A stretch of DNA of 38,787 nt from Hydrogenobacter sp. Its GTDB lineage: Bacteria > Aquificota > Aquificia > Aquificales > Aquificaceae. The DNA is taken from assembly GCA_041287335.1 (NCBI GenBank), contig JBEULM010000063.1, positions 1-38,787 on the forward strand. The letters are read 5' to 3'. Below are positions 1-38,787 of this stretch, piece by piece. Under the pieces are notes generated by a model. The model was not told where the DNA came from. It did not search any database and saw only the letters and a list, made by a program, of their open reading frames with translations. A program made the position numbers and the translations under genes. Every line of letters begins with the position of its first letter. Position 1 is the stretch's first letter.

Positions 1-426
1 CTTATAGATTGGGTCAATAATTCCTCTTTAAAACCTATCAGAAAAACATGTGCATTTCATTTACTCTTTGAGGTTATCCATCCTTTTGTAGATGGTAATG
101 GAAGAACAGGTAGAATCTTGATGAACTATCTATTAATTAAAGAAGGTCTGGTTAATGTAGGCTTTGATAAACCACAGGAATACATACAGGCTCTGAAGAA
201 AACAGAAAAGCCTGCAATATGGATAGTTGAGAAACTCATTAGGGGAAGGAAGTTAAAGCCAGAAGATATAGACCTCTACTTTGAAGAACACTCACCCAGA
301 GAATTTGAGAATCTCGTAAGAAAGAGACCTGAGACTGGAACATCAATAACAGAACCGGGAACTATAGGAGTGGTCACAGGAGCAGAAACAACAAGAAAAA
401 GAGGAAACTCAGGACGCTCATTATGA
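1..426 (+). CDS. Fic-family protein, 3' part (5' end outside window)
   Basis: The frame is open from base 1 to the TGA at 424-426. Bases 79-114 encode the complete Fic catalytic motif, HPFVDGNGRTGR, with the catalytic His followed by the anion-binding loop. Fic enzymes usually transfer AMP or another nucleotide monophosphate to a target protein; target and toxin/antitoxin status cannot be told from this fragment. After the motif comes a helical segment of about 55 residues (to near base 290), typical of the end of a Fic core. The last 50 or so residues are low-complexity (many T, G, R) and antisense to the small gene at 276-539, so they may not be native Fic sequence. The gene is probably truncated or fused at its 3' end by the neighbouring element. 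The family call is secure and the integrity of the C-terminus is doubtful. Confidence 0.85.
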   Translation, partial: LIDWVNNSSLKPIRKTCAFHLLFEVIHPFVDGNGRTGRILMNYLLIKEGLVNVGFDKPQEYIQALKKTEKPAIWIVEKLIRGRKLKPEDIDLYFEEHSPREFENLVRKRPETGTSITEPGTIGVVTGAETTRKRGNSGRSL

Positions 427-539
427 AGTTGACCGTAAAGCTGATAAATAGCACCTTGACGTCCATTCTTTTCCCATACTCTTCTTTTTTCTACCAACAT
501 GACCTTAAGCTTTAGAGGAGAACCCATCATATTCTGCAT
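276..539 (-). CDS. Small protein resembling inovirus ssDNA-binding (helix-destabilising) protein
   Basis: 87 residues. The start at 539 is chosen because an AGGAGG lies five bases upstream of this ATG; the frame could extend to 596, but that would swallow the ribosome site. The pattern is a short beta-strand lead, a charged turn (EKNGRQG), an aromatic strand (IYQLYGQLHN), RPEFPL, then VPGSVIDVP-type strands. This order (basic/Gly turn, aromatic strand, PFPL-like motif, PG, VP) resembles single-OB-fold ssDNA-binding proteins of filamentous phages such as Pf3. That is a by-eye resemblance, not an alignment. Position two genes after a Rep supports it. In phages these proteins coat the displaced single strand and switch replication to packaging. 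The last 151 bases overlap the Fic frame in antisense. Confidence 0.5.
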   Translation of the reverse strand: MQNMMGSPLKLKVMLVEKRRVWEKNGRQGAIYQLYGQLHNERPEFPLFLVVSAPVTTPIVPGSVIDVPVSGLFLTRFSNSLGECSSK

Positions 540-611
540 ATTACCCTCCTTCAGAGATAGATAAGAAAAAAGTAAAGAAAAAAGAAAAGTAGTCAAATAG
601 ACATATAGTTT

Positions 612-827
612 TTAAATACAATACACGCAAATGGATAAAGTTAAGTGAAAGACAGCAGGAAAAATAAAATTAAAATGTGTTATAAAATTATGCTTCCTTT
701 TCAAGCGTTTCCGAATAGTATAACCCCAGAAGAAACTGTTTAAAAGCAATGCCATAAGGCTCATAATAACGTTGATAAACAAGAACAACAGAAACATAAC
801 CAGTAAAAGAAAAAGAAGAGTTATCAT
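612..827 (-). CDS. Small membrane protein coupled to Rep
   Basis: 71 residues. The ATG overlaps the rep stop codon as ATGA, indicating translational coupling. Residues 2-36 are almost entirely Leu/Phe/Ile/Val/Met, enough for one long or two short membrane segments. A strongly basic stretch follows (RKRLKRKH, about 39-46), then a second hydrophobic region (about 50-71). A hydrophobic segment next to a basic patch recalls filamentous-phage coat or assembly proteins, but the acidic N-terminus of a major coat protein is absent. No family is recognised. It may be a minor coat protein, a membrane anchor for replication, or an unrelated cargo gene. Confidence 0.5.
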   Translation of the reverse strand: MITLLFLLLVMFLLFLFINVIMSLMALLLNSFFWGYTIRKRLKRKHNFITHFNFIFPAVFHLTLSICVYCI

Positions 828-1447
828 ATTGACATCTTCTTATAAAAAGATGCCTTGTTTTTAACTTTCTGAACATTTCTACCGATAAACTTCACATCAA
901 TACCCTGAAAAGCTGATAAAGAATTACCGCAAGAGTCACGCCACCAAGAATATATACGATTGATGTCCACAAACGGAAAAGTAGAAAGTACGTGTACATG
1001 CGGATAACCATCATCATGTATCTCAACAACCCACAAATAAATGAAGTTTCTAAAACCTTTTACCTTCCGCAAATATTCCCTAAAGCGCTTAAGGAAAGCA
1101 GAAACCCAAGAACCAAGATTTGCGTAAACATCCTGAAGTGATATAGAACGTGAAAAAGTAAGAGTTATAAGAACCCAATTCAGAGAAGGAAGATCAACAT
1201 ATTTAACAAAAGAGTAATAAGAACGACGAAAATAACGCATCTTAGGAAGAGAATAAATAACCTTTCGTAAGTTTTCAAATACAAGAAAACGGGAAAGATA
1301 AGAGAGATACCACACAGGATAAAGCCGTGCAAGTTCTAAAGCGTTATGAGAGTTGCGAACTTGACGACCACCCCACTGACGATCTCTAAGTATTTCTAAA
1401 GCAGAAGCATCAACATCAGTAAGAGAATAGCTTATAAGATCACGCAC
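824..1447 (-). CDS. HUH-family rolling-circle replication initiator (Rep)
   Basis: 207 residues. Motif I is visible as WVLITLTFSR (91-100). The metal-binding HUH motif is H150-V-H152 in GYPHVHVLSTF, preceded by the usual VVEIHDDG strand. A candidate nucleophile is Y202, 50 residues after the HUH motif and only six residues from the end, so this is a single-Tyr or C-terminally shortened enzyme. Such proteins nick a double-strand origin and stay covalently joined to the 5' end to start rolling-circle replication of phages or plasmids. GTG 1447 is taken as the start: no ATG lies upstream before an in-frame stop at 1478-1480, and TATATT sits at -12 to -7. The short C-terminus lacks the helices that often follow the Tyr, so it may be inactive. 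Confidence 0.75.
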   Translation of the reverse strand: MRDLISYSLTDVDASALEILRDRQWGGRQVRNSHNALELARLYPVWYLSYLSRFLVFENLRKVIYSLPKMRYFRRSYYSFVKYVDLPSLNWVLITLTFSRSISLQDVYANLGSWVSAFLKRFREYLRKVKGFRNFIYLWVVEIHDDGYPHVHVLSTFPFVDINRIYSWWRDSCGNSLSAFQGIDVKFIGRNVQKVKNKASFYKKMSI

Positions 1448-1559
1448 AAATAAAATATAAACTGCAACTGTTAAAGCTCATAAAGAAAAATAAAGGTAAA
1501 CCCAAATCTTTAGAATAAATAAAGAAGACAACAGTAATAAAGTTAGCTTTAAAATAAAA

Positions 1560-1575
1560 TATGATTTAAATCATA
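1560..1575. promoter_or_regulatory. Perfect 16-bp palindrome, Crp/Fnr-like operator
   Basis: TATGATTTAAATCATA is a perfect palindrome containing TGAT-N4-ATCA, the half-site geometry of Crp/Fnr-family operators (Fnr: TTGAT-N4-ATCAA). Its centre is 42.5 bases before the A of the HIT start codon. It could also serve the rep gene on the other strand, whose start is 113 bases away. Similar boxes occur at 6911-6924 and 27451-27464. Confidence 0.5.
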
Positions 1576-1597
1576 ATAAGAACTCTTGACAACACAG

Positions 1598-1603
1598 CAT
1601 AAT
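1598..1603 (+). promoter_or_regulatory. -10 hexamer of the HIT gene, leaderless start
   Basis: CATAAT lies exactly at -12 to -7 from the ATG at 1610, so transcription would begin at the start codon. No Shine-Dalgarno precedes the ATG. No -35 hexamer is seen at the right spacing; the palindrome at 1560-1575 lies where a class II activator would bind. Confidence 0.45.
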
Positions 1604-1609
1604 GGTAGT

Positions 1610-1975
1610 ATGAAGGTACAGGACTGTATCTTTTGTAAGATAGTTTCTAAAGAGGTTCCATCTAAGGGTGTTTACGAAGATGAAGTAGTTTATGCCTTCC
1701 ACGATATTAATCCAGTAGCCCCGATACACGTTCTTATAGTTACTAAGAGGCATATTTTGGGTATTCAGGAGATGGAAGAAGAGTACGAGAAAGAAGTAGG
1801 TCACATGTTTTATGTAGCAAGGCGCATAGCCGAACAGTTGGGACTTGCTCCAGATGAAAATCTAAACGGAGGATATAGGCTTGTTTTTAATGTAGGAAGG
1901 GATGCAGGGCAAAGCGTTTTTCATCTTCACTTGCATTTGATAGGCGGTAGGCATATGAGCTGGCCACCCGGATGA
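1610..1975 (+). CDS. HIT-family hydrolase (Hint type)
   Basis: 121 residues from ATG 1610, giving MKVQDCIFCKIV, the usual Hint N-terminus with its CxxC zinc pair. A TTG at 1586 would add eight residues not expected in the family. The histidine triad is near the C-terminus (HLHLHLIGG) and the body is full length. HIT proteins hydrolyse nucleoside phosphoramidates, AMP-lysine or dinucleoside polyphosphates in the cytoplasm; the substrate cannot be deduced. The stop overlaps the next ATG (ATGA), so it is co-translated with the MidA-like methyltransferase. No ribosome site precedes it, and the -10 box abuts the start codon. A second, distinct HIT protein lies at 19593-20096. Confidence 0.92.
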   Translation: MKVQDCIFCKIVSKEVPSKGVYEDEVVYAFHDINPVAPIHVLIVTKRHILGIQEMEEEYEKEVGHMFYVARRIAEQLGLAPDENLNGGYRLVFNVGRDAGQSVFHLHLHLIGGRHMSWPPG

Positions 1976-2922
1976 GAAGCTTTAAGGATTTTATGCAAGA
2001 TCGTGTTAGAGAGTACTATTCTCAAGCGAGTATAGGACAAGACTTTTTCACAGCATCCGAATTGGATAAAGCATTCGGAATAGCGCTCTCTGAACATTTA
2101 TACGAATTTATAAAGCGGATGGATCACCCTATACTTTTGGAACTTGGGGGAGGTAATGGAAGTCTTGCTTACGATATTTTGAACTTTCTTAGAGACAAAC
2201 ATACCGAATTATACAAACGCCTCACGTATTACATCTATGAAAGAAGTCCCTATCTTATAGATATTCAGAAAAAGAGGCTCAAGGATTTTGAAGGAAAAGT
2301 GTTTTGGATAAAAGAACTTATTCCTATGGATGGTGTAATATTTTCCAACGAGTTCTTTGATTGTCTGCCAGTCCACGTAATAAAGGGAGGAAGGGAACTT
2401 TACGTTGATGGTCAAAATTTTCTTTGGAAGGATGTGAGTGATGAGAGAATACTTTCATTTATTAGGCGTATGGGATACACTCATTTAGAGCAAGTAGTTG
2501 AGGTATGTCTTGAGTGTGTGGATTTTTTGCAAGAGGTATCTAAGCACTTAAGGATCGGCTATCACATAGTAATAGATTATGGATACACCTCTGAAGAACT
2601 TTACAGGTATCCAGAAGGTACCGTCGTAGGTTACAAATCCCACAGATTGGTAATGGATTTACTTAAAGAGATGCAACCTTTTGATATGAGCGCAATGGTT
2701 AATTTTTCCGCACTTATAAGCTACGGCAACGATATGGGGCTTTTTACACTTTCTCTTCAAAACCTGAGAGACTTTTTGCTTCTTAGCCCTTCATTTTTAC
2801 ACGAGCTTGAAAAACTCAGCTTTTCCGAAAAACCAGATGATATAGAGAGACTTTCACGACTTAAAACCATGTTAATAAGTATGGGTGACAGATTCAAGGT
2901 ACTCATTCAGAAAAAACTCTAA
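1972..2922 (+). CDS. MidA/NDUFAF7-like SAM-dependent methyltransferase
   Basis: 316 residues. Family marks are a DFFTASELDKAFG segment near the N-terminus, the SAM-binding loop LELGGGNGSLAYDIL, and SNEFFDCLPV (compare SNELLDALPV), all typical of the MidA/DUF185 family (Methyltransf_28). In mitochondria NDUFAF7 methylates an arginine of the complex I 49-kDa subunit; the bacterial role is not settled. A complex I gene cluster sits at the far end of this window, but it is unlinked in operon terms. The start overlaps the HIT stop by four bases. It ends one base before the convergent gene at 2924. Confidence 0.85.
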   Translation: MRSFKDFMQDRVREYYSQASIGQDFFTASELDKAFGIALSEHLYEFIKRMDHPILLELGGGNGSLAYDILNFLRDKHTELYKRLTYYIYERSPYLIDIQKKRLKDFEGKVFWIKELIPMDGVIFSNEFFDCLPVHVIKGGRELYVDGQNFLWKDVSDERILSFIRRMGYTHLEQVVEVCLECVDFLQEVSKHLRIGYHIVIDYGYTSEELYRYPEGTVVGYKSHRLVMDLLKEMQPFDMSAMVNFSALISYGNDMGLFTLSLQNLRDFLLLSPSFLHELEKLSFSEKPDDIERLSRLKTMLISMGDRFKVLIQKKL

Positions 2923-2923
2923 C

Positions 2924-4438
2924 TTACAAAACTTTAATCTCAATTTCGTAAAGCTCCCCCTTATTCTGTAAGGGTATAGTACCAGTTCTGCCAGTAAGCA
3001 CTAAAAGTCTTCCATCTTTAGTTACCACAACAGATTGTATAGCTTCTTCCAAGTTTCCACCTACGAGCTGTTTGAGAAGTATCACATCCTTTCTCTGTTC
3101 GTCAATGAGAAAGACGTCACCCCTTGAGTACTTTACTATATCAAGAAACCTCTGAACTATGCCTGCAGCATTTTTGATCACATAAGCTACTTTAAAGCCG
3201 AGAATGTCACCTACAGCCCCTCTTGGATTGAAAACGTAATTTATCTTACCTGCCGATCCTACTGCTATCTCTACATAAGAGTAAGATCCTCCGAATCCTT
3301 CTTCTGAAGAGAACACCTCGTTAGAACCATCAAAAACCCTTATTCTACCAGAACTGTCGGTAAACACAAGATAGTTTTTGTAATAAAAAGCGCTATCCAC
3401 TCTAAAACCCCTTGGAGCTTCAAAAATACCTAACTCTTTTAGGTTTTCTCCATCAAAAGATAGTCTTACAGTTTGACCAAACTTGTTATCAAAGTCAAAT
3501 CTTTGCCCTACAAAGGTCTCCTTTGGTCTATTTTTGTCCAGCACAGCCATTATGTAAGGTATGTCCGTTTTGAGAGGTATCAAACTGTCGCCAACCATTT
3601 TGAGTATAAGAGAACTCGCTCTGTCGCCTGAAATCATGTTGACTATTATGTAGTCTTTGCTTTCCTTCCCTATTCTCCCAAGAGATACATCAACCGCTGT
3701 TCCTGCAGGTAAAGAGTATGTAGCTCTTTTGACTATGTCGTTTTTTAAAAGTTCATACACCTCAAGCCTACCAGAATACAACACGACGAGATAATCCCTT
3801 CCGTTTCCCATCACATCTCCCACATCTGCAGATATGGGTATGGAGGGTAGAGACTTTATAAGCTTGCTCCTTGCAAGGAGTTTAAGATCTTGCAGGCTTG
3901 CCCTCTCTATCTGTCCTTTAGTCATTTGAGGCACTGCGTAAAAAGCTACTGGTGAGCCGAGAAACTCTACACCGTAACCATCCTTAAACTCTTTTATCGT
4001 GTAAGTGCATCCACTACCCTTTTTGAGACCATCCACAACTGAACTTACCTTAAAAAATCCCTCATCAGAACCTTCATAACAAACATCATGCACGTAAAGG
4101 ATCGCCTTATCACCCACCATTATATTCTTTCCGCTATTTATCTTAGCTACTGAGTAACTATCATAAACTTTATCTATCTTTACCTCTCCAACAGTTCTGC
4201 GCTCCTTTCCCAAAACTTTTCCTGTAACTGGATTTATTATCTCCTTGCCCTCCTCAACAACAGAAAATACTTCCCCTTCCTTTACTTTGCCCTTTCCGAG
4301 ATCAATTAGTACCTGTCCATCTTCCAGTTTTATCACGTAACCTTCCCTTGAGAAAAACTTCTTCAGGTCCTCCATAGGGCTTTGTGCAAAAGCTACCGAT
4401 ACGATAAGTGCAAAAAGCACTAAACAAGCTTTTCGCAT
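2924..4438 (-). CDS. Exported protein with possible FlgT-like N-terminal part and propeller-like C-terminal part
   Basis: 504 residues with a clear Sec signal peptide ([18 protein letters not shown], cleavage before QSP). Residues about 25-110 alternate short beta strands around [31 protein letters not shown], which resembles the C-terminal domain of FlgT-like proteins. From about residue 195 on there are repeated beta units such as [28 protein letters not shown], like VCBS/FG-GAP propeller blades. It is probably a periplasmic or outer-membrane-associated protein; no enzyme motif is seen. The ATG lies inside the end of leuB (19-base overlap), so it is probably expressed from the leuB transcript. 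No specific function is claimed. Confidence 0.75.
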
Positions 4439-5514
4439 AATTCCTCCAGCGCTGATATTATAGCATCCGTCATCTCCTCCGTGCCTACTTTTTTTGTGCC
4501 TTCATCGTATATGTCTGGAGTTCTGTAACCCTTGTGCAGTGTAAGTTCCACAGCCCTTTCTAAAAGATTAGCTTCTTCTTTGAGTCCAAAGGAGTATCTC
4601 AGCATCATTCCTGCTGAGAGTATAGTCGCTATAGGATTAGCTATCCCTTTACCCGCTATATCAGGTGCAGAACCATGAACAGGCTCATAAAGAGCGTGCC
4701 TTTGCCCTAAACTGGCTGAAGGTAGCATACCCAAACTGCCGGTAATAACCGCCGCTTCATCAGAGAGTATGTCACCAAAGATATTACCTGTAACTATCAC
4801 ATCAAAAGATGATGGTCTTTTTACGATCTGCATGGCGCAATTATCTACGTAAAGATGTTCCACTTCTACGTCAGGATAGTTTTTCCTCTCCTCTTCAACA
4901 ACCTCTCTCCAAAGAGCGCTAACTTCAAGCACGTTGGATTTGTCAACGCTTGTAAGCTTTTTTCTTCTATCCTTTGCTATCTGGAAAGCCTTTTTGATTA
5001 CCCTTCTTATCTCATCTTCAGTGTATCTCATGGTGTTTATTCCCACCCTCTTGTCTCCCTCCTTAAATATCCCCCTTGGCTCTCCGTAATAAACATCACC
5101 CGTTAGCTCCCTTACTACCAAAAAGTCTGTTCCTCTAACTACGTGATCCTTCAAAGGTGAAGCGCTTATGAGAGATTCATAAACCTTGGCAGGTCTTAAG
5201 TTTGCGTAAAGGTCCAAAGCCTTCCTTATACCGAGTAGTCCTCTTTCTGGTCTTTTGTGTGTAGGAAGATCGTCCCATTTGGGACCTCCCACAGCACCCA
5301 AAAGTACAGCATCCGCAGAAAGACAAAGTTCTAAGGTGTAAGGAGGTAAAGGTTCACCGGTTTTATCTATGGCTACACCTCCTATGAGTCCTTCCTCAAA
5401 ATTAAACTTGTGACCGAATAGCTCTCCGATCTTTTTAAGAACCTTCACCGCACTGTCTACTATCTCAGGACCTATGCCGTCCCCCTTTAAAAGGGCTATT
5501 TTAAATACTGGCAT
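4420..5514 (-). CDS. leuB: 3-isopropylmalate dehydrogenase
   Basis: 364 residues, normal length. It carries GDGIGPEI near the N-terminus, [11 protein letters not shown], the substrate-binding arginines in [49 protein letters not shown], the metal-binding [12 protein letters not shown] and the NAD-site [14 protein letters not shown]. LeuB oxidatively decarboxylates 3-isopropylmalate to 2-oxoisocaproate in leucine synthesis. GLLGIRK and [10 protein letters not shown] fit LeuB rather than isocitrate or homoisocitrate dehydrogenase. A TATTAT at -12 to -7 suggests its own leaderless promoter between the upstream Fe-S gene and leuB. Its 3' end overlaps the exported protein gene by 19 bases. Confidence 0.95.
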
Positions 5515-5520
5515 TCTATT

Positions 5521-5526
5521 ATAATA
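5521..5526 (-). promoter_or_regulatory. -10 hexamer of leuB, leaderless start
   Basis: Read on the minus strand this is TATTAT, exactly at -12 to -7 from the leuB ATG at 5514, immediately after the stop of the upstream gene. leuB has no Shine-Dalgarno. Confidence 0.4.
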
Positions 5527-6819
5527 TCACACTTCCCCGCCGTAAGCTTTGCATAGCACCTCTATAGGATGTAAGGGTCTTCTGCCAGTACCGAGTTCTA
5601 TTTGGTTGCTTGCTAATGGACAGTCGGATACGAACATATCCGCAGAGCTTGCCTTTAGCTCTTCAAAGAGCTTGGAACCTACTTTGTAAGCCATATCAAA
5701 AGTGTCCTTCTTTACGCCAAAAGTACCATCATGACCTGAGCATCTTTCAACTATCCTCACCTTAGTGTTTGGAATAAGTCTCATAAGCGCCGCTGCCTTG
5801 TAACCTACGTTTAAAGACTTTAAGTGACACGGTATGTGATAAATTATGTTTCCCATAGAGACTTTGAAGTCTCTGTTTAGCCTTCCCTCCTCCTGGAGCT
5901 TCCATAGGTATTCGTGAACATCGTACACTTTTTCGGCAACCGTCTTCACATCTGGGTCATCTGGAAGCAAGAGGGGATACTCGTACTTAATTTGAAGCGC
6001 ACAGGTAGGTATAGGAACAACTATACTATAGCCCTTGTCCACGTATTCTTTTAGAGCCTTTATGTTAAACTTTGCCTTTTCTATAACTGCATCCATATCT
6101 CCTATGTCAAAGAAGGGTATACCGCAGCACTGCTGACTTGGAAGCTCTATATGTATATCGTTTTTTTCAAAGACACGTACCAAAGCTTTACCTTTCTCAA
6201 GATAATTGTAATTTAACAGACAGGTGTAAAAAAGGGCAACTTTCCCGTTTTTACCAGTTACCGCATTACGGTTTTTGTTAAACCAACTTGGGAAAGTCTC
6301 ATTATTGAAGGAGGGTAGCTTAGCTCTTCTGTCCACACCTATAAAATTTTCAAGCATAACCCTAACAGGTTTTGCCTCTTTGAGAGTATTCACAATTGGA
6401 GCAAAAGGCAAGGAGATCTTACCCATAAGGTCAGTATTGAGCAATAGTCTATCCGTGAGTTTTGCCCCCTTATTTTTGAACTTCCATATCTTGTATCTGA
6501 GGGAAAGATGAGGAAAGTCTATCTTCCATTCGTGGGGTGGCGTGTAAGGACACTTAAAGTAACACTGCTTACAGTGAAAACAAAGCTCAAGAGGTTTGGC
6601 AAGCTCTTCTTTATTCAATGCATTTACATCATCATCGTGCCTATCTACAGCATCAAAAAGTGCTGGGAATGAAGGACAATACGGTAGGCACATCCTACAG
6701 TCTTTGCATTTGGAAAAGACTCTCTTGGCTTCTTCCCAAAGGGCATCCTCGTCCAGAAATCTGGGATCTCTGACATCAAAATTAAAATCCTTAACACCGC
6801 CTAAAGATATTTCCTGCAT
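5527..6819 (-). CDS. Fe-S oxidoreductase with two 4Fe-4S motifs and CCG domains (GlpC/GlcF/HdrB-like)
   Basis: 430 residues. Two ferredoxin motifs are C38-x2-C41-x2-C44-x3-C48 and C80-x2-C83-x2-C86-x3-C90. The C-terminal half has two CCG-type domains: QQCCGIP (231-233) and a variant ERCSGHDGTFG (C360), where the canonical Cys-Cys-Gly is Cys-Ser-Gly, as in GlpC-like members. Such proteins pass electrons between a flavoprotein or quinone and a thiol or disulfide; the partner is not encoded nearby. Candidates are the GlpC-like subunit of an FAD dehydrogenase, or an HdrB-like subunit of a fumarate reductase or heterodisulfide-type complex. The ATG is preceded by AAAGGAG. leuB follows directly. 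Confidence 0.8.
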   Translation of the reverse strand: MQEISLGGVKDFNFDVRDPRFLDEDALWEEAKRVFSKCKDCRMCLPYCPSFPALFDAVDRHDDDVNALNKEELAKPLELCFHCKQCYFKCPYTPPHEWKIDFPHLSLRYKIWKFKNKGAKLTDRLLLNTDLMGKISLPFAPIVNTLKEAKPVRVMLENFIGVDRRAKLPSFNNETFPSWFNKNRNAVTGKNGKVALFYTCLLNYNYLEKGKALVRVFEKNDIHIELPSQQCCGIPFFDIGDMDAVIEKAKFNIKALKEYVDKGYSIVVPIPTCALQIKYEYPLLLPDDPDVKTVAEKVYDVHEYLWKLQEEGRLNRDFKVSMGNIIYHIPCHLKSLNVGYKAAALMRLIPNTKVRIVERCSGHDGTFGVKKDTFDMAYKVGSKLFEELKASSADMFVSDCPLASNQIELGTGRRPLHPIEVLCKAYGGEV

Positions 6820-6838
6820 GTTCCACTCCTTTAAGACA

Positions 6839-6844
6839 ATTATA
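6839..6844 (-). promoter_or_regulatory. -10 hexamer for the Fe-S protein gene
   Basis: TATAAT on the minus strand, predicting a leader of about 12 bases with AAAGGAG before the ATG at 6819. No convincing -35 is seen. Confidence 0.35.
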
Positions 6845-6910
6845 AACTTCCAAAACTATTACTATTATTTATTATATGCAAAATGTTTGCAAATGTCAAA
6901 TTTTGTTCCG

Positions 6911-6924
6911 ATGATCCCTATCAT
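6911..6924. promoter_or_regulatory. Crp/Fnr-like operator between divergent genes
   Basis: ATGATCCCTATCAT, i.e. ATGAT-N4-ATCAT with the same arms as the boxes at 1560-1575 and 27451-27464. It lies 51 bases before the 6975 ATG and 92 bases upstream of the divergent start at 6819. For the plus-strand gene, an AT-rich -10 around 6945-6951 would place the box centre near -40. Confidence 0.45.
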
Positions 6925-6974
6925 ATATCCCAAACTAAGAGTCTTTAAATTAAAAGGTGCAGGAGGTGTTTTTC

Positions 6975-7784
6975 ATGGTGAGGGTGTTGGTGATAATTCT
7001 ATTTTTTATATATACAAAGGTGGTCTTTTCACAGGATGTTTCTAAAAAAGATCTCGATGAGTTAATATCCTCATATGTTAAAGAGAGATCGCAGAAAGGT
7101 TCCTTTTTTATAAAGGATCCGAGAAGTGGCAAAGATGTGGAACTTATTTACATAGGACCTCGTGAGATCTTCAGACATATACGCAATTATGGATACTTTG
7201 TTGATGTTTACTTTCACGAAAAAGAAGACCATAATAAAAAATGGGACATAGACTTTTGGGTAAGGAATGAGGAAGGTAAGCTCGTAATAAAAGATGTGCA
7301 GGTACACAAGGTACCTGAAAAGGTTGGTGGTGAGTGGTTTATGGTTACTGTGGAACCATTACCTTGGTGGTGGCAGCAATCTTCTGGTGAACATGGAGGA
7401 GAACCCTTTGCAAGGGGTGACTGGAAAGCTTGGGCTGTGAAAGCTGCCATTCATGAATATGTGGCTGATAAAGAAAGGAAAGATAAAGCCTTTATAATTA
7501 AGGATCCAACGACAGGTGAGGATGTAAGGCTTGAACTCGTTGCAATACACGATCCTGTCAGAAAATTTTCAAAGAAGGGTTTGTACTTTGCCTGTGCTGA
7601 TTTTCGCCCTATAGATGGTCCCGGAGACAAGCTCTATGACATAGATATCTTTATGAAAGATGAAGGTGGTAAATTGAGCGTAACGGATGTAAAAGTTCAC
7701 AAAGTACCTGTATTTCAAGATGGAAGATGGATAAAAAAGGCGCTCTTTTATTATAAAGATGAAGATATAGTGGAACTGCCATGA
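6975..7784 (+). CDS. Exported protein with internal duplication, unknown function
   Basis: 269 residues from ATG 6975, chosen because AGGAGG at 6961-6966 is eight bases upstream; a GTG at 6957 would include that site. A signal peptide (1-19) is followed by two copies of a domain of about 88 residues, roughly 35-121 and 163-252. Each copy has a FIKDP..G.DV motif at its start, a central Asp/His-rich strand region (WDIDFWVRNEEGKL and YDIDIFMKDEGGKL) and a VHKVP motif at its end. The linker is Trp/Pro-rich (PLPWWWQ). No catalytic motif or cofactor site is recognised, and only one Cys is present (C207). It is probably periplasmic. It is coupled by ATGA to the small exported HMA-like protein. Confidence 0.75.
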   Translation: MVRVLVIILFFIYTKVVFSQDVSKKDLDELISSYVKERSQKGSFFIKDPRSGKDVELIYIGPREIFRHIRNYGYFVDVYFHEKEDHNKKWDIDFWVRNEEGKLVIKDVQVHKVPEKVGGEWFMVTVEPLPWWWQQSSGEHGGEPFARGDWKAWAVKAAIHEYVADKERKDKAFIIKDPTTGEDVRLELVAIHDPVRKFSKKGLYFACADFRPIDGPGDKLYDIDIFMKDEGGKLSVTDVKVHKVPVFQDGRWIKKALFYYKDEDIVELP

Positions 7785-8092
7785 ATAAAGTGATCGTCAG
7801 TATGCTGGTCATTGTGGGACTTTCCCTTGCGGATAAACTTTACTTTCTTGATGTTTACGGTACAGACTGCGAAATGTGTCCAGTAGCTGTCAGAAAGGGA
7901 CTTTTGATGTTGAAAGGAATAAAAGATATAAAGGTAAGCGACATAGATTTTGAGAAGAACATGACTAAATTCATAATACTTTCCGATAACAAGCTCACGC
8001 CAGAAGAGATACTCAAGAACGTGGAGGAAACCGGTAAGATCGTAGGTAAACCATACAGAGGAAAGATCACTGGCGTTAAAGATGTCAAATAA
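7781..8092 (+). CDS. Exported HMA-like (MerP-type) small protein
   Basis: 103 residues. Residues 1-17 are a signal peptide. The mature part starts with a beta strand and YGTDCEMCPVAVRKGLLML, a CxxC (C30, C33) at the start of a helix as in heavy-metal-associated domains. It then follows the beta-alpha-beta pattern (IKVSDIDFEKNMTKFIIL; LTPEEILKNVEETG). It would bind a soft metal ion in the periplasm or act as a redox pair. The usual GMTC is GTDC here, so the metal is uncertain. The start overlaps the stop of the duplicated exported protein (ATGA), so the two are probably functional partners. The 3' end overlaps hisC by eight bases, tail to tail. Confidence 0.7.
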   Translation: MNKVIVSMLVIVGLSLADKLYFLDVYGTDCEMCPVAVRKGLLMLKGIKDIKVSDIDFEKNMTKFIILSDNKLTPEEILKNVEETGKIVGKPYRGKITGVKDVK

Positions 8093-9140
8093 AGCTCCTT
8101 ATTGCATCTTCAAGAGCTTCAAGAAAGGCATCGTTCTCTTCTGGAAGCCCCACGCTTACTCTCAAACAGTTTTCTAAGGTAGGTAAATGGGATACATTCC
8201 TCACAAGTACCCCTCTCCTTAAAAGTTCCTTATGAAGGGTATCTGCGTCTATATGTGACCTAAAAAGTATAAAGTTGGCGTCCGAAGGGTAGGGTTCTAT
8301 GCCTTCTATTTTAGAAAGTTCAACCAAGATCCTTTCCCTTTCCCTTATTACCATGCTGACACAATTTTCCACAAGGTGGTAAAATTCGGTAAGCATCAAG
8401 CGTGCGATCACCTGAGAGGGATAGGTGATGTTAAAAGGTAGTCTCATTTTGTTTATCTCATGCGCTATATCTTCCTTTGCGACAAGAATACCTATCCTCA
8501 GCCCAGCCATACCTATCTTTGAGAGGGTTCTCAAAACCACAGTATCCTCCCTGCTACTTGCATCCTTTAGGAAGGTTTTCTTTGAGAAGTGGAAGTAAGC
8601 CTCATCAATTACAGTGAAAAGACCTTCTTGTCTTATTTTCTCTATCTTCTCCCGACTAAAGCAGTTGGCTGTAGGATTGTTGGGATATGATATGAAAGCA
8701 AGGATAGGAGAAAAACGCCGAATGGATCTTATTGAAGCCTCTAAATCTATATCCTTATCCTCACTCAACGCCACCTCCACCCTACTTCTGCCCAGTAGCC
8801 TTGCTGATATCTCATACATGGGGAAGGTTGGGATGGGATAAAAAACCCCGCGATCAAACTCACCTACAGCTATGCTTAGGTAGTATATGAGTTCATCAGA
8901 GCCGTTGCCCAAAACCAGATTTTCCTTTTTAACACCCAAGTGTTGAGCTATTATTTCCCTAAGCTCATCCGCTTTTGGGTCCGGATACCTGTTTAATGGT
9001 ATCTTTGATACCTCTTCCCCTATCCGCTTACGTACATCTTCAGGCAAAAGGAGAGGAAGCTCGTTGGAAGATAACCTAACCTTTGCCCGGGTAGTTTCTG
9101 TTTTATAGGGAGAAAGCTTCTTTATCCTATCGCTTATCAC
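8085..9140 (-). CDS. hisC: Histidinol-phosphate aminotransferase
   Basis: 351 residues, normal for HisC. The PLP-dependent fold type I marks are LGNGSDELI, PIPTFPMYE, SYPNNPTANC (151-160), VIDEAYFHF, and the Schiff-base lysine K208 in RTLSKIGMAGLRIG. The C-terminal ANFILFR and VRNVSHLP are typical of HisC. It transfers the amino group from glutamate to imidazole acetol phosphate in histidine synthesis, and may also act on aromatic amino acids. The start overlaps the stop of the upstream RHH gene as ATGA. No other his gene is nearby. Confidence 0.93.
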   Translation of the reverse strand: MISDRIKKLSPYKTETTRAKVRLSSNELPLLLPEDVRKRIGEEVSKIPLNRYPDPKADELREIIAQHLGVKKENLVLGNGSDELIYYLSIAVGEFDRGVFYPIPTFPMYEISARLLGRSRVEVALSEDKDIDLEASIRSIRRFSPILAFISYPNNPTANCFSREKIEKIRQEGLFTVIDEAYFHFSKKTFLKDASSREDTVVLRTLSKIGMAGLRIGILVAKEDIAHEINKMRLPFNITYPSQVIARLMLTEFYHLVENCVSMVIRERERILVELSKIEGIEPYPSDANFILFRSHIDADTLHKELLRRGVLVRNVSHLPTLENCLRVSVGLPEENDAFLEALEDAIRSFI

Positions 9141-9379
9141 GCCTGAGGTTGTTCCTCCTCCTTTTCCTCCTCTTCTTCTTCAACCCTTCCTAAGTAAAGC
9201 TCAAGCTCAGCGACAGTAGATTCCATAAGCTTGTCTTCAAGAATACCCTTTATGAGTCTGTTGAGCTTCCTTTCATCACCCATTGATATACCGTTAAGCA
9301 CATAATAAAGTCTCTTTGGAAGAGAAAGCACCACCCTTTTGTATCTTGGACCTCCTTTTTTCCTACCTCTTCTCGCCAT
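9137..9379 (-). CDS. Small ribbon-helix-helix-like protein with acidic tail
   Basis: 80 residues from the third of three consecutive ATG codons. That one lies six bases after AGGAGG, whereas the first abuts the site. The N-terminus is very basic (ARRGRKKGGPRYKR). Residues about 15-50 fit a ribbon-helix-helix pattern: strand RVVLSLPKRL, helix, Gly turn, helix NRLIKGILEDKL. The last 20 residues are almost all Glu with Lys, Pro and Gln. RHH proteins bind operators as dimers. Coupling to hisC by ATGA suggests a regulator or a nucleic-acid-binding protein sharing the transcript, but nothing shows that it controls hisC. Confidence 0.65.
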   Translation of the reverse strand: MARRGRKKGGPRYKRVVLSLPKRLYYVLNGISMGDERKLNRLIKGILEDKLMESTVAELELYLGRVEEEEEEKEEEQPQA

Positions 9380-9400
9380 CATCATCCTCCTTTATAGATT

Positions 9401-9406
9401 TATAAT
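9401..9406 (+). promoter_or_regulatory. -10 hexamer of the ChaN-like gene, short leader
   Basis: TATAAT places the start of transcription near 9413, five bases before the ATG at 9418. No Shine-Dalgarno is present. The minus-strand RHH gene starts 22 bases upstream, so the 38-base gap also holds its promoter. Confidence 0.35.
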
Positions 9407-9417
9407 TCTATTTTATC

Positions 9418-10206
9418 ATGTTTTTTAAAATTTTAATGCCTTTTTTGATGATATCCCTCATGACTCTAACTGGAGATTTTGAAGATAAAATAAAAGATGC
9501 TGATATAATTTATATACCTGAAGAGCATACTAATCAACAGGATCATAATTTTCAGCTTGAAGTTATTAAGTACATGCGAAGTAAAGGCTACAAGTTCGTC
9601 ATAGGTATGGAGATGTTCCAACAAAATTTCCAAAAGTATCTGGACGATTATATTAATTGCGAAATTTCTGAGAAGGAAATGTTGGAAAAGACAGAATACA
9701 GGAATAGATGGGGTTACGATCCATCTTTTTACTCTCCCATTTGGAGGTTTGCAAAAAAGGAAGGTATAAAGATTTATGCTTTAAATGTTCCTTCGGAACT
9801 TCTTGAAAGGATAAGAAAGGACGGACTAAATAATGTGGAGAGTCCTCTCATACCAAGACCCGTTATAGAACAGAGTGAAGAAGAGAAGCAAAAACTTCTA
9901 AGTGTGCTAAAAATGCATCCCAAAGTTGACGAAAGGTCATTTCTTGAAGTTCAGAATGCTTGGGATAATGTGATGGCTTATGCCATAATCAAGGTATTGA
10001 AGGAAAATCCCCGTGCTAAGATCGTGGTTCTTGCAGGTAAGGGTCACATAGGAGATATAAAGAGCGGTATACCTTACAGAGTAAGGAAACTGGACTCTCA
10101 ACTCAAGCAGATAATACTCACAAGAGATCACTTCCTGTTCTCAATGGATTTTTCAAGGGATAGTTCATCCGCAAACTCTATGAATGTTCCAAATTGTAAG
10201 CCGTAA
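9418..10206 (+). CDS. ChaN-like haem-binding / TIKI-superfamily exported protein
   Basis: 262 residues. The hydrophobic N-terminus (1-18) looks like a signal peptide; there is no lipobox Cys, unlike typical ChaN lipoproteins. Family marks are IIYIPEEHTNQQDHNFQLEVI, FVIGMEMFQQNFQKYLDDYI, WGYDPSFYSPIWRFAKKEGIKIYALNVP and VVLAGKGHI, in the order of the Cofac_haem_bdg family (PF04187). Members bind haem at the periplasmic face and may take part in iron uptake; structural relatives include TIKI proteases that use the conserved Glu/His residues. The last 26 codons overlap the 3' end of recR tail to tail (79 bases), so the C-terminal tail may be non-conserved. Confidence 0.75.
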   Translation: MFFKILMPFLMISLMTLTGDFEDKIKDADIIYIPEEHTNQQDHNFQLEVIKYMRSKGYKFVIGMEMFQQNFQKYLDDYINCEISEKEMLEKTEYRNRWGYDPSFYSPIWRFAKKEGIKIYALNVPSELLERIRKDGLNNVESPLIPRPVIEQSEEEKQKLLSVLKMHPKVDERSFLEVQNAWDNVMAYAIIKVLKENPRAKIVVLAGKGHIGDIKSGIPYRVRKLDSQLKQIILTRDHFLFSMDFSRDSSSANSMNVPNCKP

Positions 10207-10736
10207 GATACTCTGGTCACTTTGAGGTTGGAAAACCTCCTTTTGAGAAGCTTTATAAGGTAATTAGCGGTAGCTTCACCTTCAACGTTGGGATTTGTTG
10301 CTACTATAATCTCCTTGGGTTTGTATCTCTCTATTCTTTCAAGGAGACTGTCAATGTTGAGATCCTGCGGGGATATACCTTCTAAGGGTGCTATCCTTCC
10401 ACCAAGCACGTGATAAACGCCCGTATATCTCTCCAATTTTTCTATGGCATAAGCATCTTGGGATTCTTCAACTATGCATATGAACTTTTTGTTCCTCTTT
10501 TCATCAGAGCATATAGAGCATACATCTCTGTCGGTCAATAGTCCACATTCTGAACATTTTTTTATGCTCAGCACCAACTGTTGTAAAAGATCCACAAGTG
10601 TAACTTTTTCTTCCTGTTGTAATTTGAGCAGGTTGTAAACGAATCTGCTTGCACCTCTTTCGCCGTACGTGGGTATCTTTGTTATGGCTTCTATGGCTTC
10701 CTTAATAGGTTTTGGGAAAACATCTTCAAAAGCCAA
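10128..10736 (-). CDS. recR: Recombination mediator RecR
   Basis: 202 residues from TTG 10736, chosen because GGAGG lies five bases upstream; a TTG at 10748 would include that site. An N-terminal helix-hairpin-helix region (ITKIPTYGERGASRFVYNLL) is followed by a C4 zinc finger (C61, C64, C73, C76). The Toprim domain spans FICIVEES to the C-terminus, with GLQFGTFIEFADELSL at the end, as in RecR. RecR works with RecO (and RecF) to load RecA on gapped DNA. Two deviations: the usual LPGIG is IPTYG, and ATNPNVEGEATANYL replaces the common ATNPTVEGEATA. It follows ybaB with an 11-base overlap, a widely conserved pairing. Confidence 0.93.
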   Translation of the reverse strand: MAFEDVFPKPIKEAIEAITKIPTYGERGASRFVYNLLKLQQEEKVTLVDLLQQLVLSIKKCSECGLLTDRDVCSICSDEKRNKKFICIVEESQDAYAIEKLERYTGVYHVLGGRIAPLEGISPQDLNIDSLLERIERYKPKEIIVATNPNVEGEATANYLIKLLKRRFSNLKVTRVSYGLQFGTFIEFADELSLEKSIENRK

Positions 10737-11007
10737 GAATACCTCCAAACCTTTTCTTTAAAGCTTCCATCATCATATCCCTTGATATATCCTGCGCTTG
10801 GTTGATAAGTTCCATAAGTGTGTCCTTTACCTCATCAAACTTTGCACCTTCACCGCACCTTATATCAATTACCTCTCCCAGACCATTAAAAACGATCGTA
10901 ATTTTATCCTTTTCAATGATCTCCCTCTTTTGTCTCAGTTCATCTTTCAAACTATTGACTAAACCCTCAAAGCCTTTAAGATTTTTTATAAACTCCGTTA
11001 AATTCAT
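10726..11007 (-). CDS. ybaB: YbaB/EbfC nucleoid-associated protein
   Basis: 93 residues, slightly shorter than the usual 100-110. It has a helical N-terminus, a central beta hairpin ([19 protein letters not shown]) and a C-terminal helix ([26 protein letters not shown]). The family forms a tweezer-shaped dimer that binds DNA with little specificity. It sits between ino1 (ATGA overlap) and recR (11-base overlap). The GMGNMAG-like loop of other YbaB proteins is missing, as expected for a divergent thermophile homologue. Confidence 0.8.
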
Positions 11008-12110
11008 CTCTCACGCTCTCCTTTTATAAACTCTTCTACCATCTTTCTTGCCTGCCAGTCTGGATACTGTACAGGTGGATGCTTCATGGTGTATGCGCTT
11101 ATGGAGTAAAGTGGTCCGCCTATACCTCTATCTCTGGCAAGCTTACAGCATCTAATTGCGTCCATCATTGAACCCGCACTATTTGGGGAATCCTCTACAT
11201 CGAGCTTCAGCTCTACATACATGGGAACATCTCCAAACTGTCTACCTTCTATCCTTATATAAGCCACCTTTCTGTCTTTTAACCAGGGCACCCAGTCGGA
11301 TGGTCCTATATGTATGTTGTATTCTCCCATATCGTAAGGAATTAGGGAAGATACCGCTTCAGTCTTTGATCTCTTCTTGGTCTTCAACCTTTCTCTTTCC
11401 AGCATGTTCAAAAAATCCGTATTTCCCCCAAAATTCAGCTGATAAGTTCTATCTATTTTTACACCTCTGTCTGTAAAGAGCTGAACGAGGACTCTGTGCA
11501 AGATAGTCGCTCCTACCTGGGACTTTATGTCATCTCCTACCACTGGTATGCCTTCTTTTTCAAATCTCTGTGCCCATTCAGGATCCGACACTATAAAGGT
11601 AGGCATGCCGTTTATAAAGGAAACGCCAGCTTTCAGACAAGCTTCAGCGTAAAATCTCGCTGCTTGCTCAGAACCTACGGGTACGTAGTTTACAAGAATT
11701 TCCGCTTGGGTTTCTTTAAGAATGTTTACCACATCCTCAAGTTCATCTTCCTTCTCTTCAGAGAGGACAAAGCTCCTTTCGGGAGGATAATTTCTCATAT
11801 GATCCGCAAAACCGTCAAGCACTTTACCCATCCTAACTTTAACGTTCATTTTAGGTATATCCCGCTCAAATACCATGGTACAGTTGGGAGGTGAGAAAAT
11901 CGCCTCCGAAAGATCTTTGCCTACCTTACGCGCATCAATGTCCCATGCTGCAACAATTTCTATATCCCAGGGCTTGTACCCTCCCACATCTTCAAACATG
12001 AGACCGTTCACACCTGCGTTTTTGTTCTTCTTGTAATAAAAAATGCCTTGAACGAGAGAGCTTGCACAGTTACCGACTCCAACTATGGCGACCCTTATTT
12101 TCTTAGACAT
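11004..12110 (-). CDS. ino1: Inositol-3-phosphate (inositol-1-phosphate) synthase
   Basis: 368 residues from the ATG at 12110, with GGAGG five bases upstream; a longer in-frame extension exists but lacks a ribosome site. It has the NAD-binding [79 protein letters not shown] and the C-terminal [14 protein letters not shown]. All are typical of the compact archaeal/actinobacterial form. It converts glucose 6-phosphate to myo-inositol 3-phosphate through an NAD-dependent oxidation, aldol cyclisation and reduction. In hyperthermophiles this feeds di-myo-inositol phosphate, a heat-stress solute, or inositol lipids. It leads the ino1-ybaB-recR operon. Confidence 0.93.
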
Positions 12111-12137
12111 TCCAGCCTCCACAAAACAAGCAAACTT

Positions 12138-12149
12138 TATAATATTATA
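12138..12149. promoter_or_regulatory. Overlapping divergent -10 elements
   Basis: The plus strand has TATAAT at 12138-12143 and TATTAT at 12143-12148; the minus strand has TATAAT at 12149-12144. The plus promoter would start transcription within about seven bases of the ATG at 12154. The minus promoter would give ino1 a leader of about 26 bases containing its GGAGG. The two promoters overlap, so firing of one should exclude the other. Confidence 0.4.
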
Positions 12150-12153
12150 CCTA

Positions 12154-12639
12154 ATGATGAAGGTTCTCATAGTTCTTTACTCAAAGTTGATAGAAGATAG
12201 TAAGTTCATAAATAAACTGGAAAAGGAAGTGAGTTTGTTGAAGAAGCTCATAGGTCCGGATAGTCTTTATGCTGTCATAACTTCGGAGATGAAACACCTA
12301 TTTGATAAGTTTCCGGATCTGGTTTTTTTAAGGAACGACAAGGAGACTCTTCTTTACGGCATATACAAAGGACTGAGGAAGCTTAGGGGAAATGACGTGC
12401 TTATACTTGACGGTAAAGAGGCAATCACTAAGGAGAGGATACTTAACTTTATAAGTCAGAGGAGGAAAAACTTACTGTCAGTGGCGGAAAAATGTTGGAG
12501 TGGTGTAGCCGTCTTAAAGCTGATAGACCTGGATTATATAATTAGAACTATGGAGAGGTTTGTAAATGAGGATGTGGATTTTTTAGAAATAATGAAACTT
12601 GTAAAAGAAGATTATGGTATAGATTACGAAGTTTTATAG
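12154..12639 (+). CDS. Small alpha/beta protein of unknown function, possibly nucleotidyltransferase-like
   Basis: 161 residues from ATG 12154 (160 from the adjacent ATG at 12157). It begins [18 protein letters not shown], a beta strand and helix like the start of a Rossmann or GT-A fold. [30 protein letters not shown] recalls the DVLVLDGD segment of nucleotidyltransferases, but the glycine-rich GxGxR loop is absent and no metal-binding aspartate pair is clear. The family is not recognised. Divergent transcription from ino1 makes a link to inositol phosphate metabolism possible; gcvH follows after ten bases, which favours co-expression with glycine cleavage genes. No Shine-Dalgarno; the -10 abuts the start. 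Confidence 0.65.
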
Positions 12640-12649
12640 GAGGTTAGAC

Positions 12650-13180
12650 ATGGACGAGATCACGGTAGGTAAGTATATCGTAAGAACGGACAGATACTAC
12701 ACCAAAGAACACGAATGGGCTCTTATTAAGGGGAACAAAGCTTGGATAGGAATAACCGATTACGCACAAAAAGAATTGGGGGATATAGTTTACGTAGACC
12801 TCCCTTCTGTAGGGCAGAGTTACGAAAGTGCAGATACTATTGCCAATGTGGAGTCTGTCAAGAACGTTGCACCCATATACGCACCTCTGTCTGGTACAGT
12901 TGTAGAAGTAAATGAACAGTTAGTGGATGAGCCTCACCTAATTAACGAATCACCTTACGATGATGGATGGATAGCGGTACTTGAGCTTTCCGATCCTATG
13001 GAAGTGGAGGATCTTATGCCAGCTCAGGATTATGCAGAGCTATTAGTTGAGATAATAAAGGATGAGAAGGGAGAGAGTATATCCCTTGAACTTCCTGAGG
13101 AAGAAATAACGCCTACCATAGAGGAGTCCCTTGAGGCTCTACCAGAAGAAGAGCTTCCTTATGAGGAGAAAGAAAGGTAA
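12650..13180 (+). CDS. gcvH: Glycine cleavage system H protein with acidic C-terminal extension
   Basis: 176 residues; typical GcvH is about 125-130. The core is clear: YTKEHEWALIKGNKAWIGITDYAQKELGDIVYVDLP, then the lipoylation lysine in NVESVKNV, then GTVVEVNEQL and SPYDDGWIAVLE. Its lipoyl arm carries the aminomethyl group between P, T and L proteins. An acidic tail of about 40 residues (after IIKDEKGES) is rich in Glu/Pro and absent from ordinary H proteins. An AGGAGG lies six bases before the ATG. The stop overlaps the gcvPA start (TAATG), so a stoichiometric complex is likely. In autotrophic Aquificae the system may run in reverse toward glycine; that is inference. Confidence 0.92.
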   Translation: MDEITVGKYIVRTDRYYTKEHEWALIKGNKAWIGITDYAQKELGDIVYVDLPSVGQSYESADTIANVESVKNVAPIYAPLSGTVVEVNEQLVDEPHLINESPYDDGWIAVLELSDPMEVEDLMPAQDYAELLVEIIKDEKGESISLELPEEEITPTIEESLEALPEEELPYEEKER

Positions 13181-14493
13181 TGTACTTACCACATTCGCAA
13201 GAGGATGTAGAAGCAGTCCTCAAGGAGTTAGGCTTGTCTTCTTTGGAAGAACTTTTTTCTCATATAGACCCATCCTTACTGAGTTCTCCTAACCTTGAAA
13301 AGCCAATGTCAGAGGAAGAAATAAGGAGATTTCTCAAAGAGCGTGCAAAAAAGAATAAACCTCTCGTGTCCTTTGCAGGTTTTGGGGCTTATGATAGGAT
13401 AATCCCATCAGCTGTATGGCAGATATTAGGTAGAGGTGAGTTTCTAACAGCATACACACCTTACCAAGCGGAGGCATCACAGGGTACTCTCCAAGCCATC
13501 TTTGAGTATCAAACACTTATATGCGAGCTTACCGGCATGGACGTAGCAAATGCAAGCATGTATGATGGAGCTTCAGCCCTCGCAGAAGGTATACTTATGG
13601 CGAGAGCTTTAAAAAGCGCAGGCAAAAAAGTGCTTATCTCAGAGGGAGTAAATCCGCTCTATAGAGAGGTTGTGAAGACTTATCTGGCAGGATACGAAGA
13701 CGAAATATCCTTGATTCCTCTTTGTAAGGAGGGGAGTACGGATCTTTATATCCTCGAAGACTATTTAAAAAAAGACAATGTCCATGCGCTTGCCATGCAG
13801 TATCCTAACTTCCTCGGTTTTATAGAACCCATAAAAGAGATCGGGGAGCTTGCAAAAAGGTATCATGTACCTTTTGTAGTGGTGGCTGACCCTATAGCGC
13901 TTTCCATTTTGAGACCTCCAGGAGACTATGGGGCTGATATTGTGGTAGGTGAAGGTCAGCAGATGGGAGTACCGTTAAACTTCGGCGGACCTTATGCGGG
14001 CTTTTTCACTACAAGATACGAGTATGTTAGAAAGATGCCCGGGAGGATTGTAGGGCTTGCAGAGGACGTGGAAGGTAAGAGAGCTTTTACCTTAGTCCTT
14101 CAGACTAGGGAACAGCATATAAGAAGAGAAAGAGCTACTTCAAACATATGTACCAATCAAAACCTTATAGCCATCGCTAACCTCCTATACATGGTGCTTT
14201 TGGGGAAGGAAGGAATAAGAGAGGTAGCAAAGCAGAGTCTGTCAAAAGCCCTGTATCTAAAAGAAAAGCTTCTCTCACTAGGATTTGAAGAGATATACAC
14301 TGGAAAACACCTTTGGGAGTTTCCGCTGAAGATAGATAATGCCTTAGATCTTTACAAAAAGCTCCTCGAGGAGGGTTTTCTTTTAGGTGTACCTTTGGAC
14401 AAGTTTGGCTACAGAGATACACTGCTCATTGCAGTGACAGAAAAGAGAAACAGGGAGGAGATGGAGAGGCTCTTGAACGCCATCAGGTTATAG
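13180..14493 (+). CDS. gcvPA: Glycine dehydrogenase (decarboxylating) subunit 1
   Basis: 437 residues, the size of the N-terminal half of the P protein in its split form. Marks are SFAGFGAYDRIIPSAVWQIL, YTPYQAEASQGTLQAIFEYQTLICELTGMDVANASMYDGA, GEGQQMGVPLNFGGPYAGFF and QTREQHIRRE..SNICTNQNL. The PLP lysine belongs to subunit 2 (gcvPB), which is not next door: clpB follows with its own promoter. With gcvPB it decarboxylates glycine and loads the aminomethyl group on lipoyl-GcvH. Expressed with gcvH through an overlapping stop/start. Confidence 0.94.
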   Translation: MYLPHSQEDVEAVLKELGLSSLEELFSHIDPSLLSSPNLEKPMSEEEIRRFLKERAKKNKPLVSFAGFGAYDRIIPSAVWQILGRGEFLTAYTPYQAEASQGTLQAIFEYQTLICELTGMDVANASMYDGASALAEGILMARALKSAGKKVLISEGVNPLYREVVKTYLAGYEDEISLIPLCKEGSTDLYILEDYLKKDNVHALAMQYPNFLGFIEPIKEIGELAKRYHVPFVVVADPIALSILRPPGDYGADIVVGEGQQMGVPLNFGGPYAGFFTTRYEYVRKMPGRIVGLAEDVEGKRAFTLVLQTREQHIRRERATSNICTNQNLIAIANLLYMVLLGKEGIREVAKQSLSKALYLKEKLLSLGFEEIYTGKHLWEFPLKIDNALDLYKKLLEEGFLLGVPLDKFGYRDTLLIAVTEKRNREEMERLLNAIRL

Positions 14494-14512
14494 AGTGTGT
14501 GGATAATTAGAC

Positions 14513-14541
14513 TTGACAAAAATATACTAAAGAAATATTAT
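14513..14541 (+). promoter_or_regulatory. Sigma-70-type promoter of clpB
   Basis: TTGACA (14513-14518), a 17-base spacer, and TATTAT (14536-14541): the best housekeeping promoter in the window. It gives a leader of about 22 bases that contains TTGGAGG before the ATG at 14570. No CIRCE inverted repeat was seen, so HrcA control is not indicated. Confidence 0.75.
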
Positions 14542-14569
14542 AAAAGTAATTTAATTTGGAGGTAAAGGG

Positions 14570-17524
14570 ATGTTCAGTGAGAATCTCTTATCGGGGAAGG
14601 CTCTTGAGTATATAAAGAAGGCAAAAGAGGTAGCCAGGTCTTATGGAGACAGTAAAGTTGATACGGATCACCTTTTACTTGCCCTTTTGTCTGATGAAGA
14701 GTCACCTCTTGCCAAATATTTGGAAAAGAGGGGTGTAGACAGGAAGGAATTTTACAAAAGGATCGGCGAGTACATAAAGAGGTTAAAAGAGCAGATAGAT
14801 AAAGCTGTACATCAAGAGGCGCAACACCTTATTGATCTAAGAAGCAAGATAATGGAGGTGAAATCAAACATAGGATCTGTCCAGATGGAGCTTGAAAAGA
14901 TTAAAAGGTCGAAGGAAGACATTCGCAGGGAGATGGAGAGGGCAAGAAGGTATGGAGATTACTGGAGTTTGCAGAGCCTTCAGGTGGAGTACACGAGGCT
15001 TGAAAGCATAGAAAGACAGTATGAGAGGGAACTTGAAAGTGTAGAAAAAAGTTTGTCTTCTGTATTCAAGCAAGAGGACGTGAGATCCTTTCTTGAAAAT
15101 CGTCTAACCATAGATGGGCTTATAAGAAAAGCTTTGGAAGATAGCGCACTTTTGAAGCAGATAAAAGAGCTTGGGTTGTCTACCGAAAGGATAAGGGACC
15201 TTATAGCCAAAAGGGTGTTTGGAAAAGAACCGTCCTTTGATTACTCAGAAAACTTAGTAAAAGTTATGGAAAAGGCTCAGAACAAAGCACTACAGGAAGG
15301 ACTATCCCGTGTAGAGCCTTATCATATAGCATCTGCACTCATAGAGGCTAAGGAAACCATAGGAGGTAAATTATTAGAAGATATCTTAGGAGGTGAAAAG
15401 ATGAAAGACGTAACGCAAGAGCTGAAAGAGGAGGAAAAGTCTCCTTTAGAAAGGTTCGGCGTAAGCCTCACCCAGATGGCAAAAGATGGCAAGCTTGATC
15501 CTGTGATAGGCAGGGAAAGAGAGATAAATCAAGTTATTGAGGTGCTTTTAAGAAGAACAAAAAATAATCCTGTGCTTGTTGGAGATCCTGGCGTTGGCAA
15601 AACAGCTATAGTAGAAGGGCTGGCTCAAAGGATAGCAAATAGGGAAGTACCTGCCGAGCTTCAGGATAAGGAGATCGTGGCTATTGATATGGGTTCTCTA
15701 TTAGCAGGTTCTAAATACAGAGGAGAGTTTGAAGAGAGACTTAAAAAACTTTTAGATGAGGTAAAACAGAAAGGAAACGTGATACTTTTCATAGATGAAA
15801 TACACACGGTCGTAGGTGCGGGAAGAGCGGAAGGAGCTGTTGACGCGAGCAATATGCTAAAGCCACCTCTTGCAAGAGGTGAGATAAGGGTTATAGGGGC
15901 AACAACAGTGGACGAATATAGAAAATATATAGAGAAAGATCCAGCACTTGAGAGGCGTTTCCAACCCATATACGTAGATGAACCAACAGAAGAAGAAACT
16001 TTAGAAATACTTAAGGGTCTGAAGCCTAAGCTGGAACAGCACCACAAGGTAAAGATATCCGATGAAGCCATAGAAGCTGCAGTTAAACTGACCAGAAGGT
16101 ACGTAACTTTTAGAAAGCTTCCAGACAAGGCAATAGATGCCCTTGACCAGGCAAGTGCAAGAAAAAAGCTTTCTGTAGTTTCTTTACCACCTGAAATGCA
16201 GGAAGTTGAGAGAAAACTGAAAGCCATTGAAGATGACATACAGAAAGCTTACTTAGAAGGCAATTACGAAAGGGAAGCTCAACTAAAGATAAAGAAAGTA
16301 CAGCTTGAAAAGGAAAAGCAAGAACTTCTTAATAAACTCGGCGGTACTGACGTAAAGATCCAAGAGATAAAAAAGCGCATGGAGGATCTGGATCAGGAGA
16401 TCATAAAAGCCTCAGAAAGAGGCGATTACGAAAGAGAGGCACAGCTAAAAATAGAGAAAGTTAAACTTGAAAAGGAACTCAAGGAGTTAGAAAGCAAAAA
16501 GGCTCAAGCTCTCGTAGTTGGATGGGATGATGTTGCTCAGGTGGTGTCCGAGTGGACAGGCATACCAGTATCAAAGCTGAAAGAAGAGGAAATGCAAAGA
16601 CTCCTCAGACTTGAGGAAGAGCTACACAAAAGGGTCATAGATCAAGAACATGCTGTGAAAGCCGTAGCAGAGGCTATAAGGAGGGCGAGAGCCGGACTCA
16701 AAGATCCAAAAAGACCCATAGCCACATTCCTCTTTTTAGGACCAACAGGCGTAGGAAAGACAGAGCTTTCCAAAGCTCTCGCAGAACTTCTCTTCGGTGA
16801 CGAAGAAGCACTTATAAGACTTGATATGTCAGAATTTAAAGAAGAGCATAGTTTGGCAAAGCTCATAGGAGCACCTCCGGGTTACGTAGGTTACGAAGAG
16901 GGTGGAAAGCTTACGGAAGCTGTCAGAAGGAAGCCATACTCGGTGATTTTGCTTGATGAGATAGAAAAAGCTCACCCACGCATTTTTGACCTTTTCTTAC
17001 AAGTTTTTGATGATGGGAGGTTAACGGATTCTCACGGAAGGACTGTTGATTTTAGGAACACTGTAATAATAATGACATCCAACATAGGATCTCAGTATCT
17101 TCTGAGCATATCAATTGATGGTGATGAAGAATCCGTGCAGAGCGAGTTTGAGAGGGCAAAGGTAAAGGTACTTGAAGAATTAAAGTACTTTTTCAGACCC
17201 GAGTTTTTAAACAGGATAGATGAAGTGATAGTCTTTAAGCCTTTAACTATGAAGGAGCTTCTTCAAATAATAGATCTTCTTGTTGCATCAATAAATGAGC
17301 GTCTCAAGGAAAAAAATATAAGACTAACCTTGAGTGAGGAGGCAAAAAAGGAGCTTGTAAAACTCGGATACGATCCCGCTTACGGTGCAAGACCTCTAAG
17401 AAGGGTGCTACAGAAATACTTAGAAACTCCTCTCGCTGATAGAATCATAAAGGGTGAGATAAAGGAAGGTATGAAGGTGCTCGTAGAGTATGATGGAAAT
17501 GGCTTATCTTTCGTGAGCAGTTAA
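14570..17524 (+). CDS. clpB: ATP-dependent disaggregase ClpB with split N-domain
   Basis: 984 residues, against about 860 for typical ClpB. Clp-N repeat 1 is at about 5-60, a long charged coiled coil at about 62-168 interrupts the N-domain, and repeat 2 follows at about 225-275. NBD1 has Walker A GDPGVGKT (338-345), Walker [10 protein letters not shown] and arginine finger ERRFQP. The middle domain holds two near-identical units, [11 protein letters not shown] (564) and [11 protein letters not shown] (618), 54 residues apart. NBD2 has Walker A GPTGVGKT (724-731), GYVGYEEGG pore loop, [12 protein letters not shown] and GARPLRR sensor 2. The two AAA modules and long middle coil identify ClpB rather than ClpA/ClpC. 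It threads aggregated proteins with DnaK. All the extra length lies before NBD1. Confidence 0.93.
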
Positions 17525-17530
17525 CATAAA

Positions 17531-17556
17531 AAAGGTAGTTCACCCTTCTCTACCTT
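17531..17556 (-). terminator. Possible rho-independent terminator of der
   Basis: Minus strand: AAGGTAG, an 11-base loop, CTACCTT, then a T-rich run (17532-17538 pairs with 17550-17556). The stem includes the der stop region, and clpB ends seven bases away, so it may serve both convergent genes. The stem is only 7 bp with a large loop, hence modest confidence. Confidence 0.35.
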
Positions 17557-18838
17557 GCAATACGATCTTAATCGGGGAGTATCTTACATTCAGATACTCC
17601 CTCAATCTTCTCACAAAGAACCTTTTATAGCTTTCCTTCCAACCTTCCTGATCGTTTGTAATAATCACAATGGTAGGGGGTTTTGTTCCGTCCTGAAATG
17701 CATAATATACCTTAACTTCCTTACCTCCGTGAAGGGGTGGAGCTTTCTCTTTGAGCACTTTTTGGACAGCTCTGTTTACGAAAGACGTTTTGTGTTCTTT
17801 GGTGTAATCTCCATAGACGGACACTATACTCTCGAGAAGTTCCTTTATACCTTCTCTTCTTACAGCCGAGGTAAGTACTACAGGTGCAAAATCAATAAAG
17901 TAGAATTTTTCCTTTATGTACCTTTGCGTTTGTTCCCTATCCCTGCCTATGAGATCAAACTTGTTACCTACTATAACACAGCCTTTGTACCTTCTTTCTA
18001 TAAGTCCGGCTATTCTCTGATCCTGATGTGTTACACCTTCAGAAACATCCACCACAAGACACACTACATCCGACATATCAATGGATTTTATAGCTCTCCC
18101 AACGGAGAAGAATTCCACACCGTACTCTATCCTTGTTCTTTTCCTTATACCTGCAGTATCTATGAGGACAAACTCCTGATCTCTATAAGTGAAGGGTATC
18201 TCTACAGCATCTCTTGTTGTACCAGCCACCGGAGACACTATTACCCTTTCGCTTCCCAGAAGAGCATTTATCAAGGATGACTTACCAACATTGGGTCTTC
18301 CTACAAAGGATACTTTTATACCGCTATAATCAAGCCCTGTAGGTTCATTACTGAGAAATTCATATACTACATCAAGAAGTTCCCCAACACCTATACCGTG
18401 CTGTGCGGACACTAAAAATACCCTTTCAAACCCCAACGAATAAAAATCATATATATGTCTCTGTACCACTCTGTTATCCACTTTGTTAACTACCAGAAGA
18501 ACTTTCTCCTTGTATGGGTACAAAAGCTTAGCTATATACTGATCCAAAGCTGTTAAACCTTCCCTTCCATCAGTAACAAACAAAATAACTCTTGCCCGAG
18601 AGAGTGCATCTTTTACTTGTCCTGCTATCTTTTGTGAAAGCTCATCGCCCTTCTCAAAGATACCTCCCGTATCTGCCACTACAAACCTTTTGTCTTTCCA
18701 ATAAGCTTCCGATTCTATTATGTCTCTTGTAACACCGGGAAGATCATGAACTATACTCTTCTTTCTACCTACTATCCTGTTAAAGAGAGTAGATTTGCCC
18801 ACATTAGGTCTTCCAACTATGAGAACCCAGTTTTTCAT
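17540..18838 (-). CDS. der: Ribosome-biogenesis GTPase Der (EngA)
   Basis: 432 residues with tandem G domains: first P-loop GRPNVGKS at 9-16, second at 180-187. DTGG and DTAG switch motifs and NKVD / NKFD specificity motifs are present in each domain. The C-terminal KH-like domain (APPLHGGKEVKVYYAFQDGTKPPTIVIITND) is complete. Der acts in maturation of the 50S subunit and is essential in most bacteria. It is the last gene of the minus-strand group starting at 20422, 18 bases after the ABC ATPase. A possible terminator hairpin overlaps its end. Confidence 0.96.
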   Translation of the reverse strand: MKNWVLIVGRPNVGKSTLFNRIVGRKKSIVHDLPGVTRDIIESEAYWKDKRFVVADTGGIFEKGDELSQKIAGQVKDALSRARVILFVTDGREGLTALDQYIAKLLYPYKEKVLLVVNKVDNRVVQRHIYDFYSLGFERVFLVSAQHGIGVGELLDVVYEFLSNEPTGLDYSGIKVSFVGRPNVGKSSLINALLGSERVIVSPVAGTTRDAVEIPFTYRDQEFVLIDTAGIRKRTRIEYGVEFFSVGRAIKSIDMSDVVCLVVDVSEGVTHQDQRIAGLIERRYKGCVIVGNKFDLIGRDREQTQRYIKEKFYFIDFAPVVLTSAVRREGIKELLESIVSVYGDYTKEHKTSFVNRAVQKVLKEKAPPLHGGKEVKVYYAFQDGTKPPTIVIITNDQEGWKESYKRFFVRRLREYLNVRYSPIKIVLQGREG

Positions 18839-18856
18839 CTGTAGATTATAACCTTC

Positions 18857-19603
18857 TCAAAGTGCAGTTAGCAACCGCTTGGTATAGGGATGTTCAGGAT
18901 TATCAAATATGTTAAAAACATCCTTTTCCTCTACTATGACTCCATCCTTTAAAACTATAACTCTGTCTGCTACCTCAGCCACTACACCAAAGTCATGTGT
19001 TACAAGTACTATAGCTTTCCCCTTATCTTTTAAGTGCCTGAAAAGGGAAAGTATCTTTTTTTGTACGGAAACATCGAGAGCTGTAGTCGGTTCGTCAGCC
19101 AAGATGAGTTCCGGATCGCAAATGGTAGCAATAGCTATGCATACCCTCTGCTTCATACCACCTGAGAGATGATGGGGATATGCGTTATAAACCCTTTCCG
19201 CATCCCTTATACCTGCATCTTTAAGAGCTTGAAGGGCTTTTTCTTTAACACCAGTTTTTCCAAAGTGAGCCACATATGCCTCTTCCACCTGAGTGCCTAT
19301 CTTAAAAAGGGGATCCAAGTATGCTGAAGGCTCCTGGAACACCATAGAAATGTGCCTTCCTCTGAGCTTTCTGTAATGGTTGTCTGAAAGTCCAATAAGC
19401 TCTTTACCTTTGAACTTTATACTTCCGGAAACTTTTGCATACCTCGGTAAAAGACCCATTATGGCACTGAGTATAGAGGATTTCCCCGAACCAGATTCAC
19501 CAACCACACACAGAACTTCCCCGAGATTTATAGAAAAGTTGATATCCCTGAGAGTGTGTTTCCCGCCGTACCAAAGATTTAAATTCTTTACCTCAAGTAA
19601 CAT
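18857..19603 (-). CDS. ABC transporter ATP-binding protein, OppD/DppD type
   Basis: 248 residues with Walker A GESGSGKS (35-42), Q-loop MVFQEPSAYLDP, signature LSGGMKQR, Walker B LILADEPT, the D-loop in TALDVSVQ, and H-loop VTHDFGVV. The phrases DEPTTALDVSVQ, YPHHLSGGMKQR and PEHPYTKRLL are characteristic of the peptide/nickel (Opp/Dpp/Nik) group. It lacks the C-terminal oligopeptide-binding extension that brings OppD to about 320 residues, nearer the NikD size. No permease or solute-binding gene is adjacent, so the substrate is unknown. The ATG lies 11 bases inside the end of the HIT gene. Confidence 0.88.
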   Translation of the reverse strand: MLLEVKNLNLWYGGKHTLRDINFSINLGEVLCVVGESGSGKSSILSAIMGLLPRYAKVSGSIKFKGKELIGLSDNHYRKLRGRHISMVFQEPSAYLDPLFKIGTQVEEAYVAHFGKTGVKEKALQALKDAGIRDAERVYNAYPHHLSGGMKQRVCIAIATICDPELILADEPTTALDVSVQKKILSLFRHLKDKGKAIVLVTHDFGVVAEVADRVIVLKDGVIVEEKDVFNIFDNPEHPYTKRLLTAL

Positions 19604-20096
19604 TCACCACGCTTTCAAAAATAGGCTTTATTCTGTCGTATAGCTCATAAAGATCCTGAGAAATAACCTTAGTTTCGGACAGTACAGGCATAAAGTTAGT
19701 GTCTCCGTTCCATCTTGGTACTACGTGAAGGTGCAGATGGTCCTCAAGCCCTGCGCCAGCCGATCTGCCAAGATTGTATCCTAAATTGAATCCGTGGGGC
19801 TTAAGGCATGCCTGAAGAGCTTTTATACACGCTTTGGTAAGTTTGTGTATTTCCAGCGCTGTAAGATCATCAAGAGATAGCATATCCCCAGTGTGTTCTA
19901 TTGGCGTAACCATAAGATGTCCAGCGTTATACGGATACTTGTTAAATATGACAAAAGCCCTTTGCCCCCTATAAAGCAGCAAAAATTCTCTCCACTTTTC
20001 CCTTGGTTGTTTTACAGCCTCGCAAAGAAAACATTCAGTAATTTGGCTTATGTTTTCTACGTAGTTTGTTCTCCAAGGAGCCCAAAGCATCTTCAC
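19593..20096 (-). CDS. HIT-family protein, AP4A phosphorylase-like
   Basis: 167 residues from GTG 20096, overlapping the previous stop as GTGA; an AAGGAGG lies 11 bases upstream, and the ATG two codons later is a less likely start. MLWAPWRTNYVE and the CFLC zinc pair mark the branch of HIT proteins often annotated as AP4A phosphorylase. The catalytic triad is in LEDHLHLHVVPRWNGDTNF. It probably cleaves dinucleoside polyphosphates or related AMP adducts. Cysteines and triad histidines are all present. It is the second gene of the trx-HIT-ABC-der group. Confidence 0.9.
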   Translation of the reverse strand: MKMLWAPWRTNYVENISQITECFLCEAVKQPREKWREFLLLYRGQRAFVIFNKYPYNAGHLMVTPIEHTGDMLSLDDLTALEIHKLTKACIKALQACLKPHGFNLGYNLGRSAGAGLEDHLHLHVVPRWNGDTNFMPVLSETKVISQDLYELYDRIKPIFESVVNVT

Positions 20097-20422
20097 AATC
20101 TAAGTAACCTCCTTATAGCTTTTTCCACATCCTCCTCTGAAGGGAGATAATCGTGCCGGTCAAGTTCCATAGTATCTCTAAAGTAAAGCACCGTAGGAAA
20201 GGTATATACACCCAGATCTTCAGCGCTCGTATTCTTTGACGTGTCCATATAATAAAAATTTATCTTGTCTCCATACAGCTTTTGAAATCTTGAGAGCAGT
20301 TTGTAGAAAGCTTCATTTTGATTATTATTTAACTGAGTAAAAACAACGACCGCTGGCTTTTCCCCTGCTATAGCTTTGTCATAAAGTTCTCTATCTGTTA
20401 TCTCTTCAAATCCTTCAAACAT
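20093..20422 (-). CDS. Thioredoxin-fold protein lacking the CxxC site
   Basis: 109 residues. The order of elements matches thioredoxin: helix ITDRELYDKAIA, strand AVVVFTQ, then FYKLLSRFQKLYGDKINFYYMDTSKN, cis-proline strand VYTFPTVLYFRD and C-terminal helix EEDVEKAIRRLL. Where thioredoxin has WCGPC this protein has LNNNQNE, so it has no redox dithiol and in fact no Cys at all. It may be a chaperone-like or binding variant. The ATG follows GGAGG by six bases and leads the minus-strand group through HIT, ABC and der. The conserved cis-Pro makes the fold call reasonable. Confidence 0.75.
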   Translation of the reverse strand: MFEGFEEITDRELYDKAIAGEKPAVVVFTQLNNNQNEAFYKLLSRFQKLYGDKINFYYMDTSKNTSAEDLGVYTFPTVLYFRDTMELDRHDYLPSEEDVEKAIRRLLRL

Positions 20423-20460
20423 ATCAAGCCTCCACAGTTATAATTATAACCAAATAAGTA

Positions 20461-20466
20461 TATACT
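20461..20466 (+). promoter_or_regulatory. -10 hexamer of the DUF454 gene, leaderless start
   Basis: TATACT exactly at -12 to -7 from ATG 20473, with no Shine-Dalgarno. A weak TTATAA lies 17 bases upstream. The divergent thioredoxin-fold gene has TATAAT-like sequence in the same 50-base gap. Confidence 0.4.
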
Positions 20467-20472
20467 ATAGCT

Positions 20473-20724
20473 ATGAAAAGGAGTATATACAGGCTCTTTG
20501 GCTTTTCCTTTCTTGCTTTAGGCACAGCGGGAATATTCCTGCCCTTACTTCCAACAATCCCCTTTTATCTGTTAGCCCTTCTCTTGCTGGCAAGAGCTTC
20601 AAAAAGGGATGTAGTGAAGCTTAAAAAACTACCCTTCGTAGGGGAGAAGATATACCAATACGTAAAAAAGAGCATAAGGTACATGAAGCGATGGAATACG
20701 TGCATGCCAAGTTCTTACACCTAA
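20473..20724 (+). CDS. DUF454 (YbaN)-like inner-membrane protein, short
   Basis: 83 residues, against about 120 for YbaN-type proteins. The N-terminal half is typical: LFGFSFLALGTAGIFLPLLPTIPFYLLALLLLARASKR, matching the family pattern of LGxxGxxLPxLPTTPFxLLAxxxxARSS. The helix LPFVGEKIYQYVKKSIRYM follows, and then the frame ends in an atypical tail (KRWNTCMPSSYT) that overlaps the next gene by 34 bases. The C-terminal membrane pair of the family is missing, so the gene looks truncated. No function is established for the family. Confidence 0.65.
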   Translation: MKRSIYRLFGFSFLALGTAGIFLPLLPTIPFYLLALLLLARASKRDVVKLKKLPFVGEKIYQYVKKSIRYMKRWNTCMPSSYT

Positions 20725-21131
20725 TAGGTATATTCTTGTGGGCTTCTGCCTCTCCCTCCCTTGGTCTTTTCACGCTCTACTCTATGAAAAAGGAGACAGG
20801 TTGCAACCAGCACCTTCTTAGAAACTTTTATAGGTGGCTTACAAACCTTGAGATATTTGGCTTTTTGCTTGCCCTCTCTATGGGTCTTTACATGCTACAC
20901 CTTCTTAGATACCACTTTGACATAAATTGGCTCAATTATAAGATACCCTTAGTCCTTGGAGTGCTTTTGCCTTTGGAGGTTCTAAACTTCTGGTTTGTCA
21001 ATATTTACATTACAAAGGCTCGGGACAAGTTAAAAGCTTACGAAAGGTATGACCTCTTTAACTACACAGTGGCAGTACCTCTCATAGTGGTTTCCTTAGT
21101 GGTTATATACCTTGCGGTGGTAAAGCCTTGA
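20691..21131 (+). CDS. Four-helix integral membrane protein, unknown
   Basis: 146 residues with about four membrane segments (near 8-27, 50-70, 84-104 and 124-144). The start FLHLIGIFLWASASPSLGLFTLYS recalls DUF2269/CopD-like membrane proteins with an early His, but this is not certain. The start lies inside the end of the DUF454 gene, and the stop overlaps the photolyase start (TTGA). Tight coupling to a photolyase could hint at a chromophore or redox link, but no cofactor ligands can be named with confidence. Confidence 0.6.
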   Translation: MEYVHAKFLHLIGIFLWASASPSLGLFTLYSMKKETGCNQHLLRNFYRWLTNLEIFGFLLALSMGLYMLHLLRYHFDINWLNYKIPLVLGVLLPLEVLNFWFVNIYITKARDKLKAYERYDLFNYTVAVPLIVVSLVVIYLAVVKP

Positions 21132-22414
21132 GAGCTATATACCTTTTTAAAAGAGACCTAAGGATAAGGGACAACAGAGGGATCTGCGAGGCTTCAAGAA
21201 ATTTTAAAGAACTTGTGCCTATTTTCATCTTTGACCCTAAGATAATAGAAGAGTTAAAAGCTCAAGGAGAGAGGCTCTATTATGTCTATAGAGCGGTAGA
21301 GGAGCTTTTAAAGAGCATAAGGCTTTACTGCTTCTACGAAGATACAGAAAGTGCTATAAGGAAAGCCATAAAGGTTGCAAAGCCAAAGGCTCTATACACA
21401 ACCACTTCTTACAGCTGGAGCGGATTGCAAAGGCAGGAAGTAATAAGAAAGGTATGCAAAGAGGAAGGCGTGGAATTTGTGGAGTTTTTTGAAAACTTTT
21501 TAGTAAAGCCTGAGAAAGTGCCACTCAGAAAGGTATATACACCCTTCTATAAAGAATGGATAAAGGACTTGTACTTAGAGACGTGTGAAGTGCAAAGCTT
21601 TGAAGTGCCAGCCCTTGAGCTTCCCACCCTTGAAGATATAAAAAAGGAGCTTCCCATAAAACCCTTTGGAGCCTTTGACCCATCAGAGTGTGAAAAAAGG
21701 CTTGAAAGTTTTAACTTTGAAAGCTACGAAAGGCTCAGAAACTATCCTGCCCTTGATGGCACCTCCAAGCTCTCTCCTTGCATAAGGTTTGGTATACTCT
21801 CTTTAAGACATATATACAAAAAGGCAGAAGGTAGGAGCGAGCAGTTTATAAAGGAGCTTGCCTGGAGGGAGTTTTGGTACCACATAGCTCTACACTATCC
21901 AGAGGTAAGGAACTTAGAGTTTCAGGAAAAGAGAAGAAGCATAAGGTGGGAAAACAGGGAAAATTTCATAGAGGCTTTCTTTGAGGCAAAAACGGGCTAC
22001 CCCTTTGTGGATGCGGGCATCTTGCAGCTAAAAACAGAAAAGTGGTTACACAACAGGATGAGGATGGTACTTGCCAGCTTTTTGACAAAAGTGCTACTGG
22101 TGGATTGGAGGATAGGAGAAGCCTTTTTCAAGGAGCACCTTTTAGACTATGATGAGATAGTAAATGCAGGAAACTGGCAGTGGTCTGCCAGCGTGGGAGC
22201 AGACCCTAAACCATTCAGGCTCTTTAACCCCATCCTGCAAGCCCAGAGGTATGATCCAGAGTGCAAATACATAAAAAGATACCTACCAGAGCTTTCTTCT
22301 TATCCTTGTGAAGAGCTTTTAGACCCTCTTAGGCATAGACTTACTTACCACAAACCTGCGGTAAATTATTATGAGAGAATAAATATGGCAAAAAGCCTTT
22401 ATAGGAATTTTTAA
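21128..22414 (+). CDS. phrB: DNA photolyase / cryptochrome family protein
   Basis: 428 residues with both domains. The N-terminal Rossmann-like domain opens IYLFKRDLRIRDNRGI. The FAD-binding helical domain has LDGTSKLSPCIRFGILSLRHI, ELAWREFWYHIALHYPEV, TGYPFVDAGILQL, WLHNRMRMVLASFLTKVLLVDWRIGEAFF, DYDEIVNAGNWQWSASVGADPKP and RLFNPILQAQRYDP. These are hallmarks of class I CPD photolyases, including the NW.W pair that touches the dimer. It would repair cyclobutane pyrimidine dimers using light; 6-4 or cryptochrome activity is less likely. The start is TTG, overlapping the preceding stop. Light-dependent repair implies exposure to sunlight in surface hot springs. Confidence 0.93.
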   Translation: MRAIYLFKRDLRIRDNRGICEASRNFKELVPIFIFDPKIIEELKAQGERLYYVYRAVEELLKSIRLYCFYEDTESAIRKAIKVAKPKALYTTTSYSWSGLQRQEVIRKVCKEEGVEFVEFFENFLVKPEKVPLRKVYTPFYKEWIKDLYLETCEVQSFEVPALELPTLEDIKKELPIKPFGAFDPSECEKRLESFNFESYERLRNYPALDGTSKLSPCIRFGILSLRHIYKKAEGRSEQFIKELAWREFWYHIALHYPEVRNLEFQEKRRSIRWENRENFIEAFFEAKTGYPFVDAGILQLKTEKWLHNRMRMVLASFLTKVLLVDWRIGEAFFKEHLLDYDEIVNAGNWQWSASVGADPKPFRLFNPILQAQRYDPECKYIKRYLPELSSYPCEELLDPLRHRLTYHKPAVNYYERINMAKSLYRNF

Positions 22415-22415
22415 A

Positions 22416-22921
22416 ATGAACCAAAATTTAAAGAAGTGTATTGAACTATATGCGACAAGTGAAGTAGAGTTTTTTCAATTTCTCAATAGTTTGTCAAAGC
22501 CAGACATCCAAGCGGTGCTTATAGACCTGCTTACTGTGTACTTCAATGATAAGAATTCTTCTACTCTTCGTGAGCTTGTTTCTTTGTATATTGCAGGTTT
22601 TGAACCAAGCAAGAAAAAGTTAGGATATAAATTTCTTGCCTATATATATGAAAAGCTACATTGTGAAGTTAAGCCAGTAAATACGGATAGCATTAAAAGA
22701 AAGCTTAACAGACAGAAGAGTTTTAATGACTATACATTCTTGTAAGCGGTTTTGTTGAAGGTCAATTGATTTATCTGTTTTCCTTTGAATTTAGATATCT
22801 TGAGGGAAAACTTAAAGAACTACTTAAAAATAAATTTGGTGAGGATTTTGATAGTGAAGATTTTGAAAGGGAAAAAGGGAACCATCTGATGTCTGCTCGG
22901 TATAATATTTGTAAGGGATGA
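22416..22921 (+). pseudogene. Frameshifted gene, probable restriction endonuclease remnant
   Basis: Frame 1 runs from ATG 22416 for 109 codons to TAA 22743-22745. A second frame open from 22730 to TGA 22919-22921 continues it: NDYTFL at the end of frame 1 joins VSGFVEGQLIYLFSFEFRYLEG in the other frame. One indel near 22735-22745 restores about 165 residues. The second part has a K/E/D-rich stretch and ends NHLMSARYNICKG, after which both strands show only stops. No PD-ExK motif is certain; the restriction-enzyme call rests mainly on the DNA methyltransferase remnant 50 bases downstream. It lies immediately after the photolyase gene. Confidence 0.5.
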
Positions 22922-22971
22922 CTGAGAAAATTATAAAGACTATCTCTATAAAGATATTGTGGAGGTGCTAA

Positions 22972-23514
22972 ATGAAAGATATAAAAGAATTTCTTAATAA
23001 AGTAATATGTGGAGATGTTTTAAAAGTTTTAAAGGAAATACCTGCTGATAGCATTGATTTAGGCATAACATCTCCGCCCTACAATAAAAAGGAAAAGCAT
23101 GGTGGCTGGCTTGTGCCAACTATGGAGTGGCTTACAAAAACAAAGTGGAATATATGGCAGGAGATAATTTGGAACAGGAAAATTGCGGGAAATATCAGAG
23201 GTTGGAGGTTTTGGCAAGTAGAAGAGAGAATTTACTGGCTTGTGAAGGGAAAACCCAAGCTCACTTCTATATGGGAGATGCGCCCATTTTGTGGAACTGG
23301 CACAACTTTCGTATCAGCTAAGCTTTTAGGAAAGCACTACATAGGCATTGATATCTCTCCAGACTATACTGCTTATGCGGAAAAAAGACTTATGGAAGCA
23401 GAAAAGGAAAAGTACAGGGTTTTGAAAGAAATAAGCCTTCATACTACAGAGCTTACTTTTGAGGAAAGGAAGAAAAGAGGAATGTGGAGCATAAAAATAA
23501 AACACGGGAGGTAG
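22972..23514 (+). pseudogene. DNA N4/N6 methyltransferase with in-frame internal deletions
   Basis: 180 residues, much shorter than the usual 280-350. Motif IV (SIDLGITSPPYN), IWQEIIWNRKIAGNIRGWRFWQVEERIYWL and motif I (PFCGTGTT, then LGKHYIGIDIS) are in the order of beta-class methyltransferases. Two blocks are missing without breaking the frame: after TSPPYNKKEKHGGW, where about 40 residues normally lead to the WLxKTKW segment, and between SIWEMRP and PFCGTGTT, where the HPAPFP..LVLDP region should be. A complete enzyme needs LDPFCG; here the preceding strand is gone, so it should be inactive. GGAGG lies six bases before the ATG, and tmk follows after seven bases. It may still be translated. 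Confidence 0.7.
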
Positions 23515-23521
23515 CTTTTGG

Positions 23522-24118
23522 ATGCATCTCCTTATTACTTTTGAGGGTATAGACGGTTCTGGGAAAACTACGCAGGCAAATCTTCTTTATGAATACCTAA
23601 AAGGTAGAGGCTACAGCGTTTCCCTCTACAGGGATCCGGGTAGCACTCCTCTGGCGGAGAAGATAAGAGAGGTTATCCTCAGCTATCCGGCTGATCCAAT
23701 AACCGAGCTTCTCCTTTTTGAAGCGGGGAGATCAAGTCTCGTATGGGAAAAAATACTCCCGGATATACACGCAGGCAGGGTGGTTATAGTAGACAGATTT
23801 ATTGACTCAAGTATTGCGTATCAAGGTTACGGGAGAGAGATCAATCTTGGGACTGTGAATATACTCAATCACATATCAACCAGAGGCATAAAGCCTGATC
23901 TGACCTTTGTGTTGAACGTACCAATAGATGTAGCTCTTGGCAGAATAGAGGGTAAAAAAACAAAGTTTGAAAGTCCGGAGTTTCTCAGAAAGGTAAGGGA
24001 CGCCTACATACTTCTTGCACATTCGGAAAAAAACAGGGAAATACACCTAATAGATGCAAATAGGGAAAAGGAGGAAGTGTTTAAGGACATTGTGGCTATA
24101 GTTGAGAGGAAATTGTAA
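23522..24118 (+). CDS. tmk: Thymidylate kinase
   Basis: 198 residues, normal size. The P-loop is FEGIDGSGKTTQ (8-18), the DRx motif is IVDRFIDSSIAYQGYGR, and the sugar-binding RDPGSTPLAEKIR replaces the usual REPGGT. The lid is short (RIEGKKTKFESPEFLRKVRDAY). It phosphorylates dTMP to dTDP. GGGAGG lies ten bases upstream of the ATG at the end of the methyltransferase remnant, so transcription probably comes from upstream. It converges on rtcB with two bases between stops. Confidence 0.95.
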   Translation: MHLLITFEGIDGSGKTTQANLLYEYLKGRGYSVSLYRDPGSTPLAEKIREVILSYPADPITELLLFEAGRSSLVWEKILPDIHAGRVVIVDRFIDSSIAYQGYGREINLGTVNILNHISTRGIKPDLTFVLNVPIDVALGRIEGKKTKFESPEFLRKVRDAYILLAHSEKNREIHLIDANREKEEVFKDIVAIVERKL

Positions 24119-24120
24119 TG

Positions 24121-25563
24121 TTATCCTTTTAAAGTTCCAAACGGTTTAAGCCTTGCTACGAGTTTTGCTATGCCCAGATCATGCACCACCTTTACAACTT
24201 CAGTTACATCTTTGTAAGCTTGTGGTATCTCTTCCATAACCGTACCTTTCCCTCTTGCGACAACTACCAAACCGCTGAGTACCTTTTCTATACCTTCCTT
24301 CCTCACATACTCTTTGGCTTTTGTACGTGACATTAGCCTCCCAGCTCCATGACAGGCACTTCCAAAACTTATCTCCATACTTTTTAGTGTACCAACGAGG
24401 ACAAAAGAGTACCTTCCAACATCCCCAGGGATCAGAACGGGTTGCCCTATCTTTCTGTATGCGGGTGGTACATCCTGATTGAAGGGTGGAAAGGCTCTCG
24501 TTGCACCCTTCCTGTGAATTAAAAGCTCTTTTTCCTCACCGTCAACGTTGTACCTTTCTATCTTACCTATGTTGTGTGCAAGGTCGTATACTACTCTGTA
24601 ACCGAACTCTTCCCAAGATATACCCAGAAACTTCCTGATTGTATCAGCGGTAATAAATCCGAGTATTTGCCTATTGGCAAAGGCATAGTTAGCTGCGCTA
24701 TTCATAGCTTTAAAGTAGTTTTGTCCCTCTTCCGACCTGAAAGGCATACACGCAAGTTGCATATCGGGTATGTCTATGCCATACTTCTCAAGAGCATCTT
24801 TGGCGATTTTGAGATAATCAACGCATATCTGATGTCCAAAACCCCTTGAACCTGAGTGTACCATTATGGTAACTTGCCCTTTGCGCAAACCCATACTTTC
24901 CGCAGTGCGTTCATCGTATATCTCGTCAACAATTTGTATCTCAACGAAGTGATTTCCAGAACCAACTGTACCAAGCTCCTGTGAACCTCTCTCGTAAGCA
25001 AAATTTGACACCTTATCCGGGTCTACGTCGGGAAGCGTTCCTGAACTTTCTATATGGAGCAGATCCTCTTCAAGCCCAAAACCGTGTTCCACAGCCCACC
25101 TTGCACCCTTTATAGCGACATCTTTAAGTTGCTCTCTTGAGAGCTTGAGTCTTCCAGTTGATCCTACACCTGCAGGTACTTTTTTGAGTATTTCATCCAT
25201 AAGTTCTTTTCTCACGGATCGGATCCTTTCTTCGGTGAGGTGGGTTGCTATGAGCCTCACACCACAATTAATGTCATAACCTATAGATCCGGGACTTATT
25301 ATGCCTTGATCGGTATTCACTCCCATCACACCACCTACCGGGAAGCCGTAACCTACATGAACGTCAGGCATTACGTATATAGCTTTTTCAACTCCAGGAA
25401 GAGTTGAAGCGTTAACAGCCTGTCTTATGGCATCTTCCTCAAGATGTTCAAAGAGCCTGTCGCTGAGATAAAAATATACTGGAACACGCTGACCTGCCAC
25501 AGTATTCTCGCGCAATACGTAAACGTAATCTGATAAGCGGACAAGCTCATCTTTCAAGCCCAT
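24121..25563 (-). CDS. rtcB: RNA-splicing ligase RtcB
   Basis: 480 residues, full length without an intein. Marks are MPDVHVGYGFPVGGV (65-79), the metal-binding DINCG (98-101), GSGNHFVEIQ, VMVHSGSRGFGHQ-like IMVHSGSRGFGHQ, DLAHNIGKIE, HRKGATRAFP, and SACHGAGR with the histidine that takes GMP. RtcB joins 2',3'-cyclic-phosphate or 3'-phosphate RNA ends to 5'-OH ends using GTP and Mn2+. No archease gene lies nearby. In bacteria the usual role is RNA repair. A TATAAC about ten bases upstream would give a leader of only about three bases. Confidence 0.96.
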   Translation of the reverse strand: MGLKDELVRLSDYVYVLRENTVAGQRVPVYFYLSDRLFEHLEEDAIRQAVNASTLPGVEKAIYVMPDVHVGYGFPVGGVMGVNTDQGIISPGSIGYDINCGVRLIATHLTEERIRSVRKELMDEILKKVPAGVGSTGRLKLSREQLKDVAIKGARWAVEHGFGLEEDLLHIESSGTLPDVDPDKVSNFAYERGSQELGTVGSGNHFVEIQIVDEIYDERTAESMGLRKGQVTIMVHSGSRGFGHQICVDYLKIAKDALEKYGIDIPDMQLACMPFRSEEGQNYFKAMNSAANYAFANRQILGFITADTIRKFLGISWEEFGYRVVYDLAHNIGKIERYNVDGEEKELLIHRKGATRAFPPFNQDVPPAYRKIGQPVLIPGDVGRYSFVLVGTLKSMEISFGSACHGAGRLMSRTKAKEYVRKEGIEKVLSGLVVVARGKGTVMEEIPQAYKDVTEVVKVVHDLGIAKLVARLKPFGTLKG

Positions 25564-25603
25564 AATTTAAAAGTTATAGCCTTTTTGTTCTTCTTCAATA
25601 TGC

Positions 25604-25609
25604 TAAGAT
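25604..25609 (+). promoter_or_regulatory. Weak -10 hexamer of the subtilase gene, leaderless start
   Basis: TAAGAT at -12 to -7 from ATG 25616. No Shine-Dalgarno is present. The match to TATAAT is only 4 of 6; it is listed because its position equals that of the other candidate leaderless genes. Confidence 0.25.
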
Positions 25610-25615
25610 CTTATC

Positions 25616-26629
25616 ATGGTGAAAAGATTCCTTGTTTTTGCGCTCACCTTTTCTCTACTGCACGCTCAAACGGTCCTTGTCCCCATACCTGGACAGCCTC
25701 AACCCAAACCTCAGCCTCAGCAGTCGCAGGGAAGTGGAGGCTCGGATCTCGGTGCCTTTTTGGGTGGATTATTGGGTGTGGGTTTGCTATTCCTTTTGAC
25801 AAAAGCGGTATTTTCAAAACCTTCAAAACCTCAAAAAATGGCTTTTGTTCCCTTTGAGTTTATAGCATTACATAAGGCGGAACTTCCAGAGGATCTAAAA
25901 GTGATAGATAGGGAGAGCTTTGAAGGTTATACGCTGTCGCTTATAAGGTGGGAGGAAGATAGCCAAAAACTTGAAGAGAAGACCAAAGGTAAGGTACTTT
26001 TACTTGAGCCAAACTATCTATACGAACTATACGGGAATGAGGGGGTTTTATCTAATGTAGAGAGTAAAGAGATAGCGTTTCCCTCAACCGTTGTTGCGCT
26101 GTTGGATACGGGAGTGGATGAGAACCTTTTGGGACACGCCATACTTTTTGTAAGAAATATAAGGAGGGATAGCTACAAATCGGAAAAGCATGGAACAGCT
26201 GTGGCTTATCTCGCACATGAGCAGAAGGGAGCAAAGTTAGCCATATACAGGGTATGTTCAGAAGGTGTGTGTGACGGCTGGAGTGTTGCGAAGGCTTTAA
26301 TAGATGTTTTTAAAGAAGGAATAAAAATTGTAAATATGTCTTTCGGAACAGATAAAGAAGATAAGATAGTTGCCTTTATCATAAAGGGTATGTCGCTTAA
26401 GGGTTTTGTCTTTGTAGCGCCTGTAGGGAATAACTCATCCGATCAGCTTCCCTTTCCGGCAAGACTTGAAGAGGTAATATCTGTTGCGGGAAAACCCTGC
26501 TTTCCGGAAAGAATCTGTATTAGAGCAAAAGCAAAAGAGGAATACAAAGACTTACATACACCTGTGGGTAAGGTCACGGGAACTTCTTTTTCATCTGCGA
26601 TACATGCAGGAAAAATGGTGTCTAACTAA
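25616..26629 (+). CDS. Membrane-anchored subtilisin-like (S8) serine protease
   Basis: 337 residues. A signal peptide (1-17), a Pro/Gln-rich segment (22-43) and a membrane helix (about 45-66) precede a compact protease domain. The triad is visible: D164 in VVALLDTGVDEN, H192 in SEKHGTAVA and S324 in GTSFSSAIHAG. VNMSFGTD and the oxyanion-hole region APVGNNSSD are also present. The usual Pro after GTSxxx is absent, and the protein stops 13 residues after the catalytic Ser. Residues 75-155 may form an inhibitor-like propeptide or linker. It probably acts outside the inner membrane. It overlaps the permease gene by four bases tail to tail. Confidence 0.82.
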   Translation: MVKRFLVFALTFSLLHAQTVLVPIPGQPQPKPQPQQSQGSGGSDLGAFLGGLLGVGLLFLLTKAVFSKPSKPQKMAFVPFEFIALHKAELPEDLKVIDRESFEGYTLSLIRWEEDSQKLEEKTKGKVLLLEPNYLYELYGNEGVLSNVESKEIAFPSTVVALLDTGVDENLLGHAILFVRNIRRDSYKSEKHGTAVAYLAHEQKGAKLAIYRVCSEGVCDGWSVAKALIDVFKEGIKIVNMSFGTDKEDKIVAFIIKGMSLKGFVFVAPVGNNSSDQLPFPARLEEVISVAGKPCFPERICIRAKAKEEYKDLHTPVGKVTGTSFSSAIHAGKMVSN

Positions 26630-27390
26630 AGCACATCGTAAAAACCCTTTTTCAGAAATTTGTAAACAAGCACTCCAGATACAATAGATAGACACGATAC
26701 GATCACAGATATCAAAAAGACAGTCATATTCAAGTATCCTTGAAGTAAGGTGGTTTGCACATTCCTGAGTATGTAAAAGAGCGGATTAAATATAAGGAAA
26801 GGTCTTAGAACTTCTGGTACATAAGAAACAGGGTATATGATGGGTAAGGAGTAAAAGACAAAACTCAAAAGTGTTGAAACCACTTGGGAGATATCCCTCA
26901 CATAAACGCACAGACTTCCCAAAAGGAGAGAGAGACCTACTACGAAAGATAGCTCCACAAATAGAGCCAAAAAGAGTAGTGGTATGTGTTTCAAACTGTA
27001 AGGAAAATCTTTAAGCACCAAAGCGTAGCCAAGAGATACAAAAGTATAAATGAAACCTGTAGTAGTAGAAGCGAGTATAAAAAGATAAGGAGGTACAGAA
27101 GTTTTCTTAAGTAGATAAGCGTTATCTGTTATAGCGTTCATGCCTTTGAGTAAAGATTGGTTAAAGCCGTTCCAGAAGGCAAGTCCCGCAAGAAGATAAA
27201 CTGTGTAACTTGCACCGTCAGTAGCATCTGGTGGAAACTTCGCCTTGACTATATGCTGGAATATCAAGTAAAAAACACCTGTCATGAGTAGCGGATTCAT
27301 AAACATCCATAGAGTCCCAAATACCGAACCGGCAAAGGACATCTTGATGTCTCTCTTGATAAGTTGATAAAGTACGTAAGGCGTGTGCAT
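26626..27390 (-). CDS. ABC-2 type permease (polysaccharide / lipid-linked glycan export, Wzm/KpsM type)
   Basis: 254 residues with about six membrane helices. The N-terminus LIKRDIKMSFAGSVFGTLWMFMNPLLMTGVFYLIF and NPLFYILRNVQTTLLQG near the end are typical of O-antigen or capsule ABC-2 permeases. These pump undecaprenyl-linked glycans or teichoic acids together with a Wzt/KpsT ATPase, which is not in this window; the ATPase at 18857 is of a different class. No Shine-Dalgarno; TATAAT at 27404-27409 on the minus strand suggests a leader of about seven bases. Confidence 0.85.
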   Translation of the reverse strand: MHTPYVLYQLIKRDIKMSFAGSVFGTLWMFMNPLLMTGVFYLIFQHIVKAKFPPDATDGASYTVYLLAGLAFWNGFNQSLLKGMNAITDNAYLLKKTSVPPYLFILASTTTGFIYTFVSLGYALVLKDFPYSLKHIPLLFLALFVELSFVVGLSLLLGSLCVYVRDISQVVSTLLSFVFYSLPIIYPVSYVPEVLRPFLIFNPLFYILRNVQTTLLQGYLNMTVFLISVIVSCLSIVSGVLVYKFLKKGFYDVL

Positions 27391-27450
27391 TTTAAATAGA
27401 AAAATTATAGCATTATTGTAAGAGGTGTGACAAAATTACTCTACTTTTAC

Positions 27451-27464
27451 ATGATTTGTATCAT
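27451..27464. promoter_or_regulatory. Crp/Fnr-like operator upstream of dapF
   Basis: ATGATTTGTATCAT, with arms ATGAT and ATCAT and a 4-base centre. Its centre is 42.5 bases before the dapF ATG, identical to the HIT box at 1560-1575. It is 61 bases upstream of the divergent permease start. Confidence 0.5.
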
Positions 27465-27487
27465 ATCAATGAAGCTTGATAATGGGA

Positions 27488-27493
27488 GATAAT
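27488..27493 (+). promoter_or_regulatory. -10 hexamer of dapF, leaderless start
   Basis: GATAAT exactly at -12 to -7 from the ATG at 27500, as for the HIT gene. GGGAG nearby at 27484-27488 is 11 bases away from the ATG and overlaps the -10, so it would not be in the transcript. Confidence 0.45.
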
Positions 27494-27499
27494 GATCAC

Positions 27500-28339
27500 A
27501 TGAGGTTTGTTAAGCTTCATGGTTCTGGAAATGACTTTGTAGTTTTTGACAACAGGCAGGGGGAAGTTTATAAATTTTTAGAGGATTCAAATATCAAATT
27601 GAGGGATTTTGTTGTCAAGGTATGCGCTTTACATACAGGTGTGGGTGCTGATGGACTTATACTCATAGAAAACCCAGACGATCCTGAAAGCGACTTTAAA
27701 TGGCAATTTTTCAACTCGGACGGATCTGTAGCAGGTATGTGCGGAAACGGCTCAAGATGTGCGGTGAGATTTGCATACGAAAACGGTATTGTGGATAAAA
27801 AGGTAAAATTTGAGACATTAGTAGGTGTTATAGAAGCTGAAGTTTTGGATGAAGGCAAAAGGGTAAAGGTACTCCTCACCGAACCTCACAGTTTTAAAAA
27901 CATGCATATACGTGTAAAGGACAAAGATATAAAAGGTTACTACATAAACACGGGCGTACCCCATTTTGTAGTGATCGTTGATGATCTTGAGGAGTTTGAT
28001 GTTGTAAGTTACGGAAGGGAGATAAGGTTTCATGAAGTTTTCTCTCCAAGTGGAACTAACGCAACTTTCATGAAAGTAAACTCCGAAGGTAGTGTAAATA
28101 TAAGGACATACGAAAGAGGTGTGGAAAACGAGACGCTCGCCTGTGGTACAGGTGCTGCAGCGTCAGCCATAGTAGCGTATACACAAGGTCTTGTCAAGAG
28201 AAAACCTATTGAAGTGAAAACAAAGGGTGGGGATATTTTAAGAATTGATTTTGACAATAACCTCAAAAGGGTGTTTTTGGAGGGTAGTGTGTACAAAGTC
28301 TTTGACGGTTTTCTCTATAAAGAGGCTCTTCATTACTGA
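27500..28339 (+). CDS. dapF: Diaminopimelate epimerase
   Basis: 279 residues from ATG 27500 (MRFVKLHGSGNDFVVFD), the canonical N-terminus; upstream TTG 27476 and ATG 27482 would add residues not found in the family. The two catalytic cysteines are in GMCGNGSRCAVRFA and ETLACGTGAAASA. It interconverts LL- and meso-diaminopimelate for lysine and peptidoglycan. A Crp/Fnr-like box and a -10 abutting the start suggest activation and a leaderless message. The arsenic genes follow 44 bases later with a separate -10. Confidence 0.95.
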   Translation: MRFVKLHGSGNDFVVFDNRQGEVYKFLEDSNIKLRDFVVKVCALHTGVGADGLILIENPDDPESDFKWQFFNSDGSVAGMCGNGSRCAVRFAYENGIVDKKVKFETLVGVIEAEVLDEGKRVKVLLTEPHSFKNMHIRVKDKDIKGYYINTGVPHFVVIVDDLEEFDVVSYGREIRFHEVFSPSGTNATFMKVNSEGSVNIRTYERGVENETLACGTGAAASAIVAYTQGLVKRKPIEVKTKGGDILRIDFDNNLKRVFLEGSVYKVFDGFLYKEALHY

Positions 28340-28370
28340 TTTGTATAATACTGCATAAAAAATTTTTATA

Positions 28371-28376
28371 TATACT
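28371..28376 (+). promoter_or_regulatory. -10 hexamer of arsR
   Basis: TATACT at -13 to -8 from ATG 28384, predicting a one-base leader. An AT-rich near-palindrome (28555-type A/T run at 28356-28369) overlaps the promoter and could be the ArsR operator. No Shine-Dalgarno is seen. Confidence 0.4.
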
Positions 28377-28383
28377 TTTCCTT

Positions 28384-28662
28384 ATGAAGTCCACATTGAA
28401 AGAGGGAGAACTATTAAAAGCCTTTTACGCCCTTTCAGATCCAGTAAGACTTGGTATAATTAAGATCCTGCTTGATTGCAAAGAACTCTGCGTATGTCAA
28501 ATAACGGAGGCTTTCAAACTATCCCAACCCAACGCATCTTTCCATCTTAGGATACTCAAAGAAGCCGATTTGGTCATCTGTGAAAAAAGGGGAAGGTGGA
28601 ACTATTACAAAGTGAATACACAAGACGAACTCATAAACCTTATCGCTCATACTGCGAGGTAA
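28384..28662 (+). CDS. arsR: ArsR-family arsenite-responsive repressor
   Basis: 92 residues, a single winged-helix domain: ALSDPVRLGIIKILL, then the metal-sensing ELCVCQI with C36 and C38 (C32 nearby), the recognition helix LSQPNASFHLRILKEADLV and the wing CEKRGRWNYYKV. ELCVC is the classic As(III)/Sb(III) site of ArsR. Metal binding releases it from its operator, inducing the genes that follow. It heads arsC, a small redox protein, an arsP-like permease and arsB, all in one direction with short gaps. Confidence 0.92.
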   Translation: MKSTLKEGELLKAFYALSDPVRLGIIKILLDCKELCVCQITEAFKLSQPNASFHLRILKEADLVICEKRGRWNYYKVNTQDELINLIAHTAR

Positions 28663-28666
28663 ATCC

Positions 28667-29116
28667 ATGAAGATAGGCTTCATATGCACAGGGAATTCTG
28701 CGAGGAGTCAGATGGCAGAAGGCTATGCAAAATACTTTGCTAAACTTTACAAAAAGCAAGTGGAGATTTATTCTGCAGGTTCATCTCCTGCTGAATGCAT
28801 CCATCCTCTTGCTGTAAAGGTAATGCAGGAGGAAGGCATAGATATATCTTCTCAACACCCCAAATCTATTGAGAGTATACCCTATTGGGAACTTGACATT
28901 GTGATAACCCTTTGCGGAGATGCCGCAGAAACATGTCCTTATCTGCCTGGCGTACGTTCCGAACACTGGGGGCTTCCTGATCCTGCAAAGGCTCAAGGCT
29001 CACAAGAAGAGAGATTGGAGTTTTTTAGAAAGGTTAGGGATGAGATAAAACTAAAAGTTGAGAATCTTATAAAGGAGCTGAAGGATGAAGAGTATAAAGA
29101 TAATAAGCGCATCTGA
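28667..29116 (+). CDS. arsC: Arsenate reductase, LMW-phosphatase type (thioredoxin-coupled)
   Basis: 149 residues. The P-loop is C7-TGNSAR-S, as in low-molecular-weight tyrosine phosphatases. C83 and C90 in ITLCGDAAETCPYLPG are the redox pair of the Staphylococcus-type ArsC, followed by SEHWGLPDPA. It reduces As(V) to As(III), with thioredoxin regenerating the C83-C90 disulfide. The gene starts four bases after arsR and overlaps the next gene, which encodes a small CxxC protein, by 32 bases. That neighbour is a candidate electron donor. Confidence 0.94.
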   Translation: MKIGFICTGNSARSQMAEGYAKYFAKLYKKQVEIYSAGSSPAECIHPLAVKVMQEEGIDISSQHPKSIESIPYWELDIVITLCGDAAETCPYLPGVRSEHWGLPDPAKAQGSQEERLEFFRKVRDEIKLKVENLIKELKDEEYKDNKRI

Positions 29117-29330
29117 GTGTACCAATTGTCAGCTACTTTACAATGCGGTGTCCGCCATAGTAAGGGCTAAGGGGCTGGACGCAAGGGTAGAAAAGGTCAT
29201 AGATATAAAGGAGGTCTTAAGGTACGGTGTTATGACTACACCACTCCTTGTGGTGGACGGAAAGCTAAAACATGCTGGCACACCCATACCAGCCCCTCAG
29301 CAGATAGAAAAGCTCCTGATGGAGGAATGA
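29085..29330 (+). CDS. Small thioredoxin-like redox protein
   Basis: 81 residues, the size of the redox-active-disulfide-2 family. The active site is C12-TN-C15 in SASECTNCQLLYNAV, and the cis-Pro strand is GVMTTPLLVVDGKL. AAAGGAG lies seven bases upstream of the ATG, inside arsC. In ars and DUF318-permease clusters such proteins commonly sit beside the permease and may reduce ArsC or the permease's CSC motif. That role is inferred from position. Confidence 0.85.
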   Translation: MKSIKIISASECTNCQLLYNAVSAIVRAKGLDARVEKVIDIKEVLRYGVMTTPLLVVDGKLKHAGTPIPAPQQIEKLLMEE

Positions 29331-29331
29331 A

Positions 29332-30253
29332 ATGTTTGAAGTCTATGAAAAGTTTGCGGACCTCCTCGTGTATTCGGTTTTCAAACTTGAAAAGGGTCAG
29401 AAAATTGCGGAGGCTCTTCACTTCTTCCTTTATGACACGCTAAAGATATTTACCCTTCTGAGCCTCGTGATAATCCTCATGTCCTTTGTTAGAAGCTATT
29501 TTCCCCTTGAGAAGACAAGAAGAATACTTTCAAGACACAAAGCAATAGCACTGCCCCTCTCCGCTCTGCTTGGTGTATTAACGCCCTTTTGTTCCTGCTC
29601 AGCGGTTCCCATGTTCATAGGCTTTGTAGAAGCTGGCATACCCCTGAGTGCCTCCTTCACCTTTTTAATAGCTTCGCCTATGGTTAATGAGATTGCCTTA
29701 GGTCTTTTACTCTCTCTTTGGTCTCAAGGTGGCTTTAGCCTATCTGTTTTTTGGTGTAAGCGTTGCCATACTGTCAGGATACCTAATAGAAAGGTTAAAG
29801 CCTGAAAAACTCATAGAGGACTATGTGTTTAGCATAAAGCTGGGAGAGGTTGAAGAAAGGAAGATGACCATAAGAGAAAGAATAGAATTTAGCTACTCAA
29901 ATTTAAAGAATATCCTTAGAAAGGTAGGACCCTATATAGTGGTGGCAATAGGCATAGGTGGTTTTATACACGGATATGTGCCTCAAGATATAGTTAAAAG
30001 TATAATGAAACACACAGGCTTTTTCTCAGTTTCTTTTGCGGTGCTTATATGCATACCCCTTTACTCCAACTCTGCAGGTGTGCTTGTGTCTATGGATATA
30101 GCTTTGGCTTTTATGATGGCTGTAACCGCTCTTTCCTTTCCTGAGTTTGTGATCCTTAAACAAGTGATGAAGTCAAAGCTCATGGCCATATTTGCGGTCA
30201 CAGTAGGTATATCCATAATCACTGAAGGGTATCTTTTTAATCTTCTCTTTTGA
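29332..30253 (+). pseudogene. arsP: ArsP/DUF318-like permease with a single frameshift
   Basis: Two overlapping frames together make one permease of about 306 residues. The first (29332-29805) carries the conserved TPFCSCSAVPMFIGFVEAGIPL and SPMVNEIALGLLL, then turns into nonsense after LSLW. The second, one base later in frame, continues LKVALAYLFFGVSVAILSGYLIERLKPEK to the stop at 30251-30253. One extra base near 29713-29722 explains both. ArsP-type permeases export trivalent organoarsenicals, and other DUF318 members move other metalloids. Possibilities are a real mutation, an assembly error, or recoding; no strong slippery heptamer is seen. The conserved parts show no further damage, so the shift is recent or artefactual. 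Confidence 0.75.
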
Positions 30254-30257
30254 AGCT

Positions 30258-31562
30258 ATGGAAAAATCGTTGGCTGTAGCTGTTTTTATCCTTACTATGA
30301 TATCCGTTATACTCAAGCCTAAGGGTATAGGTATAGGTTGGTCCGCATGGGCAGGAGCTTTGGCTTGCCTCCTTTTGGGTATAATATCCCCCCGTGACAT
30401 CCTCTACATTACAAAGCTTGTATGGGATGCTACTTTGGCTTTTGTCTTTCTGATTTTTATCTCCATAATTTTAGATAGATCCGGATTTTTTGAGTGGACA
30501 GCTCTCAAAGCTATAGGTTATGCAAAAGGTAATGGATTTTTACTTTTCCTGTATCTTATGCTTTTGGGTGCTTTTATATCGGCAATATTTGCCAATGATG
30601 GAGCTTCTTTAATGCTCACTCCCATCATATACTCAAAAATAAAGCATTTAAGACTTCCTAAGCGGATGATCCTTCCATATATAATGGGTAGCGGTTTTAT
30701 CGCAGATACCGCAAGCCTTCCCTTTGTCATCTCTAATCTCACCAACATAATAACAGCTCACTTTTTTAAGATAGATTTTTGGAGATACGCCTTCTTTATG
30801 TTCTTGCCTAATTTGGTGTCAGTGCTTTCAAGTATAGCGTTGCTTTACATCTTTTACAGGAGGGATATGATAAAAAGGTATGACACGGATATTCTTGAGG
30901 ACTTTCCATCCAGATACGCAATAAGGGATCCACTCCTTTTTAAAATAGGTTGGACAGTTATAGTATTTCTCGGTGCATCCTTTTTACTGTTAGAACTTTA
31001 TAAAATCAAGTTCCCCTTTTCTGTTATCTTTGGTGTATCGGCTTTCATTCTTTCCCTTTCTACGTTGAAAAATAGAGTAGTTAAAACGAAAGAAGTTCTC
31101 AGGTTTACCCCTTGGAGTATAGTGTTTTTCTCTATAGGCATGTATACTGTAGTATACGGCTTGAAGAATGTAGGTGTTACTGCCTTTTTAGCGGATACGA
31201 TCTCATACTTTTACAGATTTGGTGATGCTTATGCTCTTCTGGGTACAGGTTTCTTGTCAGCCCTTCTTTCCGCTTTGATGAACAACCTTCCTACTGTTAT
31301 GGTTATGAATATCTCCATACAAGACGTTAGCTTACCAAGAAGACTTATGGAATTTCTCGCTCTCGCTAATTTGGTGGGTACCAATATCGGACCAAAACTG
31401 ACACCTATAGGCTCCTTAGCTACGCTCCTTTGGTTGCATGTGCTGGAACACAAAGGTATAAAGATCTCATGGCTGTATTATATAGAAGTAGGCTTCGTTC
31501 TTACAATTCCAGTGCTTATCGCTGTTTTATTAACTCTGTATTCTGTTTATCGTATAACATAA
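30258..31562 (+). CDS. arsB: Arsenite efflux permease ArsB
   Basis: 434 residues with about 11-12 membrane helices. The ArsB/NhaD-type signature is clear: IFANDGASLMLTPIIY, GSGFIADTASLPFVISNLTNI, and NLVGTNIGPKLTPIGSLATLLWLHVL near the C-terminus. It extrudes As(III)/Sb(III) using the proton gradient, or ATP when paired with ArsA, which is absent here. It begins five bases after the arsP stop and completes the arsenic group. Confidence 0.93.
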   Translation: MEKSLAVAVFILTMISVILKPKGIGIGWSAWAGALACLLLGIISPRDILYITKLVWDATLAFVFLIFISIILDRSGFFEWTALKAIGYAKGNGFLLFLYLMLLGAFISAIFANDGASLMLTPIIYSKIKHLRLPKRMILPYIMGSGFIADTASLPFVISNLTNIITAHFFKIDFWRYAFFMFLPNLVSVLSSIALLYIFYRRDMIKRYDTDILEDFPSRYAIRDPLLFKIGWTVIVFLGASFLLLELYKIKFPFSVIFGVSAFILSLSTLKNRVVKTKEVLRFTPWSIVFFSIGMYTVVYGLKNVGVTAFLADTISYFYRFGDAYALLGTGFLSALLSALMNNLPTVMVMNISIQDVSLPRRLMEFLALANLVGTNIGPKLTPIGSLATLLWLHVLEHKGIKISWLYYIEVGFVLTIPVLIAVLLTLYSVYRIT

Positions 31563-31591
31563 ACTCACCTTTTTATAATTTATTTTATCAC

Positions 31592-31804
31592 ATGAAAGGA
31601 AAAGATTTTTTAGCTCTCACTGTGGGTTTTAATCTTTTGGGTGGTATAGTCGCTGGTCTTATCGTAGGTTACGCCTTTGACAAATGGCTAATGGAAGGTA
31701 TTTTTAAAGTCAGGAGCTTCCCAATAGGTCTCATGTTTTTTTTCTTCATTGGTATAATTTCCGGATTTTGGAATGCGTACAAAGATCTAAAAAGGCTTTC
31801 TTGA
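31592..31804 (+). CDS. AtpZ/AtpI-like small membrane protein
   Basis: 70 residues from ATG 31592. Two membrane helices (about 5-27 and 44-61) flank a short loop. GFNLLGGIVAGLIVGYAFDKWL and FPIGLMFFFFIGIISGFWNAYKDL match the AtpZ/AtpI family, which helps assemble the c-ring of F-type ATP synthase or carries Mg2+/Ca2+. In many bacteria it heads the atp operon; here no atp gene follows. A TATAAT at 31574-31579 predicts a leader of about six bases. It might also be cotranscribed with arsB (30-base gap). Confidence 0.7.
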   Translation: MKGKDFLALTVGFNLLGGIVAGLIVGYAFDKWLMEGIFKVRSFPIGLMFFFFIGIISGFWNAYKDLKRLS

Positions 31805-31809
31805 CATTT

Positions 31810-31825
31810 TGGCAAAGCTTTGCCA
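31810..31825. promoter_or_regulatory. Perfect 16-bp palindrome, possible enhancer site
   Basis: TGGCAAAGCTTTGCCA reads the same on both strands. It is centred about 106 bases upstream of the transcription start predicted from the sigma-54 promoter at 31898-31913, a usual distance for an NtrC-type activator. It is flanked by two copies of TTGACAT (31801-31807 and 31828-31834). It might instead act as a terminator for the preceding gene, but no T-run follows. Confidence 0.5.
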
Positions 31826-31897
31826 CTTTGACATAAGCAAAACTTACCAACCCTAAAGCTACTAATTGAAACACAAAGTTTTTATGAATAAGGTGTT

Positions 31898-31913
31898 TGG
31901 CATCTTTTTTGCA
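31898..31913 (+). promoter_or_regulatory. Sigma-54 (RpoN) promoter, -24/-12
   Basis: TGGCAT, five bases, TTGCA: the GG (31899-31900) and GC (31911-31912) are separated by ten bases, as required for sigma-54. Only one base departs from TGGCAC-N5-TTGCA. Transcription would begin near 31923, just before AAGGAGG and the ATG at 31940. An upstream palindrome at 31810-31825 could bind the activator. Confidence 0.65.
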
Positions 31914-31939
31914 CATATGCGCTAAGGAGGTAGGCTTTT

Positions 31940-32446
31940 ATGGATAGGAGAACATTCTTCAAGTTTACCGCTTTGCTCGGTTCTGTTCCTTTGCTAAACA
32001 GGGTTGTTTATTCAGCACCCTTGAAAATAGGTTTTGGAGATATAAAGAAGGAAACCCCTATAGCGGTTGTTTATCACTGTGACTTTCCCCAAGAAGCGCG
32101 CTTTGAAACCATGCTTACCAACATAGGAAATCACCTGTCCGTTTACGATAATGATCCTTTCAAAATAAAAATAGTTGTTGTAGCTCATGGTCCCGGTGTG
32201 AAGTTCTTTTTAAAGGATCTTTCGGGAAGCCCTTGGGAAAATGAACCAATAAATCTTTCGGAATTTGAAAGGAGGGAAAGGGATCTCACACTTTACGGTG
32301 TTGAGTACTATATATGCAACATAACTCTTGGAAGACTCAAGCTAAATCCCGAAAAACTTTATGACTTTACAAAGATAGTACCTTCAGGCGTTGGTGCCAT
32401 AGGTGAGCTTCAGGCAAAAGGTTTTGGTTACATAAAAGTTCAGTAA
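31940..32446 (+). CDS. Tat-exported DsrE-like protein
   Basis: 168 residues. The N-terminus MDRRTFFKFTALLGSVPLL is a twin-arginine signal, so the protein is exported folded. The mature part fits the DsrE/DsrF-like family of COG1416: IAVVYHCDFPQEARFETMLTNIGNHL, FKIKIVVVAHGPGVKFFL, VEYYICNITLGRLKL and VPSGVGAIGELQAKGFGYIKV. C126 is at the position of the persulfide-carrying Cys, and C47 is a second Cys. Family members handle sulfane sulfur. AGGAGG is nine bases upstream. It is placed behind a sigma-54-type promoter and 11 bases before a porin gene, suggesting a periplasmic role in sulfur use. Confidence 0.8.
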   Translation: MDRRTFFKFTALLGSVPLLNRVVYSAPLKIGFGDIKKETPIAVVYHCDFPQEARFETMLTNIGNHLSVYDNDPFKIKIVVVAHGPGVKFFLKDLSGSPWENEPINLSEFERRERDLTLYGVEYYICNITLGRLKLNPEKLYDFTKIVPSGVGAIGELQAKGFGYIKVQ

Positions 32447-32457
32447 GGGAGGAGAAC

Positions 32458-34047
32458 ATGCGAAAGGGTATCTTTTTAGGTTCAGGCTTCTTAGCATTAT
32501 CACTTTTCTCGCCGGACTTTGCTCACGCCATTAGACTTTCTGGTCCTGCTAAAGAGCAGTATTTAGACATCAACTTCTTGATGCAGTTATGGTTTAGACA
32601 TCAGGACATAAGTTCCCAAAATAGACCTAACTTTATAAATGCCAGTGACAGGGATGATATCTTCTTCAGAAGGATAAGGTTGAGGTTTTTCGGAAGTGCT
32701 TCTTCTTGGTTTAAGTTCAATTTGGTCATTAGGGACAACGATTTTGGAAGGGATCCGTACGATGCCCCCTTCGGCGGACAACCTACGCACTCAAAAAGAC
32801 AGAGTAACAGGAATACTGGATATATACATGAATTTGACGCGATCTTAGTTCCGAGTGCTATGATGGACACAAAGGGCGTCACCTTAGATTTACATCTTGG
32901 TTATCCGAGAGTACCTTTGGGAAGAGAACAGTTTCAGAGGGCTTACGATAACATAGATTTGGATAGGACAAATGCAAGTTTGAGGTGGGCTCACCTTGCA
33001 ATAGGTGATGTAACTGGCAGAGCCTTTGGAGGTTATGCGCACGTGCAGGCTTCCAACAGAGGAACAGGTTACTCAAAGCTAACTCTTGACGGTTTTGTAG
33101 GTGTTTTTGGAGGATTCAAAAATGTAAAGAACCCTTGGGATGAATCCATAGTAGGTGTGAGTACGAACACTCCCCTTTGTGGATATACGTCCCCAAATCC
33201 GGCGATTGCTACATGCCTATCAAAAGCGAGAGGTAATGCTTCGGATAACTTTCTTTACACTTTTAGAGCTACGCTACAGCTGGGAGAACCTGAAGGTAAA
33301 CCAGTAATATATAACTGGCTTTACAGGGACACTTACATAGGAAAAAGGAGAGGCATCACCTTAGGTGTTTCTTACGCCTTCCAGAACAAAATAGACCAAC
33401 ACATCATCACAGACACGCAAGGTATATCTCCAGGCTTTCTCGGAAATGGCTCACCTTTTAACGGTGCTGGAACGGTAAATGTGAGGATACCATACTTATT
33501 GCTTCCCAATCCTGTAGGTGTGGGAGATCCTAACGTAGCAAACAGACTTTTGGACAACAGAGTTGATATGAAGTTTTACGGTATTGACTTTGCCTGGCAT
33601 CACGGTCCATTATCTTTTGTAGCTGAGGTAGGGCAGGTAAAGTTCAATAACTTACTGCTCGTTGATGGTGCAAACAACCTGTATCCTGGTAGAAGCATAA
33701 AAAATGACTTCTGGCTTGCTAAGGTAGGTTACGTAATAAATCCCAATGCTGTACACAAGTTTGAGCCTTATCTTAGTTACTCAGAATACAAGCCACAAAT
33801 AATTACTGTAGGAACAGGTAGCAATGCGAGGCTTTACGGTGATGCAACCGACTTTGTTGGTAACAATCAATTAACTTCAGGTCAAGATAAGTCAAGCTTG
33901 GGAAGAATAAAGCAGATAGGTGTTGGTATAAACTACTACTACAGGAGTGAAAATTTCAGGTGGACCATAGAATACACAAGATTTGACGAACAGAGAAACA
34001 AGATAAACAACGATGCGATAAGCGTTCAGTTTCAGTGGATTTTTTAA
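32458..34047 (+). CDS. Outer-membrane porin
   Basis: 529 residues. A signal peptide (about 1-24, ending FAHA) precedes alternating aromatic/polar strands throughout: RRIRLRFFGSASSWFKFNLVIRD, GKRRGITLGVSYAFQN, IDFAWHHGPLSFVAEVGQVKF, FRWTIEYTRFDEQ and the terminal ISVQFQWIF with a C-terminal Phe, the Bam recognition signal. The early DDIFFRRIRLRF segment recalls OprO/OprP-type and short-chain porins. It probably forms a 16-18-stranded barrel; the solute is unknown. GGGAGGAG is just before the ATG. Co-transcription with the DsrE-like gene from the sigma-54 promoter suggests passage of an anion such as a sulfur oxyanion, which is inference. Confidence 0.88.
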   Translation: MRKGIFLGSGFLALSLFSPDFAHAIRLSGPAKEQYLDINFLMQLWFRHQDISSQNRPNFINASDRDDIFFRRIRLRFFGSASSWFKFNLVIRDNDFGRDPYDAPFGGQPTHSKRQSNRNTGYIHEFDAILVPSAMMDTKGVTLDLHLGYPRVPLGREQFQRAYDNIDLDRTNASLRWAHLAIGDVTGRAFGGYAHVQASNRGTGYSKLTLDGFVGVFGGFKNVKNPWDESIVGVSTNTPLCGYTSPNPAIATCLSKARGNASDNFLYTFRATLQLGEPEGKPVIYNWLYRDTYIGKRRGITLGVSYAFQNKIDQHIITDTQGISPGFLGNGSPFNGAGTVNVRIPYLLLPNPVGVGDPNVANRLLDNRVDMKFYGIDFAWHHGPLSFVAEVGQVKFNNLLLVDGANNLYPGRSIKNDFWLAKVGYVINPNAVHKFEPYLSYSEYKPQIITVGTGSNARLYGDATDFVGNNQLTSGQDKSSLGRIKQIGVGINYYYRSENFRWTIEYTRFDEQRNKINNDAISVQFQWIF

Positions 34048-34062
34048 AAAGCTGTCAAGCCC

Positions 34063-34989
34063 CTACTCACCTCCCTTTTCTTCCCTTTTTCTTTTTAGAT
34101 ACTCCTCAACTATGACACCCTCTTTTAGCCCCCAATCGCTTACTGTTATCTCCTTTTTCCCAAAAATAACCATGCTTCTGTAAAATATCATGATCCCAGA
34201 AACTATTACCTTAGCCCTCTTTGGCTCTATTTGGGGAAAGTTCCTTATTCTCTGTTCCGCCTTCATACCGCTTAAATTTTCAAGCCAGAACATGATGCGA
34301 TCAAGTTCTATGGTCTTTCCGTGTACAAGTTCGGGTCTGTAAGGGAAAACACCGTACTCAAGAGCAGCCACGGTCGTTATAGTTCCTCCTAATCCCACTA
34401 AGGTATCACACTCTTCTTTTATCTGACTTATCTGCTCGTCAAGAAAGTTTTTCAAAGACTCAAGCTCGTAGTTGAGGGGTGGGTCGCTGTGTATAAACTC
34501 CTCCGTCAAGTTAACTATACCGAAAGGTAAGGATTTTACCTTTTCAAGAATGAGATCCGTTCCCCAGGCATACTCCGTTGATCCACCTCCCTGATCTATT
34601 ATGCAAAATCTGCCCTTAGGTCTGATAGAGTAAGCAACGGCGAGGAAAGAATACCTACCTTCTTCCTCAGGACTTATCACCTTTATGTCAAGTCCAAGAC
34701 GATCTTTTACCATCTTGAGAAAGTCCTTCGCATTTTTTGCCTTCCTCAAAACGGCTGTACCGACAGCTATAACCTTGTCCACATTTAAATTTTGTACTAT
34801 GCGCATGTAATCTTCCAGTGCCTGAAGTGTCTCTTCCATTCTATCCTTCTGTAAAAGCTCTGAACTGTTTGCTCCAGCACTCAAAGCGGTAATTTTGCCC
34901 TCCTCGTAAAGATAGTTTAGGCTTTCTTTTACCTCAGCTACACTGAGCCTGCACGAATAGGACCCTACATCTATAACCGCTATCCTCAA
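34063..34989 (-). CDS. Ppx/GppA-family phosphatase
   Basis: 308 residues, the short single-module form (no C-terminal HD-like domain). The ASKHA fold marks are IAVIDVGSYSCRLSVAEV at the N-terminus, VIAVGTAVLRKAKN, the phosphate loop FCIIDQGGGSTEYAWG, and VGLGGTITTVAALE. Such proteins hydrolyse polyphosphate from the end or remove the gamma phosphate of pppGpp; the short form does not decide between them. The start overlaps the MBL hydrolase stop by four bases, making it the last gene after nuoL-M-N and the hydrolase. Confidence 0.9.
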   Translation of the reverse strand: MRIAVIDVGSYSCRLSVAEVKESLNYLYEEGKITALSAGANSSELLQKDRMEETLQALEDYMRIVQNLNVDKVIAVGTAVLRKAKNAKDFLKMVKDRLGLDIKVISPEEEGRYSFLAVAYSIRPKGRFCIIDQGGGSTEYAWGTDLILEKVKSLPFGIVNLTEEFIHSDPPLNYELESLKNFLDEQISQIKEECDTLVGLGGTITTVAALEYGVFPYRPELVHGKTIELDRIMFWLENLSGMKAEQRIRNFPQIEPKRAKVIVSGIMIFYRSMVIFGKKEITVSDWGLKEGVIVEEYLKRKREEKGGE

Positions 34990-35618
34990 CTCAAACTCCT
35001 TAAGTAAGGATTGAAAACTCTTTCGTGTCCTATAGTTGTTTCATCATAATGTCCACATACGACAAGTGTATCATCGGAAAGCTCATTGAATATCCTAAAA
35101 AGTGATCTCCTGAGATCTTCCAAACTGCCACCCGGCAAATCCCATCTACCCACGCTACCTCTGAAAAGTAAGTCTCCCGCTATGAGGGTTTTGTATTCAT
35201 CTATATAAAGACAGCAAAGTCCAGGTGTGTGTCCGGGTGTGTGGAGTATGCGGAGCTTTATCTTTCCTAAAGTTAGTTCTTTCCCATCCTCCAAAAAGTC
35301 ATCAGGTTCTGGGCATGGCAAATTAGCTCCGAGTTGTTTTTCAAGCCCAGGCCAGATGGGATCGTTTATAAGGAAGAGATCCTCTCTATGCATGTAAAAA
35401 GGTACTCCAAATTTCTCTTTTAATGTCCTCACTTGACCAATGTGATCTATATGTCCGTGAGTGCATACGATAGCTTCAAGCTTAAATCCGGTAAGTTCTT
35501 GTTCTATCTTATGAGCGTCTGCTCCCGGATCTATAACAAGAGCCTTACCCTCCTCCTCATCGGCGAGGATGGAGCAATTCACAGAAAGAATACCTACAGG
35601 GATTACCTTGAGTATCAT
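34986..35618 (-). CDS. MBL-fold metallohydrolase (glyoxalase II-like)
   Basis: 210 residues, the size of the YcbL-like group. The metal site is H54-x-H56-x-D58-H59 in CTHGHIDHIGQ, with further ligands in LHTPGHTPG, LIAGDLLFRGSVGRWDLPG and VVCGHYDETTIG. Members hydrolyse thioesters such as S-lactoylglutathione, or act as persulfide dioxygenase relatives; the shortness and the GxxGRxD region favour the YcbL type. It overlaps the nuoN stop and the ppx start by ATGA junctions. Confidence 0.9.
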   Translation of the reverse strand: MILKVIPVGILSVNCSILADEEEGKALVIDPGADAHKIEQELTGFKLEAIVCTHGHIDHIGQVRTLKEKFGVPFYMHREDLFLINDPIWPGLEKQLGANLPCPEPDDFLEDGKELTLGKIKLRILHTPGHTPGLCCLYIDEYKTLIAGDLLFRGSVGRWDLPGGSLEDLRRSLFRIFNELSDDTLVVCGHYDETTIGHERVFNPYLRSLS

Positions 35619-37003
35619 AGCCCTTTAGCTATAAGGTCATAAAGCATATTAGGGAAAATACCGAGAAGAAGCACAAGGGTAGCACATACACTTAACACAA
35701 AAGCTTCACCAGCTGAAAGTTGGACACTCTGCCATTTTTTGTCAGCCTTTTCCATAAACATGTAAACTATCACCTTAAGGTAATATCCAGTAGACACTAT
35801 ACTTGCTACTAAGAAAAGTATAGCCAAGGGCAAAAGTCCAAGCTTAGCAAGACCCATAAAGATTCCCAGCTTTCCTACAAAAAGAGCCATAGGTGGTATA
35901 CCTATCATAGCAAAAAGGAAGATGGAGAAGAAAAAAGCCAACAAAGTATCGTATCTTCCAAGTCCTTTGTAATCCATAAAATGGTGGGTAAAGTTCTCTC
36001 TCTTTTCAAGAACTGCCAGAACTATGAAAGAACCTAAAGCGGCAAAGATGTATACAGATAGGTAAAAGAGTAAGGCTGAAGAGAGAATTTTGTCCGATGT
36101 TACTAAACCCAATAGGAAGTATCCGGCGTGAGCTATGGAAGAGTATGCCAGAAGTCTCTTCACAGACCTTTGAGCGTAAGCTACAAAGCTCGCATAAAAC
36201 ATTGAAAGTACAGACAGTAAAGCTACCAGAAGCATCCATTCTTTGATGTGAGAATAAAGGGTGGATATCTTAACGAGCAGGAAGTACACCGCGATCTTTG
36301 GTGCGGTGGATATATAAGCGGTTATAGGTGTGGGCGCACCTTCGTAGGCGTCAGGTGTCCAGAAGTGAAAAGGTACGGAAGAAACTTTCAAAGCCAAAGC
36401 CGACAGAATCAGGAACATGCTCAGTAAAAAGAGCGTGTTATCACCTTGATAGGGTTTCAAAAATAGGCTTCCCACAGCTCCATAATAAAAAGCGCTTCCG
36501 AAGGCTAACATAGCAGTTCCTACACTTCCTATCACCAAGTACTTGTAAGATGCCTCTTTTGAAAGATACTCTCTCCTGAAAGTTCCTATAAGTATGTACA
36601 TGGTTACGGAAGCCAGCTCAAGAGATAAAAAGAGCAAGGTGAGATTCACAGAAGATATCAACATGGAAAGTCCCAAAGAGGATGTGAGGATAAGATAGGT
36701 CATCTCTCCGTAATCAGCTCTCTTCTTGAGAAAGTAGTCGTAAGAGGCAAATAAGCTGAGACTTGTAATAACATACAGCAAAGCCTTACCTATCAGAGTG
36801 TAAGTATCAACATAAAAAACGTCAAAAAAGGTTTTTGATGGCACACTCACAAAGAGAAGGGAAAATACAGCTAAAAGAGGAACAAGCCCTGCAAGAAAGG
36901 TTAAAAACTTGTAATACCTTCTGCTCAAGAAGAGTTCAAAGGAGAAGATCAGAATGATACCCACTGATAGTAGAATTTCAGGAAGCACCGCATTCCAATT
37001 CAC
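35615..37003 (-). CDS. nuoN: NADH-quinone oxidoreductase subunit N
   Basis: 462 residues, about 13-14 membrane helices. The proton-channel elements are LLFLSLELASVTMYILIG (helix 5 Glu), KVSSVPFHFWTPDAYEGAPTPITAYISTAPKIAVYFLL (helices 7-8 with Lys) and KRLLAYSSIAHAGYFLLG. The YEGAPTPITAYISTAPK segment distinguishes NuoN from NuoM/L. The start is GTG 37003 with GGGAGG upstream and lies two bases after the nuoM stop. It is one of three antiporter-like proton pumps of complex I. Its stop overlaps the metallohydrolase start. Confidence 0.95.
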   Translation of the reverse strand: MNWNAVLPEILLSVGIILIFSFELFLSRRYYKFLTFLAGLVPLLAVFSLLFVSVPSKTFFDVFYVDTYTLIGKALLYVITSLSLFASYDYFLKKRADYGEMTYLILTSSLGLSMLISSVNLTLLFLSLELASVTMYILIGTFRREYLSKEASYKYLVIGSVGTAMLAFGSAFYYGAVGSLFLKPYQGDNTLFLLSMFLILSALALKVSSVPFHFWTPDAYEGAPTPITAYISTAPKIAVYFLLVKISTLYSHIKEWMLLVALLSVLSMFYASFVAYAQRSVKRLLAYSSIAHAGYFLLGLVTSDKILSSALLFYLSVYIFAALGSFIVLAVLEKRENFTHHFMDYKGLGRYDTLLAFFFSIFLFAMIGIPPMALFVGKLGIFMGLAKLGLLPLAILFLVASIVSTGYYLKVIVYMFMEKADKKWQSVQLSAGEAFVLSVCATLVLLLGIFPNMLYDLIAKGL

Positions 37004-37005
37004 AG

Positions 37006-38472
37006 CTATCCTCCCAACACGTATCTGGAAGTTTGCTCCACTATTTTTACAAAAGGAAGAGGATAAAGACCAAGCAAGAAAGCTGAAGCCAAAATGATAA
37101 TGAAAGGTATCATGTGGTGTATTTCTACATCTTTAAGATGTCTCCACTTTTCAAGTCTCTGCTCTGAGATAGTCTCCTCCTCGTATATTACCCTCTTGTA
37201 CATGTAGAGGAAATAGGCAGCGCTCAGTATCATGCCAGTTCCTGCGATAATAGCCCATATAGGATAATTCTTGAAAGTTCCTAAAAGGACGAGGAACTCG
37301 GCTACAAAGCCCGCAAGTCCTGGAAAGCCTATACCAGCAAGACCACTTATCATAAAGAGTACTGAGAGCTTGGGTAAATATCTTGCAAGTCCTCCAAGAT
37401 CATCCATATGATAGCTGTGGATTCTGTCGTAAAGAAATCCTGCCGACATAAAGAGGGCGGCAGAGGATAGCCCGTGAGCTATCATCATGTAAATAGCACC
37501 GCTCAAGGCGTTTACATCTAAGGCGAATGTACCCAATGTGACTATACCCATGTGACTTATAGAAGAGTATGCTATTAACCTCTTTATGTGAGTTTGTGCT
37601 ATAGCCATCATAGCTGTGTATATTATGGCTACAAGGCTCAGGAAGAATATAAGAGGTATATAGTACTTGCTCGCTTCTGAGAAAAGTGGCAAAGAGTAGC
37701 GTACAAATCCGTAAGTACCCATCTTGAGAAGGACAGCAGCAAGTATCACAGAACCAGCAGTAGGTGCTTCTACGTGAGCATCGGGAAGCCAAGTGTGAAC
37801 TGGCCACATAGGTATCTTTACCGCAAAACCTATGCCAAAAAGTAGAAAAGCCAAAAGCTCAAGCCAAAAGGGATACTTCATGTTCTTGTGGAACATATAA
37901 TCAAAGGAGAGTTGACCGGAAGTAATGTAAGCGTAAGCTACAATGGAAGCAATGCCTAAAAGTAAGAACATGCTTCCGAAAAAGGTGTATACGAAAAACT
38001 TATTGGCAGCGTAGACTTTTCTTTCGTGTCCCCAAAGACCTATTATAAAATACATGGGAATGAGCATACCTTCCCAAAATATATAAAAGAGGAAGAAATC
38101 AAGGGCGGAGAAAACACCTAAACAAGCAGTTTCAAGCATCAAAAAGAGGGCGTAATAGAGATTAGGTCTGTCTTCTATTTTCCATGACCACACGAAAGAT
38201 GCAAAAAACATGATAGCGGTCATAAGAAGTAGGGAGATAGCCATACCGTCAATGCCTGTATGGTAAGAGATCCCAAGGGTTGGTATCCACATATACCTAT
38301 TCTCATACTGGAAACCTGCCCTGTTCCAATCAAAACCTAAGAAAAGGGCAAGGATTATCAGAAGGACTATAGCAGATGATAGAATGGATATTGTCTTTGA
38401 AAACTTTTCGCGCCTAATTACAAGAACAAGTACCGCAGTGATGAGAGGTAGAAATATAGCCACATTTAACAT
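37006..38472 (-). CDS. nuoM: NADH-quinone oxidoreductase subunit M
   Basis: 488 residues, about 14 membrane helices. Typical pieces are SYHTGIDGMAISLLLMT, FFLFYIFWEGMLIPMYFIIGLWGHERKVYAANKFFVYT (helix 5 Glu), FAVKIPMWPVHTWLPDAHVEAPTAGSVILAAVLLKMGTYG (Lys of helices 7-8), KRLIAYSSISHMGIV and IAHGLSSAALFMSAGFLYDR. It pumps protons in the complex I membrane arm. GGAGG lies six bases before the ATG. It follows nuoL with a three-base gap, giving the usual L-M-N order. Confidence 0.96.
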   Translation of the reverse strand: MLNVAIFLPLITAVLVLVIRREKFSKTISILSSAIVLLIILALFLGFDWNRAGFQYENRYMWIPTLGISYHTGIDGMAISLLLMTAIMFFASFVWSWKIEDRPNLYYALFLMLETACLGVFSALDFFLFYIFWEGMLIPMYFIIGLWGHERKVYAANKFFVYTFFGSMFLLLGIASIVAYAYITSGQLSFDYMFHKNMKYPFWLELLAFLLFGIGFAVKIPMWPVHTWLPDAHVEAPTAGSVILAAVLLKMGTYGFVRYSLPLFSEASKYYIPLIFFLSLVAIIYTAMMAIAQTHIKRLIAYSSISHMGIVTLGTFALDVNALSGAIYMMIAHGLSSAALFMSAGFLYDRIHSYHMDDLGGLARYLPKLSVLFMISGLAGIGFPGLAGFVAEFLVLLGTFKNYPIWAIIAGTGMILSAAYFLYMYKRVIYEEETISEQRLEKWRHLKDVEIHHMIPFIIILASAFLLGLYPLPFVKIVEQTSRYVLGG

Positions 38473-38475
38473 ACC

Positions 38476-38787
38476 TTACCTCCACGAAATTATTAAGAGA
38501 AGGATGATGGTAAAGCCTACGTATATGACGAAGTTGTAATAGTTTATCTTCCCATTTTGAAAGATTCTTAAAGAGTTTCCGATAAACTGTGCCATTTGAT
38601 ACGTTTTATTTACCGCACCATCTATGAATCTCCATTCCATTATGATGTATACTCCCCTTGAGAGGGAAAGGTAGCCAAAGGCGATGATTCTGTGATAGAG
38701 CTTCTCCGTATAAAACTGCTCCCTGAAGGTGTCCGCAATGGGTTTTAATGCTTTGTATGCCTTCGTGTGGTCTATTATCCCCTTCGC
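38476..38787 (-). CDS. nuoL: NADH-quinone oxidoreductase subunit L, C-terminal part
   Basis: The frame is open from the window end (38787) to TAA at 38476-38478, giving the last 103 residues. It contains FREQFYTEKLYHRIIAFGY, the helix with RGVYIIMEWRFIDGAVNKTY, then SLRIFQNGKINYYNFVIYVG and a final membrane helix. This matches the lateral-helix end of NuoL (family pattern: DG-x-VN, then LR-x-x-QTG-x-x-x-YY). The rest of the gene lies beyond the window. nuoM follows three bases after the stop. Confidence 0.9.
   Translation of the reverse strand, partial: AKGIIDHTKAYKALKPIADTFREQFYTEKLYHRIIAFGYLSLSRGVYIIMEWRFIDGAVNKTYQMAQFIGNSLRIFQNGKINYYNFVIYVGFTIILLLIISWR

Follow-up and report, generated by a model that had tools for sequence, protein, structure and literature searches.

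The contig analysed here (the window, meaning the whole stretch of 38,787 nt from Hydrogenobacter sp.) carries a perfect sigma-54 promoter before the genes of an exported DsrE-like protein and a porin, and the question it raises is which activator acts there, through which DNA site and on behalf of which cargo. The locus is very likely governed by a system of binding protein, sensor kinase and NtrC1, which would switch on a two-gene operon encoding a Tat-type exported DsrE-like protein and an OprO/P-like porin. Comparison of sequences, as set out below, establishes which parts make up this system and how they are conserved, that operator and regulatory genes co-occur across genomes, that the candidate activator is an ortholog of NtrC1 and that the genes are linked in many relatives.

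The promoter, TGGCAT-N5-TTGCA with the spacer CTTTT, lies at 31898-31913 on the plus strand and matches the consensus TGGCAY-N5-TTGCW exactly, with the -24 GG at 31899-31900 and the -12 GC at 31911-31912. The exact GG/GC spacing claimed for it in the initial annotation is borne out, and 26 orthologous DsrE-like genes have the site at the corresponding place, 39-59 nt 5' of the ATG, with the GG of the -24 element and the TTG of the -12 element invariant in all 26 loci. It is the only exact consensus in the 38.8-kb window. Further RpoN sites, which the same annotation had proposed to look for, do occur in the 1.67-Mb genome: there are 11 exact ones including that of the window, and in ten of the 11 cases an ORF starts 26-54 nt 3' of the site. 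Exact sites also precede the genes for P-II (glnB), NifH and LpxC, all known sigma-54 targets. When up to one mismatch was allowed, the whole genome gave 106 matches against 40 for a reversed control pattern. Absence of rpoN had been named as evidence against the promoter; the gene is intact, encoding 414 aa with an ARRTVAKYR box. The genome also contains nine strong matches to NtrC-type activators, while three weaker matches were taken for other AAA+ proteins, one of them a ClpB-like ORF within the window. Among the other exact sigma-54 sites, one (L067, G000:C37:16374) stands before a Tat-type Rieske-domain protein, and two (L065 and L066, G000:C23:2209 and 2398) form a divergent pair with two lipoprotein-like genes downstream.

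Transcription from sigma-54 promoters starts 11-12 nt after the -12 GC, and from this established geometry the start is predicted at 31923-31924 on the plus strand. The Shine-Dalgarno sequence AAGGAGGT (31924-31931, plus strand) would then occupy the extreme 5' end of the predicted leader, with the ATG at 31940, in agreement with the earlier claim of a ribosome site right after the predicted start. The elements listed in the initial annotation are thus real and the stretch is functional sequence, with the palindrome forming part of a larger unit described below.

Could the operon instead be expressed constitutively, by read-through from ars genes or from a sigma-70 promoter, with the sigma-54 site incidental? 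A sigma-70-like site with 10 of 12 matches lies upstream at 31677-31704, and no terminator-like site was seen between the upstream genes and the operon. However, such promoter-like sites are no commoner than chance (4, vs 5.3 in shuffles), and the upstream neighbours change between genomes whereas the sigma-54 site and the operator stay constant; constitutive expression is thus very improbable. The upstream neighbour in the window is ArsB (30258-31562, plus strand), the end of an ars gene block. Among the genomes examined, this block stands upstream solely in the window's genome and in G004, for which reason it was not counted in the unit, and membership of the operon in an arsenic operon was rejected, the ars neighbourhood not being conserved in other relatives. 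Between ArsB and the promoter lies a short AtpI-like ORF (PF09527; 31592-31804, plus strand), whose final 3 bases fall within the operator and which is not conserved as a neighbour beyond the genus. No sulfur gene was found among the conserved neighbours. The ArsP-type permease of the ars block is split in the window into overlapping ORFs (29332-29805 and 29729-30253) that represent halves of PF03773. In G004 it is a single 317-aa ORF (L101:5021-5974), and the split reflects a frameshift or an assembly error.

We then come to the DNA site through which an activator might act. The initial annotation had described a perfect palindrome between two TTGACAT copies; these elements are exact, with the palindrome TGGCAAAGCTTTGCCA at 31810-31825 and the TTGACAT copies beginning at 31801 and 31828, but the true unit is a pair of tandem dyads of the form TGNCA-N3-TGNCA. 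The predicted operator (upstream activator sequence), TGACATTTTGGCA-AAGCTT-TGCCACTTTGACA, spans 31802-31833, is the sole exact copy in the genome and comprises dyad A, TGACA-TTT-TGGCA (31802-31814), and dyad B, TGCCA-CTT-TGACA (31821-31833). The palindrome consists of the right half of dyad A, the spacer and the left half of dyad B: TGGCA and TGCCA, the inner half-sites, are opposed across 6 bp that happen to read AAGCTT. The outer half-sites of the double dyad correspond to the TTGACAT copies. With at most one mismatch, the operator is present upstream of the 26 orthologs compared, its dyads lying 6, 7 or 8 bp apart for a total of 32-34 bp. The specified columns of the dyads are invariant in the 26 loci, except for one T to C change in one genome. 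Since the spacer differs between genomes in both sequence and length (6-8 bp) while the dyads are constant, the palindrome was rejected as an independent operator. Searched alone with up to three mismatches, the palindrome is expected 0.21 times in the window by chance, and copies of it, which the annotation had suggested to look for, were found at 12 places in the genome vs 2 for the control, which is weak evidence taken alone.

The double dyad is far beyond chance. Its exact form (16 specified bases, spacer of 5-9) occurs once each in 21 of 136 Aquificota genomes, a reversed-pattern control gave no match over the 136 genomes, and when the region upstream in the window was shuffled 400 times, the nearest approach had 3 mismatches. 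In every one of the 20 assembled cases, the exact operator lies 83-139 bp 5' of the ATG of a DsrE gene; in the 21st the contig ends. The centres of the dyads are 19-21 bp apart, about two helical turns, a spacing as would be expected for two adjacent dimers of a Fis-type activator. Distances from operator to promoter cluster at 71-73, 83-86, 94-98 and 108 bp across the 26 loci, whose sequences are mutually related, and are best fitted by a period of about 12 bp, longer than the usual 10.5; helical phasing of this distance is only suggestive.

The evidence points to NtrC1 as the likely activator of the predicted operator. Directly 5' of the operator in many relatives (e.g. loci L041, L093-L098, L104, L172-L174 and L177) lie genes for a PF04392 binding lipoprotein of about 320 aa, a sensor kinase of about 640 aa and an NtrC-type response regulator of about 435 aa, the last with a receiver domain, a sigma-54 AAA+ domain and a Fis-type HTH. 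Neighbouring genes of this trio mostly overlap, by 4 bp; in G063 one extra ORF separates the regulator from the operator. In G007, the operator-linked regulator and Aquifex aeolicus NtrC1 (PDB 1ny5, 4l4u) are 100% identical, and G007 is therefore taken as A. aeolicus; its operator reads TGTCAGACTGGCA-AATTTT-TGCCAAAATGGCA.

The initial annotation had proposed to look for a nearby or co-conserved NtrC-family activator. The candidate adjoins the operator in related genera, but in the window's own genome the trio lies on another contig, C20, entirely on the minus strand, with the binding protein (PF04392) at 28094-29050, the sensor kinase at 26193-28097 and the NtrC1 ortholog, 61% identical to that of A. 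aeolicus, at 21896-23245; three other genes stand between kinase and regulator. In a tree, the C20 regulator, NtrC1 and the regulators linked to the operator form a single clade (support 99/97), and the eight other activators of this genome fall outside it. The trio of G004 is likewise arranged around an argJ-like gene and its neighbours, remote from the operon, and G002 and G003 have their genes for binding protein and kinase in such an argJ-like setting away from the operon.

This unlinked arrangement in the window's genus lends something to another explanation, namely that the sigma-54 promoter is real while a different one of the nine activators, or else a separate repressor, acts on the operator, the linkage to NtrC1 being incidental. 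Genus g8 is also compatible with it, as an NtrC-type gene near the operon there is not an NtrC1 ortholog. Against it, the trio directly adjoins the operator in many relatives from several genera, the presence of the operator goes along with that of the binding protein, the marker of the NtrC1 trio and thus of the one activator system followed through all 136 genomes, and parts of the trio decay together with the DsrE and porin genes in G001. We consider this explanation improbable and retain NtrC1 as the candidate activator. The g8 genome G011 keeps the operator, the DsrE and porin genes, the binding protein and the kinase, and no NtrC1 ortholog was seen there beside the operon or the binding protein-kinase locus (L181:4067-6993, L099:11270-12607). 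The NtrC-type gene near the g8 operon was considered as NtrC1 and excluded by the tree, in which that row has a long branch.

The co-occurrence was followed across the 136 genomes with the binding protein as the marker of the NtrC1 system. The exact operator is present in 21 genomes, the binding protein in 30 and both in 19, so that the marker accompanies 19 of the 21 exact operators (Fisher p of about 1e-13, and about 6e-7 within the family, statistics that ignore kinship). The two operator-bearing genomes in which the binding protein was not found, G018 and G047, are assemblies of 96% and 78% completeness. One-mismatch operators were sought among the genomes carrying the binding protein, and seven of the 11 binding-protein-only genomes (G002, G003, G004, G041, G046, G055 and G063) have one before the DsrE gene; in G048 and G053 the contig ends first, and G001 and G023 have the binding protein as fragments only. 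A genome with the binding protein and no exact operator thus has the one-mismatch version in every case where its DsrE locus is intact and fully assembled.

G001 belongs to the same genus as the window's genome, and its DsrE, porin, binding-protein and kinase genes are all fragments, at two separate places (L102, L182). Such co-decay is the pattern expected if the parts work together, and this genome would have lost the entire system in nature. In addition, of 18 loci checked where a DsrE gene lacks the operator, 17 have no adjoining porin. The remaining one, from another family (L028:1495-3494, G038), pairs DsrE and porin with neither the operator nor a recognised adjacent regulator, and the DsrE-porin pairing is therefore independent of the predicted regulation. 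Interrupted frames were seen in the porin of A. aeolicus (L098:8093-9612, G007) and in both the porin (L093:7857-9437) and the binding protein (L093:3076-3983) of G005, where DsrE stays open; they may stem from sequencing error, from phase variation or from genuine decay.

The binding protein matches PF04392, and no ABC permease or ATPase was recognised beside it on C20, so that sensing is a likelier role for it than uptake. Gene order suggested an AioXSR-type (PhnD-like) system, which was set aside on account of this PF04392 membership, and assignment as the TrpX binding protein (NF041285) failed at 73.6 bits, below the equivalog cut-off of 390. The kinase has PAS, HisKA and HATPase domains and a faintly Cache-like outer domain.

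The first gene of the operon (31940-32446, plus strand) encodes the 168-aa DsrE-like protein, which starts with the twin-arginine motif MDRRTFFK and matches PF02635 (4e-11; 43.5 bits, cut-off 22.7). Its model (pLDDT 89.5) has MTH1491 as the closest solved fold (1l1s, TM 0.93 over its length). R3, R4, Y45, H46, D48 and Cys126 are invariant in 42 DsrE orthologs, and R3 and R4 belong to a predicted Tat signal, MDRRxFFK followed by a hydrophobic stretch. The DsrE fold, the twin-arginine motif and the invariant Cys126 support the original reading of this product as an exported DsrE-like protein. Cys126 aligns with a cysteine of MTH1491, at the active-site position of the family, and is probably the working thiol, since some genera have Ala in place of Cys47.

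The adjoining porin gene that had been proposed is indeed present: 11 nt after the DsrE stop begins a gene for a porin-like protein of 529 aa (32458-34047, plus strand). No Pfam match was obtained for this porin, and in the porin of L096 the OprO/OprP family PF07396 scored 15.5 bits, under the cut-off of 20.9. A low-confidence model of the putative barrel (pLDDT 59) gave OprO and OprP as the best PDB matches. Ten of 12 porin orthologs show a weak match to ExtI, and membership of the ExtI family (NF040900) was rejected for the window porin, at 53.4 bits against an equivalog cut-off of 150.

What passes through this porin is a separate question. A sulfur compound, e.g. a sulfur anion or polysulfide, is the most plausible cargo or ligand, as the thiol chemistry of DsrE proteins speaks for a thiophilic species, be it reduced sulfur or another; the resemblance of the porin to OprO/P and ExtI allows an oxyanion. 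The regulation could indeed be just as proposed with phosphate, arsenate or selenite as the cargo in place of reduced sulfur, an alternative that competes with the cargo guess only. Its case is that the porin is closest by fold to OprO/OprP (in the low-confidence model) and by sequence to ExtI, which is implicated in selenite and tellurite reduction (PMC5877670), with ars genes upstream in two genomes. Yet that ars neighbourhood is not kept in other relatives, and both the invariant thiol and the DsrE fold suggest a thiophilic group, sulfur or another, leaving the oxyanion a substantial chance that still falls short of even.

Under the regulation that we favour, with NtrC1 as activator, the PF04392 lipoprotein would sense a small periplasmic molecule, and the signal would pass through the membrane sensor kinase to NtrC1. 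Phosphorylated NtrC1 would bind both tandem TGNCA-N3-TGNCA dyads, loop to sigma-54 polymerase at TGGCAT-N5-TTGCA and open the promoter, so that the direction of control would be activation. A solute, probably anionic, would then cross the outer membrane by way of the porin; in the periplasm, it or a product of it may be handled by the DsrE-like protein through Cys126. In a stronger version, which we regard as rather unlikely, NtrC1 would have this operon as its only or principal physiological target, and in Aquificaceae the system would be a sensor dedicated to zero-valent or reduced sulfur (e.g. polysulfide). If true, it would be a first example of a regulated outer-membrane import route for such a sulfur compound, with a Tat-exported DsrE carrier.

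NtrC1 is among the structurally best-studied AAA+ activators, and a natural operator would tie its structures to a DNA site. The system also offers a chain from signal to output, running from periplasmic binding protein and kinase through NtrC1 to a porin and an exported DsrE protein, and in Aquificota that oxidise hydrogen and sulfur it would make the crossing of the outer membrane by a poorly soluble or anionic substrate experimentally approachable. In the passages on NtrC1 consulted in open-access papers, the protein serves as a model for structural work and no target operon is given. A literature search by Aquifex locus tags gave unrelated papers among the matches listed, and the main text of a 2025 sigma-54 regulon survey has no mention of DsrE or porins.

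Systems of binding protein, kinase and NtrC-type regulator, as well as paired activator sites, are already known kinds. In A. aeolicus, as reportedly described by Vidangos et al. in 2014, NtrC4 acts on lpxC from two activator sites about 60 bp apart upstream of a sigma-54 promoter. The present case is alike in having two activator sites and a sigma-54 promoter in the same bacterial group, and the window's genome has the lpxC site too, but activator and target are different and the dyads here lie 19-21 bp apart, centre to centre. In TorT-TorS-TorR and AioX-AioS-AioR, a periplasmic binding protein without its own transporter feeds a two-component system. That arrangement is shared here, whereas the binding protein is of the PF04392 (TrpX-like) rather than the TorT or PhnD-like kind and the output is DsrE plus porin.

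The DsrE-porin pairing, which the initial annotation did not recognise as described, is conserved in the family and has a precedent of sulfurtransferase-like protein and porin in Geobacter, where ExtH, a rhodanese, and ExtI, a porin, are encoded together (PMC5877670). Both systems join a sulfurtransferase-type protein to a porin, and one stretch is recognisably common to the two porins (53 bits, cut-off 150); the present system differs in having no cytochromes, DsrE in place of rhodanese and sigma-54 instead of Fur control. In Sulfurovum, some porins are raised on elemental sulfur, but these are OprD-like (PMC10045233), and in Thioalkalivibrio under arsenite DsrE/F-like genes go up or down (PMC6620896). 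MTH1491 and ST0148 (PDB 1l1s, 2pd2) have the DsrE-like fold and the conserved cysteine position in common with the window's protein, but are short chains of 108-113 residues without the N-terminal export signal region. Lastly, A. aeolicus NtrC1 itself (PDB 1ny5, 4l4u, 1zy2), to which the regulator in G007 is identical and of which the window's genome has an ortholog, is known for its structures and mechanism, and is here linked to a candidate target operon.
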